Part shown: positions 1-64,000 of the stretch, in pieces
How the letters are laid out: every line of letters starts with the position of its first letter
Position numbering within the stretch: the stretch's first letter is position 1
Assembly (NCBI RefSeq): GCF_013752535.1
Contig: NZ_CP058348.1
Span: 2,852,001 to 2,916,000 of the forward strand
Direction: 5' to 3'
Source: Bdellovibrio sp. KM01
Lineage (GTDB): Bacteria; Bdellovibrionota; Bdellovibrionia; Bdellovibrionales; Bdellovibrionaceae
Length of the DNA stretch: 64,000 nt
Notes under the pieces: generated by a model
What the model was told of the DNA's origin: nothing
Databases searched by the model: none
Seen by the model: only the letters and a program-made list of their open reading frames with translations
Made by a program: the position numbers and the translations under genes

Positions 1-1
1 T

Positions 2-502
2 GGCTCCGTCGCAGATTCCGCATATTCGGTGATCAATGGGGAGTTAGCAGCTTATGCCCAATTTGTGGGAGTGGGCGCCGAGTATTCGAACAATACCAAC
101 GAAAACTATTCGGATCTTGCGGGACTTTTTAATCTGAGAGTGCTGGGAAATTCCTTACAAAATACCGGTCTGACTTTTTCATATGGTCTGCGCACAAGGG
201 ATATGACCGGTACCACCGTCACCAAACTTTCACAGCAATTTGCTCAGGCTGATTTGCAAATGTATCTGACGAAGTATTTCGGTTTGGATGGTAAATACAG
301 ATACTATATGCCCGTGAGCAATGATCAACTGGGCGACGTCAACGAGGACCTGTTCGAGGCGAGCGTTTTTATTGACTTTAAAGCGCTTCGAATCTTTGGT
401 TCGTGGGTTCGAGAGAAACAGAAAATTAAAGCCCCCGGGGGAACGGATGAAGTAAATACCGAACGTACCGGAATTCGGTCAGGTATTAAACTTTTCTTTT
501 AG
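2..502 (+). CDS. Outer-membrane beta-barrel-like protein, C-terminal part (5' end outside window)
   Basis: The reading frame is open from the first bases of the window, so the start lies upstream. The visible part is rich in alternating polar and aromatic residues typical of membrane beta-strands (for example YFGLDGKYRYYMP and FGSWVREKQK) and ends in KLFF, a C-terminal aromatic of the kind recognised by the BAM outer-membrane assembly machinery. There is no catalytic motif. The most likely identity is an outer-membrane porin-like or structural barrel; its substrate or role cannot be read from the sequence. A GTG inside the frame at 29 is not needed as a start, because the frame continues upstream with similar composition. 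Confidence 0.6.
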   Translation, partial: GSVADSAYSVINGELAAYAQFVGVGAEYSNNTNENYSDLAGLFNLRVLGNSLQNTGLTFSYGLRTRDMTGTTVTKLSQQFAQADLQMYLTKYFGLDGKYRYYMPVSNDQLGDVNEDLFEASVFIDFKALRIFGSWVREKQKIKAPGGTDEVNTERTGIRSGIKLFF

Positions 503-535
503 ACTTCGGAACCTGCTTCCGGTATTTCCCTGCCT

Positions 536-1375
536 ATGAAGACACACGTTCTTTCCTGGGCATTCATGACAACACTCCTTTGGGCTGCGCCAAGCTGGGC
601 CGTCATCTCAAATCCGGGAAACATCGTAGATTTCAAAGGCGACAACATCTGTCGCATCATGATCAATGATCAAGGCATAAACTCCATCTGCAGCGGCTCC
701 CTGATTCGTCCTGATCTGGTCTTAACCGCTAACCACTGTGTCGTCGGACCTTCTGCAAGAGTCGAAGTCGGCTGCGGATATCAAGGTTTTGATCCGCAAA
801 ACATCGTCACGGTAAAAACGGGCAAAGGAAACGTGGTTGTGCAGAATGTTTCCTTTAAAGAAACCTCTTTGGGGAAATTTACCAGCGTCGACACGGAACT
901 TGATCAGGCTTTGATCAAACTCGATCGAAAGTTTTCCATCGCGCCGCTAAAAATCGGCTTGGATTCTGAGTTTGATGGCACCCGTCCTTGCCTGCTTTCA
1001 GGATATGGAATTAATAAATCGGGAACTGCAGGAGTCCAACTTTCTGCCTGGGTGCCGATTGTTCAGATCGCAATGGAAGCCTATCGCTTTGACAATGTTT
1101 TCGAAAGCACCATGCCCGATCCAGGTTACGCCAAACCACGAGTCGATGAAATGGCCGCCACGTCCATCGAGTCCACGATGCAAGGGGTTTCCTTGCTAGC
1201 GGGAGATTCTGGTGGTCCTTTTCTTTGTTACAACAAGCAGGGCGAGCTGATGCAACTGGGCATCAGCAATTCAATTCTCCGCCAGAGTGAAATGAAATCG
1301 GGACACCTGTTTTTTACCGTGAACTCTTTTGCGATGAAGATCAGCCCTCGGATGCGCAAGACTTTAGGTCTTTAG
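536..1375 (+). CDS. Secreted trypsin-like serine protease (S1 family)
   Basis: The 279-residue product starts with a signal peptide (about residues 1-22, ending PSWA). It carries the chymotrypsin-fold triad: His67 in LTANHC, Asp123 in ELDQALIKL and Ser225 in GDSGGP. It should be exported and cleave peptide bonds; specificity cannot be assigned. There is no obvious ribosome-binding site, only a short hairpin between 507 and 521 after the preceding gene. The 3' end overlaps the convergent gene at 1372 by four bases. It is one of three trypsin-like proteases in this window; the other two are lipoproteins, while this one has no lipobox and so is probably soluble in the periplasm or secreted. Confidence 0.88.
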   Translation: MKTHVLSWAFMTTLLWAAPSWAVISNPGNIVDFKGDNICRIMINDQGINSICSGSLIRPDLVLTANHCVVGPSARVEVGCGYQGFDPQNIVTVKTGKGNVVVQNVSFKETSLGKFTSVDTELDQALIKLDRKFSIAPLKIGLDSEFDGTRPCLLSGYGINKSGTAGVQLSAWVPIVQIAMEAYRFDNVFESTMPDPGYAKPRVDEMAATSIESTMQGVSLLAGDSGGPFLCYNKQGELMQLGISNSILRQSEMKSGHLFFTVNSFAMKISPRMRKTLGL

Positions 1376-2052
1376 TTCAAAGCTTCGAAAACACCTTCCC
1401 CCGTCACAAAATAACTTTGAGTGGATTCTTGATGGCTGACTGCCGAATCCAGCGTCCAGTGCAAGTTCATCTGCATGGCTGCGATGGGATTTTTCGTGGT
1501 CCCAATATTTGTGACGGCAGGAATATTTGCCTGAACGTTGAATTCAAAACCCCACGCCACTGACAGATCTGCGGGCAGAATCGTCGCATTCGCAATATAA
1601 CGACCCAACCCATTCACGCTGCCATTCGTGGAGTACATCACTCGGTAAGTGAAATCCACGACAACCATATCGAATCCATTTTTGTATTGCACATTATAGG
1701 TTCTGTATTGGGGAGTACTCCAACCTTGCAAATCAGTCCAGCACTTCACTCCTGAAGGCAAAGCATTGGCCGTATCAAACTTGGAATTCGTCACGGGCTT
1801 TCCTGCCTGAATGATCTCCCACACAGTTTTTCCGATGTTCACGACTTCCCCCAGGGACTGCAGATTCCAAGCCGCCGCAGGAATATTGCAGGCACTTTGA
1901 TTCTGCAAAGCAGACTGAGAATTTTCGTCAGTCACATCCCGAACAATGACATTCTTAATTTCGAAAAATTCCTTTGAACGCTGCTGAGTTTGCGCAAAGG
2001 ACAGAGAGGAAAGAACAACAGAAAGAGCGATGATTGCAAAGACACGAATCAT
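1372..2052 (-). CDS. Secreted protein of unknown function
   Basis: The 226-residue product has a clear signal peptide (MIRVFAIIALSVVLSSLSFA, then QTQQ). The start is well supported by AGGAGG seven bases upstream. The mature part has few cysteines and many Thr/Asn/Val residues, suggesting a beta-rich soluble domain. I do not recognise a family. The gene is convergent with the upstream trypsin-like gene and their stop codons overlap, so the two are not co-transcribed. Confidence 0.7.
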   Translation of the reverse strand: MIRVFAIIALSVVLSSLSFAQTQQRSKEFFEIKNVIVRDVTDENSQSALQNQSACNIPAAAWNLQSLGEVVNIGKTVWEIIQAGKPVTNSKFDTANALPSGVKCWTDLQGWSTPQYRTYNVQYKNGFDMVVVDFTYRVMYSTNGSVNGLGRYIANATILPADLSVAWGFEFNVQANIPAVTNIGTTKNPIAAMQMNLHWTLDSAVSHQESTQSYFVTGEGVFEALN

Positions 2053-2113
2053 AGAAACCTCCTAAAGGTGGAGCACTTCTATCAAGAGATTTCGCTTTAG
2101 CAAGTGAAGTTTA

Positions 2114-2695
2114 TTACCACTCTTTGCTGAGGGTAAGAGTTGGAAACAACCACGTCTTCGTATTTGCTTCTGACGTCTCGGTTCCATCGACAGTTTTTTT
2201 AGAATAAGCTGCGTGATAGTAATTAAGGCCAACTCCCATTCGGAATCCGGATTTAATTTCCGGCATCACGTTGAAGCCGACCATGTAACTCGTACCCTGC
2301 CATGCTTCATTATTATTCGACACGACGTTCTTATAAGTCCCTTTAGCCAAAACATTGAAATTAGCAATTAGGCTGAAGGCATCGCTTTTGCCAAAAATAA
2401 ATTTTACTGCGGGACCGGTATCTGATGTTTGAAAAGAAGTCGGTACTGTGGAACCTGTCGCGTTCGAATTACCTGACATACTGATGCCCAGATAACTCCA
2501 ACCCGCCCACCATTTTTTGGAAAGGTGCAAATAGCCCGTCACATTGTAATAGTATTTTGTCGCATCGTCTCTAACATCAGTGGAGCTAGTATTTTCAGAA
2601 ATATAAGAGCCTGCAATGTCTAACATGAACTCAGCGCGAGCGTGCGGAGCCACCATAAAAAGAATCAGAATGATAATAAACGCTGAGGTCTTCAT
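2114..2695 (-). CDS. Putative outer-membrane beta-barrel protein
   Basis: The 193-residue product begins MKTSAFIIILILFMVAPHARA, a signal peptide, which is why this start is preferred over an in-frame GTG 16 codons upstream. The mature part alternates polar and aromatic residues (YYYNVTGYLHLSKKWWAGWSY, FRMGVGLNYYHAAYSKK) and ends KEW, like a small eight-stranded outer-membrane barrel. No ribosome-binding site is visible at this start. Neither ligand nor function can be inferred. Confidence 0.6.
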   Translation of the reverse strand: MKTSAFIIILILFMVAPHARAEFMLDIAGSYISENTSSTDVRDDATKYYYNVTGYLHLSKKWWAGWSYLGISMSGNSNATGSTVPTSFQTSDTGPAVKFIFGKSDAFSLIANFNVLAKGTYKNVVSNNNEAWQGTSYMVGFNVMPEIKSGFRMGVGLNYYHAAYSKKTVDGTETSEANTKTWLFPTLTLSKEW

Positions 2696-2781
2696 ATCAT
2701 TCTGATCGGAATCACAAGATCTTGACTGAAATTTATTAAGCACACTTAATCAGGATTAGAAATCTCCCGATCTTGGTCGAG

Positions 2782-3975
2782 TTATTTCTTGATCAAAAGT
2801 GCGGCATAGAAGCCGTCGAATCCTTCACGGTCTGGACGAAGGTGGATCTCTTTTTCCAACGACCACTCCTCGCCATGTTCACTCATAAAGCGTGCGATTT
2901 GCTTTTCGTTTTCTGAAGGGAATAAGCTGCAAGTGGCATAAACCATTTTGCCACCTTTTTTCGTCATTTTGGAATAAGACGTCAGCAACTCATACTGCAG
3001 TGTTTGCAGACGAGTGATTTCATCTTCGCTGAGTTTCCATTTGGAATCAGGATTACGACGCAAAACCCCCATGCCTGAACAAGGAACATCCAACAACACG
3101 CGATCCGCTTCACCATGCAGGCGCTTGATCACCTTGCTGGAATCAATCACGCGAGTTTCGATAATGTCGATGCCATTGCGGCGCGCACGCACTTTCAACT
3201 CTTGAAGTTTCCACTCGTGGATATCCATAGAAATAATGCGGCCTTTGTTTTTCATCAAAGAAGCGATGTGAAGTGATTTACCACCGGCACCCGCACACGC
3301 ATCAACCACACGTTGCCCCGGTTGCACGTCAAGCATCGGCACAACCATTTGCGAAGCCGCATCTTGAACTTCGAACATACCTTTGCGGAAAGCCTCAGTG
3401 ATGAAGACGTTGCGACGTTCTTTTAATTTCAAGGCATAAGGAAGATCCGGAGAAACCGGCAAAGCTTCGATCTCGGCTTTTTTAAGTTCTTCGATCACTT
3501 GATCCGGAGTGAATTTCAAAGCATTCACGCGCATAAAAACTTCCGCGGGCTTATTCAAAGCCTTCACTACTTTTTCCCAAACATCGCCCAATTCCTGACG
3601 ACCGCGGGCATCCATCCAATCAGGAATGGATTGAGCGACCGGGAATTTTTCCTGAGCCTCTTTTTCGCGAGCTTTGATGAAATCGTAATTCAAACCTTCG
3701 AATTCTTCCCAATCAGGTGGAAGATCGAAGCCCATTCGCAACCACTGAATACCCACGATACGCCACATGTCCCCGCTTTGTCCCATGAACTCCAGCAAGC
3801 GGTACCAGCGGACAACTTCGTAAACAGTTTCCGCAAAAAATTTGCGATCGCGGGAACCCCACTTGGAGTGTCCCTTAAGATTGTATTGAATGACTTTATC
3901 GGCGTATTTGTTTTGGTCGAAGATTTCTTCTAAACCATTAACAACGGCCTCTGCGAGATGTCTGTGAATTTTCAA
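2782..3975 (-). CDS. RsmB/NOP2/Sun-family rRNA (cytosine-C5) methyltransferase
   Basis: The 397-residue product is probably a cytosolic SAM-dependent enzyme that methylates a cytosine in rRNA (RsmB-type m5C). The N-terminal about 150 residues are a helical RNA-binding region. The Rossmann methyltransferase domain follows, with DACAGAGGKS (SAM loop, residues 225-234), catalytic Cys299 in DVPCSG and Cys349 in YATCSL, the two-cysteine arrangement of this family. Translation starts at TTG, which overlaps the TGA stop of the upstream gene at 3972 (TTGA), so the two are translationally coupled. The family is certain; the exact target base (16S C967 in E. coli RsmB) is inferred. Confidence 0.88.
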   Translation of the reverse strand: MKIHRHLAEAVVNGLEEIFDQNKYADKVIQYNLKGHSKWGSRDRKFFAETVYEVVRWYRLLEFMGQSGDMWRIVGIQWLRMGFDLPPDWEEFEGLNYDFIKAREKEAQEKFPVAQSIPDWMDARGRQELGDVWEKVVKALNKPAEVFMRVNALKFTPDQVIEELKKAEIEALPVSPDLPYALKLKERRNVFITEAFRKGMFEVQDAASQMVVPMLDVQPGQRVVDACAGAGGKSLHIASLMKNKGRIISMDIHEWKLQELKVRARRNGIDIIETRVIDSSKVIKRLHGEADRVLLDVPCSGMGVLRRNPDSKWKLSEDEITRLQTLQYELLTSYSKMTKKGGKMVYATCSLFPSENEKQIARFMSEHGEEWSLEKEIHLRPDREGFDGFYAALLIKK

Positions 3976-4634
3976 AATGTAAATACCAAGCCAGCGGCTA
4001 AAAAGGTTCCATTAATTTGCCCGGAAGAGAGCAAAAACAGGGAATTTCTTAACCCAGCCTCAAGGAAGAATCCAGTGTTTTCAAAGACATTGAAAAAGCG
4101 TGCACCCGCGATCAATTGATAATCCAAAGTCAGTGCCGACTTGGAGTTGGTTTGCTTCATAAAGATGCCCAACCCCGCTCCCGCACCGAAGTACAAAGGG
4201 AAACGAGAGTTTGCATCAGGAAAAGTGATCACAGGCAAAAAGGAGATCTTGCTCGTATTTTCGTCAGACACATTGTAGTCCGAATACTCCATACGAATAT
4301 TCAAATCCATCGAGTTGTACCACTCCCCCACACGGTAGGTGACGCCGAAGTTGTTTTTTCCCACGTCGTCCTGTTGACCGTTTTTACCCCAGTCATAGGA
4401 TTGCGAAGCCATATAGCGGGCATAATGAATTGCCAGATAGTGGTCGCTGGAACCATTAAAAGTGCTTTGGGAGTTTCCACCACCCACATACGTGGTGTTG
4501 TCATCCTGATTGTCTTTTTGAAAATATTTCGATGCGGCATCACGGCCTACGACGGGTTGCTGTGCCGAGGCATTAGATGCAAACAGAGAGATTGGAAGCA
4601 ATAGGGGCAAAAATACGGAAAAAACGTTCTTCAT
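3972..4634 (-). CDS. Secreted or outer-membrane protein of unknown function
   Basis: The 220-residue product has a signal peptide (MKNVFSVFLPLLLPISLFASNASA). The mature sequence includes SDHYLAIHYARYMASQSY, RFPLYFGAGAGLGIF and a C-terminal FLAAGLVFTF. This pattern of amphipathic strands with a terminal Phe suggests an outer-membrane beta-barrel. A GAGGTGACTT element supports the start. It is first in a two-gene unit with the rRNA methyltransferase through a TTGA overlap, an odd pairing with no obvious functional link. Confidence 0.65.
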   Translation of the reverse strand: MKNVFSVFLPLLLPISLFASNASAQQPVVGRDAASKYFQKDNQDDNTTYVGGGNSQSTFNGSSDHYLAIHYARYMASQSYDWGKNGQQDDVGKNNFGVTYRVGEWYNSMDLNIRMEYSDYNVSDENTSKISFLPVITFPDANSRFPLYFGAGAGLGIFMKQTNSKSALTLDYQLIAGARFFNVFENTGFFLEAGLRNSLFLLSSGQINGTFLAAGLVFTF

Positions 4635-4733
4635 AAGTCACCTCGTTCTCAGCCATTATCATAGCCAAATTTGGGCCCTGAGCGGAACTCATTGCAGTGT
4701 AAAATGATGCATATGGTCAATAGGCTGGAGGCA

Positions 4734-4762
4734 TTGACTCTGAGAGGGGCGATACCTAATCT
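4734..4762 (+). promoter_or_regulatory. Sigma-70-type promoter for the nrdR-nusB cluster
   Basis: TTGACT and TAATCT are spaced by 17 bases and lie 33 bases before the nrdR start. Both boxes fit the housekeeping consensus well. No convincing NrdR box was seen nearby. Confidence 0.55.
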
Positions 4763-4794
4763 CCGCATAACCTTTTGGGACGGGACCAAAGACT

Positions 4795-5379
4795 ATGAAA
4801 TGCCCTTTTTGTGGCCATGCCGATGACAGAGTTTTAGATACGCGAGTGCAGAAAGATGGCAGCATCCGTCGCCGTCGCGAATGCCTTGAGTGCAAAGCTC
4901 GTTTTTCGACAGTTGAAACAATCATGATCGCCCTCCCATATATCATTAAAAAAGACGGTCGCCGCGAACCATTCAGCAAAGAAAAAATTCTGAAGGGCCT
5001 ATCCGCAGCGACTCAAAAACGTCCTGTCAGTGTCGCGCAAATCGATGCCGTGGTAGAGCGAATTGCAGCTTGGATCGTCAACCGTGGCGAATCTGAAGTC
5101 AGCTCTCGCCTCTTAGGCAAAAAGGTGATGGCGGAACTGAAACAGCTTGATGACGTGGCTTATGTTCGTTTCGCGAGTGTTTATCGTACCTTTAAAGACG
5201 TCCAGGAATTTGTTGAGACTCTTGAAGACGCTGAACTGCTTGATTTTGTCGATGCAAGTAATCCACAATTAAGCCTTACAGCGATGAACTTTGTTGAAAG
5301 CGAGAAAAAGCCAAATCATGAAACTGACAGCAAGACGCCAAGCCCGGGAGCTCGCACTCCAAATCCTGTTCCAAACTGA
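4795..5379 (+). CDS. nrdR: Transcriptional repressor NrdR of ribonucleotide reductase genes
   Basis: NrdR binds ATP/dATP and represses ribonucleotide reductase genes. The N-terminal zinc ribbon is visible (Cys3, Cys6, Cys30, Cys33 in CPFC and CLEC), followed by an ATP-cone domain (about residues 46-140; PYIIKKDGRREPFSKEKI). At 194 residues it is longer than the usual about 150-160; the extra tail from about residue 150 is polar and low in complexity and its last 62 bases overlap the start of nusB. It heads a compact cluster with nusB and two unknown genes. Confidence 0.95.
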   Translation: MKCPFCGHADDRVLDTRVQKDGSIRRRRECLECKARFSTVETIMIALPYIIKKDGRREPFSKEKILKGLSAATQKRPVSVAQIDAVVERIAAWIVNRGESEVSSRLLGKKVMAELKQLDDVAYVRFASVYRTFKDVQEFVETLEDAELLDFVDASNPQLSLTAMNFVESEKKPNHETDSKTPSPGARTPNPVPN

Positions 5380-5725
5380 GTTCACGCCGACAATCAGCGT
5401 TCGCACATTCATGGATGTTTTCGAAGAATCTTACGACGCTGAGACGATCTCTTACGCCGATCTTTTGATCAAAGGTGTTCAGGAAAACAAGGCCGCCGTA
5501 GATTCTAAAATCCAAGCGTCCAGCGCGCACTGGAAAGTCGAGCGTATGGCCACGATCGATCGCAATATTTTGCGTATCGCCGTTTGGGAAATGAAATTCT
5601 CGGCTGATCCTATCAAAGAAAACATCGCCATCAATGAAGCGGTTGAAATCGCTAAAAAGTACGGCACGTCTGACTCTGCAAGCTTCGTGAATGGGCTTTT
5701 GGATCAAGTGAGCAAGGTACACTAA
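5318..5725 (+). CDS. nusB: Transcription antitermination factor NusB
   Basis: The 135-residue product is the all-helical NusB, which with NusE (S10) binds boxA RNA during rRNA transcription. The typical N-terminus MKLTARRQARELALQILFQ fixes the start at 5318, inside the nrdR reading frame. IDRNILRIAVWEMKF and KENIAINEAVEIAKKYG are the usual core motifs. The gene ends TAATG, sharing its last A with the ATG of the next gene, so it is translationally coupled to it. Confidence 0.95.
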   Translation: MKLTARRQARELALQILFQTEFTPTISVRTFMDVFEESYDAETISYADLLIKGVQENKAAVDSKIQASSAHWKVERMATIDRNILRIAVWEMKFSADPIKENIAINEAVEIAKKYGTSDSASFVNGLLDQVSKVH

Positions 5726-6177
5726 TGGCAGTCAATGTGCTTTCCCAAGCTGGCGCTTTAAACCCGGGATCTGATCTTTGGGTCGTGCCGCAACTTGGGA
5801 AATCACAATGGACCAGCAAGCTTGATTGGTACTTGAATTTCCAATTGTGCAAATCCTCCCGTCATACCAGCGCCAACGTGCCTGGATTCTTAAATGACGT
5901 GATCAAAGAAACTGAATTGAGCAAATTCTATCGCCCGGTGGCTGCTGCAGCCCCGATGATGATTGCTTCCGAGACCCTGCTTCCCAACAAGTGGGTTGTG
6001 GTTGTGCCTTGGAATGACAATATCGGTGCTTGGACAGAATCAATCTTTCGCGTTTGGAGTGGTTTACAACAGCCTACTTTGCGCGTTTTCCTGCCACCTG
6101 GACAAAGTACTGGGAACTTCCAGCAAGCCTGGGTGAAGCATCATAGCAATCAGGATTTCACTGTCGTGCTTGATTAA
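5725..6177 (+). CDS. Conserved-looking cytosolic protein of unknown function
   Basis: The 150-residue product has no signal peptide or membrane segment. Its ATG overlaps the nusB stop by one base, which strongly supports that it is real and co-expressed. The sequence is rich in Trp (DLWVVPQLGKSQW, NKWVVVVPWNDNIG, FRVWSGLQ). I recognise no family. The position between nusB and another unknown gene suggests co-expression with the transcription-factor genes but gives no function. Confidence 0.65.
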   Translation: MAVNVLSQAGALNPGSDLWVVPQLGKSQWTSKLDWYLNFQLCKSSRHTSANVPGFLNDVIKETELSKFYRPVAAAAPMMIASETLLPNKWVVVVPWNDNIGAWTESIFRVWSGLQQPTLRVFLPPGQSTGNFQQAWVKHHSNQDFTVVLD

Positions 6178-6221
6178 TCCTCTCTCCTGCCTTCACAATG
6201 AAGGTAAGAGGATTGCATCAC

Positions 6222-6779
6222 ATGGAACGTCTATCACAAGCTCTAGTTTCTAAAATTTCCACTTTTCAAAAACGCCTTCAATCATTTCTGGAAAACGATT
6301 TCGATCCCCAATCAGAAGAGCGCGAACGCGTGCAAACTGAATTCGAAGCTTCCCGTGATGAGGCTTTGATTCGTGGACTTTCTCAAGGTTTACCGGAAGA
6401 TCACATCGATCGTGCGATCGTGGTGTTCTCTCGCCTGGCGATGTTGTTTCAAGCAGGCATTCTGCTGGAAAATCATGATGGTGACTGGAAAGCTCAAGCT
6501 TTCTTTCACAAAGGTGTTTCTGAACTTTTCAAAAACAATGCAAAGTCTTCGCTAAGTATTCCTAACGCACATTTGATGGCGTGGATGAAAACAGATGCCT
6601 CTGCGATCTTGCGCAAAACGAATTTGCAGCACCTGGATCCCGAAAATAAAACGACGTGCTTGCTGATTAAAGTAACTCCGGACTTTTCTTTCATTCTGTT
6701 CTCTACTTTGCCGGATATCTGGTTGCAGTCGCACACGGACAGTGTTCGTCGGGCTTTAATCAACGGCTTTGCCGACTAG
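6222..6779 (+). CDS. Protein of unknown function
   Basis: The 185-residue soluble product begins MERLSQALVSKISTFQKRLQ, an amphipathic helical start; the sequence stays largely helical to about residue 100. An upstream in-frame ATG at 6198 (MKVRGLHH) has no ribosome-binding site, while AAGAGG lies before the chosen start. No motif is recognised. It is followed after six bases by the PpsR gene, so it is probably in the same operon. Confidence 0.55.
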   Translation: MERLSQALVSKISTFQKRLQSFLENDFDPQSEERERVQTEFEASRDEALIRGLSQGLPEDHIDRAIVVFSRLAMLFQAGILLENHDGDWKAQAFFHKGVSELFKNNAKSSLSIPNAHLMAWMKTDASAILRKTNLQHLDPENKTTCLLIKVTPDFSFILFSTLPDIWLQSHTDSVRRALINGFAD

Positions 6780-6785
6780 GATTCC

Positions 6786-7631
6786 ATGACGACTGAAGCA
6801 AAACCCTACACGATCTATATTCTTTCAGACAGTACCGGGGAAACAGCGGCGACCATGATCCGCGCCGCTTTGGTTCAGTACTCCAATAAAGACATCAACA
6901 TCATTCGCAGTAAGAATGTGCGCACGGAAACCCAAGCTGAAGCTGTGGTCGAAGAATGTTTCGAACGCCGCGGGATGCTGGCCTACACTGTTGCGAGCCC
7001 TTCTTTGCGTAACAAGATCCGTGATTTTGCCTCCAGCAAAGGCATTCCGCACTTTGACTTGTTAGGACCTTTGCTTTCAACATTAGATACTTTCTTTGGC
7101 GAGCACTCGGAATCCCATGTGGGCGCCTTGCGTGCCGTGGATGAACGTTATTTCAAACGCATCGAAGCAATCGAATATACGGTGAAACACGATGACGGCA
7201 AAACGTTTGCCGAACTTGATAAAGCCGACATCGTGCTGGTGGGGATCTCCCGTACCAGTAAAACTCCCCTGTCAATTTTCTTAAGCCATAAGGGTTGGAA
7301 AGTGGCCAACGTGCCTCTGGTTTTGAATGCTCCTCTTCCAGAGGAGTTGTTCAAAGTCGATCAGCGCCGCGTGGTCGGGCTCATCATCGACATGGAGTCG
7401 CTGCAAAGAATTCGTAAAAGCCGTTTGGAAAAATTCGGCCAGGATCCTGGTGGCGAATACGCTTCGATGTCCCATATCGCCAAAGAAATCGAATTTGCTG
7501 AAAAGATCTTTAAGCAAAACCGCCGCTGGCCCGTTTTCAATGTTACCGAACGCGCCCTTGAGGAAACAGCTAGCGAGATCGTGCGTATCATCGCTGCCCG
7601 CCTGGGACTCCCAGACAGCGTGATCTTTTAG
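6786..7631 (+). CDS. ppsR: PEP synthase regulatory protein (bifunctional kinase/pyrophosphorylase, DUF299)
   Basis: The 281-residue cytosolic enzyme belongs to the family that uses ADP to phosphorylate and inactivate phosphoenolpyruvate synthase (or pyruvate phosphate dikinase) and uses phosphate to reverse this. Seen here are the N-terminal IYILSDSTGETAATM motif and the nucleotide-binding loop VGISRTSKTPLSIFLSHKG (about residues 151-169), both characteristic. Length matches the family. It is last in the nrdR-led cluster. Whether the partner is PEP synthase or PPDK cannot be told, because neither gene is in the window. Confidence 0.92.
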   Translation: MTTEAKPYTIYILSDSTGETAATMIRAALVQYSNKDINIIRSKNVRTETQAEAVVEECFERRGMLAYTVASPSLRNKIRDFASSKGIPHFDLLGPLLSTLDTFFGEHSESHVGALRAVDERYFKRIEAIEYTVKHDDGKTFAELDKADIVLVGISRTSKTPLSIFLSHKGWKVANVPLVLNAPLPEELFKVDQRRVVGLIIDMESLQRIRKSRLEKFGQDPGGEYASMSHIAKEIEFAEKIFKQNRRWPVFNVTERALEETASEIVRIIAARLGLPDSVIF

Positions 7632-7738
7632 AGACCGAGAATTGCTCCGTCGATAGTCTAGAGAGATGTCCTCATGCATTTTGAATTAATTCATATATTG
7701 ATATCCTAAACATATTGAAAAATATGCGAGGACTTTCC

Positions 7739-8128
7739 ATGCGTCGGATTTGTATGTGTGTTTATATTTTCTCCTTTCTGTCTTTCACCGCATTCGCGAA
7801 AACCACTGAAAAGAAAAAAGACGAAAAAAGAAAACCCAGTCAGACATTCAATTACACCGTTTATTCCGAAGACTTTCCAAAAGAGCAATTGGACGGACCT
7901 GTGAACGCTTCACAACAAGAAGCCGCTGTTCTGAATCCTGGTCAACGCGACATGTATCTATCTCAAGCTGGTTTGATAAAGTACGTGGCCAGCTGGGATC
8001 ATCTTGAAAAAGATATTCTGGTCCTGCGCGCCTCAAAAAACTCGCTTGCCATTTTGCGCTCCAAATATCCCACACTTCCACCTGCATCTTTGCAGCAACT
8101 GCAAATACTTTTGAAGACGAGTAAATAG
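7739..8128 (+). CDS. Small secreted protein, partner of the caspase-like gene
   Basis: The 129-residue product has a signal peptide (MRRICMCVYIFSFLSFTAFA) followed by a highly charged Lys/Glu stretch. The start at 7739 is chosen over TTG 7715 and ATG 7724 because AGGA sits at the right distance and because it gives the best signal peptide. There is no recognised domain. It ends three bases before the next gene, so the two secreted proteins are almost certainly made together. Confidence 0.6.
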   Translation: MRRICMCVYIFSFLSFTAFAKTTEKKKDEKRKPSQTFNYTVYSEDFPKEQLDGPVNASQQEAAVLNPGQRDMYLSQAGLIKYVASWDHLEKDILVLRASKNSLAILRSKYPTLPPASLQQLQILLKTSK

Positions 8129-8131
8129 ACT

Positions 8132-9973
8132 ATGAACTCCTTGGGGGCCCTTGCTGCGGGATTTATTTATCTTTGTTCGTTGAGCGCTCAAGCGGATATT
8201 TTATTCGTGGATGTTAACAACAGTCCTAAAGAAATTGAAGCGGCTCAAAAAGCGGCGATTGCCCGTCACGAAAAGTTAATTGTTATACCCGACCCCCAAA
8301 AGCAGACCGCCCAAGATAAAGAACTTCGACGACAAATTGATCAAGCGACAAATAACGCTCGAACTATTTGCAACAAGTCACCCGGAAAAGACTGCGGCGA
8401 TGCCATTCAAGCTCGCACTAATCTCGTTGAAAAACAGATGAAGTCACCAAATTATGTCTCCTCTGAAAATCTGAGCAGCCAACTGGCGGTATTGAAAAAA
8501 AATGGCTCAAAACTAAGCTCGGTCATTATCTCGGGACATGATGGGAACGGACATTTCGGCGGCAGCCAGGGATTACTCAATGATAAAGATATTGCCGAAG
8601 CCTTTGCTCAAAATGCTCCGGTGGGTGATGAAGTTCGTTCCATGATGCTTTGGGGTTGTTATACCGCGAATATTGGAAGCCTGACCTCTTACTGGAAGAA
8701 AACTCTCCCAAACGTCGAACTCATCGCAGGGTACGATGGGATTGCTCCACTTGGCGACAAACCTGCAAACTGGGATTATCTTTCAGATGTTCTGATCAAA
8801 GAAAAAAAATTAACCGCTATTAAAGACGCCAATGAACTAAAAAAAGCCTTACAGGGATTGGATGGCACGAACCTTCTCAATGCCTCTCTTTGCGTAGATG
8901 ATAATTTTGCCAGTAACAAATTTGCCCTCAACCTGAAGGACGCAAAAAAACTTTGCGCGGGAACTCTTGAAGCTGTCAAACCCGCCTATGAGTGCTATCT
9001 AAAAGCCGAAGATCAAAAATGCGCAAATCCACCCAAAAACACAGGGAACAGTGAACTGCGGACGGCCTATAACAAACTTCAGGATTCGCGTCATTGTGCA
9101 GAAATTCACGAAGGACAACTAGCTCCAGATACTCCATCTCCTGACATATTGATCCGCTTGATTCATTTTCAAAATGTTAAAGACAACTTAACCCGAGTGT
9201 ATCCCCAACTATTCAGTCGATATAATGAATTAGTAAACCAGCTTAATATGCCGAAAGAAATGCTCTGGGGTGATATCAGTAAAATGACCCGCCAGGAAAT
9301 TTTGAATAAACTTAAAAACTCTGCTGATCTACTAATGGAAAGAACGAAAGTCGAATCCCCCGACACTCCGGAGCTCTGGGCATTAATGGAAGGCTATAAT
9401 TCGCTAAATAATACTTTAGGCAATCTTCAAGTTCCATTTGGCTGGGTAGAGCCGTCTGCGAATGAGAAAGCCCCTTGGGCTGAAAACGGGCTGCAAGGCA
9501 TGTCTAGCAAAGGCATTTCCAACCACAGATATACTTACGAGCGTGTACGCGCCTACCGAAATATCGATAAAGCCGCTATCAAAATGGTTTTTGAGAAAAA
9601 CCCAGAATTCAAGGCGATGGTAGAAAAGAAAGAAGATTTGTACACAAAACTTCAGGCCCTTCAAAATAGTGAAACCGCAAATGACAGTGCTCAAATAAGA
9701 GAAGCCCGTCAAAAAGAAATCACCCAAGTTTACCAGAAATACGTTGAAGCTGACGATCTTGTACGAACCGCCGGCCAAAAAGAGCTGACTAAATACGAAC
9801 CGCAACTCAGAGCGGAAGTGAAAAAAATGGCAGCGGAGCCTTACGCACACAAAGAAGGGCTTAAAATCTATCAGAATCAACTGGATAAACGAATAAATGA
9901 ACTCTTTAAAACACCCGCTCTCTCCCCCGAAGAACTGAATGATAAAATTAATAGAGAACATCAAGCCGGTTAG
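8132..9973 (+). CDS. Secreted protein with caspase/CHAT-like cysteine peptidase domain
   Basis: The 613-residue product has an N-terminal signal peptide (ends about SAQA). Residues 22-210 look like a caspase-haemoglobinase fold: an opening strand ILFVDVNN, a hydrophobic strand before His136 (VIISGHDGNGH) and another before Cys176 (MMLWGCYTAN), the His...Cys dyad order of clostripain, caspases and CHAT peptidases. The rest (about residues 300-613) is almost all helical and very rich in Lys, Glu and Gln, resembling a coiled-coil or scaffold. There is no membrane segment. It is co-transcribed with a small secreted protein. Activity and target are unknown; the peptidase reading rests on motif order only. 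Confidence 0.6.
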   Translation: MNSLGALAAGFIYLCSLSAQADILFVDVNNSPKEIEAAQKAAIARHEKLIVIPDPQKQTAQDKELRRQIDQATNNARTICNKSPGKDCGDAIQARTNLVEKQMKSPNYVSSENLSSQLAVLKKNGSKLSSVIISGHDGNGHFGGSQGLLNDKDIAEAFAQNAPVGDEVRSMMLWGCYTANIGSLTSYWKKTLPNVELIAGYDGIAPLGDKPANWDYLSDVLIKEKKLTAIKDANELKKALQGLDGTNLLNASLCVDDNFASNKFALNLKDAKKLCAGTLEAVKPAYECYLKAEDQKCANPPKNTGNSELRTAYNKLQDSRHCAEIHEGQLAPDTPSPDILIRLIHFQNVKDNLTRVYPQLFSRYNELVNQLNMPKEMLWGDISKMTRQEILNKLKNSADLLMERTKVESPDTPELWALMEGYNSLNNTLGNLQVPFGWVEPSANEKAPWAENGLQGMSSKGISNHRYTYERVRAYRNIDKAAIKMVFEKNPEFKAMVEKKEDLYTKLQALQNSETANDSAQIREARQKEITQVYQKYVEADDLVRTAGQKELTKYEPQLRAEVKKMAAEPYAHKEGLKIYQNQLDKRINELFKTPALSPEELNDKINREHQAG

Positions 9974-9997
9974 GCTCCGGATACTCAAACTCGATAA

Positions 9998-11506
9998 TTA
10001 CAGCAGGAAATCCAGGACGCTGGCCAAGGGCAGCGTCATCCAGAATAGTACTTTCTTAGAGACCGGTACATTTTCATGCATCGGTTGCCCGTCTTCTCTG
10101 AAACCAGCGCGGTTTAACTTCGCCGAAGAAGCGATATGCTCCTTGATATTATTTTGCAAAGCCAACGCAAGCTTAGGATTGTCACGACAGATCAGCGCCA
10201 TCTCGGCATTGATATTGGTTGAACGCGGGTCCATGTTAAACGTACCAACGATGATCGTTTTATCGTCGATAACCGCGCGCTTGGAATGCGTCCCCCATCT
10301 TGCGGAACGTGCCTCTGGAATCAAAGGATAAACGTTTTGATTAACGTGACCTTTGTGCATCCAAACATTCACACCCAACTCCGTCCAACGACGAATACGG
10401 GTGTCAAAGATCGCCTGGGTATAAAACGCATCCGTTGAATACAAGCTGTTCGAAACAACATTGATTTCAATGTTACGGCGAAGCAGATCATGCAAAATAG
10501 ATGAGATCTCTTTTTTCACTACGAAATACGGCGACTCGATAAAGACTTTCTTTTCCGCAAGACTGGTTTCAACAGCCAACTGCTTACGAAGAACGCGGGT
10601 CTTTTCACCCATGCCTGGAAAGTCCGCCGCAAAAATCATGTCATTACAAATGCCACTAGCTTGCTTCGCCAACATTTGCGCCCCAAAGGTGTCAACATAG
10701 CGGCGATTTTTCAAGTCTTCTGCTGTCAGTTTTTTGAAGGCTGCAGCTTTTTCCGAACCCTTGTCATAGTAATACTTGTCGGCATGATAACGACTGACAC
10801 TGATACGAGCGTCTTTATCATGAAGCGTGTTGGGATCATTCATCGTTTCTTTGGTGATCCCATAGAAATCTTCAGGTTGCGGCTCACGCACGATCGGTGC
10901 ATTTTCTGTGATCTCGGCATTCCAGAATTCTTCAAAGCTTGTCAGCATGTCTTTAACGATGGAACCCTTCACTACGATATCCGTATCCAAAAAATTATAC
11001 TCTGAACTTAAATCAAAGTATTCATCGGCGATATTACGACCACCGGTGATTCCTTCGATTCCATCCACGATCAAAGTTTTTCTGTGACTACGGAATTGAA
11101 CGGTAACGACACGAACCAAGACCGCCGGATTATAGTAGTGAACTTCGATCCCGGCCTCTTTCAAAACAGAAGCATAGTATTTATTCAACTCAAAGATCGG
11201 CAAAGAGGTATCAACGATAACACGGACTTTAACACCCTGACGGGCTTTACGAATCAAAGCATCCGTGATCAAACGGCCCGCTGAATCGATGCTGTAAATG
11301 AAGTATTCCATCTCGATCGATTTCTTGGCATTTTCAATCATATCCAAGCGCTTTTTCAAAGCGGCGATACCACTATCAATCAGCGTTACTTGTTGAGGTT
11401 CCGTGCGACGGCGATAAACACCCTCGGAGTCCTTCATGTTACGAGAAGCCGTGGCTGTGCTCGCGACAATCATAACTGCAGTCATTAAATACAGACTTGT
11501 TTTCAC
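9998..11506 (-). CDS. Phospholipase D family protein (cardiolipin synthase-like), exported
   Basis: The roughly 500-residue product has two complete HKD motifs, His-x-Lys-x4-Asp at about residues 142-149 (HRKTLIVD, followed by GGRN) and 408-415 (HSKRAVIDD, followed by GTFN). It therefore belongs to the phospholipase D/cardiolipin synthase superfamily, acting on phosphodiester bonds of lipids or nucleic acids. An N-terminal signal peptide (ending about TATA) suggests it acts outside the cytoplasm; cardiolipin synthases are usually membrane-anchored, so a secreted lipase is plausible. GTG at 11506, with GGAGG five bases upstream, is the preferred start. The divergent neighbour at 11771 shares its promoter region. 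Confidence 0.88.
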   Translation of the reverse strand: MKTSLYLMTAVMIVASTATASRNMKDSEGVYRRRTEPQQVTLIDSGIAALKKRLDMIENAKKSIEMEYFIYSIDSAGRLITDALIRKARQGVKVRVIVDTSLPIFELNKYYASVLKEAGIEVHYYNPAVLVRVVTVQFRSHRKTLIVDGIEGITGGRNIADEYFDLSSEYNFLDTDIVVKGSIVKDMLTSFEEFWNAEITENAPIVREPQPEDFYGITKETMNDPNTLHDKDARISVSRYHADKYYYDKGSEKAAAFKKLTAEDLKNRRYVDTFGAQMLAKQASGICNDMIFAADFPGMGEKTRVLRKQLAVETSLAEKKVFIESPYFVVKKEISSILHDLLRRNIEINVVSNSLYSTDAFYTQAIFDTRIRRWTELGVNVWMHKGHVNQNVYPLIPEARSARWGTHSKRAVIDDKTIIVGTFNMDPRSTNINAEMALICRDNPKLALALQNNIKEHIASSAKLNRAGFREDGQPMHENVPVSKKVLFWMTLPLASVLDFLL

Positions 11507-11636
11507 CAAGACCTCCGTTATAGGGAACGCGCAGGAAATTCATCTCCAACTATGCAATTTGACGGCCATTTCATTGCAAACTCACAGCAGCTGACGGGTA
11601 ATAATCTGGGGGCCTAGGCATAATTTTCAAGGGTGT

Positions 11637-11664
11637 TCAAAGACTTAACAGTTCAAGTCTTTGA
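11637..11664. repeat. Perfect 10-bp inverted repeat in the divergent intergenic region
   Basis: TCAAAGACTT and AAGTCTTTGA are separated by eight bases. It lies between the divergent phospholipase D and 11771 genes, about 130 and 107 bases from their starts. No T-run follows on either strand, so it does not look like a terminator; an operator or mRNA leader structure is possible. Confidence 0.6.
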
Positions 11665-11770
11665 TGGGTGGTGTTTGATCGCAGGGACGACTGAATACAT
11701 AAGGAAATTTAAAAATCACTATGCGATGCTGTGACCGTTTTGATCAACAACCCAATGACAGGAGGTCATT

Positions 11771-12280
11771 ATGTTTTCCAAAGTGATAGCCGCAGCGGTC
11801 CTACTTTCATCATCTTTTGCATTCGCCTACCCTACTGTGGGTGACAAGGTATCTTGGAAAGGTGCGGAAGATAAATTAGATGGCACCAGCACTCCAATTA
11901 CTGCCACCAAAGAAGTCACTAAGTGGGATTTGGCGGCCCACAAATGGACCGTCAAATTCGACATGACCAAAGGTGATCAGACAACAACTGAAGAATATAT
12001 GGCTTCATACCTTTGGAATCCCGACGAGTGGGCGATGTTGATGGCGAAATGCGCGGAAAAAGGCGGTACGATGGAAGACGTGACGGTAACAACCGGCACT
12101 TACAATGCCTGTCGCATGACGGTGACGGCCGATGATGGCCGTATTATCAAAACTTGGATGGGCGACGTTCCATTTGGTTTGATAAAAAAAGAAATCACCA
12201 ACGTCACCGAAGGTACAAAAACTCACATGGAACTTGAAACTATCACTCATGGTCCAACACCAGCTCCAGGCTTAGAGTAA
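11771..12280 (+). CDS. Secreted protein of unknown function
   Basis: The 169-residue product has a signal peptide (MFSKVIAAAVLLSSSFAFA) and an excellent ribosome-binding site (AGGAGGT). The mature domain is Thr/Lys-rich, with WDLAAHKWTVKFDM and a pair of cysteines, and appears beta-stranded. No family is recognised. The strong translation signal suggests abundant expression. A terminator follows. Confidence 0.7.
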   Translation: MFSKVIAAAVLLSSSFAFAYPTVGDKVSWKGAEDKLDGTSTPITATKEVTKWDLAAHKWTVKFDMTKGDQTTTEEYMASYLWNPDEWAMLMAKCAEKGGTMEDVTVTTGTYNACRMTVTADDGRIIKTWMGDVPFGLIKKEITNVTEGTKTHMELETITHGPTPAPGLE

Positions 12281-12318
12281 GAAAAAAAAGAGCGAGGAGA
12301 CCACCCCTCGCTCTTAAA
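12281..12318 (-). terminator. Intrinsic terminator of the chemoreceptor gene
   Basis: The stem AAGAGCGAGG/CCTCGCTCTT (10 bp, 8-base loop) is followed on the minus strand by a run of T. It lies just beyond the chemoreceptor stop. On the plus strand the T-run is weak, but the hairpin probably also protects the 3' end of the 11771 gene. Confidence 0.8.
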
Positions 12319-12348
12319 CTTCTATTTTCAATTTTCCATTTTCGCGAC

Positions 12349-14184
12349 TTAAGCTGCTTTCTTATGATCACCATGAACAAAGACATTCATCTCGTCCGTA
12401 GCACCTTTCATAATATTAGCCTGGTTGCTGATGTCTGTCGAAGTACCCGCGATCTCCTCAGATGAAGCCGCATTCGACTGCACCGAGGCATCTAATTGAT
12501 TCATCGCTTTGGAAATCTGTTGAATCCCCGTCGCCTGCTCTTCACTGGCTGTGGAAATTTCCATATTCAGATCCGATACTTTTTTAACCGACGTCACGAT
12601 ACCCTTTAGAACTTCACCAGAGCGATGCGCCTGTTGCGTTCCATTTTGAATTTTTGAAACGTTGGATTTAATCAACGTGTTGATGTCTTTAGCGGCTACA
12701 GCAGATCTTTGCGCCAAAGCTCGAACGGCCTCAGCAACCACCGCGAAACCTTTCCCCTGCTCACCCGCACGAGCGGCCTCCACGGCGGCGTTCAATGCCA
12801 GCAAATTTGTTTGGAAAGCGATATCATCAATAACGTTGATAATTTCTTCGATCTCCTTCGAGGATTTTGAAATGTCATCCATTGATTGCATCAAGGAGCT
12901 CATTTCCACTTCTCCGCGCCCCGCCGATTCAGAGGACTGTGCCGAAAGCTGGGCGGCTTGTTTCGCGTTATCTGAATTCATTCGCACCATGGAACTCATT
13001 TCTTCCAAGGCGGCCACTGTTTCTTCTAACGAGGCAGCAGATTCACTTGCGGACTGGGAAAGACCTTGTCCTGCCAATGACAATTGCTCAATAGCTTCCG
13101 TCACATGATCACCGGTTTTTGAAAGACGATCTGTGATACCACTGACTGCTTTAGAAATATAACGAGCAATTAATAGAACCGCGACCAACAAGATCAAAGT
13201 TCCCGCCACGGCGATCATCACTTGATTCCAGATCATCGCGCGCGCATCCGCCATCACCGTTTTTAGCGGGGTACGAATTACCAAAGACCACGGAGCTTCT
13301 GTAGCCCCCATCGTCATTGGTGAAACCACGTACAAGCAGTCTTCATTCAAATCTGGATCAAAACCTGTCACAACCAAGCTTTCGCCTTTGGCAAAAGCAG
13401 CTTTGAATTTTTCTGGAGCCACCGCAAAATTAGAGGCCTTCGTTAACATCTTTTCATCAGGATGAGCCACGAAGTTACCGCTGGTTGTAAGTAAGTAAGC
13501 GGATGAAGTTTCGAAGGGTTTAATTTTAACAGCATCACGCTGCAGGTCTTTCAGCGGCAAATCCACACCTGCAACACCGGCAACTTTACCGTCGATGAAT
13601 ATTGGTACCACCGCCGAGGTCATCAACACTTGTACACCATCAATTGGATACAAATACGGTTCGACCATCGTTTCTTTACCACGAGCCTTGGGAACCAAAT
13701 AATAATCCCCAGCACCGGCTTTTTCATAATCAACCAATGGCCCCAATGTCGCTTTGCCATTAGTGTAACTTAGATAAGGAATAAAGCGGCCGGTTTTATC
13801 TGAACCTTCGCTGTTCACGAAGCTCGCATCTTTGCCGTCCCATGCGTTTGGCTCCCATGCTGTCCAAACACCAATCAACCCCTTGTTGGATTCCAGGATG
13901 TTACGGAAAGAGTGCTCCAAAGGACCCCGTTCAGTATGATTAAATTTTTTAGCCGCTTGCAAATGTTGCGCAAGAGTTCGTGCGATACCCAAGCCCTGCT
14001 CGACTCCGACCCGCATTTCGTTGGCATAGGCTTTAGCAATCGCTGTCGATTTATCAACTGCCTGGCGCTCAGCCGTGCCAAGACTGTTTTGCGCGACCAA
14101 ATAGTTCATCGCAGTAAAAACCAGAATTGCGATGGCGATGATCGGCACGGACATTTTAAGTTGAATAGAATGATTTTTCTTCAA
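12349..14184 (-). CDS. Methyl-accepting chemotaxis protein with extracytoplasmic Cache sensor
   Basis: The 611-residue membrane receptor has a transmembrane segment at residues 12-30, a periplasmic dCache-like sensor (about 33-315, with [15 protein letters not shown] and VAGVAGVDL), a second membrane segment (about 320-341) and a cytoplasmic signalling domain containing the near-invariant hairpin tip [20 protein letters not shown]. It should bind an unknown small ligand and control CheA. No clear HAMP domain and no C-terminal CheR-binding pentapeptide are seen. The start is TTG with GGAAGG seven bases upstream; a short inverted repeat (14196-14216) lies in the leader. Confidence 0.93.
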
Positions 14185-14239
14185 ACTGGCACCTTCCGGA
14201 AAGATTAGAATCTTCCTTCTTTTCGGAAAAATGCGATTA

Positions 14240-14245
14240 ATTATA
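14240..14245 (-). promoter_or_regulatory. Candidate -10 box for the chemoreceptor gene
   Basis: A perfect TATAAT on the minus strand, 56 bases before the TTG start. The -35 region at 17-bp spacing is poor, so an activator may be needed. No flagellar sigma-28 consensus was found. Confidence 0.4.
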
Positions 14246-14259
14246 GAGGGCTATGGGGT

Positions 14260-15159
14260 CTAGGCTTTCTCCTGTCCCGCTAAAGTGGAGTAGAAAACCT
14301 CGACCAATGGCTTGTTGCTGGAGTTCTTTTTATAATAGAACATCAGGTCCATTTCATAGGCGAGATCTTTCACGTACACACGATTCAAACGACCCGAACG
14401 AACCTGCTTTTTAATCGAGTGAGCGGGCAAGAAGCCCCATCCCAGCCCTGCCTCGATCACCCGCTTCAATGTTCCCACGTTAGCGGATTCAAAGATTGCA
14501 TGGGCTTTGGAAGACTCCATCTTTTCTTTCAACATTCTGTTAAAGCGTGGGAATTCTTGAGTGAAATCCACGACCGGGAACTCACCCAAATCTTTCGATG
14601 TGATTTGCTGGGGCATTTTTTCGTCTTTGTTGGAGCCAACAAGCCACATTTCCTCTTTGACCAGGAACTTTTGTTCGACGCCGTCCAACTCTTCAGCGAA
14701 TTCCGTTTTGGTATCTGGAAGGATGATTACGTCGTATAAAGACTTTTTAAAATTCTTAATCAGATCTTCCCCGGATTCGTAATCAATCTTCAAAGACAAA
14801 TCGGGGTTATGACGCATCAACCGCCCGACAATAGGACTCATCAAATGCAAACCAATCGAATTCAAGGTTCCAATGCGCAATTGTCCTTTCATTTGATTGC
14901 CGATGGACTTGATCGCCACCTCTGCCTGTTGGGTCAAATGAATGATCTTTTTAGCATAGTCATACAGAACCTCCCCTTGCGGAGTGGCTTTGATTTGACG
15001 AACCCCTCGTACCAATAGCTCACAACCTAGATCTTCCTCCAGGTTACGAATCTGCTGACTGACTGCAGGTTGAGTAAGATAAAGTTTGTCGGCCGCGGCA
15101 GTCATGCTGCCCTCGCTGATCACAGTCACAAAGGTTGTTAGCTGATACAGGTTCTTCAC
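14260..15159 (-). CDS. LysR-family transcriptional regulator
   Basis: The 299-residue product has an N-terminal winged helix-turn-helix (LTTFVTVISEGSMTAAADKLYLTQPAVSQQIRNLEE, split here as residues about 5-40), then a substrate-binding-protein-like effector domain (RIGTLNSIGLHLMSP onward). The start is GTG at 15159, with AAGGAG nine bases upstream; the frame is open further upstream but that extension does not look like protein and runs into the next gene's leader. The inducer and targets are unknown. It is divergent from the 15239 gene, the commonest arrangement for a LysR target. Confidence 0.92.
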   Translation of the reverse strand: MKNLYQLTTFVTVISEGSMTAAADKLYLTQPAVSQQIRNLEEDLGCELLVRGVRQIKATPQGEVLYDYAKKIIHLTQQAEVAIKSIGNQMKGQLRIGTLNSIGLHLMSPIVGRLMRHNPDLSLKIDYESGEDLIKNFKKSLYDVIILPDTKTEFAEELDGVEQKFLVKEEMWLVGSNKDEKMPQQITSKDLGEFPVVDFTQEFPRFNRMLKEKMESSKAHAIFESANVGTLKRVIEAGLGWGFLPAHSIKKQVRSGRLNRVYVKDLAYEMDLMFYYKKNSSNKPLVEVFYSTLAGQEKA

Positions 15160-15238
15160 GACAATTTTCTCCTTTGCGCTTTGATCCCAGCGGATTTTGT
15201 TATTATACTTACAAACGTCTGCATCTGGAGGTTTCAGA

Positions 15239-15958
15239 ATGAAGTTTCGCTCGTTAGCACCGCTGGCCATTATTCTACTCAGTTTTAGCGCCAATGCAAA
15301 AGTCTTCCGCAATGCTTATGTCTCTTTTGAACTTCCTGATACGTGGAAGTGCAACCTGGAACAAACGGAATGGGTTTGCCGAAGTGAACAAACCAAAGAA
15401 TCCAAAGAAGCCATTATCATTTTGACAGCGAAAGAGGTGGGACCCACTGACAGTTACCCACTTTATCAAGCACATTTGGACTCCCCGATTGCTGTAACCT
15501 TTAAGGGCGGTGGCGGAACGGTTTCAAAAGTCGTCTATAAAAGTAAGCAAGAAAACATCAACAGCCAGATGTGGGTTGATTCCCTGCACATGAATTCCGA
15601 AGTTCCAAACTACTTCACTCGTTATGTGGCAACGATCAAAAACAAAATCGCGATTCTGGTAACGTTCTCGGCTCACAAACAATATTACACGAAGTACAGC
15701 CAAGACTTCTTTAAAGCCATCCAAAGCTTACAAGTGATCGCGTCTCCGACATTGGGGAATGGAAACAACCCAAGCCAAGTACGCCCCGGCAGCGAAACTT
15801 TCGGTTACGGATCTGGCCAAGGTATGCCTGGTGATATGTACCAAGAACAAAGCACTGGCGGTAAAAGTAACAAGATGTTGATGTTACTGGGTGCCTTAGC
15901 TTTGGCAGTTTTGGGAGCAGTGATCTTTATCCGCTCTAAGAAAAATAAACGCAAATAG
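15239..15958 (+). CDS. Exported protein with C-terminal membrane anchor, unknown function
   Basis: The 239-residue product has a signal peptide (MKFRSLAPLAIILLSFSANA) and a C-terminal hydrophobic helix (about MLMLLGALALAVLGAVIFI) followed by basic RSKKNKRK, so it is anchored with its body outside the cytoplasm. A Gly/Pro/Gln linker precedes the anchor. TGGAGG supports the start at 15239. The soluble part contains two cysteines and several Trp residues and resembles no family I can name. It is divergent from a LysR regulator that may control it. Confidence 0.75.
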   Translation: MKFRSLAPLAIILLSFSANAKVFRNAYVSFELPDTWKCNLEQTEWVCRSEQTKESKEAIIILTAKEVGPTDSYPLYQAHLDSPIAVTFKGGGGTVSKVVYKSKQENINSQMWVDSLHMNSEVPNYFTRYVATIKNKIAILVTFSAHKQYYTKYSQDFFKAIQSLQVIASPTLGNGNNPSQVRPGSETFGYGSGQGMPGDMYQEQSTGGKSNKMLMLLGALALAVLGAVIFIRSKKNKRK

Positions 15959-15984
15959 CTCTAAACTTTGAAACAACAAAAAGA

Positions 15985-16017
15985 AAAAGCCCACTCTTCG
16001 GAGTGGGCTTTTTTTTA
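15985..16017 (+). terminator. Intrinsic terminator after the 15239 gene
   Basis: The stem AAGCCCACTC/GAGTGGGCTT with a TTCG tetraloop is followed by a run of T. The A-run on the other side makes it usable also by the convergent M16 gene. Confidence 0.92.
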
Positions 16018-16038
16018 TTTCATTTGTTTGGTGAATTG

Positions 16039-17469
16039 TTATTTCGCCATTCTTACGATTTCAGGCTTGTAGGCCTTAAACTGTGGAATGATCGATTCAT
16101 TTCCGTAAACAATCACTTTGAACTTAGTCGGATCCACGTGGCGTTTCATCGCGGCATTCGTGTCCTTCTGCTTAAGTTTGTTCACATTGGAAATATAATC
16201 CGTCAGATAGTCATAAGAAATATTGTAGTAATCCAAGACTAAAAGGTTATAAGCCAGGCGATCCGATGTTTCGATGGCTCTTGGGAACTGCCCCACCAAC
16301 TGGTTACGCGCGGCCACTGTTTCCTGTTCTGTGGCTCCGCCTTCAACGTATTCTTTCACCACTTTCAATGTCTCATCCAAGGCTTTGGCAGCAGTTTCAT
16401 TCTTTGTAAATGTGGAGATATCAAAACTTCCGCGATCTTTTCTGGCATCAAAGCCGGAATAAATCGAATAAGTCAGGCCCAGGTCATCACGCACTTTTTG
16501 ATTCAAGCGGCTGCCAAAGCTTCCACCCAAAGTTTCATTAGCCATACGCAAAGGGATAAAGTCATTATCTTTGCGTTCGATCCCTACTTGCGAAACGCGA
16601 ATTTGCGTTTGCTGCAAACCTTTCTTAACGATCAGTTTCACTTTCAACTCGTCGATAGCTGGAGCTGGCGACGCCGCTATTTCCGGAGTCGTGCGTTTTG
16701 TCCATTTGCCCATAGCTTCTTGAAGTTGTTTTTCAAATTCATCATCAAACTGCCCCACCACAGCCATAGTCGCATTGTTGGGACGATAGAAAGTCAGGTA
16801 GTGCTTGATGATGTCTTGCTTACGAAGAGCGCGCAAACCTTCTGTCGTACCACTGGTGTCGCGACCATAAGGATGATCGCCATAAAGGAATTTATCCATT
16901 TGCTCGTCAGCAAAGGCAGATGGATTGTCGACCTTTTTTTGCAGGCTGGCCAGAATTTGGGAACGCAGGCGATTGATTTCGATATCTTTAAATGCAGGAT
17001 TCATTAAGACATCAGAAAACAACTGCAAAAGCTGAGTTGAATTGCTGGTCAAGGCATCCGCATAAACTGTCGTCACGTCATAACCGGGGCTGACATCCAA
17101 GGACGTACCCATTTGGCCGAACTCGTCGGCGATCTTCATTGCATCACGAGTCTGCGTGCCTTGTTCCAAAAGATAAGCTGTCATGGCATTTAGGCCCGCC
17201 AGATCTTTCGGTTCTTGCATATTTCCGGTCTTGAATAAAACCGTCAAACTTAAGCGCGGCAGACTGTTGTCACGAACATAAATGATTTTAAGTCCGTTTT
17301 CCAGAACCACTTCTTTAAACGGCATCAGTTTAAAAGTTCCAGCACTGCGAGGTGCAGAATACCCGGCAGTCGATTGTTCAGAACCACCGGTTTTTGATTT
17401 CTTACCAGCACAGGAAGCCAAAGCCACACAAACGATTGGCAACGTCAGGGTTTGAGCAAGTTTATTCAT
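16039..17469 (-). CDS. M16-family peptidase-like lipoprotein, non-catalytic partner
   Basis: The 476-residue product begins with a lipoprotein signal (lipobox ALASC). It has the duplicated M16 (insulinase/mitochondrial processing peptidase) fold, with LSLTVLFKTG, the middle RPNNATMAVVGQF and DRGSFDIST. The zinc-binding HxxEH is replaced by YLLEQ, so it cannot be an ordinary zinc peptidase by itself. Its ATG overlaps the 3' end of the upstream active M16 gene by eight bases, strongly suggesting an active/inactive heterodimer like other paired M16 proteins. Confidence 0.9.
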   Translation of the reverse strand: MNKLAQTLTLPIVCVALASCAGKKSKTGGSEQSTAGYSAPRSAGTFKLMPFKEVVLENGLKIIYVRDNSLPRLSLTVLFKTGNMQEPKDLAGLNAMTAYLLEQGTQTRDAMKIADEFGQMGTSLDVSPGYDVTTVYADALTSNSTQLLQLFSDVLMNPAFKDIEINRLRSQILASLQKKVDNPSAFADEQMDKFLYGDHPYGRDTSGTTEGLRALRKQDIIKHYLTFYRPNNATMAVVGQFDDEFEKQLQEAMGKWTKRTTPEIAASPAPAIDELKVKLIVKKGLQQTQIRVSQVGIERKDNDFIPLRMANETLGGSFGSRLNQKVRDDLGLTYSIYSGFDARKDRGSFDISTFTKNETAAKALDETLKVVKEYVEGGATEQETVAARNQLVGQFPRAIETSDRLAYNLLVLDYYNISYDYLTDYISNVNKLKQKDTNAAMKRHVDPTKFKVIVYGNESIIPQFKAYKPEIVRMAK

Positions 17470-18874
17470 TTGCGGCACCTTTTTTCTCTTTCGGCTCTAG
17501 AACGATGATGGAGCGTTGAGTTTGGTTCGTGTATTTTTCGCTGACTCGTTTGATATCATCCGCAGTCACAGCCTGATATTTTTCCATGTCTTTAAATAGA
17601 TTGTCGTAACTGCCAGTTACGATTTCATTCACGGCCAAAGCACGAGCTTTTCCATCCATGGTTTTCAAACTGTCCACCAACTCTTTGATCACCTGAGTTT
17701 TGGCTTTTTGCAATTCCAGGTCCGACACTTTGGTATTTCTGATTTTCCAAAGTTCGTTGTAAATGATGTCCAAGGATTCTTTGTAATCCACTCCTGGCTT
17801 CATCATCACACCCGTTGCGTAAACTCCAGCTTCTTTCATGGCGTAATTAAATGCGTAAGTGGATGTTGCCACTTGTTTTTGATAAACTAAGCGTTTGTAT
17901 AAACGCGACGATGTCCCATTCCCCAAAATATTTGCAGCTAAATCCAGCGCATACATATCAGGCTCCCCTTGCGCGGGGCTTTGGAAAGCGACGATAAAGG
18001 AACTGTTTTGCACATCCTTACGAACCACAGCGTTTTGTTGAACCGTCTGTGTTCTTTCCTTAGGATATTCGCGGCGAGGAAGCGGACGGTACTCTAAAGC
18101 ACCATAGTATTTTTCGATCAAAGATTTCACTTTAGGAGTGTCGAAGTCACCGACCAATACCAGGATGGCGTTGTTTGGCACATAGTATGTGTTATAGAAG
18201 AAACGCAGTTTTTCGCTGTCGTATTTTTCGATGTCTTTCATATAACCAATCACCGGCCAGTGATAAGCATTGGTTTTGAATACCGTGCCCATCATTGTTT
18301 CACGCACCACACCCATAGGGTTGTTGTCTACGCGCCAGCGACGTTCTTCTTTAACGACTTCTTTTTCGCTTTTTAGATCTTCCGGTTTCAAAGCCAATGC
18401 GCTCATGCGATCGACTTCCATATCCATCACCAGCTCCAATTTATCGCTGGGAAGGTTTTGATAAAAGCCCGTGTAATCATTTGTCGTAAAGGCATTATTA
18501 GAAATTCCGTTTTCATGGAAAATACGATCGAAAGCTTTACCGTCGTATTTCTTGGCACCTTTGAACATCATATGCTCAAGCATGTGGGCGGCCCCCGTCA
18601 CACCCGGAGTTTCATCACGAGAACCCACGCGGTACCAGGTGTGATAGCTCACCATCGGAACGGAATGATCCTCCACCAACAACACGGTCAGGCCATTTTT
18701 CAACTGGAACTTTGTGACCGGCAGACTAAGCTTCAAACCTTCATTGCCTGTCCATCCTTTGATGGCGCCAATGACTTCTGGTTTTGCGGGTTGAATTGGA
18801 GTGGGATCGACGGCATGTGCAGAGCTCGTAAAAATACAGGCCCCTGCCAGGAGCAAAGTTGAAATCCGTTTCAT
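17462..18874 (-). CDS. M16-family zinc metallopeptidase, exported
   Basis: The 470-residue product has a signal peptide (MKRISTLLLAGACIFTSSAHA). It carries the inverted zinc motif His97-x-x-Glu100-His101 (HMLEH) and a downstream acidic helix (EKEVVKEERRWR) that normally supplies the third ligand. The second M16 half contains NNAILVLVGDF and NGTSSRLYKRL. It is expected to cleave small peptides or unfolded proteins in the periplasm. The start at 18874 is preferred because it gives the signal peptide; a longer frame upstream does not. It is the first gene of a two-gene M16 unit. Confidence 0.93.
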   Translation of the reverse strand: MKRISTLLLAGACIFTSSAHAVDPTPIQPAKPEVIGAIKGWTGNEGLKLSLPVTKFQLKNGLTVLLVEDHSVPMVSYHTWYRVGSRDETPGVTGAAHMLEHMMFKGAKKYDGKAFDRIFHENGISNNAFTTNDYTGFYQNLPSDKLELVMDMEVDRMSALALKPEDLKSEKEVVKEERRWRVDNNPMGVVRETMMGTVFKTNAYHWPVIGYMKDIEKYDSEKLRFFYNTYYVPNNAILVLVGDFDTPKVKSLIEKYYGALEYRPLPRREYPKERTQTVQQNAVVRKDVQNSSFIVAFQSPAQGEPDMYALDLAANILGNGTSSRLYKRLVYQKQVATSTYAFNYAMKEAGVYATGVMMKPGVDYKESLDIIYNELWKIRNTKVSDLELQKAKTQVIKELVDSLKTMDGKARALAVNEIVTGSYDNLFKDMEKYQAVTADDIKRVSEKYTNQTQRSIIVLEPKEKKGAANE

Positions 18875-19019
18875 AACTGCTTCTTTCCTTGGAGTAATTT
18901 CTATCGATTTAAGTTTGGGCTGGTCACAGCGGGATGACAACAATTTGCAGTGCTTTAAGACTTAAGACAGCACCGACCTTCGCCAAGGTTTTGGCGTGCC
19001 AGGCCTTTGTGGTAGGACA

Positions 19020-19056
19020 CAATAAAAAAGGCCCCGATCCTCAGAGCCTTTTTTAA
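19020..19056 (-). terminator. Probable terminator after fliL
   Basis: AAAAAAGGC and GCCTTTTTT flank a GATC-containing loop. The stem is A/T-rich with a T-run on both strands. It lies between the fliL stop and the M16 promoter region. Confidence 0.6.
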
Positions 19057-19073
19057 AGATTTGCGGCGGCAGA

Positions 19074-19583
19074 TTATTGAACGACAAAGTCAGAAAAGAA
19101 CACGTCCTTCACGACACCCTTATGAAGGATGCCATTTACTTCCATGGCGATCTTGTCTTTAAGGAACAACTTGCCTTGGATACTTTCGAGGTCATTAAAG
19201 CCCTCTTCATTCAGAATACGAACGATTTTATCACGCGCCTTGGCGCGATTTTCCGGCTCCATGACCTCTTCGAAACCATCTTTGCCCAACATCTGAAGAT
19301 TCACTTCCAGACGGATCGTTCTTTTTGGTTCGCCTTCCAAATTCACGGTGAATTTGTCCATCGTGAACACCATTGGGGCCAATTCAGTTTCCCCAGTAGA
19401 CGCCAATTCCCGTTGAGCAGATTCCTCGCTGATAACAGGGCTTTCCCACCCTATAGTCGAGGCAAATACCATATAAGCGCCGCCACCCATCACTGCCAAA
19501 TTGATCACCGCAAACAGGATTTGCAGAATCATACCTGTGTTCTTGGGTTTTGCTGGAGCTTGTCCCTGTTGACTCTCTGCCAT
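19074..19583 (-). CDS. fliL: Flagellar basal body-associated protein FliL
   Basis: The 169-residue product has a short cytoplasmic tail, one transmembrane helix (about residues 18-40) and a periplasmic domain of the FliL stomatin-like type (FTVNLEGEPKRTIRLEVNLQML, then ARDKIVRILN and VKDVFFSDFVVQ). FliL surrounds the stator and supports motor torque. Length fits the family. GAGAGG precedes the start. Oddly, no other flagellar structural gene is adjacent, so this is an isolated copy; a second fliL elsewhere in the genome is possible. Confidence 0.88.
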   Translation of the reverse strand: MAESQQGQAPAKPKNTGMILQILFAVINLAVMGGGAYMVFASTIGWESPVISEESAQRELASTGETELAPMVFTMDKFTVNLEGEPKRTIRLEVNLQMLGKDGFEEVMEPENRAKARDKIVRILNEEGFNDLESIQGKLFLKDKIAMEVNGILHKGVVKDVFFSDFVVQ

Positions 19584-19707
19584 GTAAACCTCTCACTTCC
19601 TTAAAGCTATCGGTGTAACAGTCCTAGGTCTTAACAGTGGAGACTTCAAATTTTCTTAAGGGATTTCCGATATTTCGTCTAACGTTTAGACAATTTCATT
19701 CTGAGGC

Positions 19708-19738
19708 TTGACAAAAATCACCAATCTTCCGAAATAAT
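19708..19738 (+). promoter_or_regulatory. Promoter of the L,D-transpeptidase gene, giving a near-leaderless mRNA
   Basis: Consensus -35 TTGACA and a 5/6 -10 (AATAAT) are 19 bases apart. Transcription would begin at about the ATG at 19744, and no ribosome-binding site is present. A near-palindrome (19677-19691) lies just upstream and could be an operator. Confidence 0.5.
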
Positions 19739-19743
19739 AGATT

Positions 19744-20754
19744 ATGAGAATTTTGCTCTCGGGATCCCTAATATTATTATCGTGTTTGCCTGTGAAGGCG
19801 GAATCTGTATCATCTGCACCGTCTCAACTTGAGGCGACCGATTTGCTGCCAGCTCCGCTGCTACAGATCTCAGAGACAGAGGCTTTCTCTAAATTCGTTT
19901 TCTTGGTCGACAAAGAAAAACGCAAATTGTCTGTTTTCGAACGCAATGGCGAACAAATCAAAAAAGTAGAAGAGTTCCCGGCTGACATCGGTAAAAACGG
20001 TGGTAACAAAACTAAGCGTGACGACGCCAGAACTCCAGAAGGTATCTACTTCCTGGAAAAGCGCCTGACTCAACCAGAAATTCCATTCAACCTTTATGGT
20101 GGCTTGGCATTCACGACGAACTATCCAAATCTTTTCGATAAGCGCGAAAACAAAACAGGTTCTGGCATCTGGCTTCATGCGATCCCCGACACTGTGCCAT
20201 TGACTCGCGGTTCTCGTGGTTGTGTGGTTGTTCGTAACGAAGTTATCAAAAAACTTGCGGACTACGTTAAATTGAACGAAACACCGATCTTGATTTTCGA
20301 CCATGTTAGCTATGTTCAAAAAGACGAGCACGAAAAGCGCCGTGTGGCTTTGAACAGCTTCATCGAAGGTTGGAGACAATCTTGGGAAGCTCAAGATATC
20401 GATAAGTATATGAGCTACTATGATGCTGACTTTAAAGCTCCCGGTTTTAACTTCACATCCTGGAAAGCTCACAAATCGAACTTGAAAAAACAGTACGAAT
20501 TCATCAAAGTTCACCTTTCCCAACCTTATATCGTTGCTCACAACGAGCAATTGTTGGTGAAAACGCTGCAACGCTATGAATCTGACAAGCACATCGACTA
20601 CGGTGTGAAAACGATCTATGCGGTGAAATCAGGCGACACTTATAAAATCATCCGTGAAGAATGGGCACCGTTTAATTCTAAAGCGGTGACTTCTGCGATC
20701 GCTCGCGAGAACTCCATGACAGCTCAAGCTGGCAACATCCAGCAAACTCAGTAA
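19744..20754 (+). CDS. Exported L,D-transpeptidase (YkuD) with C-terminal NTF2-like domain
   Basis: The 336-residue product has a signal peptide (ending PVKA). The YkuD domain (about residues 50-180) has the active-site signature His145...Ser157-Arg-Gly-Cys160-x3-Arg164. Such enzymes form or exchange cross-links at the diaminopimelate residue of peptidoglycan or cleave them. A C-terminal NTF2/SnoaL-like domain (about 195-320; FIEGWRQSWEAQDIDKYMSYY) probably helps substrate or wall binding. L,D-transpeptidases are known to act on prey peptidoglycan in Bdellovibrio; assigning this one to prey or self wall is a guess. Confidence 0.9.
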   Translation: MRILLSGSLILLSCLPVKAESVSSAPSQLEATDLLPAPLLQISETEAFSKFVFLVDKEKRKLSVFERNGEQIKKVEEFPADIGKNGGNKTKRDDARTPEGIYFLEKRLTQPEIPFNLYGGLAFTTNYPNLFDKRENKTGSGIWLHAIPDTVPLTRGSRGCVVVRNEVIKKLADYVKLNETPILIFDHVSYVQKDEHEKRRVALNSFIEGWRQSWEAQDIDKYMSYYDADFKAPGFNFTSWKAHKSNLKKQYEFIKVHLSQPYIVAHNEQLLVKTLQRYESDKHIDYGVKTIYAVKSGDTYKIIREEWAPFNSKAVTSAIARENSMTAQAGNIQQTQ

Positions 20755-20770
20755 TCTTAAGGGGCGATAA

Positions 20771-21706
20771 ATGACGAAAAAATCGCCCTCTGCCGTTGCG
20801 ACTTCGCACGTCCAAGACTTTCTTGCAGACTTAAAACTGCTTTCAAATCTGCCGACTTCCAAAAAATTTCAAAAGATCACCTTGGAAGAATATCCCTTAG
20901 ATGCGCAGCTATTGCACTCAAGCGCCTTGTATCGCGCAAGTCGCGAAATGTATTTGGAATTGGGTGGAGCATTCGAAGCCAAGGTCTGTTCAACGATGCG
21001 CTCCCTGAGCGCTCAAGACTTGTTTGCTGATGTGATTCAATACTCCCCATCCTGGTCCGAGCTTTTGTGGTTCCGAGATCATTCTCAAGAACTCGCAGAT
21101 CCTGACAAGGAATTGGAAGCCTTGGGCCGCTTTAATGAAATCTCCCTGTATCATGAACAAAACCACCGCGTGCTGTGGCGCCTGCTGCCACCGGCACCGA
21201 AAGATGCCACAGGATTTCGCCGCTATTTGAATTTTGCGGAAAGTTTAGTGGTCGTTTTAGATCTGGCTTTGGGTGACGAACTGGGCAAAAAGCTTTCTCC
21301 GATTTACGAAGATCTGAAAGTGATTTATCGCTCTGGTGGAGAGCACTCTTACCACACCAAAGACCTTGCAACATATCGCAAGTATTTGCTGGCGATGGTG
21401 GGTGCAACTTACTGCACGCTTGAACTGGTCAACCCCGAGGACATCGTCAAAGTGGTCGACTATGTATTTCCAGGTCAAAAGAAAATGAACAAGGATGCCA
21501 CAGAACGCAGCTTGGAAATCAATGAGCTGTTCACTCGCGTGACCAATCCACAGTGGCAGGAACGTTACTGGCAGGAAGCACAAAAGAAACTTGCAAAAAT
21601 TCACAAGCCTTCCAAAGAAGGCGTATTTAATCTTGCTGCAGATCCCTTAGATTTAGATGCGGAATTCCAGATCGCTTTAAGAGTTTTTGAATATTACGGT
21701 ATTTGA
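20771..21706 (+). CDS. Cytosolic protein of unknown function
   Basis: The 311-residue product has a good ribosome-binding site (AAGGGGCG) and starts 16 bases after the YkuD stop, so it may be co-transcribed. It has no signal peptide or membrane segment and is mainly helical. It contains HEQNH (residues 128-132), which matches the zinc pattern HExxH, but no clear downstream third ligand is visible, so this may be chance. No family is recognised. Confidence 0.65.
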   Translation: MTKKSPSAVATSHVQDFLADLKLLSNLPTSKKFQKITLEEYPLDAQLLHSSALYRASREMYLELGGAFEAKVCSTMRSLSAQDLFADVIQYSPSWSELLWFRDHSQELADPDKELEALGRFNEISLYHEQNHRVLWRLLPPAPKDATGFRRYLNFAESLVVVLDLALGDELGKKLSPIYEDLKVIYRSGGEHSYHTKDLATYRKYLLAMVGATYCTLELVNPEDIVKVVDYVFPGQKKMNKDATERSLEINELFTRVTNPQWQERYWQEAQKKLAKIHKPSKEGVFNLAADPLDLDAEFQIALRVFEYYGI

Positions 21707-21736
21707 AAAAAAAGCAGCCCCTGAGAGAGGCTGCTT
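21706..21736 (-). terminator. Intrinsic terminator after the Cys-repeat protein gene
   Basis: The stem AGCAGCC/GGCTGCT with a 9-base loop is followed by eight T on the minus strand. It begins at the stop codon of the plus-strand gene, which it may also serve weakly. Confidence 0.85.
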
Positions 21737-21757
21737 CGGCAGATATATCTTACGGCC

Positions 21758-22432
21758 CTATTGGCCGATAAACTTTTTGCAATCAGCAATATTATTGAAA
21801 GTCTCGGTGCCGGTTTGCACAGAGCCGTTGTTCATATTCAAGTTCAAAGCAACATACGGGTTACGTCCGTCTGCATCTCTGGATACGCACATGACGATAT
21901 TGTTATTGCGATCAGGTCTTAGAGTTCTAAGAGTCTCCAGGCAGTCTGCTTTGTTCATAACTGTTTTTGAAATACGCGCCGCTTGACCACCATTCAACAG
22001 TGCAAGCAATGTCGGCTCTCTGCCGTCGTTGTCACGAGAAGTACAGATCAAGCCTTTGTAACCGATATAACGGATTAAATTCATCGCTTGTTCACAGCTT
22101 GGCAAAGTGTCGTATGTGATTTGCAAACGAGTCACGTTGATGCCTTCACGGATGGCCAATGAGTACGGAGCACGGCCATCGTTATCACGAGATACGCACG
22201 TATAGCGAGAGTCGCCACCACCACCTGGGCCTTCAAGATCGCCGTCCAAAACACGACGGATAGAATCCAAGCTCTTGTTGATTTGTTCTCTTTGAGATTG
22301 AGACAACTCGTGACCACGGTAACGAAGCTCCATCGCAATACGATCTGCTTTTTCCGCGATACGATCTCCGGGAGCAGCTACGGCCGCAACTGAAAGCAAA
22401 CAACCCATGACTAATACCGAAAGTAATTTCAT
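21758..22432 (-). CDS. Secreted three-repeat cysteine protein, unknown function
   Basis: The 224-residue product has a signal peptide (MKLLSVLVMGCLLSVAAVAA). After a helical stretch and a Gly-rich linker come three tandem units of about 51 residues. Each begins C-V/T-S-R-D-x-D-G-R-x-P (cysteines at 79, 130, 182) and has a second cysteine 34-36 residues later (113, 164, 218), suggesting one disulfide per unit. SRDxDGR looks like a metal-binding or sugar-contact loop but I do not know the family. The start at 22432 is chosen for the signal peptide. Confidence 0.75.
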   Translation of the reverse strand: MKLLSVLVMGCLLSVAAVAAPGDRIAEKADRIAMELRYRGHELSQSQREQINKSLDSIRRVLDGDLEGPGGGGDSRYTCVSRDNDGRAPYSLAIREGINVTRLQITYDTLPSCEQAMNLIRYIGYKGLICTSRDNDGREPTLLALLNGGQAARISKTVMNKADCLETLRTLRPDRNNNIVMCVSRDADGRNPYVALNLNMNNGSVQTGTETFNNIADCKKFIGQ

Positions 22433-22605
22433 AAGCACATCCTTTAATGAATTGAAAATTATCATGCTGAGGGAGGCTTTATCACATTTTGTGCCAATCA
22501 GATCAGGGCCGAAGTGGCTCTATTTTGCTTTAAACTGTTGCTCTGACTGCAACAGGAAGTATTTATCCGCGTGTCTACGGATTGGTCGGTCAAAAAAGAA
22601 ATAAA
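22433..22605. other. Intergenic stretch with inverted repeats
   Basis: Between the Cys-repeat gene and the terminator of the 62-residue gene. It contains CTGTTGC/GCAACAG with a 7-base loop (22535-22555) and a smaller ATCCG/CGGAT (22568-22585). No promoter boxes stand out; the minus-strand promoter of the Cys-repeat gene should be here. Confidence 0.3.
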
Positions 22606-22632
22606 AAAAGCAGCCTCTTGGGGCTGCTTTTC
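22606..22632 (-). terminator. Intrinsic terminator after the 62-residue gene
   Basis: The stem AAAGCAGCC/GGCTGCTTT with a 5-base loop is followed by a T-run on the minus strand, 25 bases beyond the stop. Its stem is nearly the same as that of the terminator at 21706. Confidence 0.85.
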
Positions 22633-22656
22633 AGATTCAAACTTGTCGAAAAAATC

Positions 22657-22845
22657 TTAGTGAGATTCTTCGTTTGAAGTTGAAGATTTACCGTCGATAG
22701 TGAATTTCTCAACGTTGTGAGCAAGATCAGGAAGTTGCTCAAGGTGCTTTTGCAATTCATCCTTTTTAAGCTCACCAGAGTTAACCTTAGCTTCAGTCAT
22801 TCTAGTATCCCATTTAAGATTTTTGTTAGCTTCAGCCAAAGACAT
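22657..22845 (-). CDS. Small cytosolic protein of unknown function (62 residues)
   Basis: A short, highly charged, mainly helical product (MSLAEANKNLKWDTRMTEAK ... ELKKDELQKHLEQLPDLA). AAGGAG seven bases before ATG at 22845 and a strong terminator directly after the stop make it a convincing single-gene unit. A longer in-frame start at 22878 lacks this support. The composition (many Lys, Glu, Leu; no Cys) could suit a small regulator or DNA/protein-binding factor, but no family is recognised. Confidence 0.7.
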   Translation of the reverse strand: MSLAEANKNLKWDTRMTEAKVNSGELKKDELQKHLEQLPDLAHNVEKFTIDGKSSTSNEESH

Positions 22846-22979
22846 CGCGTGCTCCTTTAGAAATTTATAAATGCCCAAATTTTATATCGAAACCAAGGAA
22901 GTTTGTCCAGCCCCAGCTTCCTGAACCGAACGAAGACGTAAAATCTAGAAGGTCTTCTTCCGGGAACTCCAGGAATGGT

Positions 22980-23016
22980 CAAAAAGGCCCGACAACGCAG
23001 CAGTTGGGCCTTTTTC
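22980..23016 (-). terminator. Intrinsic terminator after the rhomboid gene
   Basis: AAAAAGGCCC and GGGCCTTTTT pair around a 15-base region that itself can form AAC...GTT. It lies just past the rhomboid stop. Confidence 0.85.
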
Positions 23017-23023
23017 ACCGGGT

Positions 23024-23773
23024 CTAATTCCAGTATTTGGGTGGTTTGTCGGACTTCTTCTCGTTATCAACGACCAAGCGGAGGTTTCGCCCCTTGTTTT
23101 TAGCCTTCTTTTTGAAGTCTTGACGAATGAACCAGGCTTTAATTTGAAGAGTAACGAAGCCAGCCACGATACCGCCCAAATGGGCCAAGTATGCCACTTC
23201 TCCGCCAGTGACGCCAGACGTCATCATGGAGGCAAACTGAACCAAGCCCATCAAGGCTACGAACCATTTGTTCTTCATGGGGAAGAGCATAAAGAAGTAT
23301 ACGATGCGTTCACCAAAGATGATCCCTTGAGCCAGCAAAAGACCAAAGATCGCACCCGAAGCGCCAACCACTGGAACGATCAAACCCGTTTCAGAACCTG
23401 TCGCCAAAGCCCAACCCCAAACACCCACGCAATAAAGAATCGCGGCACCGATGCCTGAAGCGAAATAATAAGTCAGGAAGAACTTCGTGCCCCAACGCTG
23501 TTCCAGCTCGGCTCCAAAAAACCAAAGCATCAGCATGTTGAACAGAATGTGCGTCACTTGCAAAGAGTGCACGAACATATAAGTGAAGAGCTGCCAAATC
23601 TCGAAATTGAAAAGCACTTTACCTGGGTAAAGCGCCAAATAAGGCGTGATAGGAATTTTAGCGAATCCCTCCACCATTACTTGCAGAAGAAACCAAATCG
23701 CCACATTGATGATCAGCAACCACTTCACCGCGGGAGTCATGGGAGCTGTTTGAAAACTTACGCCTCTATTCAT
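23024..23773 (-). CDS. Rhomboid-family intramembrane serine protease
   Basis: The 249-residue polytopic membrane protein has the rhomboid catalytic pair: Ser139 in GASGAIFG and His198 in AHLGG. His75 and Asn79 (HILFNM) supply the usual oxyanion helpers, and a WR-like L1 loop (EQRWG) is present. Rhomboids cut transmembrane helices of other membrane proteins. The gene is last in sppA-HIT-rhomboid and overlaps the HIT gene by four bases. Confidence 0.93.
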   Translation of the reverse strand: MNRGVSFQTAPMTPAVKWLLIINVAIWFLLQVMVEGFAKIPITPYLALYPGKVLFNFEIWQLFTYMFVHSLQVTHILFNMLMLWFFGAELEQRWGTKFFLTYYFASGIGAAILYCVGVWGWALATGSETGLIVPVVGASGAIFGLLLAQGIIFGERIVYFFMLFPMKNKWFVALMGLVQFASMMTSGVTGGEVAYLAHLGGIVAGFVTLQIKAWFIRQDFKKKAKNKGRNLRLVVDNEKKSDKPPKYWN

Positions 23774-24387
23774 ATCTTTTTAAAATACTCCAAAAACTTC
23801 TCATAGGTCTGCTCGAGACTTTCAACCAAGACCTTGGTCTCAGCAATTAAAGGAAAGAAATTAAGATCCCCTGCCCAGCGCGGAATCATATGATAGTGAA
23901 GATGCTCGGGAATCCCCGCACCTGCTACCGCCCCGTGATTAAGTCCCAGGTTAATGCCACCGGGTTCATAAATCGAGTTGATCGCGGCCATCGTGTGACG
24001 AATCGTGTTTTGGACGTCCGTGTATTCAGCATCACTGAGCTTTAACAGGTCACCGCAGTGCCGAAGAGGCAAAACCAGAACATGACCACTGTTGTAAGGA
24101 AACTTATTAAGAACAACCATTGAGTGTTTTGATTTGTAGACACACAAGGTATCGAATGAAGCTTCGTGTTTCGCGGCATTACAGAAAACGCAACCCTCAG
24201 GTTTAATCAGCTTACGCACGTACTTCATACGATCTGGACGGAAAAGAACATCTCTTTCCATCGGCCAAACATTTTGGTTAATACAGATCGCAGCTTTTTC
24301 GGCCGAGGAGGAAATTTTCTTCTGAACCGATTTCTTAGGTGCCGCTTTTTTAGGTGAAGATTTCTTTAACGCTTTCTTTTTTGCCAT
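23770..24387 (-). CDS. HIT-family hydrolase, Ap4A phosphorylase-like
   Basis: The roughly 205-residue product has a Lys/Ala/Pro-rich basic N-terminal tail (about 35 residues) and then a HIT domain. Seen are CVFC (possible zinc site), NKFPYNSGHVLVLP and the active-site triad HLHYH in EHLHYHMIPRW. The spacing and GLNHG...GIPEHLHYH pattern resembles actinobacterial diadenosine-tetraphosphate phosphorylases, so Ap4A or another dinucleotide is the probable substrate. The ATG overlaps nothing but follows the sppA stop by three bases. The basic tail is unusual and could bind nucleic acid. Confidence 0.88.
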   Translation of the reverse strand: MAKKKALKKSSPKKAAPKKSVQKKISSSAEKAAICINQNVWPMERDVLFRPDRMKYVRKLIKPEGCVFCNAAKHEASFDTLCVYKSKHSMVVLNKFPYNSGHVLVLPLRHCGDLLKLSDAEYTDVQNTIRHTMAAINSIYEPGGINLGLNHGAVAGAGIPEHLHYHMIPRWAGDLNFFPLIAETKVLVESLEQTYEKFLEYFKKI

Positions 24388-24390
24388 CAA

Positions 24391-25386
24391 CTACTCCCAG
24401 TAGCCTGGCATCATGTACAAAGGTTGGTTCAAGTATTTTGCACGAAGCAGATACTTTACCGCACCCTCAACGTTCACGCCTGGAGTGATGCCAGCAGCAA
24501 CCGCAGCTTTACCTTTTAGAAGGTCTGCATAGTCACCCAAAGAATTCATATCGTCTTCAGATTCTTTGTCGCCGAAATCAAAGATGCTCATTTTCTTTTT
24601 AGGAACCTCAAAGACATCATAGTCTTTACCAAGTTTCGCCATGTCCGCTGCAAGCTTGATAGCATCATCCAAGAAACCTTCTTGATCGGCAAAACCCGTT
24701 TTCACGGCGAAGGCACCTGTGAACACACGGCCGTCAGCATACTCAGATACCACTTCGTCTTTCAGCTTACGCTCTTTCGCCACCGTTCCTTTGAACTGGG
24801 CATAGACTTCGTTAATCATGTTTTGGAAAAGCTCTTTTTCATCCGCGCGCATCCCGCGGTACTCGGCACCTGAATCTTTAAATTTTCCAGACGTGATAGA
24901 GTAACGGGAAACTTTCGCCCAATCATAAAGCTTTTCAAGATTCGCGAACTCCATGATCACACCGATAGAACCCACCAGTGCCCCTGGAGCCACCACGATT
25001 TTGTCACAGGCCACAGCTGAGTAGTAAGCACCGGAAGCCATCACTCCCGTTGTCACACAAACCACGGGCTTTTTAAGTTCTTCACGAACTTGTTTGATGT
25101 GGTGATAGATCTCTTGAGAAGGACCAACAGAGCCGCCTGGAGAGTTGATGTTGATCACGATCGCTTTTACGCGATTGTCGTCAGAATATTTTTTTAGATT
25201 TTTCAGGAAGCGTTTGCCGTTCAGGATCACGCCATTCATTTCAAGTTGCAGGATCGTGTTTTTAGCCGTCAGTTTTTTTTCCTGCTCACCGAACATGCCG
25301 GAGCCCGCTTTCAGGACCGCACCGATACCGATGAAAACCAAAATAATGATGATGAGTTTTTTGAAGAAACCGGACTTCTGCGCCAC
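24391..25386 (-). CDS. sppA: Signal peptide peptidase SppA
   Basis: The 331-residue product has an N-terminal membrane anchor (about residues 11-28) and a single Clp-like serine/lysine protease domain. INSPGGSVGPS, the catalytic Ser region TGVMASGAYYSA and the catalytic Lys in TSGKFKDSGAEYRGM are all present. It degrades signal peptides left in the inner membrane after secretion. The short form fits the Bacillus-type rather than the duplicated E. coli type. The start is GTG, with AGGAG upstream. It heads sppA-HIT-rhomboid and follows rpsA after a terminator. Confidence 0.93.
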   Translation of the reverse strand: MAQKSGFFKKLIIIILVFIGIGAVLKAGSGMFGEQEKKLTAKNTILQLEMNGVILNGKRFLKNLKKYSDDNRVKAIVININSPGGSVGPSQEIYHHIKQVREELKKPVVCVTTGVMASGAYYSAVACDKIVVAPGALVGSIGVIMEFANLEKLYDWAKVSRYSITSGKFKDSGAEYRGMRADEKELFQNMINEVYAQFKGTVAKERKLKDEVVSEYADGRVFTGAFAVKTGFADQEGFLDDAIKLAADMAKLGKDYDVFEVPKKKMSIFDFGDKESEDDMNSLGDYADLLKGKAAVAAGITPGVNVEGAVKYLLRAKYLNQPLYMMPGYWE

Positions 25387-25406
25387 GCTGCTGACTCCTG
25401 CTGAAA

Positions 25407-25441
25407 TAAAAAAAGGGGAACCTTGGTAGGCTCCCCTTTTT
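25407..25441 (-). terminator. Intrinsic terminator between rpsA and sppA
   Basis: The stem AAAAGGGGA/TCCCCTTTT with a T-run on the minus strand, about 65 bases after the rpsA stop and 20 bases before the sppA start. It could act as an attenuator letting some rpsA transcripts continue. Confidence 0.88.
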
Positions 25442-25505
25442 CGACATTTCAGTCAATTACGCCAAGCGTCTGGACAACACTCCAACTTGCGTCGGAGTAA
25501 TGTGA

Positions 25506-27308
25506 CTACTGCTTGCCGTCAGTCTTCATGTTTTTCAACTGGTCAGCGAACAAGTCACCGAAAGTTGATTTAGAAGTCGCTGTTGCTTTCTTAACATAGT
25601 CATCAACGTCAGCTTTTGACTCACGAAGTTTAACTAGTTTAGCAGACAAACCGATCTTACGAGCGTCTTTGTCGATAGAGATAACTTCAGCTTTTACAGA
25701 TTGACCTGGCTTAATGAAGTCTTCAACAGAGTTGATTTTGTCTGTTGTAAGTTCAGAAATATGGATCAAACCTTCGATATCAGACTCAAGCTCAACGAAA
25801 GCACCAAAATCAGCTGTTTTAGTTACTTTAACGTCGTGTTGTGTACCGATAGCGTATTTGTTCTCGATGTTAGCCCAAGGATCAGATTCAAGTTGTTTGA
25901 TACCCAAAGAGAATCTTTCGTTTTCGATGTCTACACCTAGAACAACGGCGCGTACTTTAGCACCTTTAGCGAACATTTCGCTTGGGTGATTTACACGTTT
26001 AGTCCAAGAGAAGTCAGAGATGTGAACTAGGCCGTCAATACCTTCTTCGATGCCGATGAAGATACCGAAGTCAGTAACAGATTTAACTTCGCCTTCGATG
26101 ATTGTACCTGGAGCGTAAGACTCTTTAAGTTCAATCCAAGGATTTTGTTGAAGCTGTTTCATGCCCAAAGAAATGCGGCGGTTTTCAGTGTCAACTTCAA
26201 GAACTACTACTTCTACTTCGTCACCAACGTTAACGATTTGAGAAGGGTGTTTTACACGTTTAGTCCAAGACATTTCAGAAACGTGGATTAGGCCTTCAAT
26301 GCCTTCGCCAAGTTCAATGAATGCACCGTATTCTGCCAAAGAAACAACTTTACCTTTAAGCTTAGTGCCTGCTGGGTAAGAAGCTTTAACAGTTTCCCAA
26401 GGATCGTTGTGCAACTGTTTCATGCCCAAAGATACGCGTTCTTTTTCTTTGTCGTACTTAAGAACTTTAACTTGGATTTCGTCGCCAACATTCAACATTT
26501 CAGAAGGGTGTTTTACACGGCCCCATGACATGTCTGTGATGTGCAACAAACCGTCCATGCCACCAAGGTCGATGAACGCACCGTAGTCAGTGATATTTTT
26601 AACGATACCAGTAACAACAGAACCTTCTGCCATAGTGTCAAGAGTTTGTGAACGCAAGCTGTCGCGTTCTTCTTCAAGAAGCGCACGGCGAGAAAGAACG
26701 ATGTTGCCACGCTTTTTGTTGAATTTGATAACTTTGAATTTGAACTTTTTGCCCAAGTAAACGTCCATGTTGCGAACCGGACGTAGATCGATTTGAGATC
26801 CAGGCAAGAATGCTTTAACGCCGATATCAACGCTCAAGCCGCCTTTAACTTTAGCAACAACAGTACCTTCGATAACTTCTTCGTTTTCTGCTGCTTTAGA
26901 GATATCAGTCCATGCACGTAGCATGTCTGCTTTATCTTTAGAAAGAACGATCATACCGTTTTCGTTTTCGATACGGTCGATAAGAACTTCTACTTTGTCT
27001 CCAGCTTTTACTTCACGAACGCCGTCAACAATACGGAATTCATTGATAGCAATCAAACCTTCAGACTTGTAGTTGATGTCCACTAGAACGTAGTCAGATT
27101 GAACTTCTACTACTGTACCAGTAACAACGTCGCCAACTTTGAAATCTTGCTCTTTCATGGACGCTTCGAATAGAGAATCGAATTCGCCTTTGTCAGACTT
27201 TTTTGCACCATAGATGCCAGGATTAGCAGCGACTTTAGAATCTTCTGCATCCAAGAAAGCTAGCACTTTCTGTTTTTCAAGTTCGGCCTTGTTAAGTTGT
27301 TTTGTCAT
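25506..27308 (-). CDS. rpsA: 30S ribosomal protein S1
   Basis: The 600-residue product has six S1 (OB-fold) domains at about residues 58-125, 144-208, 229-297, 314-384, 401-471 and 488-557. Domains 3-6 are the most alike (GIVKNITDYGAFIDLGG; EGEVKSVTDFGIFIGIEEG). S1 recruits mRNA to the 30S subunit. About 50 extra residues precede the first domain. The nearest Shine-Dalgarno-like GGAGGT is 14 bases from the ATG, farther than usual, in keeping with the atypical, autoregulated leaders known for rpsA in other bacteria. In many bacteria cmk precedes rpsA; here cmk is about 8 kb away. Confidence 0.97.
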   Translation of the reverse strand: MTKQLNKAELEKQKVLAFLDAEDSKVAANPGIYGAKKSDKGEFDSLFEASMKEQDFKVGDVVTGTVVEVQSDYVLVDINYKSEGLIAINEFRIVDGVREVKAGDKVEVLIDRIENENGMIVLSKDKADMLRAWTDISKAAENEEVIEGTVVAKVKGGLSVDIGVKAFLPGSQIDLRPVRNMDVYLGKKFKFKVIKFNKKRGNIVLSRRALLEEERDSLRSQTLDTMAEGSVVTGIVKNITDYGAFIDLGGMDGLLHITDMSWGRVKHPSEMLNVGDEIQVKVLKYDKEKERVSLGMKQLHNDPWETVKASYPAGTKLKGKVVSLAEYGAFIELGEGIEGLIHVSEMSWTKRVKHPSQIVNVGDEVEVVVLEVDTENRRISLGMKQLQQNPWIELKESYAPGTIIEGEVKSVTDFGIFIGIEEGIDGLVHISDFSWTKRVNHPSEMFAKGAKVRAVVLGVDIENERFSLGIKQLESDPWANIENKYAIGTQHDVKVTKTADFGAFVELESDIEGLIHISELTTDKINSVEDFIKPGQSVKAEVISIDKDARKIGLSAKLVKLRESKADVDDYVKKATATSKSTFGDLFADQLKNMKTDGKQ

Positions 27309-27386
27309 ATCGTTTTTTAAATACCTCCACGTAGTAAAGCCTCGAGGACCTTACCCGTACCTTTCTTCGCTCTTTGGCGAAACAAT

Positions 27387-27416
27387 GGTTTAGCGAGCTA
27401 AGGGGTCGGAAGTCAA
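27387..27416 (-). promoter_or_regulatory. Candidate rpsA promoter
   Basis: On the minus strand, TTGACT and TAAACC are 18 bases apart, about 80 bases before the rpsA start. The -35 is good and the -10 weak. The leader would contain a small hairpin (TTCGC/GCGAA near 27368-27383). Confidence 0.4.
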
Positions 27417-27541
27417 AGGTTTTGCGCGGTTCGTTAGCCTTTTCAAAGTGGTGACAATTGTAAGCTAACAGAGGGCCGTTCGTACCCCGTGATTTCCCCT
27501 CCTAACTCGAACATATTTGATTTGAGAGCTTGGGAGGCCCG

Positions 27542-28831
27542 GTGAGAGCGATTTATATTCTTTTGTTAGTTTCACTGGCGGGAACGTATTGTTTCGCAGG
27601 ACCCCAATACCGAACCCAAATATCATCGGCCCTGCGGTTTATTGAGCACTATCAAACCACGGGGGAGGAGGGTTACGACCCGGGTCAATGGGTGGCCCGA
27701 GTGACTTCTTACCTGCCCTCGAACGTGGGCGTTGGAAAATTTAATCACCCTTATGAGGAACCCACCGCCTTTGTCGCGGCCTCTGTCGCCAATGTTTTAG
27801 CGGAGATTTATTTTCTCGCTCCCGAATATCAATCCATCCCTCCCATGATTGAAAGAACTGTGGCGGGATTTTCAAATTATTATTGGGATCAGCTTTTTAA
27901 TTTTTATCCGCCAACAACCTACCGCGGAGTGAAAGTTCGCCAACCGCGCTATATGTATCTCGCTCCCCGCTTTAAGGGATTCGCAAATATTCCGCCGGAT
28001 GCGGATACGACTTCAATTTCGTACTCCACTTTGCAGTACCTTCATAAAATTCATCAGGGTCAGCACAGTTATCAACCCTTACCGGATTCAGTCATGGAGG
28101 CTTTTTCTTCGGCACGGGATCTGAATCGCAAACCGCATATTTACAATGCGGGCCAGGGACAGAAAAATACCGGGGCCTTTTTAACCTGGCTTTGGGATGA
28201 CATGGATCCCAAAATGCCGCGCAATCTTTTTGCTCGACCGAATAATGGCACTCGCGTGCCGTTCAATCGCAACGATGTGGACTGCGTGGTGAATGCGAAT
28301 GTTTTAAAAATGCTGACCCTGGCGAAACGTACCGACGGACCGGGATATAAAGCGGCTTGTAATCACTTAAACCGCATGGCGATCAAAAAAGATTTCTTTT
28401 ACTGCGGGATGTATTATCCCAGTCGCTATGTTCTGCCCTATACCATGGCGGAAATCATTCACCAGGGCGGAAGTTGCCTGGAACCTTCGCGCGACAACCT
28501 GATTGCGTTTCTTTTAAAAAAACAAAAACGCAACGGGGGCTGGAAAAACAAATATATGAGTCGCCCTGATCGTATTCAATCCACCGCCTGGGCGTTAAGT
28601 GCTTTGGCGCAATTGGGTGATCCCGAAAATCCACGACACCGAGAAGCGATTCGCGATGGGGCTGACTTTTTGTCCGGCATGAGCACACGGGACAGCCACG
28701 GCTTTGTGTACTGGCCGGGTGAGGTTTATTTTGCAGCGACTTTTGTAGCTCGTTATCCGGTTGTTTGGAGATCCTCAGCCTATACCACCGCTGTGGCCGC
28801 CAAAGCGTTGTTACTTGCTGAGCGCTTCTAG
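27542..28831 (+). CDS. Secreted alpha/alpha-barrel protein, terpenoid cyclase/prenyltransferase-like
   Basis: The 429-residue product has a signal peptide (MRAIYILLLVSLAGTYCFA), translated from GTG at 27542 with GGGAGG upstream. The repeat-like motif near the end, NGGWKNKYMSRPDRIQSTAWALSALAQLGD, (quoted as NGGWKNK and STAWALSALAQLG) resembles the QW-type repeats of terpenoid cyclases and the helical toroids of alpha-2-macroglobulin-type or glucanase proteins. It is not a complete squalene cyclase: no DxDD motif was seen. A secreted helical toroid with unknown ligand is the safest description. Confidence 0.65.
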   Translation: MRAIYILLLVSLAGTYCFAGPQYRTQISSALRFIEHYQTTGEEGYDPGQWVARVTSYLPSNVGVGKFNHPYEEPTAFVAASVANVLAEIYFLAPEYQSIPPMIERTVAGFSNYYWDQLFNFYPPTTYRGVKVRQPRYMYLAPRFKGFANIPPDADTTSISYSTLQYLHKIHQGQHSYQPLPDSVMEAFSSARDLNRKPHIYNAGQGQKNTGAFLTWLWDDMDPKMPRNLFARPNNGTRVPFNRNDVDCVVNANVLKMLTLAKRTDGPGYKAACNHLNRMAIKKDFFYCGMYYPSRYVLPYTMAEIIHQGGSCLEPSRDNLIAFLLKKQKRNGGWKNKYMSRPDRIQSTAWALSALAQLGDPENPRHREAIRDGADFLSGMSTRDSHGFVYWPGEVYFAATFVARYPVVWRSSAYTTAVAAKALLLAERF

Positions 28832-28982
28832 ACGAATGACTTCTTTTCCAAAATCGACATTGTAATAGCACATCATCGACGTCTGCATTTTCTCAGGCAG
28901 GCGCCTATTTCATGATCTTGTCCATCCCGGCTGTTAAATTGAGGTGTGACTCACAACAGTTCTCTTAGGGAAAGGATATTCC

Positions 28983-29876
28983 ATGAGCTCTTCTTTCTTC
29001 ACTGTTTCCGATGGCACAAAAATTTTCTATAAAGATTGGGGCAAGGGGCAACCGGTCCTTTTCTCTCACGGTTGGCCTTTAACCGCCGACGCCTGGGATG
29101 GGCAAATGCTTGCCTTTCTAAACGAAGGCTACCGGGTTATTGCCCATGATCGTCGCGGACATGGACGATCTTCGCAGACCTTTGATGGCAATAATATGGA
29201 TCAATATGCCGATGACTTAGCAGAGCTTATCGATCATTTGGATTTGCAGAACCTGATTCTGGTGGGTCACTCCACCGGTGGAGGCGAGGTGGCGCGCTAT
29301 ATCGGCCGTCACGGCTCCACTCGTGTGGCAAAGGCTGTTCTTGTCGGCGCTGTTCCTCCCCTGATGTTAAAAACGGCGCAGAATCCCGAGGGACTTCCAA
29401 TTGAAGTCTTTGATGATATTCGCAAAGGGGTGACTGACAACCGCTCGCAGTTTTTCATAGATCTTTCAAAAAAATTCTATGGCTTCAATCGCATGATGCA
29501 CAAAACGGTGGATGGCACCTGTGATTCCTTTTGGCTGCAGGGGATGATGGGCGGAATCAAGGCGGAGTATGATTGCATCGAGCAATTTTCCGAAACAGAT
29601 TTCACCGAAGATTTAAAAAGAATGGACATCCCTACTTTGCTGATTCACGGGAGCGATGATCAGATCGTTCCGATTATTGCCTCCAGCATTGAGGCCGTAA
29701 AGTTCATACCGAATGCGGAACTTAAAGTCTATGAAGGTGCTCCCCATGGTCTGCCACAAACCCATGCGGAAAAATTCAATGCCGATCTATTAGAGTTTTT
29801 TGATGCGGAAACTGAGATCACTGCGGGCCGAAACAAAGGCCGCTTAAGTGATCAAATCAGCTCGCAGCATCATTAG
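28983..29876 (+). CDS. Alpha/beta hydrolase, non-heme chloroperoxidase-like
   Basis: The 297-residue cytosolic enzyme has the alpha/beta hydrolase triad: nucleophile Ser in GHSTGGG (about residue 98), Asp in HGSDDQIVP and His in [11 protein letters not shown]. The N-terminus ([28 protein letters not shown]) is typical of the cofactor-free haloperoxidase/esterase group. It probably hydrolyses esters; halogenation is a side activity in that group. It is a single gene, with AAGGA before ATG and a terminator after. Confidence 0.9.
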
Positions 29877-29882
29877 AGTTAA

Positions 29883-29913
29883 GGGGCCATTGTGACAGGA
29901 TGGCCTTTTTATT
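29883..29913 (+). terminator. Intrinsic terminator after the alpha/beta hydrolase
   Basis: The stem GGCCAT/ATGGCC with a 9-base loop is followed by TTTTTATTT on the plus strand. Confidence 0.85.
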
Positions 29914-30724
29914 TGAATACTGACTTACAAAGACCCGCTTTGGGATTATAGACAACCGGGAAGTCATGAATTTTTCGGATAAAGCGAACGGCGGAAATTT
30001 CTTGTGCAATGGGCGCACGCTCTGCACTGGCATCAGGACCACCCATCTTCATCAAGTCTTTCAAACGATAGCCGTTGAACAATTCATTATAAGCATCAAC
30101 AACCCACTCGACCCCGTTCAGTTTTACAACCGTCACCGCGTGGTCTTCGACGTACTGATGAAAGGCGTGCACCCGGGCGGCACTCACATAGGCGAAATCA
30201 TTTTGAATACCTGCAGCTTTTAGCGCGAAATGCAAAATCAAAGCGTGCTCCCGGCAAACTCCGGCGCGGCACACTGCGTACTCACTCAATGGAATGTCTT
30301 CGTTAGCCAAACGGTATTTTTTTAAAAGTCTGCGATAGTATGGATTTTTATAGTCGGTATAGGAGAAGACTTCGCCGCGAATGATTTCCACCACCATGCC
30401 CACGCGATCCCAATATTCCAAATTCATTTCACGAAGGCTAGCAGCCTTTTCCATGATTTGTTTTAAAGGTGCACTTTCTAAGTCGACTTTATAGTCAGGC
30501 TGGATTCCGCCCTGACGTTGCGACCCTTCGATATAGGCGCCATCTGCGATATCAACCAGGCCACCTTTGATGGCGATATAATTAGAAGAATCCTGGGGAC
30601 CTGCCTGGCTGACTGAAGCCATTAACCCAAAGAGCACAGCATAGCCGATTATCGCTCTGCACGTGAATACGGCGTCGACAACCTTTGCCCATAGGAATCG
30701 TTTTAAAATCCAGCTTCTGATCAT
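29909..30724 (-). CDS. Exported transglutaminase-like cysteine protein
   Basis: The 271-residue product has a long N-terminal basic stretch and hydrophobic segment ending about SQA (signal peptide or anchor, residues 23-41). The core shows the transglutaminase order of catalytic residues: Cys157 (GVCREHA), His195 (EDHAVTVV) and Asp210 (VVDAYN). In bacteria this fold is often a protease, amidase or peptidoglycan-linked enzyme rather than a cross-linker. The helical stretch before it (residues 85-150) may be a substrate-binding region. The start could be farther downstream, since the present N-terminus is unusually long for a signal peptide. Confidence 0.7.
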   Translation of the reverse strand: MIRSWILKRFLWAKVVDAVFTCRAIIGYAVLFGLMASVSQAGPQDSSNYIAIKGGLVDIADGAYIEGSQRQGGIQPDYKVDLESAPLKQIMEKAASLREMNLEYWDRVGMVVEIIRGEVFSYTDYKNPYYRRLLKKYRLANEDIPLSEYAVCRAGVCREHALILHFALKAAGIQNDFAYVSAARVHAFHQYVEDHAVTVVKLNGVEWVVDAYNELFNGYRLKDLMKMGGPDASAERAPIAQEISAVRFIRKIHDFPVVYNPKAGLCKSVFK

Positions 30725-30884
30725 ACGAGCAAATATAGCAATTCACAGACCATCATTCTGGAGTCACCAGATTGAATTAAATTCCTCCGGTGTTTGAGCT
30801 CTAGTCATATTTGAGTCCTCTGAATCGTCTCATCTTGAAGGTATTGTTTTACACAAGGCCCGCGTATTGCTTAGTGCTCATTCC

Positions 30885-31706
30885 ATGAAAAAAACAATTA
30901 TCTCTTCCGTAAGTCTTTTTGTTGGATTGGCAATTCTTAGTGGCTGCACTATTTCAAATGAAGCCCGTGATAAACTTGAGGGCCAGTGTTTGCCCGGCGT
31001 TGTGGGTGGTTCTGTCACCGCAAAATCTGATCCCCTTTCTAAGCAAGTCGTCATGTTGATCGGATCTCGCTATAACGAAAAAGGCGAGGAAGAAAGCTCT
31101 GTCTGTACGGGCACACCCATCACAGAAGACGTAATATTGACAGCGGCTCATTGTGTAAAAGGCAATGTGCGTATGGCTGCGATTTTCGCAAATGATATGA
31201 ACTGCTCCTCAGGCTTTAGAGCTTCCAGAGACAGCATCGTTGCAAGTTCATTTGAGTATGATCACTCTTTCGTGGAGTCGTATTCAGGCTTTTACAACGA
31301 TGTGGGTTTGGTACGCCTGAAATCAAAAATTCCTTCTGACTATGAAATCAGTGAGCTGTATGCTGGTGCCGAGCTGAGCTCTGATGATGTGACTTTGGTA
31401 GGATTCGGAAAAACTTCCGAAACAAAAAGCGATTCGATGATTCTTCGCTCAAAAACAAAAAGCTTCAAAAACGACATCACGGTGTCATCGGACCGTGTGA
31501 CGATTGAACAGAGCGAAGGCGGCCTTTGCCAAGGCGATTCTGGTGGACCTATCTTTGTAGAAGTGAATGGTGAAAAGCAGGTCATTGGCGTGACTTCCTA
31601 TGTGTCTAATCGCTATGAATCCAATATCTGCCACGGTAAGGCGGTAGGCATGCTGTCCAAGTCAGTCCTTCCTTGGATTGAGAAGACTCTGCCAACTCTT
31701 AAGTAA
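30885..31706 (+). CDS. Trypsin-like serine protease lipoprotein
   Basis: The 273-residue product has a lipoprotein signal (lipobox LSGC, Cys21), so it should be anchored in a membrane. The triad is His89 (LTAAHC), Asp139 (YNDVGLVRL) and Ser219 (CQGDSGGP). VVGGSVTAKSDPLSKQVVML shows the typical activation-end like VxGG, suggesting a cleaved pro-segment. It is followed by a large gap and then the SH3/lysozyme-like gene, which may or may not be linked. Confidence 0.9.
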   Translation: MKKTIISSVSLFVGLAILSGCTISNEARDKLEGQCLPGVVGGSVTAKSDPLSKQVVMLIGSRYNEKGEEESSVCTGTPITEDVILTAAHCVKGNVRMAAIFANDMNCSSGFRASRDSIVASSFEYDHSFVESYSGFYNDVGLVRLKSKIPSDYEISELYAGAELSSDDVTLVGFGKTSETKSDSMILRSKTKSFKNDITVSSDRVTIEQSEGGLCQGDSGGPIFVEVNGEKQVIGVTSYVSNRYESNICHGKAVGMLSKSVLPWIEKTLPTLK

Positions 31707-31824
31707 ATCTGTCTGTCTCAATTTGAGAAAAACCGTGGGTGCTCACTAAGTTGACACCCCGGTGACAATCCTCCGATTCCTCCAAAATGGTTAACAAATG
31801 GGATGAGGTCATTGCGGGTTAACT

Positions 31825-31851
31825 TTGTGAAAACACTTGGAAGTTTCACAA
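31825..31851. repeat. Inverted repeat upstream of the lytic transglycosylase-like gene
   Basis: TTGTGAAA and TTTCACAA are separated by 11 bases, about 38 bases before the ATG at 31889. This is the size and symmetry of a dimeric-regulator operator. Confidence 0.45.
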
Positions 31852-31888
31852 TGCCAACTGTGCCTGGTCCTTGCACTACCTCTTGGTT

Positions 31889-33046
31889 ATGGAAATCACT
31901 AAGCTTTACAAAAGAATTTTAGCAGGGACTCTATGCATCTCCTTATTGTCGGGTTTTACCGGCAAGGAAGAGTATGTAGAATTAAAAGGTATGCTAAACG
32001 GTCGCAGCTCGGGATCATTCACTCGCGGTGATAACAATATTGTTACGACACTGACGCGTGGAACTCGTGGTGAAATTCTGGAAACCAAAAAACTTCGCTC
32101 TGGATCATTTGGTATTAAAATTAAAGTATTAAATGGTCGCAGCCAAGGTGAAGAAATGTGGGTCTATCATAAAGAAGGCGCTTCAGATTTGAGCTTGTTC
32201 GCAGAAATGCCAAGCAATTGGAATCAAGCTCGCACGGCTTCCAGCGTTTCCTCTGCCAAAGCGGCACGCGTTGAAACCGACAAGCCAGCCATCGCAGATC
32301 CTGAAAGCTCAAAAAAGAAATCAGCCCGCACGGTTGAAGCCTTGGAAGCTGTCAATAAAGCCAATAAAGCGGTGAAAAAATCTAACTGCACAAGTTGTTC
32401 TGTGGCCGCTGCGGCGCCCACAACTGAAGGTCAACGTTCCACGATTGCACCTGAAAGAACTCGCTATAGCTCTCGCGGTAAAGCATTGGCAAAAAGAACT
32501 ATTCCAAATGCTTGTATGAAAATCATGAACACCCAAGGTCGCCCTGGTGCTTTGGGGCAAAAGATGATCAGCCTCATGTCACGTCCTGGTTACAAAGAAG
32601 ACTTCACAAGCTCGAATGCTTTGGGAACATTGTGCCCTCGCTTTAACTCTCTAAGTGACCAAAACAAACTCCTTGCTTGGACATGGTTCTGGACGGCATT
32701 GGCTCGCGAAGAAAATGTGACGTGCAATGCTTCAACAGAGCATGGCGAAACTTATGTTGATCGTAGCGGTAGAACTCGCATCCTGAATCCTGATATCGGT
32801 ATCGGTCTTTGGACGATGGAGAAAAGTGCTGCTGTTCGCCGCGAAAACGGACGTGGTCCTGAATGCCGCAGCGTTAGTACTGCCGAGGGACAAGCCCGTT
32901 GCGCGATTTCAATCATGCGTAAAGATCTTGTTGGTTCAAGCAACGCAACAAGTCCTGGTAGCTACTGGGGCCCACTTCGTGGTAAACGTGTACAGAGACA
33001 AATGATGCCTCATATGGAAAGGTTCAGACTATGTTTTCAAAAGTAA
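31889..33046 (+). CDS. Secreted protein: SH3-like domain plus lytic transglycosylase-like domain
   Basis: The 385-residue product has a signal peptide (about residues 1-25). Residues 28-96 form a beta-rich, SH3-like domain that is clearly related to that of the 44198 gene (shared LNGRSSGSF/LFGRSSADF, NNIVTTLTRGT/NNIKTTVTQGT, EMWVYHK/EVWVYYN). A low-complexity Ala/Lys linker follows, then a C-terminal domain (about 205-385) with six cysteines. Its helix LAWTWFWTALAREENVTCNA followed by GIGLWTM resembles the goose-lysozyme/SLT pattern (catalytic Glu274 or Glu275, then GxxQM-like). A muramidase role is therefore likely but not proved. The 3' end overlaps the next gene. Confidence 0.55.
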   Translation: MEITKLYKRILAGTLCISLLSGFTGKEEYVELKGMLNGRSSGSFTRGDNNIVTTLTRGTRGEILETKKLRSGSFGIKIKVLNGRSQGEEMWVYHKEGASDLSLFAEMPSNWNQARTASSVSSAKAARVETDKPAIADPESSKKKSARTVEALEAVNKANKAVKKSNCTSCSVAAAAPTTEGQRSTIAPERTRYSSRGKALAKRTIPNACMKIMNTQGRPGALGQKMISLMSRPGYKEDFTSSNALGTLCPRFNSLSDQNKLLAWTWFWTALAREENVTCNASTEHGETYVDRSGRTRILNPDIGIGLWTMEKSAAVRRENGRGPECRSVSTAEGQARCAISIMRKDLVGSSNATSPGSYWGPLRGKRVQRQMMPHMERFRLCFQK

Positions 33047-33468
33047 TCACTCTTCTTAGTCTTGCTGTCATCTCTTTTTCATCTGTAGCACACGCCGAGA
33101 GTATTCCCACGTTGTCTTTGGGTAAATACGAACTGACTTCGGGTGATGAAGAATATTGTTCTGAGCTGGAAATTAAAAAAAGCGATATCACTGATAAATA
33201 TTTGAAGATCGGTAAAGACAGATTTTCGCTATCGAATAAAGAGTTTAAAGAACCTTCTGATTTCGACACAAGCTGCGAAGATCATTTAATCTCGACTCGG
33301 GAAGATAATGACACGTCGACCAAGCTGACTCGCATCAACAAAGAAGTTTGCAAAGGCAACATTAAAAATTCTTCGTTGAAGTCAGTGATCGTGACGGCAC
33401 AAACAATCACGATCAATCAGAAGAAAGATCAAAAAGATCTGGGGACCTGCGTATTCACTAAAAAATAA
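33031..33468 (+). CDS. Small secreted protein, partner of the lytic transglycosylase-like protein
   Basis: The 145-residue product has a signal peptide (MFSKVITLLSLAVISFSSVAHA) and GGAAAGG before ATG. It overlaps the upstream gene by 16 bases, so they are co-translated. The mature part has four cysteines and is rich in Lys, Asp and Ser. It resembles no family I know. By position it could be an inhibitor, chaperone or co-factor of the lysozyme-like protein; that is inference. Confidence 0.65.
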   Translation: MFSKVITLLSLAVISFSSVAHAESIPTLSLGKYELTSGDEEYCSELEIKKSDITDKYLKIGKDRFSLSNKEFKEPSDFDTSCEDHLISTREDNDTSTKLTRINKEVCKGNIKNSSLKSVIVTAQTITINQKKDQKDLGTCVFTKK

Positions 33469-33870
33469 TTATCTTGTGCATGAAGCAAGATAGATCGAAC
33501 GAGGCTTGGAGCCGGCCGCATTGAGAGTCAATGTGTCCTGGGCCAGGCCTTTTCCCGTTTTATAGTCGATGTTCAATGACTGCTGAGACAGCGTCATCCC
33601 CATCTGGCGTTTCGTGCTTTGCAGACTTAATCCCGAGTCATCGTTTTTTCTAATCACTTGAGCTGCATCCACTTTGATATAGATCTGCGAAGACTTCGCA
33701 TCTTGGCCTTCCAGGACGATATCGCCGAACTCAGTTAAATTCACCGTATACGTCTCTTGCGGCTTCATAGTAGGACTTTGAGACCCCTTACAGGTCACGA
33801 CGACGTCTTTTCCAGCATGGGCAAGAGAGCTCATAAGAAGCAATACAGGGATCACGATAATTTTCATCAT
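33469..33870 (-). CDS. Small secreted protein of unknown function
   Basis: The 133-residue product starts MMKIIVIPVLLLMSSLAHAG with TGGAGGTCGTTT just upstream. It is beta-rich (VVTCKGSQS, YTVNLTEFGDIVLEGQ), has two cysteines that could form one disulfide (VTCKG and ASCTR) and ends convergently right next to the 33031 gene. Several other small secreted proteins in the window share this size and style but not recognisable sequence. Confidence 0.65.
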   Translation of the reverse strand: MMKIIVIPVLLLMSSLAHAGKDVVVTCKGSQSPTMKPQETYTVNLTEFGDIVLEGQDAKSSQIYIKVDAAQVIRKNDDSGLSLQSTKRQMGMTLSQQSLNIDYKTGKGLAQDTLTLNAAGSKPRSIYLASCTR

Positions 33871-34014
33871 AAACGACCTCCAGGAAGGACAATTCCATCG
33901 GAGATACAAATGCCGGGCCTGATCCCAACTCCTTCCTATTGCTTTAGAGTCCTGTTTCAGGTTCTAAGCATGAAGTTTTAACAGGCCCTGGCTTAAAACT
34001 GCGCACTCAACGAA

Positions 34015-34431
34015 TTAGCGATCCAACGCCGTTTTACATTCTAGGAGTCTTGGTTGTGGCCCACTGCCGGAAATCATCAACCAATTGCTCTTGTAATCTG
34101 CTTTCGCAGAGAGTGGCGATTCTTGAGACAACTCCATTCGAATGACGACATTGCGTTTGAGCACTTTACCATAAGCTCCAATAGCGATAGCCCATGGCCC
34201 TGTGCAGACAATAGGTGCCTGGAAGGTCCGTCGCCCCCATCCCCCCTTCTCACATTCGATTTGTGCCGTATTTCCATTGTCTGCTAATACACCTCGAAGC
34301 GTATCATCCACATCGCGATGTAAAACCAACGAATTGCCGTTACCGTCCGAACATTCGACCTGATCAACTGTCAGAGCCATGGCCTGTGAAGTTCCCAAAA
34401 TTATTAAAAGCGTTGCCGTCATGAGTTTCAT
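34015..34431 (-). CDS. Small secreted protein of unknown function
   Basis: The 138-residue product starts MKLMTATLLIILGTSQAMA, a clear signal peptide, with AAAGGAG upstream. Four cysteines (VECSDG, IECEKGG, IVCTGP, LECKTA) suggest two disulfides in a beta-sandwich. No family is recognised. It is divergent from the LysR gene at 34521, so that regulator may control it. Confidence 0.65.
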   Translation of the reverse strand: MKLMTATLLIILGTSQAMALTVDQVECSDGNGNSLVLHRDVDDTLRGVLADNGNTAQIECEKGGWGRRTFQAPIVCTGPWAIAIGAYGKVLKRNVVIRMELSQESPLSAKADYKSNWLMISGSGPQPRLLECKTALDR

Positions 34432-34520
34432 AAATCTCCTTTTTCCTGCGCTAAGGAATATTTGATTTCAAGGCATATGTGAAATATGATAATAACTATA
34501 CTTTCAATAGGTGATTACTT

Positions 34521-35366
34521 ATGAAATATAGAATCCGTGATATCGAAAACTTTGTAGAGACCACTGGGTGCAAAACTATCATCCAAGCGGCGACCAAATT
34601 GGAAATTAGTCAACCCGCACTTTCTGAAAGTTTAAAGCGACTTGAGAGCGACCTGGGCGCCACCCTCTTTTATCGTTCTCGCACGGGGATCGAACTGACA
34701 CCCAGTGGACGTGTCTTTTTAAGTAAAGCTCAGTCACTGATTCGTTCTTTAAAAGATTTAGAATTCCCTACGAACAAAGAGACTGTTTTTGCTGGTAGAA
34801 CTATCACCATCGGCTGCCACGTTACAGTTGCTCAATACACGATACCCAAGGCATTAAAACACGTTCGAACTATGGCACCTGATTACCGTGTGGAACTGAA
34901 ACATGATCTGTCTCGAAACATTCAAGCAGAAATCCAACGAGGCACCATCGATGTCGGGGTTGTTATCAATCCAGCAGAAATTCCTGATCTGGTTATTCAA
35001 AAGCTCACCACAGATACAATGGCTATGTGGAAAGGCAAAGGCGACGTCGACAAGGAAACAGTTATTTGCAACAGCGACCTGTTTCAAACCCAATCGATTT
35101 TGAAAAAATGGAAAAACAAATCTGCAAAGATCATAAGCTCTGAAAGCCTGGAATTGATCTGCAGTTTAGCGAATGAAAATTTGGGCTATGCTATCGCCCC
35201 TGCTCGCGCAGTGGAAGCTTCAGGTTATAAACTTGAACAAGCCCCCGGCCTACCGACATTCACTGACGAAGTCTGCTTGGTCTATCGTCCAGAGTTCGGA
35301 AAAACCCAAGCAGAAAAAATCATCATCGAGGGAATTAAGAAATCCCTGGGGGTCGTGAAAAAATAA
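34521..35366 (+). CDS. LysR-family transcriptional regulator
   Basis: The 281-residue product has the winged helix-turn-helix (DIENFVETTGCKTIIQAATKLEISQPALSESLKRLE, parts at residues about 8-43) and a periplasmic-binding-like effector domain. The recognition helix ISQPALSESLKRLE is canonical. AGGTGATTACTT precedes the start. It faces the small secreted gene at 34431 in a divergent arrangement, the usual place for a LysR target. Confidence 0.92.
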   Translation: MKYRIRDIENFVETTGCKTIIQAATKLEISQPALSESLKRLESDLGATLFYRSRTGIELTPSGRVFLSKAQSLIRSLKDLEFPTNKETVFAGRTITIGCHVTVAQYTIPKALKHVRTMAPDYRVELKHDLSRNIQAEIQRGTIDVGVVINPAEIPDLVIQKLTTDTMAMWKGKGDVDKETVICNSDLFQTQSILKKWKNKSAKIISSESLELICSLANENLGYAIAPARAVEASGYKLEQAPGLPTFTDEVCLVYRPEFGKTQAEKIIIEGIKKSLGVVKK

Positions 35367-35396
35367 AAAAAGCTGCTTTTCAGCAGCTTTTAATTT
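35364..35396. terminator. Bidirectional terminator between the LysR and cmk genes
   Basis: AAAAGCTGC/GCAGCTTTT with a 5-base loop; T-runs on both strands. The two genes are convergent and share it. Confidence 0.85.
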
Positions 35397-36050
35397 TTAG
35401 ATTTTTGTTTTTACGAAGGCTTCGACTTTGTCGACGACCTGATTCAGATCCAACTCTGTTGAATCGAGTTCAAACGCGTCCGTCGGGACGGCCATAGGTG
35501 CCACTTTGCGGGTAGAATCCTGATGGTCACGTTGCTTTTGAGCTTTCGCCATATCGCCTTCATCAAGACCTAGCTCATTCGCACGACGAGCAGCTCTGTG
35601 AGCGCTGGAAGCCGTTAGATAAACTTTTGCTTCGGCTGTTGGGAAAACCACAGTTCCGCAATCGCGACCTTCTGCCACCAAACCGTCTTCACCTTTGCTG
35701 CAGTTACGTTGAGCATCCAAAAGAGCTTTACGAACTTCAGGGTAATGACTGACTTTGGAAGCAAAATTACCCACGTCTTCGTGAGCAATAGCATCTGTGA
35801 CATCTTCATTTTGGAAATAAACGCGCGTGCGATCTGGCTCTAGACGAACACTCCAGATTGGATTGTGAGTCAGCTCTGACAACGCTTTCACGTCATCAAG
35901 GTTCACTTTCAACTGAATAGCGGCATAAGCAAGTCCACGATAGAAAGCACCTGTAGAAACCCATTTCCAGCCAAGACGGCGGGCAAGTTCACGGCTGACT
36001 GAAGATTTACCAGATGCCGCAGGTCCATCGATCGTTACTACTAATCCCAT
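35397..36050 (-). CDS. cmk: Cytidylate kinase
   Basis: The 217-residue cytosolic enzyme phosphorylates CMP/dCMP from ATP. The P-loop GPAASGKSS, the STGAFYRGLAYAA loop and the catalytic arginine region AEGRDCGTVVFP are all seen. ATG at 36050 with GGAG five bases upstream is preferred to GTG at 36056. It lies 42 bases after hisC and is probably co-transcribed with it. Confidence 0.95.
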   Translation of the reverse strand: MGLVVTIDGPAASGKSSVSRELARRLGWKWVSTGAFYRGLAYAAIQLKVNLDDVKALSELTHNPIWSVRLEPDRTRVYFQNEDVTDAIAHEDVGNFASKVSHYPEVRKALLDAQRNCSKGEDGLVAEGRDCGTVVFPTAEAKVYLTASSAHRAARRANELGLDEGDMAKAQKQRDHQDSTRKVAPMAVPTDAFELDSTELDLNQVVDKVEAFVKTKI

Positions 36051-36092
36051 TTCCACTCCAAAATCCTATCTACACCTTGAAACTAAAATTCT

Positions 36093-37238
36093 TTAGACTG
36101 TCGGAATTGGCGTTCCAGCCAAGACAGGAATTTCCTTCAGCACTTCTTTCAAAGCTGCGATAGCTGCTTCGTTTTCATGCTCCAAACCGACACTCAAGCG
36201 CATATGTGTTTTAAAACCATAGTTCAAAACAGGTCGCATGATGATCCCACGACGAAGCAAAGCTTCATTGACTTTCACCGCGTCACGAAGTGTGTCAAAC
36301 ATGACGAAGTTACCTTGGGAATGAATGTACGGCAGGCCCAATTCTTCTAATTTCTTGTAGAAGTAATCAAGCCCTTTCCAGCAAATTTGCTGTGAGCGTT
36401 GTAGGAATTCTTTATCCTGCAGAGCCGCATTTGCGGCGACTTGCGCTAAATCGTTGACATTAAAAGGCTTGCGCACGCGGTTATAGACCTCAACCACCGT
36501 CGGCGGCGCAATCATAGCACCCACACGGAAACCCGCCAGGCCATAGATTTTTGAGAAGGTGCGTAAAACGATCAGGTTGTTGTATTTGTTGATGTAATTT
36601 TGCGCCGATGCATAATCTTCAGCACGAACAAATTCGTTATAAGCCTCGTCGAACACGATCATCACATCATCACGGTTTCCAAGGCGAGCCAGGAAATTCT
36701 CAACTTGCTCTTTCGAAGCATAGGTCCCCGTTGGATTATTCGGATTTGAAACGAAAATAAGGCGAATGTCCTTTTCCTGGTGGTGAGCCATGAAATAGTC
36801 CGCAATGGCTTCCAAATCGAAGCAATATCCTTCCGTCAAAGGCACCTTGTGAAGGGCAGCACGATTGGCACCCGCACTCACTTCGTAAGCATTAAAAGCC
36901 GCTACTGAAGTCAAAACACCCTGTTTCGGCTCGCAAAAAATGCGAGTTAACAGATCGATCAGCTCATCACTGCCGTTTCCGATCGCCAATTGCTGCTTAG
37001 GAAAGCCCCACTCTTTAGAAATCGTCTGCAAAAGCTCATAATGTGAGGGATCTGGATAAAGATTTTGGTGCTCCAGCGCCTTTTTTACAGCCTCCATCGC
37101 TTTGGGGCTTGGTCCAAGGGGATTTTCGTTGCTGGCCAGCTTGTAAACTCGGGATAAACCATACTCTCGCTGAGTTTCTGCAATCGGTTTACCCGGTTTA
37201 TAAGGCACAAGATTTAAAATTTCTGGAGAAATCTTCAC
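36093..37238 (-). CDS. hisC: Histidinol-phosphate aminotransferase
   Basis: The 381-residue PLP enzyme makes histidinol phosphate and glutamate/2-oxoglutarate in histidine synthesis. The N-terminal PYKPGKPI and YKLASNENPLGPSP, SNPNNPTGT and the PLP-lysine region TFSKIYGLAGFRVG are typical. The start is GTG with AAGGA upstream. It is outside any histidine operon; in such a setting the same enzyme type can also make aromatic amino acids, so the specificity is not certain. Confidence 0.9.
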   Translation of the reverse strand: MKISPEILNLVPYKPGKPIAETQREYGLSRVYKLASNENPLGPSPKAMEAVKKALEHQNLYPDPSHYELLQTISKEWGFPKQQLAIGNGSDELIDLLTRIFCEPKQGVLTSVAAFNAYEVSAGANRAALHKVPLTEGYCFDLEAIADYFMAHHQEKDIRLIFVSNPNNPTGTYASKEQVENFLARLGNRDDVMIVFDEAYNEFVRAEDYASAQNYINKYNNLIVLRTFSKIYGLAGFRVGAMIAPPTVVEVYNRVRKPFNVNDLAQVAANAALQDKEFLQRSQQICWKGLDYFYKKLEELGLPYIHSQGNFVMFDTLRDAVKVNEALLRRGIIMRPVLNYGFKTHMRLSVGLEHENEAAIAALKEVLKEIPVLAGTPIPTV

Positions 37239-37331
37239 GTAACAATCCTTTTCTTATGGGGACTTGTTTGCTATATCTGATCGCCTAGCTTTAACACATT
37301 CTAGTGCGATTTCAATAGAGAGCGTTTAAAA

Positions 37332-38684
37332 ATGCAAAACAGTTTCATGTTCGGGGTAAGTGTTGGTGAATCCTTCGCAGAATACATTCTGTGGGATGGT
37401 TCTAAAACAATTGCTGCCAAACGCGCCTACCTGTCCCGCGAGAATTTAAAAAATTCTCTTCAACAATTCGTTTCCGCTCACAAGGATAAAGTGATTGCGA
37501 AAACTTTCGTGAGCTTAAGAATTTCTGAAAGACTCATGGACTATAAACTTTCTGGTGCCGTGGCTCACGTGACAACAGAGGGTTTTGAAAATTGGCTGGA
37601 ACTGCGTGGCTGCTCGGGTTCTGCTCTGACATCTGAAGAATTGCATTTTTCCGTTCGCGAAAGAATCCAGGCTTCAGGCCAAGTGCTTCAACCTCTCGCA
37701 AATGAAGAGCTTGAAGGCATCGCTGCAAAGCTCGAATTGATGAAAATCAAAAAAGTTTGCCTGCACTTTTTGCATGCGACGATCAATCCTGCTCACGAAA
37801 AACAAGCGCAGGATTTTTTTCAATCTAAAAATATCGAAGTCTTTATTCCGGAAAAAACTGAAAATCAGGACGAAGTCACTCGCTGGAGAAAAAATGCTCT
37901 GAATGCGACGATTTCGAGCCTGTTCCAGGATTTGAAAAAAGATCTGGTCGAGGCATTAAAAGATACAGTGACGGAAGATAAAATCTATTTTATCGGCGCC
38001 GAAGGTGAAGTCTTCCAAAATGAAAATCACAAACGCGTGGGCAGTCTTTTTGCCTCCTATAGCGCTTTGGGTTTCCAATACCAAGATGCGAAAACTGACG
38101 TTTTGCATTTGGGCCTGGAAGATTTCGTTTTGATCTCTCCCCAGTCGTGGAGTGAAATCTGGGAAAGTCCATGGGGTAAGGTTGAAAACAGAAGTCTAAA
38201 AATTCGTCAGTTGGCGGTTCAACCGACTCAAGGTTTGGAACTTAATGATTTCAAACACTTTGATTTCAATCAGCGCACGGAAGGTTGGGAACCCGGGCCG
38301 ATGAGTTTTGGTCGTGGGCAAAAACCAACTTTGATGGATCTTTGGACCGAGAATGCAAAACTGAATAAATTGGATGGCTTGCAGGATCGTATGATTCCAG
38401 CGGGCATTCAAAAGTTTAAGAACAGCCTTCTGACCTTGATTAAAGCCAGCTACGATCGCAATTTGGAAACTGCGACTGTGATCAAAGAACTTCAAAGTCT
38501 GGGCATGCAAAAAATCGTGATGGAATCACTGATGCACCGTCAGAATAAAAAAGTCAAAGTGACGGGTCCTTTGGCAGATCTTTTCGCCAATGGTTTCAAA
38601 AAAGATCCGAATGCATCTTTCGATAACGAAGATTTTGCAGAAGCCCGTGCTGTGATTGCAATCGGCAGCAAGGCGAAGGTTTAA
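37332..38684 (+). CDS. Shortened hydantoinase A/oxoprolinase-like protein
   Basis: At 450 residues it is much shorter than ordinary HyuA (about 680-700). The N-terminal domain still matches Hydant_A_N in layout (GVSVGESFAEYILWDGS; AHVTTEGFENWLELRG), and the middle VCLHFLHATINPAHEKQAQDFF corresponds to the HyuA 'S-xx-NP-HE' motif. The usual ATP-handling and metal-binding motifs of the Hydantoinase_A domain are not seen in the second half. It may be a non-catalytic or repurposed partner of the next gene, which begins three bases later. Confidence 0.6.
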   Translation: MQNSFMFGVSVGESFAEYILWDGSKTIAAKRAYLSRENLKNSLQQFVSAHKDKVIAKTFVSLRISERLMDYKLSGAVAHVTTEGFENWLELRGCSGSALTSEELHFSVRERIQASGQVLQPLANEELEGIAAKLELMKIKKVCLHFLHATINPAHEKQAQDFFQSKNIEVFIPEKTENQDEVTRWRKNALNATISSLFQDLKKDLVEALKDTVTEDKIYFIGAEGEVFQNENHKRVGSLFASYSALGFQYQDAKTDVLHLGLEDFVLISPQSWSEIWESPWGKVENRSLKIRQLAVQPTQGLELNDFKHFDFNQRTEGWEPGPMSFGRGQKPTLMDLWTENAKLNKLDGLQDRMIPAGIQKFKNSLLTLIKASYDRNLETATVIKELQSLGMQKIVMESLMHRQNKKVKVTGPLADLFANGFKKDPNASFDNEDFAEARAVIAIGSKAKV

Positions 38685-38687
38685 TTT

Positions 38688-40100
38688 ATGTCTTATCAAA
38701 TCGAACTTTTCCATTCTTTGCTTTCGGATTTTCTTCAAGGTGAATCTGCTCTTTTAACCAACGAAGGCGATGTTTTGTTGTTGCGCGGGAACAATCCCGT
38801 TTCTTACGACACCCTGGTTAAAGCAGCTCGCACAGTTACTAAATATTTGAAATTGAACGAAGGCGAAATCGCGCTTTTGAATGACCCTTACAGCGGTGGA
38901 ACGACTTTGGATGAAATCACTTTCATCATGGCTGTTTCTGAAGATCTGGTATGGGTCACTCGCCGACCGATGGGCAAATACCTCAAGATCGTCAAAAGTG
39001 TTGAGGAAGAAGGTTTGCGGATTCCTCCAACTCCCCTGCGCCAAAAGGGCCAATTGAATGAAGTGATTTTGGGAGCGATGAGTGCTCATCCGGCCTGCCC
39101 ACCTCAGTTCACTGAATGGATTAAATCCCAGTGCGCAGAAATGATCGTCAGCGCTCAACGCCTTCACGATACCATCGAGGGGACAGGACTTTCAGTTACT
39201 GGCGAATTGATCGAAGAGTACGTCAAACTTTCCAAAAAGTTGGCTGTACAAAGAATTTCTGAAAAAGCTTCCGGGGAAACTCGCGTGGATGTGGTTTTGG
39301 ATAGCGGCGAATTGCTGCGTCTGAGTCTGGAAATTCAAGACGGAAAAGTGGTTATTGATTTTGGTGGTACCTCTGCTGCCAAAACTTTGCACCTGACTGA
39401 ATCCGCGACATATGGTGTTTGCTTCCATGCGATCAGCAAATTCTATGGCTTTAATAATTATGCAAACTCGGGTTCCTTTTCAGTTTTGCAGGTAACGAAA
39501 CCTGCAGGCTGCTGGTTGATGGCAAAATACCCAGCCTCCACATTGAAAGGCATGACTTGCGGAGTTGCTGCTGTGCAAACAGCTATCGACCTTGCTTTAA
39601 CTTTCATCCATAGCAAGCACGAAAAAGCATTAAACGCTTATACTCCGGTGATGTTGCAATTGAATCACGGCAATTCCCAGGCTTTCCTCAGCATCGAAGG
39701 TGGCCAAGGTGCAACAGCCGAACACGACGGTCAAAGCGCCCACATCGAAGGCCTTTCGATTGAAACTTTGGAACGACGTTTTCCAGTGCGCGTGCAACGC
39801 ATGGATCGCAGAAATTCCACGGGCGGCAAAGGTAAGTACTCGGGCGGTCGCGGCTTGATCTTTAAGATAGAAGCTTTGGAAGATATCGAAGTTTCTTGGT
39901 TAACAGATATGACCTTGCACCGTCCTCGCCTGCCAAAAACTTGCTCTCACGGTGATGTCTCAGAAGTTACTTTGGAAAAAGGCGAAACGGCTAAAAGCCT
40001 GCCGGTCTTAGGCCAGCAAAAGATCCTTAAGGGTGAGGTCCTAAGTCTGTGTTCAGGCACGGGCGGAGGCTATGGTCGCGCAGAAACTAAAGTCGACTGA
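38688..40100 (+). CDS. Hydantoinase B/oxoprolinase-family protein
   Basis: The 470-residue product matches HyuB: NDPYSGGTTLDEITF, VVIDFGGTSAAKTLHLTES and, late in the protein, the Gly-rich RRNSTGGKGKYSGGRG signature. Normal HyuB is about 550-600 residues. HyuA and HyuB together hydrolyse hydantoins, 5-oxoproline or related cyclic imides in an ATP-dependent way. Both members are shortened here, so the substrate is open. The two genes are certainly one operon (3-base gap). Confidence 0.75.
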   Translation: MSYQIELFHSLLSDFLQGESALLTNEGDVLLLRGNNPVSYDTLVKAARTVTKYLKLNEGEIALLNDPYSGGTTLDEITFIMAVSEDLVWVTRRPMGKYLKIVKSVEEEGLRIPPTPLRQKGQLNEVILGAMSAHPACPPQFTEWIKSQCAEMIVSAQRLHDTIEGTGLSVTGELIEEYVKLSKKLAVQRISEKASGETRVDVVLDSGELLRLSLEIQDGKVVIDFGGTSAAKTLHLTESATYGVCFHAISKFYGFNNYANSGSFSVLQVTKPAGCWLMAKYPASTLKGMTCGVAAVQTAIDLALTFIHSKHEKALNAYTPVMLQLNHGNSQAFLSIEGGQGATAEHDGQSAHIEGLSIETLERRFPVRVQRMDRRNSTGGKGKYSGGRGLIFKIEALEDIEVSWLTDMTLHRPRLPKTCSHGDVSEVTLEKGETAKSLPVLGQQKILKGEVLSLCSGTGGGYGRAETKVD

Positions 40101-40158
40101 CTTGCACTCCGACTTCGTCGGAGTATAATGACCGAATGACCAACCAAGGAGATTCGCT

Positions 40159-40656
40159 ATGAAGACAGAAGTCACATATTTAGCTGGTGGATGTTTTTGG
40201 GGTATGGAGGACCTGCTGCGCAAGCTTCCGGGCGTTCTTAAAACCGAAGTGGGGTACATGGGTGGCAACACTCAAAATGCGACCTACAACGAAGTAAAAA
40301 CTGGAACTACGAACCACGCAGAAACTGTGAAAGTTGAATTCAATCCCGATCAACTTTCATTTGAAAACCTTTTGCTTTATTTTTTTAAGATTCACGATCC
40401 CACGACTTTAAACCGTCAAGGCAATGACATCGGCACTCAGTATCGCAGCGAAATTTTCTTTACCTCTGAGGAGCAAAAGGAAACAGCTGCGAAAGTGATC
40501 GCCCGCGTGGATAAGTCAGGCGCATGGGGAAAACCAGCAGCCACTGTGGTGGCCAAGGCTCCGGAGTTCTGGTCAGCCGAAGGCTATCACCAGGATTATC
40601 TGCTGAAGAATCCAGATGGCTATACTTGCCACTTTGTTCGTAAAGTTGATTTTTAA
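40159..40656 (+). CDS. msrA: Peptide methionine sulfoxide reductase MsrA
   Basis: The 165-residue enzyme reduces methionine-S-sulfoxide in proteins. GGCFWG with catalytic Cys12, the YMGG motif and the GNDIGTQYRSEIF motif are clear. CAAGGAG precedes the start. No signal peptide, so cytosolic. It is not fused to MsrB. Confidence 0.97.
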   Translation: MKTEVTYLAGGCFWGMEDLLRKLPGVLKTEVGYMGGNTQNATYNEVKTGTTNHAETVKVEFNPDQLSFENLLLYFFKIHDPTTLNRQGNDIGTQYRSEIFFTSEEQKETAAKVIARVDKSGAWGKPAATVVAKAPEFWSAEGYHQDYLLKNPDGYTCHFVRKVDF

Positions 40657-40667
40657 ATCACAGAAAA

Positions 40668-40697
40668 TAAAAAGGTCCCGGTTGGGACCTTTTTTTT
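40668..40697. terminator. Bidirectional terminator after msrA
   Basis: AAAAGGTCCC/GGGACCTTTT with a short GGTT loop, T-run on the plus strand and A-run on the minus; serves msrA and the convergent lipoprotein gene. Confidence 0.92.
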
Positions 40698-41700
40698 ATT
40701 GGCGAATTTCTTTAAGCATATCGATCAGTGTCTGTTGATTTTGGGCTTCGGTGAAGCTGAGCTTCGCTGCTCCTTTTTGCACTTTCATTTTATCAATCAA
40801 ACGTTTCACTTTGGAATCCATTTGCGGCGTTTTTCCAAGCTTGATCAAAAGATTTTTGGCGTCGATACCTTTTTGCAGAACTTCGGTTTTAAGATACTCC
40901 ACCTGAGTCGCATTCATACCCGACATATCCAGATCCCAGCCCAACAACAAAGTCTTTGCCTGCATCACCAGATTCTTATCACCCAATTTTGAAACCATAT
41001 CGATGAACATCAACGGGAACATATTGTAGCGAGTCTGCAAAATTTGGATGGCTTTTTCTTCGTGCGCCAATACTTCGCGTATCGAACCTTTTTGAGGAAT
41101 ATCACGCGGAGCCAACAGAGCTTCTTCCATCAGGCTGTACATGCTGACTAATTGCGTGTCACCCAGGCGATCCACGTTCTCCACTTGCTTGCGATTCGTG
41201 CGATCCATGGCCACAGCCATCGCATTGAAGGATGCTGTCATATTGTCTTTCGATGTGATGTCTTTCGCATCAGGCTCTGCCAAAGGATCGACACTGTTAT
41301 CGCGTCGTGCGAGCTCTTCAATCTCCATGAAAAATTCTTGAGTCGCTTGCTGTTCTAAAACTTCGCGTTTCGCAGAGGATTTATCCTGTCCCAAGCCATT
41401 CCATAACTGCACTTCATAGGACATGAAGTACTTCGTCGCTTCAGAGATTTTTTTGAACAAGGTTGGTGCTTGTAGAACAGAGTTATAAGCCTCGCGACGA
41501 AGCTGCAAAGCATTCCCCTGGCGAAGAGCATCGTATAGCTCGTCGGTTTGATCCTTAAGTTCACCGGTGCTCTTTTTCATGTCCTCTGTGGTGTCACTCA
41601 TTTTCACCGTGGCATCGTGCATTTCATCGACCTTTTGGATCTCAGAACACGCAACCATGGAAAGTAGCAAAAGGCCCGACAAACAGATCTTATGTTTCAT
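40696..41700 (-). CDS. Lipoprotein of unknown function, helical
   Basis: The 334-residue product has a lipoprotein signal peptide (MKHKICLSGLLLLSMVAC, then SE). The first 60 residues of the mature part are coiled-coil-like (KVDEMHDATVKMSDTTEDMKK). The rest is helical and Lys/Leu-rich. An upstream GTG start at 41745 would lose the lipobox and is rejected. No family is recognised; it may be an outer-membrane-anchored scaffold. Confidence 0.7.
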   Translation of the reverse strand: MKHKICLSGLLLLSMVACSEIQKVDEMHDATVKMSDTTEDMKKSTGELKDQTDELYDALRQGNALQLRREAYNSVLQAPTLFKKISEATKYFMSYEVQLWNGLGQDKSSAKREVLEQQATQEFFMEIEELARRDNSVDPLAEPDAKDITSKDNMTASFNAMAVAMDRTNRKQVENVDRLGDTQLVSMYSLMEEALLAPRDIPQKGSIREVLAHEEKAIQILQTRYNMFPLMFIDMVSKLGDKNLVMQAKTLLLGWDLDMSGMNATQVEYLKTEVLQKGIDAKNLLIKLGKTPQMDSKVKRLIDKMKVQKGAAKLSFTEAQNQQTLIDMLKEIRQ

Positions 41701-41807
41701 AAATACATCCCAGTGTGGTGTGTTCAACGAATCGACAACTGACACTTTCAGTCACTTTCGTGGAACACTATCTGCAGTTAATTTCTCACTCATTCTGCAG
41801 AGAGCAA

Positions 41808-41860
41808 AAACTCCAAATTATGTGCCACTCGCCAGTTACAACTCCGTAATTTGGTAGTTT
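41808..41860 (+). repeat. Long inverted repeat upstream of the solute-binding protein gene
   Basis: AAACTCCAAATTA and TAATTTGGTAGTTT pair almost perfectly (one extra base) with a 26-base spacer. It lies about 70 bases before the start of the solute-binding protein gene. It could be an operator or a leader structure; the spacer forms no obvious second stem. Confidence 0.55.
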
Positions 41861-41927
41861 GGGTTGGAAACTTCGGAAAAGACACGGTAACGAATTATCA
41901 GGCTGTAAGTTTAGAGGGACTCTTGAA

Positions 41928-42719
41928 ATGAAACTGCTGATAGCTGCAATGATGCTCACAATCGGATTCCGCACATCGGTCGCGATGGCGGACACCATTT
42001 TGGTCAGATCAGACGCTTGGTGCCCGTATGTCTGTGACAGCTCAAAAGACCCCGGCTACATGGTAGAAGTCGTTTCAAAAATTTTCGAAAAAAATGGCCA
42101 CAAAGTAAACTTCTCAATGGTGAATTGGGCTCGCGCCGTTAGCGAAACGCGCAGAAACAAGGCCACCGCAATTGTCGGTGCTAACTACAACGATGCCCCG
42201 GATTTCGTATTCCCTACTAAAACTTTGGGACATGGTCAGGATTTCTTCTTTGTTAAAAAAGACTCGACATGGACCTACAAAGGCAGTGCTTCTTTGGTGG
42301 GTAAAAAAATCGGTGTCATTAATGGTTATGCCTATGGTGGCGACATGGATCGCATCGTCTCTGAAAACAAAGATATCTTTATTTCTATTTCGGGGGAGCA
42401 TCCTTTAGATCAAATTATCAAAATGATCGAAAGCAAACGCCTGGATGCTTTCATTGAAAATCAAACCGTGCTGCGAACAAATTTAGCGAACATGGGATTA
42501 AGCCAAGACGAATACAAACCGGTGAGTGCTCAAGTCGCAAACGACGCGAAACTTTTCATCGCGTTTTCACCAGCCAACAAAAAATCAGAAATTTACGCAA
42601 AAATCTTTACTAAAGGGATCACAGAGATGCGCCAGACCGGTGAACTGAATCGCATCCTGGCTAAATATGGTTTGACGGACTGGGAACAACAAGAAGCTTT
42701 AGAAACGGCGACTAAATAA
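41928..42719 (+). CDS. Periplasmic solute-binding protein, family 3 type
   Basis: The 263-residue product has a signal peptide (MKLLIAAMMLTIGFRTSVAMA) and the bilobed SBP_bac_3 pattern (DAWCPYVCDSSKDPGYMVEVVSKIFEK; KKIGVINGYAYGGDMD; SKRLDAFIENQTV). It probably binds an amino acid or similar polar solute. No permease or ATPase gene is adjacent, so it may be an orphan or a chemosensory/enzymatic relative. GAGGGA supports the start at 41928. The stop is inside the 3' end of the convergent ilvA gene. Confidence 0.85.
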   Translation: MKLLIAAMMLTIGFRTSVAMADTILVRSDAWCPYVCDSSKDPGYMVEVVSKIFEKNGHKVNFSMVNWARAVSETRRNKATAIVGANYNDAPDFVFPTKTLGHGQDFFFVKKDSTWTYKGSASLVGKKIGVINGYAYGGDMDRIVSENKDIFISISGEHPLDQIIKMIESKRLDAFIENQTVLRTNLANMGLSQDEYKPVSAQVANDAKLFIAFSPANKKSEIYAKIFTKGITEMRQTGELNRILAKYGLTDWEQQEALETATK

Positions 42720-43941
42720 TTTTAGCGCCGCTTGCTTCCAAAGCACGTTTGATTCTTTCCACGTGCTCGATGCTGGTAGTTTCCAAGACGAAATCAATAC
42801 GCGTTTCACGCAATGACAGACCTTGAGACACGCGGTCATGTCGCACTTCCAATACATTGGCTTTTTCGGTGGCAATCACTTGAGTGAGGTTGCTTAAGTT
42901 TCCTGGCAAGTCATCCACGATGACAGACAACTCACACAGTTTTCCGCGAAGGGCCTGACCACGGTCAATGATTTTACTGACGATATTCAAATCGATGTTA
43001 CCGCCGCTGATGATCACGCAACATTTTTTACCAAGCGCCAAACCACGATGCATGGCTGCTGCCATGGCAGCGGCTCCGGAACCTTCGGCAACTGTTTTTG
43101 CACGCTCCATCAGGAACACGATAGCTTCAGCGATTTCGTCATCACTCACCGTCACGACTTGATCGACATATTTTGAAATGAAGCTGTCATAGATCACTTG
43201 CGATGGATTTTTAATCGCAATACCATCCGCGATCGTTGCCGCACGTTTCTTTTTTTGGTCTTGGGTTTGTTTGTTGTAGAGACAAGCCATTCCCGGAGAG
43301 CGATCGCTTTGCACACCGATCACGCGCACTTTGGGATTGATGGTTTTCACCGCCAAGGCCACGCCACTGATCAATCCACCACCACCAATGGGAACAATCA
43401 CGGTATCCAGATCTGGAACTTTCTCAAGGATCTCTAAACCGATCGTACCCTGCCCCGCAATCACATAGGGATCCTGGTAAGGATGTACGAAAGTAAAGCC
43501 ATTTTCTTTTTCAAGCTTTTGCGCGTACTCGTAAGCTTCGTCGTAAATTTCGCCTTTAAGAACCACGTTCGCACCATAGGAGCGAGTCGCAGTTGCTTTG
43601 CTGATCGAGCAATTTTCAGGCATCACAATCGTGGATTTCACTCCCGCCAAGCGTGCTGACAATGCCACACCTTGCGCGTGATTTCCGGCAGAACTTGCCA
43701 CCACTCCACGGGCCTTTTCTTCCGCACTTAAGTTTGAAATTTTATTGTAAGCACCACGGAATTTAAAACTACCCGTGCGCTGAGTGTTTTCGAATTTAAA
43801 ATAAACTTCGCTGTTCAACAGGTTGCTGGCACTGATCGAGTGGCTCATCTCCGTGGGGCTGATGATGTCTTTGATCAGCTGGCGAGCTTTCTGAATGTCT
43901 TCGAAAGTAACTTTCATTACGTTGGGCATTTCGTTGGGCAT
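42712..43941 (-). CDS. ilvA: Threonine ammonia-lyase (threonine dehydratase) with C-terminal ACT domain
   Basis: The 409-residue PLP enzyme converts threonine to 2-oxobutanoate and ammonia. The PLP-lysine motif SGSFKFRGAYNK, ASSAGNHAQGVA and the glycine loop IGGGGL are present. A single C-terminal ACT-like domain (about residues 335-409; LCELSVIVDDLPGNLSNL) indicates the catabolic/short biosynthetic form (close to TdcB/IlvA2) rather than the E. coli IlvA with two such modules. The start may be 43941 or one of two in-frame ATGs 12 and 24 bases downstream. Confidence 0.9.
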   Translation of the reverse strand: MPNEMPNVMKVTFEDIQKARQLIKDIISPTEMSHSISASNLLNSEVYFKFENTQRTGSFKFRGAYNKISNLSAEEKARGVVASSAGNHAQGVALSARLAGVKSTIVMPENCSISKATATRSYGANVVLKGEIYDEAYEYAQKLEKENGFTFVHPYQDPYVIAGQGTIGLEILEKVPDLDTVIVPIGGGGLISGVALAVKTINPKVRVIGVQSDRSPGMACLYNKQTQDQKKKRAATIADGIAIKNPSQVIYDSFISKYVDQVVTVSDDEIAEAIVFLMERAKTVAEGSGAAAMAAAMHRGLALGKKCCVIISGGNIDLNIVSKIIDRGQALRGKLCELSVIVDDLPGNLSNLTQVIATEKANVLEVRHDRVSQGLSLRETRIDFVLETTSIEHVERIKRALEASGAKII

Positions 43942-44197
43942 AGAAACCGGAACTCCTGTTGATTCGCCTACTTTCTTCTAAAATCCAATTCCGGGCAAGA
44001 TGGTTTCACAGATGTGATGCCCCTGAAGATTGACCCGAAAAATGACCCCAAACGTATGTAATCACTCAGGTTTTCGTATTAAACCTGGAAATCTCAAGAA
44101 ATATTATGTCGCATATTTATCAAATATTAAGCGGAAATACTCAAAAGGACTCATGATTTTGGGATATTCGCCGAAAAGTCTAGGGAGGGGTATCAAT

Positions 44198-45409
44198 TTG
44201 ATCAACCGACTTAGATTTCTAAATTTGACGACAGCCGTGATGCTTGTTTGGAGTTCTGCGTTCGCGCAAGTTCCGGAAGAGCTTCAGGAAGTCGTATTGA
44301 CAGGAAATCTGTTTGGTCGTTCCTCTGCTGATTTTTCTAAAAGTGCCAACAACATCAAAACGACAGTGACCCAAGGAACTAAAGGTACTGTGGTTGAATC
44401 TCGGCGCATGAAATCCCCGGGCTCTTACGGCGTGAAAATCCGGCTGACTGAAGTTGGTAAAGGTAAAACCAACGCGAAACCCGGTGATGAAGTTTGGGTT
44501 TACTATAACAAAAAAAATCCGTGGATTACTTTCCGTGATACCAAAGATCTGGAAGTACAAAATCCCGAAAATGCTTTAACGGCGAAAGCCCGCCAATCTG
44601 GCGAGGGCATCCCGGCTCCCGCATCTCCAACTCCTGCTGATGATAAAAGTGTCGATCCGAATGAAGCAATGCCGAGTGGTGATCGCAGTCAGACTGAGGC
44701 CGGCACAGGGAACATGTGCTTGCTGAACAATTCCTGCGGTACAAGCGCCAATCATGATGCCATGAAAAGCGTGGCTGATAAAATTCTGGATGACGAAGTC
44801 GCCAAAGGTCGAAAAGCAAAAGACTCTGAGAAAGCCCCTGACTACGGGAAAGAAGCTGCGGATAAAAAGAAGGCTGCGACCTTAGCAAAGCTGAAAAAGC
44901 GCACCTACACCATGGAGAAATTTGACTGGTCGAATTTCCCAGAGGTGATGAAGTATTCTGAAAGTGCGAAAGCAAATGCGGCGATCAAAGCCGGCATTCG
45001 CAACCGCGAACCTGGATCCACGGGCCGTTGCTATGCATACGTTAAAGATGCCTTGTTGGCGAGTGGGCTGGTAAAGTCTCGTCCTCCCGGGGGACACGCT
45101 AAAAATGGTGTGAAAGATTTAAAAGCCCAAGGCTTCATAAATTTGATGGATCCACCATACAAGGGCATTATCAAGTCCCCTGACGATGCTCCCAAAGGCT
45201 CTGTGATTATTTATGAAACTTCTGACAAAAGACAGTCTGGAGATATTCAAATCAAAACGGACTGGTCGACGGATGGCAGTTACGTAAGTGATTTCCTGGG
45301 CAGAAGATCTGATGATTCAGATGGAAGTTTTTTATCATCTCCTAAAGCCAAAGACTTTAAGAGAAGGAAAAAGCCGTATAAAATCGTCGGTGTGATGATT
45401 AAACCGTAG
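44198..45409 (+). CDS. Secreted protein: SH3-like domain plus CHAP/NlpC-like amidase domain
   Basis: The 403-residue product starts at TTG 44198, preceded by GGGAGGGG, giving a signal peptide (MINRLRFLNLTTAVMLVWSSAFA). Residues 28-106 are a beta-rich SH3-like domain paralogous to that of the 31889 gene. A charged linker leads to a C-terminal domain (about 270-370): Cys278 in GRCYAYVKDAL, GGHAKNG, DLKAQGFIN, KGSVIIYE, GDIQIKT, YVSDF. This follows the CHAP-amidase order, but the residue at the His position (GHIxIxT in relatives) is Asp349. It might have altered or no activity. An alternative start is ATG 44153. Confidence 0.55.
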   Translation: MINRLRFLNLTTAVMLVWSSAFAQVPEELQEVVLTGNLFGRSSADFSKSANNIKTTVTQGTKGTVVESRRMKSPGSYGVKIRLTEVGKGKTNAKPGDEVWVYYNKKNPWITFRDTKDLEVQNPENALTAKARQSGEGIPAPASPTPADDKSVDPNEAMPSGDRSQTEAGTGNMCLLNNSCGTSANHDAMKSVADKILDDEVAKGRKAKDSEKAPDYGKEAADKKKAATLAKLKKRTYTMEKFDWSNFPEVMKYSESAKANAAIKAGIRNREPGSTGRCYAYVKDALLASGLVKSRPPGGHAKNGVKDLKAQGFINLMDPPYKGIIKSPDDAPKGSVIIYETSDKRQSGDIQIKTDWSTDGSYVSDFLGRRSDDSDGSFLSSPKAKDFKRRKKPYKIVGVMIKP

Positions 45410-45419
45410 GAATGGTGTT

Positions 45420-45911
45420 ATGAAGAAAGCGTTAATTCTCACTCTTATATTTAGCTCCATCAGCCTAAGAGCTGCTGCTGTTTCTGCGGATGATTCTTTG
45501 ATGGCTTTGCAAAAAGCTGAGCAAATCATTGCGACGTTGCCCACAGATGGCGAGTTCAAAAAGAATGACCCGCAATCTAAGAAGCTTCAGAAGGATCAGG
45601 ACAAAGCCTTTGATATTCTGTCTGACGCGATTAAAGCTTTTAAAGAATCTCCAGAAGATCAACTTTTGTTGGAGCAAATTTTAAAAGTGACTTCTGCCAT
45701 GAATAAAAAAGATCCCACGCGATATGCAACGGAAATGGTTTCGGAACTCTTTAACTATGAACTTCCGGAATTCAAAGGCAAGCCTGTTAAGATTAAAAAA
45801 CGCCAGGAACAGTACCAAGCAGCTTTGAAAAAGCTTCCTCCGAAAGAGGCGGCCGAACTGCATAAAGCTATCCAAAACTTTGTTCGTTCCGCCAACGAAG
45901 GTAACGGATAA
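45420..45911 (+). CDS. Small secreted protein, partner of the amidase-like protein
   Basis: The 163-residue product has a signal peptide (MKKALILTLIFSSISLRAAAVSA) with AGGAATGG upstream, ten bases after the amidase-like gene. The mature part is helical and Lys-rich with no cysteines (QAALKKLPPKEAAELHKAIQNF). Function is unknown; the arrangement mirrors that of the 31889/33031 pair though the two small proteins are not visibly related. Confidence 0.65.
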   Translation: MKKALILTLIFSSISLRAAAVSADDSLMALQKAEQIIATLPTDGEFKKNDPQSKKLQKDQDKAFDILSDAIKAFKESPEDQLLLEQILKVTSAMNKKDPTRYATEMVSELFNYELPEFKGKPVKIKKRQEQYQAALKKLPPKEAAELHKAIQNFVRSANEGNG

Positions 45912-45913
45912 AA

Positions 45914-45965
45914 CCTCAGGCCTGAGGTGAAATAAAAAGCGCGCTCTTTTCAGGCGCGCTTTTTT
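45914..45965. terminator. Palindrome and intrinsic terminator after the 45420 gene
   Basis: A perfect 14-base palindrome CCTCAGGCCTGAGG (45914-45927) is followed by the terminator AAAAGCGCGC/GCGCGCTTTT with a 9-base loop and a T-run (45935-45965). It also stands just beyond the tpiA stop on the other strand. Confidence 0.88.
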
Positions 45966-45997
45966 AGTTTCAAATTACACTCACTGCTTTTAAGTGA

Positions 45998-46720
45998 CTA
46001 TACAGTTGCGATCTTATGGAAGGAATCCACTTCCAAAGAAGCCCCGCCCACCAAGAAACCACTCACGTGAGCTTGCTTGATTAGTTGAGCCGCATTGTCT
46101 GGCTTTACACTGCCACCGTAAAGAATCGGTGCGGTGAATCCCATTTTAGTCAGGATGCTGTGAACGTCCGTGTGAGTTTCAGCCACTTGTTCAGGTGTCG
46201 CCACCTTACCCGTACCGATCGCCCATACCGGCTCGTAAGCCACCACGACAGGTTTTGATTTGTCAGCCTTAGCCAACCCCAATAGCAATTGAGTTTCAAG
46301 CACGCGGAACGTGTGAGTCGCCTCGCGCTCTTGCAAAGTCTCACCAATACAAAGCATCGGAATAAGATCCAAAGATTGAACGTAAGCCACCTTGTCAGCG
46401 ATCAAGGCATCCGTTTCACCAAAGATAGAACGACGCTCGCTATGCCCGATAAGAATATAATTCCCACCGATTTCTTTCACCACTTGAGCCGAATTTTCCC
46501 CCGTAAAAGCTCCTTGTGCCTGAGTGTAAGCATTCTGCACACCAATCTTGATTGCAGAACCCTTCACAGTTTCACAGGCCGCTTCCAAAGAAATAGCCGA
46601 AGGGAAAAACACAACTTCCCCCGTCACAGAACCCATCACTTCTTTGAACTTATTCAAAAAAGAACGAGTCTCCGCAGGTGTCTTAAAAAGTTTCCAGTTA
46701 CCCGCAAAAATCTTTTTCAT
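45998..46720 (-). CDS. tpiA: Triosephosphate isomerase
   Basis: The 240-residue enzyme interconverts dihydroxyacetone phosphate and glyceraldehyde 3-phosphate. KKIFAGNWKLFK at the start, catalytic His in IGHSERR, catalytic Glu in AYEPVWAIGTGK (loop 6 region) and YGGSVKPDN are all seen. ATG at 46720 has GGGGA upstream. It is separated from pgk by a 362-base gap with a terminator, so it probably has its own promoter. Confidence 0.97.
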   Translation of the reverse strand: MKKIFAGNWKLFKTPAETRSFLNKFKEVMGSVTGEVVFFPSAISLEAACETVKGSAIKIGVQNAYTQAQGAFTGENSAQVVKEIGGNYILIGHSERRSIFGETDALIADKVAYVQSLDLIPMLCIGETLQEREATHTFRVLETQLLLGLAKADKSKPVVVAYEPVWAIGTGKVATPEQVAETHTDVHSILTKMGFTAPILYGGSVKPDNAAQLIKQAHVSGFLVGGASLEVDSFHKIATV

Positions 46721-46890
46721 AAAAATCCCCAATCAAAAAAAATCACAGCAGCCCAATTTCCACTGCCACTTCGGTCGCTGCCCGCATCCAATAAGCCAAA
46801 ACTAACATTCACAGAGAACAAATCCATCTCCGCTTCGGTAACCGCATGCGTCACGAAAAAACCGCCAGGCACCTTTCACAGCTCCCCGAA

Positions 46891-46925
46891 AAAAAATGGC
46901 CCCAAAGGGGCTCATTTTTCAGCAG
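46891..46925 (-). terminator. Intrinsic terminator of the gap-pgk unit
   Basis: The stem GAGCCCC/GGGGCC-like with AAA loop (minus-strand AAATGAGCCCC...GGGGCCATTT) and a T-run of eight on the minus strand, about 160 bases beyond the pgk stop. Confidence 0.8.
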
Positions 46926-46980
46926 CAAAGCCACTCTCCGATCCCCGTCTCCCTCTCCGACCCTAGCCAGCTGTTCAAAA

Positions 46981-47081
46981 GGTGCGCTAAAGCTTGAGCG
47001 CAGCCGAGGCGCAAGGAGGAAGGCGTACGCCTGTACGCCGACGACGAAGCAACGAAGGATCCGCTCAAGATCTAGCGGACC
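46981..47081 (-). repeat. Three-part inverted-repeat structure directly after pgk
   Basis: The outer stem pairs 46981-46989 with 47073-47081 (8 of 9), then after a symmetric 3-base internal loop 46993-47000 pairs perfectly with 47062-47069. Inside, 47022-47028 and 47033-47039 form a perfect 7-bp hairpin (GGCGTAC/GTACGCC, loop GCCT). On the minus strand it starts two bases after the pgk stop, in the mRNA 3' region. This looks like a dispersed intergenic repeat or a stabilising/regulatory RNA element; no second copy was seen in the window. Confidence 0.75.
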
Positions 47082-47082
47082 T

Positions 47083-48306
47083 TTATTCGTAGTTGCTGGC
47101 TGGGCGCACCTTCGTGCGAAGGATTTCCAAGCCCGGCAATTTATCACCTTGAAGGTATTCAAGGGACGCACCACCACCTGTAGAGATGTGAGTCATTTTA
47201 TCTGCATAACCAGACATTTCAGCTGCTGCTGCAGAGTCACCACCACCAACGATTTTTGTCGCATTCGATTCAGCGATCGCCTTAGCAACGCCGAAAGTCC
47301 CTTTAGAGAAAGCTGGATTTTCAAAAACGCCCATTGGACCGTTCCAGAAAATAGTTCCCGCTTCTTTAAGAGCCGCAGAGTAATTGCGGATCGTTTGAGG
47401 ACCGATATCCAAAGCCATTTCGCCATCAGGGATTACAACGTCTTTTGTCGTGTGAGCATTCGCCACATCACCAAAGGCTTTCGTCGCAACGTGATCCACT
47501 GGAAGCAAAATAGTTTTGTCACGAGCTTGAATACGCTCGATCATTTCTTTGCAATAGCGAACCTTGTCAGTTTCAACCAACGAGCTACCGACAGACACAC
47601 CTTGAGCTTTCAAGAATGTGTAAGCCATAGCTCCACCGATAATGAAACCGTCAACGATGTCCATCAACTTTTCGATAACCGGCATTTTGTCAGAAACTTT
47701 TGCACCACCCATGACTGCGATGTAAGGGCGTTTTGGATTCGTCAAAAGTGAATCCAGCATGTTGATTTCTTTTTCGATCAAGAAACCGATGCCTTTTTCT
47801 TTCATCACCGATGGCAACGCATGAATCGTTGCGTGTGCACGGTGGGAAGCACCGAACGCGTCGTTGATGTAGATCTCCGCGTAGTTTGCGATTTTTTGCG
47901 CGAACTCGATGGAGTCTTTTGTTTCGCCTTCTTCAAAACGGACGTTTTCAAGAAGGATCAACTGATTCTTTTTCAAAGAAGGCAGCAAGTGAACGGGAGC
48001 ATCAGAGTCTGGTTCTTCAACCAGGATCACTTCTGCATTCAAGTGCTCTTGAAGACGTTTTGCAACGGGCTCCAAGGAGAACTCTTTGTCGTCTTTCGTT
48101 TTCGGACGACCCAAATGCGAAGCCATAACGATCTTCGCACCATGTTCCATGCAATACTTAATTGTTGGAAGAGAAGCCGTGATACGGTTTTCATCCGTGA
48201 TCTTGCCACCTTCCATGGGAACGTTCAGATCCAAGCGCAGGAAAACAACTTTGCCTTCCAACGCGAAATCACGAACGGTTTTAATACCTTTAAGACCTGC
48301 GCTCAT
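47083..48306 (-). CDS. pgk: Phosphoglycerate kinase
   Basis: The 407-residue enzyme makes ATP from 1,3-bisphosphoglycerate. RLDLNVPMEGGKITDENRI (substrate loop, quoted in part: LDLNVPM), ASHLGRPK, the hinge AVMGGAKVSDK and the nucleotide site VGGGDSAAA are clear. It starts three bases after the gap stop with AAAGG upstream, so gap-pgk is a unit. The C-terminus ends at 47083, directly before a large inverted repeat. Confidence 0.97.
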   Translation of the reverse strand: MSAGLKGIKTVRDFALEGKVVFLRLDLNVPMEGGKITDENRITASLPTIKYCMEHGAKIVMASHLGRPKTKDDKEFSLEPVAKRLQEHLNAEVILVEEPDSDAPVHLLPSLKKNQLILLENVRFEEGETKDSIEFAQKIANYAEIYINDAFGASHRAHATIHALPSVMKEKGIGFLIEKEINMLDSLLTNPKRPYIAVMGGAKVSDKMPVIEKLMDIVDGFIIGGAMAYTFLKAQGVSVGSSLVETDKVRYCKEMIERIQARDKTILLPVDHVATKAFGDVANAHTTKDVVIPDGEMALDIGPQTIRNYSAALKEAGTIFWNGPMGVFENPAFSKGTFGVAKAIAESNATKIVGGGDSAAAAEMSGYADKMTHISTGGGASLEYLQGDKLPGLEILRTKVRPASNYE

Positions 48307-48309
48307 TGA

Positions 48310-49317
48310 TTACAGACCTTTCGCAGCCATGTGTTTAAGAACGTCAACCATACGGTTAGAGAAACCAGTTTCGTTGTCGTACCAAGAAAGAACTTTAACC
48401 ATGCGAGGACCCACAGTCATAGTGGATGCAAGGTCTACGATTGAAGAGTATTTGTTACCGTTGAAATCAACAGAAACTAGTTCGTTCTTTTCGCAAGCCA
48501 ATACGCCTTTCAAAGCGCCATTAGAAGCAGCGATAAGGGCTTCGTTAACTGATTCTTTAGTTACGTCTGCTTTCGCCGTGAATGTGAAATCCACCAAAGA
48601 AACGTTTGGAGTTGGAACGCGTACGGAGATACCGTCGATTTTACCTTTCAACTCTGGCAATACCAAACCTACGTTTTTCGCAGCGCCAGTTGTTGTTGGG
48701 ATCATGCTCACAGCAGCGGCACGTGCACGGCGCATATCAGAGTGAGGAGCGTCCAAGATTTTTTGGTCATTCGTGTAAGAGTGGATCGTCATCATAGTCC
48801 CGTGCTCGATACCGAATTTTTCATTCAATACTTTTGCAAGAGGCGCCAAGCAGTTTGTTGTGCAAGATGCATTTGAAACTACGTGGTGTTTTGATGGATC
48901 GTAAGCTTCGTGGTTGATACCGTAAACCATCGTGATGTCTGCGCCCTTTTCAGCAGGACCAGAAACCAAAACGCGTTTCGCGCCACCTTCGATGTGCTTC
49001 ATGAAGTCTTCTTTGTTTTTGAATGCACCAGAGCACTCAACAACAACGTCCACGCCCCAAGCTTTCCAAGGAACTTCAGCGGGGTTACGGAATTTAGTCA
49101 CGTGGATTTTTTTACCGTTTACGATCAAGTTTTCGTTATCGTGACCAACATCACCAGCAAATGTGCCGTGTGCAGAGTCATATTTCAAAAGATGCGCATT
49201 ACCTTCAATGCTATCCAAAGAGTTAATACCTACGATGTCGAATTGCTCGTGAGCAGCTCTGAAGAAAACGCGGCCGATACGACCAAAACCATTAATACCA
49301 ATGCGAAGTTTTGCCAT
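48310..49317 (-). CDS. gap: Glyceraldehyde-3-phosphate dehydrogenase (type I)
   Basis: The 335-residue NAD-dependent enzyme has the Rossmann start INGFGRIGR, active-site SNASCTTNCLAP and the HSYTNDQKILD region. CAAGGAG precedes ATG. The adenosine-ribose-binding position reads GINS, which does not by itself decide between NAD and NADP. It heads gap-pgk. Confidence 0.97.
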   Translation of the reverse strand: MAKLRIGINGFGRIGRVFFRAAHEQFDIVGINSLDSIEGNAHLLKYDSAHGTFAGDVGHDNENLIVNGKKIHVTKFRNPAEVPWKAWGVDVVVECSGAFKNKEDFMKHIEGGAKRVLVSGPAEKGADITMVYGINHEAYDPSKHHVVSNASCTTNCLAPLAKVLNEKFGIEHGTMMTIHSYTNDQKILDAPHSDMRRARAAAVSMIPTTTGAAKNVGLVLPELKGKIDGISVRVPTPNVSLVDFTFTAKADVTKESVNEALIAASNGALKGVLACEKNELVSVDFNGNKYSSIVDLASTMTVGPRMVKVLSWYDNETGFSNRMVDVLKHMAAKGL

Positions 49318-49364
49318 GAATAGCTCCTTGTTTTAAAACCCACCCAATATGGGCCTTAGAACGC

Positions 49365-49405
49365 AAAAAAGCCAGTCTAGACACCCTGTCCCGACTGGCT
49401 TTTTA
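49365..49405 (-). terminator. Intrinsic terminator of the glycine-zipper protein gene
   Basis: GCCAGTC/GACTGGC with flanking A/T runs (AAAAAAGCC...GGCTTTTT). It lies about 50 bases past the stop of the glycine-zipper gene and ahead of gap. Confidence 0.85.
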
Positions 49406-49451
49406 AAGCCTGTTTTGGCTCGTTTCCGCCTCCCGCAAAGGAAGGCCGGTT

Positions 49452-50438
49452 TTAAAAGCGCGATACGTTGATATTCGGGTATCCATCCAGCGAATACACA
49501 GTCAAAAGCACATCAGCATAGCCGCCCATGGATTCCAAACGAACGTCGATCGCTACGACACGGTCGCCACGGAAGAAGTTCTCGGAAACGGCACTGTATC
49601 CCGCGTACAAAGTGCCACGGTTAAGCAGACTGTAAAGGGACTGACGTTGACCACTTTGCATGTATACGACTGCGTCATGGATACGAGCACCCGCAGTCAA
49701 AGTGCGAACTTCCAATTGGTCGATCGCCTGAGGGTAAGAAAGGCTTAAACGGACCCACTCCCCACCCGTACGACGAGTGATGCTGGAAACTTGCACATCT
49801 GCACGGTCATAACGTGAAGGAGGTGCTGGGCGTGGCGGAGCCGGACGAGGCGGCATGGGACGAGGTCCCGGGCCCGGGCGAGGACCGTAATGTCCATCGT
49901 GATCACCGCGCCCCGGGCGACCACCCCATTGAACTTCAGAAGAGCGAGACTCATACCAAGAACCATTGTCACGACGGCAAGCGATCCCCTGGTTGCGCTC
50001 CGTACGACCGCGAGTTTCAATTACGCTCACGTATTCACGGCAATATTCACCCGTGCGGGAGTTGTAACCTTCTTGAACGGAGTTGAAAGATCCGCGAGCG
50101 CCTGATCGAGAACCATTGCGAGCTCCGTCCCAATCACAGTTATCGCCGATACGACCTTCCAAAGAACGACGTTGAGCTTCATTGTAAGCACGACGGTCGT
50201 TTTCTTCCATTTGTTGACCCAATTGATTACCAATCACTGAACCAGCAATAGCACCGATGATCGTTGCTGCAGTTTTGCCATTGCCTTTACCAACGTTGGA
50301 ACCCGCGACACCGCCGATAACGCCACCAATGATAGTGCCGATATCGCCCTTATCTAAACCGCCCGCGTGAGCGATGCTGGAGGTTTGCGCGATTGTAGTG
50401 ATCAAAACTGCGCCAAGGATCAAGTGTCTTCTTTTCAT
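49452..50438 (-). CDS. Exported glycine-zipper 2TM-domain protein
   Basis: The 328-residue product has a signal peptide (MKRRHLILGAVLITTIAQTSSIAHA). Two glycine-zipper stretches follow (IIGGVIGGVAGSNVG and IIGAIAGSVIGNQLG, about residues 32-70), as in Rickettsia 17-kDa-type outer-membrane proteins. A Gly/Arg/Ser-rich part and a run of PRPMPPRPAPPRPAPP (about residues 195-215) lead to a C-terminal domain with two halves of a beta-sandwich (VQVSSITRRTGGEWVRLSLS). Probably envelope-stress or outer-membrane associated. The start at 50438 is preferred for the signal peptide. Confidence 0.82.
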   Translation of the reverse strand: MKRRHLILGAVLITTIAQTSSIAHAGGLDKGDIGTIIGGVIGGVAGSNVGKGNGKTAATIIGAIAGSVIGNQLGQQMEENDRRAYNEAQRRSLEGRIGDNCDWDGARNGSRSGARGSFNSVQEGYNSRTGEYCREYVSVIETRGRTERNQGIACRRDNGSWYESRSSEVQWGGRPGRGDHDGHYGPRPGPGPRPMPPRPAPPRPAPPSRYDRADVQVSSITRRTGGEWVRLSLSYPQAIDQLEVRTLTAGARIHDAVVYMQSGQRQSLYSLLNRGTLYAGYSAVSENFFRGDRVVAIDVRLESMGGYADVLLTVYSLDGYPNINVSRF

Positions 50439-50577
50439 GTGGTTCCCTTTCGATAAGGATTTAAAACTTGGAAAGGTCCTATTCCAAAGTTTGTGCCAAC
50501 GGATTTGGGGCCACACTGGCTCCGAACACTGCGAAAGGAAATATTGAAAAATTTTTGCAGGAATTAAAAGTTAACCG

Positions 50578-51213
50578 TTAGGCAACGTACATCAACAGGC
50601 AGAGGTATTGGCACATACTCCCCGTAATAACAAACATATGCCAGATTCCATGACCATGCTTGATCTTCTCATCGAACAAAAAGAACACGAATCCAACGGC
50701 ATAGGCCAAAAAGCCAAACATAATCAACGCGAATCCCCATAGCGATACGGCATGGTAGAGTTGACTCAAAACCGGTATCACAGTGGCACTCATCGTGACG
50801 TACAATACATTGCGCAAAGTGGCGCTCTTTGGTCTCCTGAATACCTCAAGATAAATACCAATCAACGCCAAGGCCCACACCACCAGCAAGATTGAATATC
50901 CCGCCATCCCACTGATCGCAAGAATCATATAGGGAGTGTAGTTGCCGGCGATTTTGAAATAGATGCCGATATAATCCAGGCGCTGAAACACGCGCTTTTG
51001 CTCGCCCTGGGCTGAATGATACAGCACGGAAATGATGTAAATCAGAACCGTTGAGAAACCGTATATCGTAAATGTAATTATGCGTGGGATGTCGTGTCGA
51101 GATACGGCCAAATACATTAGCAACATCACACCCACGAAGGCGATAAGAGCACCGATCAAGTGACTAAAAGTATTAAATTTTTCACCGTGCTGCACTGATA
51201 AAAGACGTTCCAC
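50578..51213 (-). CDS. Hemolysin III family membrane protein (PAQR-like)
   Basis: The 211-residue product has seven hydrophobic helices and the family's polar motifs: NTFSHLIGA (first helix), VLYHSAQG and a C-terminal HGIWHMFV, which supply the metal-binding-like His residues of hemolysin III/adiponectin receptor-like proteins. In bacteria the substrate is unknown; hemolysis itself is not implied. The start codon (GTG 51213) has the AAAGG too close, so GTG six codons downstream is an alternative. Confidence 0.88.
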   Translation of the reverse strand: MERLLSVQHGEKFNTFSHLIGALIAFVGVMLLMYLAVSRHDIPRIITFTIYGFSTVLIYIISVLYHSAQGEQKRVFQRLDYIGIYFKIAGNYTPYMILAISGMAGYSILLVVWALALIGIYLEVFRRPKSATLRNVLYVTMSATVIPVLSQLYHAVSLWGFALIMFGFLAYAVGFVFFLFDEKIKHGHGIWHMFVITGSMCQYLCLLMYVA

Positions 51214-51322
51214 CTTTCCAACATAAAACTCTTACCCAAAACGTTGCAAGCACTTCGCGTCGACCAGACCATTATTTTCGAATTGTGTTGCCAAGTATCG
51301 CGACTTGGATAAATTCCGCCCT

Positions 51323-52177
51323 ATGAAAAACCTCATTCCTATCTTCGCGCTTTCCATCGCATCGCTCGCTGCATGCCAAAATCAAGATTCTTTGGTTTTG
51401 CAGGCCGCCCCACAGGCCGCGGTGATCAACGGCACGAAGGTCACTTCCCGCAACACCGATGCGGCGAAAAGTTTGGTTTTCATCGAAATCCTGGGACCGA
51501 CAGGTTTTGCGCGAACTTTTTGCTCGGCGGCGTTGATCGGCCCGCGGACAGTGCTGACGGCGTCTCACTGCTTTGACCGAAAGCACGTTTCAGACTTCAC
51601 CAGCTTTCGCGTGGTTTTCGCAAACCAAATCGGCACAACCAACCCGGCTTTGATTCGCAAAGGTTTGTTTTACAAGCAACATCCTGAATACAACTCCAAC
51701 GGTCGGTATAACTATGATATCGGTCTGGCTGTTTTCGAAGGCACGGCCCCAGCGGGCTTTGTTCCAGCGAAATTGGATTCTGATGTGAACGCGAACTATG
51801 CGGGCAACACTCTATACGTCTATGGGTATGGACGTTCCAAAGACTACACGGGCCGAGTTGGTCAAAACCTGCGCGATTCTGTGGGCATTTTACATCGTGG
51901 AATTGTTAAGGTCAGCAACGACTACAATAGACTTAACGATCTTTATATTTTGCAAACTGCTTCGCAATCGCACGTCTGCCAGGGTGATTCCGGTGGCCCT
52001 CAATTTTACTCACAAGGTGGCATCACTAAAATCGTAGGTGTCACGTCTGCCACCTATGGCAAAGTGATGCAAAACGGTCAGCATTCCTGCCTGGAATTTT
52101 CTCAAGCTGCAAAAGTCGCCGTAAACTATGCATGGCTAAAACGCGAAGAGAAAAAAGCCTTAGAACAATATCACTAA
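51323..52177 (+). CDS. Trypsin-like serine protease lipoprotein
   Basis: The 284-residue product has a lipobox LAAC (Cys18). Triad: His82 (LTASHC), Asp132 (YDIGLAVF) and Ser223 (CQGDSGGP). AAVINGTK is the activation-end pattern (VINGT). It resembles the 30885 protease in plan (lipoprotein, Cys before GDSGG, similar length) but not closely in sequence. The ATG at 51323 gives the lipoprotein signal; an upstream start is rejected. Confidence 0.9.
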   Translation: MKNLIPIFALSIASLAACQNQDSLVLQAAPQAAVINGTKVTSRNTDAAKSLVFIEILGPTGFARTFCSAALIGPRTVLTASHCFDRKHVSDFTSFRVVFANQIGTTNPALIRKGLFYKQHPEYNSNGRYNYDIGLAVFEGTAPAGFVPAKLDSDVNANYAGNTLYVYGYGRSKDYTGRVGQNLRDSVGILHRGIVKVSNDYNRLNDLYILQTASQSHVCQGDSGGPQFYSQGGITKIVGVTSATYGKVMQNGQHSCLEFSQAAKVAVNYAWLKREEKKALEQYH

Positions 52178-52210
52178 ATTAGTTTTTTCATAGCCACGAT
52201 AAGATTCTTC

Positions 52211-52342
52211 GTTCGCGATGCCTTCGGGAAATCGTGAACATCCTAATGCACTTATAAGTGAATTCTCCGAACAAAATCTGGAAACGACTTCGCCCCAACT
52301 GGAATTTGCGAAGTGTAATATTATTCCGCTGCGTTTCCGCAG
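52211..52342. other. Intergenic stretch with four short inverted repeats
   Basis: Between a protease gene and tatD (convergent, 199 bases) there are four hairpin-forming segments: GTTCGCGAT/ATCGTGAAC (52211-52239), CACTTATAAGTG (52249-52260), CTTCGC/GCGAAG (52288-52313), CTGCG/CGCAG (52329-52342). None has a proper T-run. It may hold a small RNA or simply terminator remnants. A 62-codon open frame here has no start signal. Confidence 0.3.
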
Positions 52343-52376
52343 AACACCATTAGTAAGATGGGCGCGGGCACCCTTT

Positions 52377-53150
52377 TTACCATTGAATTTTCGGGAACAT
52401 TTTTAGAGCGTTGGCCTTAGTTTGTTCGGCCAATTGCTCGACCGGAATACCTTTCAAGTCCGCCACGAATTTAGCCGTGTGAACCACGTAAGCGGCCGTG
52501 TTTTTTCTGCCACGCATGGGAATGGGTGCCAAGAACGGCGCATCGGTTTCCACGTGAATACGATCCAAGGGCAAACCACGGACTGTGTTACGCAAATCAT
52601 CGGCGTTTTTGAAAGTCACGACACCGCTGATAGAAATATTAAATCCCAATTTCAAAGCTTCATCAGCCAACCACGACGTGCCCGTAAAACAATGGATGAT
52701 GCCTGTTACTTCACCTTTGAATTCTTTTAGAATATTGATGGTGTCTTCTTCGGCATCACGCGTGTGAATTTCAACTGGCAAGCCCGTGGCTTTGGCGATT
52801 TTCAATTGCTCGCGGAAAGCATGTTGCTGCTCATCGCGCGGAGATTGATCGTAATAATAATCCAAACCGATCTCACCAATTGCAACGACTACCGGATCCT
52901 TGGCATTGTCTAAAATGAATTTACCAACTTCATCCGTATAAGTTTTGCCATCGTGTGGATGAATCCCCAAGGTACAATAAACGTCAGGCGCATACTTGTG
53001 AGCGAGATCCAAAACCAATGGCAGATCGTTCAGCTCGGTTCCTATTGTGATGATTTTACGAACGCCGGCAGCTTTGGCATTTTGAATAGCCGCTTCGACG
53101 CCCTCTTCGAGCATATTCAGATGGCAGTGAACATCAATCCATTCAGTCAT
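52377..53150 (-). CDS. tatD: TatD-family deoxyribonuclease
   Basis: The 257-residue metal-dependent hydrolase (TIM-barrel) has the His-x-His motif DVHCHLN, AIGEIGLDYYYD, IHTRDAEEDT and TDAPFLAPIP. TatD enzymes are 3'-5' exonucleases or general DNases and are often found next to holB and tmk, as here. It is last in tmk-holB-tatD. Confidence 0.93.
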   Translation of the reverse strand: MTEWIDVHCHLNMLEEGVEAAIQNAKAAGVRKIITIGTELNDLPLVLDLAHKYAPDVYCTLGIHPHDGKTYTDEVGKFILDNAKDPVVVAIGEIGLDYYYDQSPRDEQQHAFREQLKIAKATGLPVEIHTRDAEEDTINILKEFKGEVTGIIHCFTGTSWLADEALKLGFNISISGVVTFKNADDLRNTVRGLPLDRIHVETDAPFLAPIPMRGRKNTAAYVVHTAKFVADLKGIPVEQLAEQTKANALKMFPKIQW

Positions 53151-53159
53151 GGATTTATT

Positions 53160-54116
53160 CTACACCAAATCCTGGCTGGTGATGAAGTATTCTTCCATCA
53201 CGAGCTGAGAATCTCTGTTAGCACCCAAACCCTGTTCCGCCTGAAGGCCTTTTTGGATCAATTTAAGGAGTCTTTCGCGAGTCTGTTCGGCCAAGGTCTT
53301 AATCAAAGGGGCCTGATCCAGATTAGTGATTTGAGCTTTAGCACCCTCTTGCAGAACGATGGCATCCCTAAAGAATGAAACCCAATACGACAACAGGCGA
53401 ATACCTTGCTGACGATCTTTGAACTCGGCACGCCACATTTCGTTCAACAGGAAATTCGGGTCTTGCATAAAGACGTTCAGAATTTCGACGGATTTTTCGC
53501 GAAGCTCCAGTTCTGGTCCTTCTTGCAATTGCGCGAGCTTTTCAAAACTGCCGCCAGCCGAGCGCAAAGCCCACGTCGGTGCTTTCACCCGCTTCCCCAG
53601 CTCCTCCATCGTCAATGGCTTAAACTGTACGATGCGCGAACGAGAACGAATTGTCGGCATAATACCCGCCACACTGGGAGCAATCAGGAAAAAGAAAGTT
53701 CCATCGGGTGGTTCTTCCAATGTTTTTAACAAAGCATTGGCCGTCTGCGGATTAAGCAATTGTGCCTGATCAATAATGATCACACGGTTACCACCCAAAC
53801 TTTTCAAAGACAGGAATTCTAAAATTTCTTTAGCTTGTTCGATTTTAATGTTGGCGCCCGAAGGAGAAATAATACGAAGTCCCTCGTGAGCATGATCTTT
53901 CTGCGCCACACGGAAACAAGAGGGACAACGGCCGCAGCCACGAGGGCTTTGCGGACACATCAAAGCTTGCGCCAAACCAATTGCTGTCAGTTTTTTGCCG
54001 ATACCGGAGGGACCCACGAACAAAAAGGTCTGGCCCGGCTTCCCTGCTTCGAAGGAATCCACCATCTTTTTAATCACATCCTGGTGTCCTAAGACAAAAT
54101 CCAGCAGTCTTGCCAC
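53160..54116 (-). CDS. holB: DNA polymerase III delta' subunit
   Basis: The 318-residue clamp-loader subunit has a P-loop-like FLFVGPSGIGKK, a zinc-binding cluster (CPQSPRGCGRCPSC) and sensor I NALLKTLEEPP. The start is GTG with AAGGAAC upstream, 13 bases after tmk. Product matches HolB, which helps load the sliding clamp. Confidence 0.93.
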   Translation of the reverse strand: MARLLDFVLGHQDVIKKMVDSFEAGKPGQTFLFVGPSGIGKKLTAIGLAQALMCPQSPRGCGRCPSCFRVAQKDHAHEGLRIISPSGANIKIEQAKEILEFLSLKSLGGNRVIIIDQAQLLNPQTANALLKTLEEPPDGTFFFLIAPSVAGIMPTIRSRSRIVQFKPLTMEELGKRVKAPTWALRSAGGSFEKLAQLQEGPELELREKSVEILNVFMQDPNFLLNEMWRAEFKDRQQGIRLLSYWVSFFRDAIVLQEGAKAQITNLDQAPLIKTLAEQTRERLLKLIQKGLQAEQGLGANRDSQLVMEEYFITSQDLV

Positions 54117-54129
54117 TTACGCTTGTTCC

Positions 54130-54765
54130 TTACTTCAAAATTTTTTTCTCAGTCAGTGCTTTCACCAACTGTTCAAACAACACCGCGGGAGTTTCTTTCG
54201 CATTCAAAACCAACCACGCGTTGGGATCTGCTTTGGCTTGAGCCAGGAAACTTTGACGAACTTTTTCGTGGAATGTATCAGCTTCCGATTCAATGCGATC
54301 TTCGCCTTCTCCATTTTGCTCGCCGCGACCTTGGCGACGATTGCGAGACTCCTGAACCGGAAGATCCAAAAGAATTGTCAGGTGAGCTTTCAAGCCACCG
54401 GTGGCGAAGTTATTTAACATCACAACATCGGCTTCAGAAATTTCACGACCACCGCTTTGGAAAGCTACTGAGCTTGCCGAAAAACGATCGCACAAAACCC
54501 ACAGGCCTTTTTCGATTTTAGGACGAATCACTTGATCCACGTGCTGCGAACGACTGGCTTCGTACAACAGCAATTCCGTGCGCGGTGTGGGCGCAGGACC
54601 TTCCTTACGCAAAACCATATTACGGATTTCATCTCCCAAAGGAGTGCCGCCCGGTTCACGAGTCATGTATGTGGGAATTCCACGCTTTTGCAGCTCTGCT
54701 TCCAGAGCCTTCATCAGTGAGCTTTTGCCGGAGCCGTCAAGACCCTCAAATACCAGAAAAGACAT
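54130..54765 (-). CDS. tmk: Thymidylate kinase
   Basis: The 211-residue enzyme phosphorylates dTMP. P-loop EGLDGSGKSS, the TREPGGTPLGDEIR motif and the DRF motif in CDRFSASSVAFQSGGR are clear. The start at ATG 54765 gives the normal N-terminus; an in-frame upstream start would add 13 residues. It heads tmk-holB-tatD. Confidence 0.95.
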   Translation of the reverse strand: MSFLVFEGLDGSGKSSLMKALEAELQKRGIPTYMTREPGGTPLGDEIRNMVLRKEGPAPTPRTELLLYEASRSQHVDQVIRPKIEKGLWVLCDRFSASSVAFQSGGREISEADVVMLNNFATGGLKAHLTILLDLPVQESRNRRQGRGEQNGEGEDRIESEADTFHEKVRQSFLAQAKADPNAWLVLNAKETPAVLFEQLVKALTEKKILK

Positions 54766-54837
54766 GCCTAGTTTTGTCAGATATTCGCGCAGCCCGGTCA
54801 ACAAAAGGACTTACAACAAGGGGCGGCAATCAGCCTT

Positions 54838-55356
54838 TTAGCGAAGGCTGTCCCAAAAACTACGCATATTGGATTGCTGCTCTGCCGTGGATTTTTGCGA
54901 GAGCTTAAAAACCACCGCATAAAGCTTGGCCCTAACGAGTCCCACCAACACTCGGCGCTCCGGAATGATCGCTTGTTGATAAGGGTCCATCATCGCCGCC
55001 TCGCAAGTTTTGCCGGTATGGGATTCCCAAATTTTGATATCTTGAGCTTTTAATGTGATTTCATTCAAAGGACCGAACACTTCCGCTAAAGCTTTTTTGC
55101 AAAGCTCTTCATTCATTTTCAAATCTTTGATTTTATCCAGATCATAAAGCTCTGCCTGACGCATATTTCGGTCGGACTGCGCCGTACGAGTGAAGTAACC
55201 AACAAAAGATTCTGCATTCGCAAAGCCCAACATCTTTTGATCTTTTTTATGGGCAAAAATCACATCTTCTTTCGAGTTGATGGGTGCAAGCGTGGGTGCC
55301 GCGAAAGCAAAATTCGAAATCAAAAGGCCTGCAAAAAATAGAATTAATTTATTCAT
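54838..55356 (-). CDS. Secreted protein of unknown function
   Basis: The 172-residue product has a signal peptide (MNKLILFFAGLLISNFAFA). ATG at 55356 is preferred over 55362 because AAGGGG is then six bases upstream. Mature part is helical and Lys/Glu-rich with two cysteines. It lies between tmk and another secreted gene, ten bases after the latter's stop, so it is probably co-transcribed with that gene. No family recognised. Confidence 0.65.
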   Translation of the reverse strand: MNKLILFFAGLLISNFAFAAPTLAPINSKEDVIFAHKKDQKMLGFANAESFVGYFTRTAQSDRNMRQAELYDLDKIKDLKMNEELCKKALAEVFGPLNEITLKAQDIKIWESHTGKTCEAAMMDPYQQAIIPERRVLVGLVRAKLYAVVFKLSQKSTAEQQSNMRSFWDSLR

Positions 55357-55366
55357 AACCATCCCC

Positions 55367-55855
55367 TTAGTTCACGCCGCCGCCAGCACCTGAACCACCA
55401 AGATCTTTGCTGACTTTGTTACTGATTGAACGAAATTGGGCTTCCGTGGATTTTTTAAAAGTGATGCTGTTGATTTTCACACTACCGGAATCAATCAAGG
55501 AAATTGTCGGAGGAGGCTCATTGCGTTTGCTGGCGCCAGCTTCCAATTTCATGGTGACTTTATCGCCGATGATACAGACTTCTTTGATATATACGACCTG
55601 CTGATAATCGTCGCCGCTTCCTATGGCATTGACGTTCGCTTCCAGTTGCAATTTATTGCCGGCAGGCGCGATTTTCAATCCGGCTGTCACTGCGAAGCTG
55701 TCGACTGTGAACATCACCGGCAGTTTTTGCATCATTGCGGGCATCTGGGTTTTTCGCTGCTCGAAATCAGCCATGTTATTCACGCAGACATTTGCCGCTT
55801 TACTTTGAAAAGCGACCAGCGTCGCTGTCACAAACAAAACTGAAGAGAATCGCAT
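55367..55855 (-). CDS. Secreted protein of unknown function
   Basis: The 162-residue product starts MRFSSVLFVTATLVAFQSKA, a signal peptide, with AAAAGGGG upstream. Mature part is beta-like with two cysteines (NVCVNN, KEVCIIG) and a Gly-rich end (GGSGAGGGVN). It is upstream of the 54838 gene on the same strand (10-base gap). No family recognised. Confidence 0.65.
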   Translation of the reverse strand: MRFSSVLFVTATLVAFQSKAANVCVNNMADFEQRKTQMPAMMQKLPVMFTVDSFAVTAGLKIAPAGNKLQLEANVNAIGSGDDYQQVVYIKEVCIIGDKVTMKLEAGASKRNEPPPTISLIDSGSVKINSITFKKSTEAQFRSISNKVSKDLGGSGAGGGVN

Positions 55856-55873
55856 TCACTCACCCCTTTTTGT

Positions 55874-56344
55874 CTATTTTAGAACGATCCAGTCACCCTT
55901 CGCATCTTTTTTTAAATTTAGGGTCACGAACGGGTATTTCATCGGGTCTCCCGGAAGACCTGTTTCCTTGGCAATCAATTGCACGGCATTGGAAAAATTA
56001 AACTGGCCAGTAACTGATGACTTCACTGTGCTGGCGACTCTTAAGAGTTTTTTTCGAACATCTGGTGCATACGAAGTGATAAAAACCGTCGTCACACCCG
56101 AACTCTCACTGCTCATCCGGACCTCCTCGGCCGAGAATTCCGCAAACTTGACCATGTAACTGACGTAGGCGTTCTTGAAATTATCGGACTGGGTGAGGTA
56201 ACCGCGGGCTTCTTCTTCGACCGTGGTCGCGAACTGGGCCTTCGCAGCCTCTTCGGCGGCGTTTTTAAAGGCTTTTTCGTTGGAAGTACAAGAAACCAGA
56301 AATGCCAAAGACAGGGCTGTCAGGGTCTGAAGAATTGTTTTCAT
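55874..56344 (-). CDS. Lipoprotein of unknown function
   Basis: The 156-residue product begins MKTILQTLTALSLAFLVSC (lipobox LVSC). The mature part contains KFAEFSAEEVRMSSES and then a C-terminal domain FPFVTLNLKKDAKGDWIVLK-like (written with KYPFVTLNL). It is first of a three-gene minus-strand run with the two secreted genes downstream (18- and 10-base gaps). No function can be assigned. Confidence 0.65.
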   Translation of the reverse strand: MKTILQTLTALSLAFLVSCTSNEKAFKNAAEEAAKAQFATTVEEEARGYLTQSDNFKNAYVSYMVKFAEFSAEEVRMSSESSGVTTVFITSYAPDVRKKLLRVASTVKSSVTGQFNFSNAVQLIAKETGLPGDPMKYPFVTLNLKKDAKGDWIVLK

Positions 56345-56481
56345 ATCATTCAGTATGAATGGGCTGTATTTAAAGACAACCACACATGACTGCTTGCGTT
56401 ATTTAACCCCAAAACAGGCAGTTTTGGTGGACGAAGCCCAGCCTTTATCCCTATATTGTGGGACTTTGGGAGATACTTGAA

Positions 56482-56895
56482 ATGACTACTTTTGTTGGAA
56501 TTATCCATATCATCGTTGCCCTCGTTTTGATCGTTCTTGTTTTGATCCAAGATTCAAAAAGCAACGGCGCATTGGGCATGGGCGGCAGCTCTGGTTCAAA
56601 CAGCCTTTTGGGCGCAACTGGCGCACAAACTTTGGCTGGTAAAATGACTGTTTGGGCAGCTGTGATTTTCGCAGTTACTTGCTTGGCTTTGTCAGTATTC
56701 ACTTCTTCTGCAACTAAATCTGTTGTTGATACTTTGCCTGCAGCAGCAGTTCCGGCACAAACAGCAGCTCCAACTGCAGCGTCTACTCCGGTTCCAGGTT
56801 CTGAAGCTAACAAGCCTCAAGATCTTACAGCTCCGGCAGCTTCTGCACCGGCAGCAAGCCCAGCGGCTCCAGCAGCTGCAGCTCCTGCAAAATAA
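56482..56895 (+). CDS. secG: Preprotein translocase subunit SecG with Ala/Pro-rich tail
   Basis: The 137-residue product has two transmembrane helices (about residues 5-23 and 55-73) and the conserved loop LIQDSKSNGALGMGGSSGSNSLLG between them. SecG aids SecYE in protein export. The usual length is about 75-115; here there is a tail of about 55 residues made almost only of Ala, Pro, Ser and Thr. GGGAGA precedes the start. Confidence 0.92.
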   Translation: MTTFVGIIHIIVALVLIVLVLIQDSKSNGALGMGGSSGSNSLLGATGAQTLAGKMTVWAAVIFAVTCLALSVFTSSATKSVVDTLPAAAVPAQTAAPTAASTPVPGSEANKPQDLTAPAASAPAASPAAPAAAAPAK

Positions 56896-56932
56896 AGTTA
56901 CTTAGTTCATAGTTCTTCGCTATAGTTTTCCT

Positions 56933-57739
56933 ATGGCGAAGAAGAACAACTGGTTGATTCCCTCTCTTATTGGACTTGGAGTATTGAGCGTAGCTCTTTC
57001 ACTGGTCATCTCCTCTCTCACTGAAAAACAAAAAGTTGCCACTCGCCCTCTTGCGCGCGTTGATTTAAGTCTCGGCAAAGCCTTTATCCTTCGTAAAAAC
57101 ATGACTCAAAAAGAAGCTCTGACTCGTTCTGCGTCTTTATATGCTTTGGATTCTGTGGAAACAGGTCCCGATGGCGACGCGACGATGACTTTTGATTCTG
57201 CTTACCGCATTCGCGTTCAGGAAAATTCTCTGGTGACGTTGGATGAGGAATACGACCGTCAAGTGATTCTGATTAAACGCGGAGATGTGCAGGTCGAAGC
57301 TTATGGTCGCGACGGCTCTGTTATGATCTCCCGTGATGGTGTTCGCTGGACCGCAACTGATTACGAAACTAATTATCGTAAGCAAGCAAACTCCCCAAAC
57401 CTTCCCGACATGGCTCCATCCACTGAAGGTTACACCGGCAAGAAAGCTGGCGGCGAAGGCTTAACGTCCGAGTTCATTCAAGAAACTTTACGCACGCACA
57501 GAAATTCATTTTTTAAATGCTACACACAGTTGCTGCAAAGAACTCCAGGAGTCTCAGGCCAAGCCTCTGTTGGCTTCACGATCGAGCGCACCGGTAAAGT
57601 CAGCAATCCCACGGTCACCTCGTCTACAATCAGCGACGTCACTTTTAAAAAGTGTCTGACCGAGGCCATCCGCCGAGTCGAATTTAAATCCTTTGCGGGG
57701 GATCCGATTTCGACTGTTTTCCCTCTGAAATTTGAATAG
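56933..57739 (+). CDS. Membrane-anchored FecR-like/AgmX C-terminal domain protein
   Basis: The 268-residue product has one N-terminal transmembrane helix (about residues 7-24), a FecR-like beta region (VETGPDGDATMTFDSAYRIRVQENSLVTLD), and a C-terminal AgmX/TonB-like domain (FKCYTQLLQRTPGVSGQASVGFTIERTGKVSNP, with two cysteines, as in gliding-motility-linked proteins of myxobacteria). It may link envelope structure to an energy or motility machine. It starts 37 bases after secG with no good ribosome-binding site, so coupling is doubtful. Confidence 0.75.
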   Translation: MAKKNNWLIPSLIGLGVLSVALSLVISSLTEKQKVATRPLARVDLSLGKAFILRKNMTQKEALTRSASLYALDSVETGPDGDATMTFDSAYRIRVQENSLVTLDEEYDRQVILIKRGDVQVEAYGRDGSVMISRDGVRWTATDYETNYRKQANSPNLPDMAPSTEGYTGKKAGGEGLTSEFIQETLRTHRNSFFKCYTQLLQRTPGVSGQASVGFTIERTGKVSNPTVTSSTISDVTFKKCLTEAIRRVEFKSFAGDPISTVFPLKFE

Positions 57740-57740
57740 T

Positions 57741-58289
57741 CTAATTTTGCAAAAGAGCTTTGGTGCGAGCAATGGCTTGCGCTGTCGACGCGATTTGGTC
57801 TGCGGGCGCTTCACGTTTCAGCCTTAACTCCATGGCTTCTTCAAACAAAGCCAAAGCTTCCGTGAATCTATTTTGATCGAACAGATTTTTACCCGCATGC
57901 TGAAGGGCAAAATGCAGGAGCTCGTTCGCTTTGTCGTTCACCCGGCAAACTTCGATAACTTCCTTAAAGAGCTTGTCGCTGAGCTTGAATTGCTTTTTAT
58001 ATTGCAGCACATGGGCTAAACGAATTTTCTGCTGAACTTCTTTGCGAATACCCAGTTGCTCTTCATCCACAATGCGCAGAGCTTCGCGCAAAACCTGCTC
58101 GGCCTCATTCAAGTCACCCAGACATCTTAAGTGCACACCGGCTTCGCCTAAAATGCTGACACGTTTGGCGTGACTGGAAGCCGTCGCCAATGATCCCAAC
58201 AAATCAATGACATACTTACGCAATCCGATCGGATCGACTGGAACAGATCTAAGATTTTCATCCTCTTTCATTTCAAGTCGCTTATCCAT
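57741..58289 (-). CDS. TPR-repeat protein
   Basis: The 182-residue soluble product is a tandem of helical repeats (LRCLGDLNEAEQVLREALRIVDEE; KQFKLSDKLFKEVIEV; NLFDQNRFTEALALFEEAMELR), three or four tetratricopeptide units, which mediate protein contacts. The start is uncertain; ATG at 58289 is used and an upstream one would overlap the neighbouring gene. It lies 12 bases after that gene, so both may be co-expressed. Confidence 0.78.
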   Translation of the reverse strand: MDKRLEMKEDENLRSVPVDPIGLRKYVIDLLGSLATASSHAKRVSILGEAGVHLRCLGDLNEAEQVLREALRIVDEEQLGIRKEVQQKIRLAHVLQYKKQFKLSDKLFKEVIEVCRVNDKANELLHFALQHAGKNLFDQNRFTEALALFEEAMELRLKREAPADQIASTAQAIARTKALLQN

Positions 58290-58300
58290 GCAGGTAATTC

Positions 58301-59377
58301 CTAACGATAGTCGTGAAGGTAATCGATGCGGTCTGGAATCCAAGGTTCGTGAATGCCTTCCATCTCATATACGCGTCCGTCGACAACAGTTTTCTCCTTT
58401 AATGGAGCCACCGTTGGGTAGTACGAAGGATACAACAAACCTTTTTCAATAAAGAAGGCACGAGCCGTCTCATAGGCCGTTTGCCCGATGATCCCGCGAC
58501 GAATAAATTCATCAAAGCTTTTCATCAGTTCTTCGGGAGTATAGCTGTAGTTATAGATCATGTCCTGAACGACGGCATAGACGCCTTCCAAGTTGATGCG
58601 GCTATCCTGGTATAAATCCAAGGCCACCTGGAAAGTGTTATAGGTCGCCATTGTTCTGCGCCCGAACTTCAAATAGTAATCAGGATCTGTATCGGTCGCG
58701 AGATTGATATAGATTTTTTCCACCGGATCGTTTTCTGGAATCTGCGCTTGCAGCTCCAGAATCGTGTCAACCTGCTCCCCCGTCACATTTAACTTTTCCA
58801 AAGTCAGGCGGATCTCGTGGGGACCCAAACGGCGCGAACAGATATCAGAATACAAATTATAGATGATCGCATCAGTCTCGCTGTCGTCGCCCCAACAGAT
58901 TTGGCGAACATTTTCAGCCAGACGAGTTCTTAATTGCATCAAGGCTTGCAGCTTATAACCGACTTGTTTCGTCAGACGCCAAAAGCGACCAGGACGCAGA
59001 TTTGCCAAGTTGTCCTTATAGAAACAACCAAACGGACGAATATTATCCAGCGCGAATTTTTCCGAGATTCTTTCCTCCATCTGCGGCGGTGAAGCCGTGA
59101 TGAAGTAAATCGGAAAATACATATAACCCTTTTGAGCTTTACGATATTCAGACAGTGATTGAAGCAAGGTGTTTGTCCCGGGAACGTTCTTTTTATTCAA
59201 AGCACGTTCAAGGACTGTGGTTAACAGACCGGATAAGGAATCGATAGTCGTATCGAGATAGGTTTTATCGATATCCCACAAGAAAACTTCGTCGTGAGAT
59301 TTCTCCATGCCTTCAGAGACATATCGAAAAAACACCACGTCGCCATTCATCTCGCTCAGTTCACGCCAATCTGCCAT
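58301..59377 (-). CDS. App1-like HAD phosphatase domain protein (DUF2183)
   Basis: The 358-residue cytosolic protein has a HAD-type active-site motif WDIDKTYLDT (aspartates at about residues 34 and 36), a PIYFITASPP motif and GDDSETDAIIY (motif IV), the App1 phosphatidate-phosphatase arrangement. In bacteria its substrate is unknown. The start lies directly after an inverted repeat (59379-59393, CTGACA/TGTCAG) with no visible ribosome-binding site. Its downstream neighbour is the TPR protein gene. Confidence 0.78.
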   Translation of the reverse strand: MADWRELSEMNGDVVFFRYVSEGMEKSHDEVFLWDIDKTYLDTTIDSLSGLLTTVLERALNKKNVPGTNTLLQSLSEYRKAQKGYMYFPIYFITASPPQMEERISEKFALDNIRPFGCFYKDNLANLRPGRFWRLTKQVGYKLQALMQLRTRLAENVRQICWGDDSETDAIIYNLYSDICSRRLGPHEIRLTLEKLNVTGEQVDTILELQAQIPENDPVEKIYINLATDTDPDYYLKFGRRTMATYNTFQVALDLYQDSRINLEGVYAVVQDMIYNYSYTPEELMKSFDEFIRRGIIGQTAYETARAFFIEKGLLYPSYYPTVAPLKEKTVVDGRVYEMEGIHEPWIPDRIDYLHDYR

Positions 59378-59416
59378 GCTGACATTTTGTCAGAGGATGG
59401 CAGATCTTGGCAAGTC

Positions 59417-61024
59417 TTAGCAGCCCGTTCCTGGTTTTGGATCTGCCATTTGGCGACAGCGAACCTGGCTTTTTGAGCACTTAATACGCATGTGGAAATG
59501 ATTGTAGTGATTTACTTCAGGCACCAGACGACGCAAAGTCTCTTTTGCCAAATCCGTGCTCATCTCACCCTGACTTTGAGCATAGGAGCACAAAGATTTT
59601 TTCAATGTCGGATGGATAAAGATACGATCCACGAATTTGGAACTCACAGAGTACTTAAACAGTTTCCACTGCTGAGCCATCATCCAATCACCGATCGGTT
59701 GGTTACCCTTCAAGGCAGAAGAAAAGCCCGTCATCGTTTTATCAGCTTTAAAGTAATAAGCGATATCCGCATCCAATCCATTGGTGTGGGATTTGTGACT
59801 GCCAAGCGACCCACCTTTTTGTCTGGAAATATCACCCAGGCGCAAGAAATGAGCGGGAGCCACCGCCTTCGTATATTTACCAAGCTTCGCAATCAAGTAA
59901 GCCATTTCAATCGTACCAAAGTGCGTGGCACGTTCTGGCCTGAGAACCTTGAAGTTCGTTTCCGGATACGCTTTTTGATAACCCAAGATGTCCGTCGCTT
60001 TATCCAAACGACCTGAATTCACAGGGCCGATCGCTTGATCCAGCTTTGCCAACAAATCAAATTTCGGCGGAGCTGGAACGACGACAGGAGTTTCCTTTTT
60101 GTCGTCGTCCTTATCGTCATTTTTGCCTTTGTCATCAGCCTTTGGAGTTTCCTTCTTAGGCTCATCTTTTTTGGGTTCGTCTTTTTTAGGTTGATCCTTT
60201 TTAGGAGGAACTTCCGGTTTGCTTGGAGCGTCCTTTTTGGGAGGAGTTTCCTGCTTTGGAGTTTCTTTTTTAGGATCGTTTTTCTTAGGTTCGTCTTTTT
60301 TCGGAGTATCTTCTTTGGGCGCAGTTGGAGCGGGAGTTTTTGGTTTCGGTTTTACCACCAAAACTTTCTCGATGTCGTTTTCAACGTCACCCACGTAAGA
60401 ACCCATGCCTTCTTCAACATCCAGCTCTTCGTGCTCTTCTTCTTCATGGTCTTCATCGGCGAAAGTATCATCTTGTTTTTGATCTTTAGAACCGCCACCT
60501 GGAGCTGACTCTACAGCTTCATCAGCCTCTTTTGGTTCTTCCGGCATGGACATAGTGTCTTCGACAGATTCAACCTGGTGGTGATAGATCCGGTCTTCGT
60601 AAGAGATATAGATATCCACGAAGTTACTAGAGCAATCGCCTTCAACGCCCAAGCATGTCGCTTTGGCAGCGATTTCCAAATCAGCCACTCCTACGGAACC
60701 CACTGGTTTCATAATCGCGAAGCCTTGGGAGTCCGTCGTACCTTGCAACTGAACGTTTAAAGGAACGGTTCTTTTAGAGTCTAAAGTTTTAAGTTGAAGT
60801 TGACCTGTCAAAGTCACTTTTTGAGTGCCCTTATCAAAGGCCACATCCATACCCTGAAGTTGCGTAGCACCCTCGATCACCTCATAGGCTCCGGCCTGGC
60901 GAACTTGCGGCTCTGCTGGAGTCGGCGCTGTATCACGCACAGCCACCGGCATGTTATTCCCGCGAGGCGAACACCCTGAAACGATCAAACCTATAATGAG
61001 TAGTGACGATAGTAGTCTTCCCAT
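59417..61024 (-). CDS. MepA-like murein endopeptidase lipoprotein (M74)
   Basis: The 535-residue product is a lipoprotein (lipobox VSGC, Cys18). The C-terminal domain (about 325-535) has the LAS-family zinc motifs of MepA: His413-x6-Asp420 (HTNGLDAD) and NHYNHFH (His509 and His511), with THFGTIEMAY and other M74 features. MepA cuts D-alanyl-diaminopimelate cross-links and is penicillin-insensitive. Between an N-terminal beta domain (about 45-150) and the enzyme there is an acidic stretch and a 75-residue Lys/Pro/Glu/Asp repeat (KKDEPKK units, residues 226-300), a probable wall-spanning spacer. AAGGGC supports the start. Confidence 0.9.
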   Translation of the reverse strand: MGRLLSSLLIIGLIVSGCSPRGNNMPVAVRDTAPTPAEPQVRQAGAYEVIEGATQLQGMDVAFDKGTQKVTLTGQLQLKTLDSKRTVPLNVQLQGTTDSQGFAIMKPVGSVGVADLEIAAKATCLGVEGDCSSNFVDIYISYEDRIYHHQVESVEDTMSMPEEPKEADEAVESAPGGGSKDQKQDDTFADEDHEEEEHEELDVEEGMGSYVGDVENDIEKVLVVKPKPKTPAPTAPKEDTPKKDEPKKNDPKKETPKQETPPKKDAPSKPEVPPKKDQPKKDEPKKDEPKKETPKADDKGKNDDKDDDKKETPVVVPAPPKFDLLAKLDQAIGPVNSGRLDKATDILGYQKAYPETNFKVLRPERATHFGTIEMAYLIAKLGKYTKAVAPAHFLRLGDISRQKGGSLGSHKSHTNGLDADIAYYFKADKTMTGFSSALKGNQPIGDWMMAQQWKLFKYSVSSKFVDRIFIHPTLKKSLCSYAQSQGEMSTDLAKETLRRLVPEVNHYNHFHMRIKCSKSQVRCRQMADPKPGTGC

Positions 61025-61138
61025 AGCTATGCCCTTGGTTGCACGAACTATGCTCCGGGAAATACGGCTATATTCGATTATAGGGGGTATGGGGGTGTTT
61101 AGGAGTTAGACAGGGGCCCAAATTCGCGGAACCACAAA

Positions 61139-61170
61139 CAAAAAGACCGATCCTAAGGATCGGTCTTTGA
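61139..61170 (-). terminator. Intrinsic terminator after the 748-residue gene
   Basis: The 12-bp perfect stem AAAGACCGATCC/GGATCGGTCTTT with a TAA loop and a short T-run on the minus strand. Confidence 0.85.
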
Positions 61171-61197
61171 GAGGCTATCTGAAGGATAGACAGAACA

Positions 61198-63444
61198 TTA
61201 GAACGTCGTCACTGTTTGGCAACCCAAAGCTGTGATTCTTTTCTTAACTAGAGCCGCCCAGTTGTTTGTATGAACGCTTAGCAATTCAGATTTCATACGG
61301 CCCAACTCAGAAAGGTTGTTACCAACGCCACGGGCAGCTTGGCCACCACGGCACATTTGAACAATCGTTTGGTCTTCAGAACGGTTGTCGTAGATATAGT
61401 TATCGATCATCAAGCAGAAAGATTCGATAGCTGCCAAGTGGTCAATCGCAGAAACCCAACGGTTCCAAACGTCTTGAGTCTCGCGGCAAGCATCAGCATA
61501 AGCACGGGAATCTTTTACTAGGTTCGCTGGAACCAAAGTCTCAAGGTTGTTCGCAGCATTACGGTCACGAAGAAGAGCGGCTTGCATTTTAGCTGCAACT
61601 TTATCGTCAACACGGTTTGTGTAACCACCGTTGTACGGAGCTTGAACTGCTTTACCAGATTCAGTCAGGCGGAACGCACGGTCTTGAAGTGATTTAAGAC
61701 CTTCGTTGAATTGCTTAACAGAAGCTCTGTGTAGGCCCGTTGTGTATTTGAACCAAGACATTACTGGAGAGCTGATACCCAAAGAACGAGTCTCGAACAA
61801 ACCTGTTCTCAAACGAGCCATTTCAGAATCAATTTCAGATTGAGAGAAGCTGTTTGCGTATTTGCGCAAGTTGTCCAAAGAGTTTGTGATACGAGCTGCT
61901 TGAGCTTGTTTTTCAGCCAATGTCGCAAGACGAGCTTGGATTTGGTTGTACTCAGGAGAACGTCTCAATTGTTTGTCCAGATCAGCTTGAGCTTGCTTCA
62001 TGATATCTTTAGAAGCCACTGCAGATTTGTCCATTGCCTCAAGCAAGTACTTCGTCGTCATCGCGCATTGAGCAGGGTTGTTACGAGCTACTACTGATTG
62101 AAGATTTTGAACGTAGATTTTGCCAGCGGATTTCAAAGTGTTCGTGATTGGCGTCGCGCTGTAACCAGTCGTTGCCAACGAGTAGTTCACGGAACCCAAA
62201 AGCTTAGCAACGTAAGAGTTAGAATCAGTTGCAACTGCCGCCAGGTTGATACCCAATTCACAGATCATTGCATCTGCCGTTGTGCTCTTAACGAAAGTTT
62301 TGTCCAATTCAGATTGAGCAGAAGCTGCAGCTAGAGTCGTGTTCAACTCCAAAGCAGCTTGGCTTAGTTCGTTTTTACGAACCATCAAAGCATTCGTGTC
62401 TCTAGAAACACCAGAGAATTTCACAGAGTAGTTACGAGCTACCAACATCTCTTTAGAGATCTTAGCAACTTGCTCGTCGCGACCTTTCGTCAAGAAACGG
62501 TATTTTTGCTCAAGACGGATGTATTGGCATGTGTTTTCAAGAACTGCACGGCGAACCAATGGATCTTGGATCTTAGTGGAGTTTTCGTTCACGATTTTTT
62601 CCATAGAACCGATAGCGCTTGTCAAAACTTGACCGCCCACGATGAATGGAATCGCTGCAGTACCACCCGTCATTGATGCTGCCATCAATGCATAGGGAGT
62701 CAAACCGTTGATCATGTCGTTGATTGCCAACGCCACTTGACCACCGTTCATTTGTTGACGGCAGTTTTTGTTCATAAGGTCTGTGTTAGAGAATGAAGCT
62801 GCCAAAGAGGAAGCTGCACGGATAGCGATATCCACGTTAGCTGTGATCTCTGGAACTTTTTCTTTAGGGATTTCTTCTTCAGCATGCAAGAAAGGTTGAA
62901 GCTTTTCGATAGCGTCAGTGATTTTCTTGTTGTTGTCGATAACCGCTTGTTGGTTGATTTGGTTGCCAGCGCAAGAAGGAGAACTTACCGCTTGGTTCAA
63001 CGCATTTACAGCAGACAGGATGTCAGAGTAAGTTTTGTCTTCAGAGTTCGTAAATAGGTTACATTTGAAATCGTCAGCCACACCAACAGAGTCTTTAACG
63101 ATCACTGGAAGACCGTTGCCACCAGTACCGTTAGCTGTGCCTGGCAAACCTGGAACTGTGCCCGGTTGACCTGGTTGCCCTGGAGTACCTGGAACTGTCG
63201 GAAGACCTGTGCCTGGAGTTCCTGGAACTGGATTAATTTGGATTGGACCTGGAACGATGCCACCTGGTTGACCAGGGTTCGTGCCGATGCGTGGTTGAGT
63301 TGGGAATAGATCATCTACAGAAGAAGTTGTCGTTGTATTGATATCGATCGGAAAGAAACCTGAGTCGATACGTGCTGGTGCTGCGAAAGCCACCTTACAC
63401 TGAACAGCAGTGATAACTGCCAAGCCTATTCTACCCCACTTCAT
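61198..63444 (-). CDS. Secreted 748-residue protein with collagen-like stretch
   Basis: The product has a signal peptide (MKWGRIGLAVITAVQCKVAFA) and AAAAGGAG upstream of ATG. Residues 52-113 form a Pro/Gly-rich, partly PGQPG-repeated segment resembling collagen-like or flexible spacers. The remaining 600 residues are mostly helical and contain about 11 cysteines; the segment from about 360 to 560 looks coiled-coil. It resembles no family I know. High expression is suggested by the strong ribosome-binding site. It is a single-gene unit with a terminator. Confidence 0.7.
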   Translation of the reverse strand: MKWGRIGLAVITAVQCKVAFAAPARIDSGFFPIDINTTTTSSVDDLFPTQPRIGTNPGQPGGIVPGPIQINPVPGTPGTGLPTVPGTPGQPGQPGTVPGLPGTANGTGGNGLPVIVKDSVGVADDFKCNLFTNSEDKTYSDILSAVNALNQAVSSPSCAGNQINQQAVIDNNKKITDAIEKLQPFLHAEEEIPKEKVPEITANVDIAIRAASSLAASFSNTDLMNKNCRQQMNGGQVALAINDMINGLTPYALMAASMTGGTAAIPFIVGGQVLTSAIGSMEKIVNENSTKIQDPLVRRAVLENTCQYIRLEQKYRFLTKGRDEQVAKISKEMLVARNYSVKFSGVSRDTNALMVRKNELSQAALELNTTLAAASAQSELDKTFVKSTTADAMICELGINLAAVATDSNSYVAKLLGSVNYSLATTGYSATPITNTLKSAGKIYVQNLQSVVARNNPAQCAMTTKYLLEAMDKSAVASKDIMKQAQADLDKQLRRSPEYNQIQARLATLAEKQAQAARITNSLDNLRKYANSFSQSEIDSEMARLRTGLFETRSLGISSPVMSWFKYTTGLHRASVKQFNEGLKSLQDRAFRLTESGKAVQAPYNGGYTNRVDDKVAAKMQAALLRDRNAANNLETLVPANLVKDSRAYADACRETQDVWNRWVSAIDHLAAIESFCLMIDNYIYDNRSEDQTIVQMCRGGQAARGVGNNLSELGRMKSELLSVHTNNWAALVKKRITALGCQTVTTF

Positions 63445-63602
63445 AGGAACTCCTTTTTGTATTTGTCGTAACCCTAAAATGAACCTAGTACTGCCCCGTC
63501 GTGTACCATTTGGCGGCCATTTAAGGCACCGAATTGGTTCCAGGGGTTACGAATTTGTAGGCTTTTTAGTAAGGATGGTAAAAAGAATCAAACCTTAATT
63601 TA

Positions 63603-64000
63603 CTATTGCAAATAATTGAGGAACTTTTGACGGAGTTCACGATTGTTAACCTGAAAAAGATCGCCATGATGTCCATTGCGGACAATCCATAATTCCTTTG
63701 GATCACGCGCCGCTTCGTACATTTCGCGAGAGCTTTCAACCTCGATCACCGGATCATTTTCGCCATGAATTAAAAGCAGCGGAATGGGTGAAAACCGACC
63801 AATCGGCTCCGGCGATTGAGCATCACTTAAAAGCACATAACTCAGTGGCTGAAACAGCCAGGTCCAATAGGATCGACTTAAAACCCTTTTTCCCATCTTC
63901 TGATAGGAAGAAAAGCTACCCTCCACCACGATGTTACGAATCGCCTGATGGTCTTTAATTTTCATGGCCGTCTGCATGGCAATGATGCCACCCAAGCTTT
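63603..64000 (-). CDS. Alpha/beta hydrolase, C-terminal part (5' end outside window)
   Basis: The frame is open to the right edge. The first visible codons read S-L-G-G-I-I (63998 downwards), the nucleophile-elbow pattern GxSLGG, so the catalytic Ser is at the very border. Downstream are IPLLLIHGENDPVIEVE (acid Asp region) and NGHHGDLF (catalytic His), so the three catalytic residues are inside. The missing part is the N-terminal strands. It is probably an esterase or thioesterase-like enzyme of the BAAT/S9 type. Confidence 0.8.
   Translation of the reverse strand, partial: SLGGIIAMQTAMKIKDHQAIRNIVVEGSFSSYQKMGKRVLSRSYWTWLFQPLSYVLLSDAQSPEPIGRFSPIPLLLIHGENDPVIEVESSREMYEAARDPKELWIVRNGHHGDLFQVNNRELRQKFLNYLQ

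What the first reader, a model, noticed from the sequence alone, without database searches (positions are those of the whole stretch)
46981..47081. Strong three-stem inverted-repeat element starts two bases after the pgk stop
Outer stems of 8/9 and 8/8 bp separated by a symmetric internal loop, plus an inner perfect 7-bp hairpin, within 101 bases. Position at the mRNA 3' end suggests an RNA stabiliser, an antisense/regulatory RNA or a mobile intergenic repeat. The motif GTACGCC-hairpin with GAGGCGCAAGGAGG on its flank looks like a dispersed repeat of the sort found after genes in several proteobacteria.
Basis: seen in the sequence. Interest (0 to 1): 0.6.

Follow-up and report, generated by a model that had tools for sequence, protein, structure and literature searches.

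The report
Replication-polarised dispersed DNA hairpin family
The hairpin after the pgk gene is one of about 20 type I copies (plus a dozen or more of a longer relative) of a dispersed palindromic element whose pairing is conserved by evolution, and nearly every copy points the same way relative to DNA replication, which suggests a mobile element that works through single-stranded DNA rather than a switch belonging to pgk.

Summary
In detail: 46978-47084 folds into one long hairpin (z -4.45) that overlaps the pgk stop codon. It is a dispersed family. The own genome has 20 type I copies; 19 of 24 genomes of the genus have them; a longer type II and looser relatives occur in several phyla. A ~50-nt purine-rich core (isolated G-C pairs and purine loops under a GGCGTAC/GTACGCC hairpin) is conserved. 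The outer stem has almost any sequence but stays paired: 22 of 27 pairs show double compensatory change among copies, 15 of 31 at one orthologous site.

Two unexpected results. Stem mismatches are strand-asymmetric: on the purine strand G-U outnumbers A-C 143:32 (63:9 in other phyla), so this strand is the one selected to fold, whichever way neighbouring genes run. Copies are oriented by replichore: type II 127/136, type I 93/108 (44 of 47 independent sites), the folding strand lying on the leading-strand template. Sites are cleanly present or absent between close relatives.

Best reading: a non-autonomous mobile (or excisable) hairpin acting as folded single-stranded DNA, not a pgk-specific RNA. 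No enzyme was identified. No Rfam match; no published description found in the searched library.

The parts
46978..47084 (+). Whole type I hairpin element; the plus strand is the purine-core (folding) strand
   Evidence: Fold z -4.45; covariance model R1 match at G000:2898982-2899078, 91.3 bits
46978..47000 (+). Left arm of the outer stem (variable in sequence between copies, compensated)
   Evidence: Paired with 47062-47084; compensatory changes against orthologous copies L039 and L040
47006..47054 (+). Conserved core GAGGCGCAAGGAGGAAGGCGTAC-GCCT-GTACGCCGACGACGAAGCAACG
   Evidence: Conserved in 32 aligned copies; isolated pairs covary
47022..47039 (+). Apical hairpin GGCGTAC/GTACGCC with a 4-nt loop
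   Evidence: compensated in other copies
47062..47084 (+). Right arm of the outer stem; overlaps the pgk stop codon
47083..48306 (-). pgk (phosphoglycerate kinase) ORF, 407 aa; the element lies at its 3' end
   Evidence: orthologues in all 24 genomes searched
46898..46912 (-). Intrinsic-terminator-like hairpin between the element and tpiA (separate from the element)
   Evidence: Terminator scan, both strands

Best explanation
The element is a copy of a dispersed, non-autonomous hairpin element of roughly 95-165 bp, mobile or at least cleanly gained and lost. SHOWN: many copies; pairing conserved through compensatory change; the purine-core strand is the one whose pairing is kept; orientation follows the replichore; whole units, outer stem included, are cleanly present or absent between relatives. 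INFERRED: it acts as folded single-stranded DNA at replication forks. [quoted passage not shown] The outer stem diverges copy by copy while the hairpin is kept. Its place just after pgk reflects tolerance of such units at gene 3' ends, not pgk regulation.
For: Copies and structure; orthologous covariation at tuf/tRNA, 15 of 31 pairs doubly changed. Folding strand: G-U 143 against A-C 32 with strand-neutral alignment, 63 against 9 in other phyla; same ratio whatever the gene direction; purine strand more stable as DNA in 135 of 147 copies. Replichore polarity: type II 127/136, type I 93/108, 44 of 47 independent sites and 14 of 14 between convergent or divergent genes. Presence/absence: pgk site, clean empty sites between G000 and G012 with 4-8 bp repeats at some. 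Several closely similar units at terminators in a Geobacteraceae genome. attC parallel: PMC11023631.
Against: No transposase or recombinase identified. Many sites are old and shared by several species, which also fits a host function. Direction (gain or precise loss) was not polarised at the empty sites. IS608-type ssDNA transposition uses the lagging-strand template for the active strand (PMC6006769), which does not fit the simple form. G007 (1/4 and 1/4) and type I in G018 (1/3) and G016 (4/7) do not follow the polarity. G-U tolerance would also fit an RNA made from the purine strand.
Confidence: 0.55

Rival explanations
1. Structured RNA element: the hairpin acts in transcripts, at mRNA 3' ends as a stabiliser, processing site or terminator, or as a small RNA from the purine strand.
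For: Close to gene 3' ends (median 16 nt); strong covariation with G-U pairs tolerated; conserved at some operon junctions such as tuf/tRNA; elements of other phyla carry an A-tract and T-tract in the outer stem.
Against: The purine strand is antisense to both neighbouring genes twice as often as sense (66 against 33); G-U excess does not follow the transcribed strand; orientation follows replication even where genes are convergent or divergent (14/14); no T-tract after the stem in type I; no Rfam match.
Confidence: 0.22
2. A REP-like repeat moved by RAYT (Y1 HUH) transposases of the host.
For: 12 Y1 genes in the own genome, 10 in G012; type II elements lie shortly after RAYT genes at G000 535 kb and 2850 kb and, by coordinates, at G022 641 kb and 1138 kb, plus one type I copy after a Y1 gene in G005, always with the purine strand as RAYT sense.
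Against: RAYT flanks carry their own repeat GGGGTATCGGTCA/TGACCGATACCCC; G013 has 12 type I copies and no Y1 gene; no Y1 relative found by tblastn in 870 kb around elements of other phyla; length and ends differ from GTAG/CGTC REPs.
Confidence: 0.12
3. A host chromosome-polarity signal (in the manner of Chi, KOPS or Ter sites) that acts as a hairpin and is kept in one orientation by selection.
For: Near-absolute replichore polarity in most complete genomes; conserved orthologous sites with compensated stems.
Against: Only tens of copies per genome, clustered near gene 3' ends; 5 of 24 genomes of the genus have no type I match; copies are gained and lost between close relatives.
Confidence: 0.1

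Closest known systems
attC sites of sedentary chromosomal integrons (PMC11023631)
   Same: Imperfect hairpin of variable sequence, recognised as folded single-stranded DNA; the recombinogenic strand sits on the leading-strand template in the conserved orientation
   Different: No R boxes (RYYYAAC/GTTRRRY) at the ends by eye; the conserved part is the apical core, not the ends; copies are dispersed singly over the chromosome and not arrayed between cassettes
GTAG- and CGTC-tagged REPs (PMC3733652)
   Same: Intergenic palindromes near gene 3' ends, between co-directional and convergent genes; in some species inserted in longer palindromes
   Different: REPs are 20-40 bp with a tag at one end, often in inverted pairs; this element is about 95-165 bp with a long variable outer stem and a fixed orientation relative to replication; no dedicated RAYT shown
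MITEs
   Same: Short non-coding units with terminal inverted repeats that are cleanly present or absent; short flanking direct repeats at some sites
   Different: Inverted arms differ from copy to copy in Bdellovibrio; no partner transposon found; replichore polarity
IS200/IS605 (IS608, ISDra2) ssDNA transposons (PMC6006769)
   Same: Folded single-strand ends and strand polarity relative to replication
   Different: They encode the transposase and act on the lagging-strand template; here the folding strand is the leading-strand template and there is no gene
Multicopy intergenic sequences of Geobacter (PMC2700814, PMC2996986)
   Same: Intergenic, partly palindromic, multicopy; [quoted passage not shown]
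   Different: Alignments are only in supplementary files that could not be read here; no structure, strand or replication analysis in the passages read; identity with this family not established

Membership tests
GTAG/CGTC REP repeat | 20-40 bp palindrome with an unpaired GTAG or CGTC tag at one end | tested here: not met
   Units are about 95-165 bp; CGTC occurs inside the core (CGTCGTCGGCGTAC on the pyrimidine strand), not as a terminal tag
GTAG/CGTC REP repeat | Association with RAYT genes (GTAG type) | tested here: inconclusive
   Elements after a few RAYT genes but none near elements of other phyla, and G013 has copies without any Y1 gene
Integron attC site | Conserved R boxes at the ends of the hairpin and cassette arrays | tested here: not met
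   Ends are variable and no boxes were seen by eye in the aligned copies; copies are single and dispersed. No attC search program or integrase search was run
Integron attC site | Recombinogenic folded strand kept on the leading-strand template in large chromosomal arrays | tested here: met
   Folding strand by G-U asymmetry and its polarity: works like attC in this respect; recombination itself not tested
MITE | Terminal inverted repeats and target duplication | tested here: inconclusive
   Inverted arms present; 4-8 bp direct repeats at some empty-site comparisons and none at others
MITE | Partner transposase recognising the ends | not tested
Intrinsic terminator | G+C-rich hairpin followed by a T-tract | tested here: not met
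   No T enrichment after the stem over 147 type I copies; an A-tract and T-tract occur inside the outer stem of relatives in other phyla
Known structured RNA (Rfam 15) | Match to a covariance model | tested here: not met
   No match at E up to 5 for the window copy; only tRNAs in 16 loci with relatives

The most novel reading that the evidence does not exclude
A previously undescribed class of gene-less mobile element, spread over several phyla, that moves as a folded single strand at replication forks, with its folding strand confined to the leading-strand template (nascent lagging strand), and that can insert at transcription-terminator hairpins and duplicate them.
Probability: 0.35. Interest if true: 0.85.

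Novelty: new variant of a known kind. Interest (0 to 1): 0.62.

Why it matters
Small dispersed palindromes are usually treated as mRNA 3'-end or terminator elements. Here the strand that is kept foldable and the orientation of nearly all copies are set by replication and not by transcription, which points to single-stranded DNA as the working form. If the fork-coupled mobility is real, it adds a cross-phylum family of gene-less mobile elements that relies on an unidentified enzyme, and it gives two simple sequence signatures (G-U versus A-C asymmetry and replichore polarity) by which other dispersed hairpins can be sorted into RNA and ssDNA elements.

Tried and rejected
Rfam on the window copy and 16 related loci: nothing but tRNAs. 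Blastn against plasmids and phages: none. RAYT as mobiliser: elements after a few RAYT genes, absent in other phyla. The idea that the outer stem is simply the target palindrome: rejected in general because the stem is part of the unit that is absent at empty sites, though some targets are palindromic (AGCACTCGTGCT, GGTCCAGCTAGACC). That G022 shows the pre-insertion state at pgk: unlikely, because the more distant G010 has the element. The thought that the Geobacteraceae inserts all sit at head-on genes: not supported by ORF calls. Literature searches found no description of this family. A first fuzzy-regex script timed out.

Full report
OBSERVATION. The window copy spans 46978-47084 and folds as one long hairpin with an apical 7-bp stem and three outer stem blocks (z -4.45). 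pgk is on the minus strand and its stop codon (47083-47085) overlaps the outermost pairs. A separate terminator-like hairpin lies at 46898-46912, between the element and tpiA.

FAMILY. Blastn finds 10 copies in the own genome; 22 of 60 genomes searched (own and relatives) have copies. An alignment of 32 copies shows a conserved core AAGGCGCRAGGAGGAAGGCGTAC-N3-7-GTACGCCGACGACGAAGCAACGCAG and outer arms of very different sequence. RNAalifold gives 27 pairs, 22 with double compensatory changes; the covariation score is 0.504 against 0.142 in shuffles and at most 0.188 in slid controls. A covariance model finds 20 copies in the own genome, up to 24 in a congener, none in 5 of 24 genomes of the genus, and matches in 42 of 144 genomes of the phylum. 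A longer type II (extra stem between core and apex, GCRAGGCGGAGG...GGCGTRC) has 12 exact-pattern copies in the own genome. Most of those inspected fold as the same kind of hairpin, often with an A-tract and T-tract in the outer stem; a few hits may be chance. One Methylomirabilota MAG has 107 exact matches, a Syntrophus MAG 38.

CONTEXT. Of 147 distinct type I copies, 99 lie between co-directional genes (66 with the purine strand antisense to them, 33 sense), 26 between convergent and 12 between divergent genes; the rest were cut off. Median distance to a neighbouring gene 3' end is 16 nt (simple ORF calls, so approximate). There is no T-tract after the stem.

CONSERVATION AND TURNOVER. Flank clustering gives 90 site clusters, 25 of them with more than one member. 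At the tuf/tRNA site 11 orthologues show 15 of 31 pairs with double changes, so pairing is maintained at fixed sites. At pgk the element is in G000, G012 and G010, a type II element is in G006, G022 keeps only one arm as a simple palindrome, and the others have nothing recognisable. Between G000 and G012 whole units are cleanly present or absent. Examples: GGTCTAGCTAG-[unit]-CTAGACC against GGTCCAGCTAGACC; AGCAC-[unit]-CGTGCT against AGCACTCGTGCT; 8-bp repeats at two other sites; and a type II unit GCAGGCTGTTGAAAAAGG...CCTTTTTGAACAGCCTGC absent as a block. Which of these are gains and which precise losses was not resolved.

WHICH STRAND FOLDS. With arms aligned by a scoring that treats G-T and A-C alike, isolated stem mismatches on the purine strand are 143 G-U and 32 A-C (p 6e-18); in 73 elements of other phyla 63 and 9 (p 4e-11). 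Copies are partly related, so the p-values are optimistic. The ratio is the same for copies antisense and sense to genes (94:33 and 44:15, on an alignment that itself leans towards G-U). The purine strand is the better folder as DNA in 135 of 147 copies. So pairing is kept on the purine strand whatever the direction of local transcription.

REPLICATION POLARITY. Strands of copies are partitioned along the chromosome. dnaA lies at position about 400 in G000, G012, G005, G002, G013 and G006, and the window (73% round) has negative GC skew on the plus strand, as expected with the origin at 0. With dnaA frames and the terminus assumed halfway, type II follow one polarity in 127 of 136 cases and type I in 93 of 108. 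After collapsing orthologous sites 44 of 47 type I sites agree (p 2e-10), and 14 of 14 copies in convergent or divergent contexts; the exceptions with both neighbours called all have the purine strand sense to both genes. The purine strand is the leading-strand template, equal in sequence to the nascent lagging strand. In a Geobacteraceae genome with dnaA at the start, 6 of 8 copies agree, too few for a test.

MECHANISM. Strand-specific folding plus replichore polarity, both largely independent of transcription, point to folded single-stranded DNA as the working form (inference). [quoted passage not shown] Two routes can give the polarity: fork-coupled insertion of one strand, or loss of copies whose folding strand is on the lagging-strand template. 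The data do not separate them. IS608-type transposition uses the lagging-strand template for the active strand (PMC6006769), which does not fit the simple form. In the Geobacteraceae genome several closely similar units lie between two copies of a terminator-like palindrome, which suggests insertion at terminators with duplication; this was not followed further. No enzyme is identified; RAYT genes are weak candidates.

VERDICT. The pgk-related RNA readings are not supported. The family resembles REPs, MITEs and attC sites but fails a defining feature of REPs and of attC sites.

Noticed in passing
46855-46876: GAAAAAACCGCCAGGCACCTTT (reverse complement AAAGGTGCCTGGCGGTTTTTTC) resembles the repeat that flanks one RAYT gene of the same genome on both sides (AAAAAGGTGCCTGCCGGTTTTTGG, locus L373).
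   Followed up: no
46898-46912: Terminator-like hairpin GCCCCTTTGGGGC with T-tracts on both strands between the element and tpiA: a likely bidirectional terminator of pgk separate from the element.
   Followed up: partly
G000 genome, e.g. L375, L376, L378-L381: 12 Y1 (RAYT-type) genes of at least three kinds in the own genome, one kind flanked by many copies of a short repeat GGGGTATCGGTCA/TGACCGATACCCC.
   Followed up: partly
L177 and L201 (genome G013, 2255615-2255942 and 2398697-2398971): Two tandem triplets of type I elements at spacings of about 115 and 100 bp.
   Followed up: no
L042 near 1481-1577 and L197 near 1606-1698: Variant copies with an extra hairpin inserted on the 5' side between outer stem and core, making a three-way junction.
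   Followed up: no
L465-L470, L473-L475 (Geobacteraceae genomes G192 and G210): Closely similar units of about 165 bp lie between two copies of a terminator-like palindrome, a different palindrome at each locus.
   Followed up: partly
L234 (genome G006), just 3' of pgk: A type II element lies directly after pgk in G006, at the position where the window genome has a type I copy.
   Followed up: no
L358, L360, L362, L364, L366: Five contigs of the viral collection carry full elements; whether they are phage DNA or host DNA was not examined.
   Followed up: no
L209 and L211 (genome G029): Pairs of type I elements about 110 bp apart in opposite orientation.
   Followed up: no
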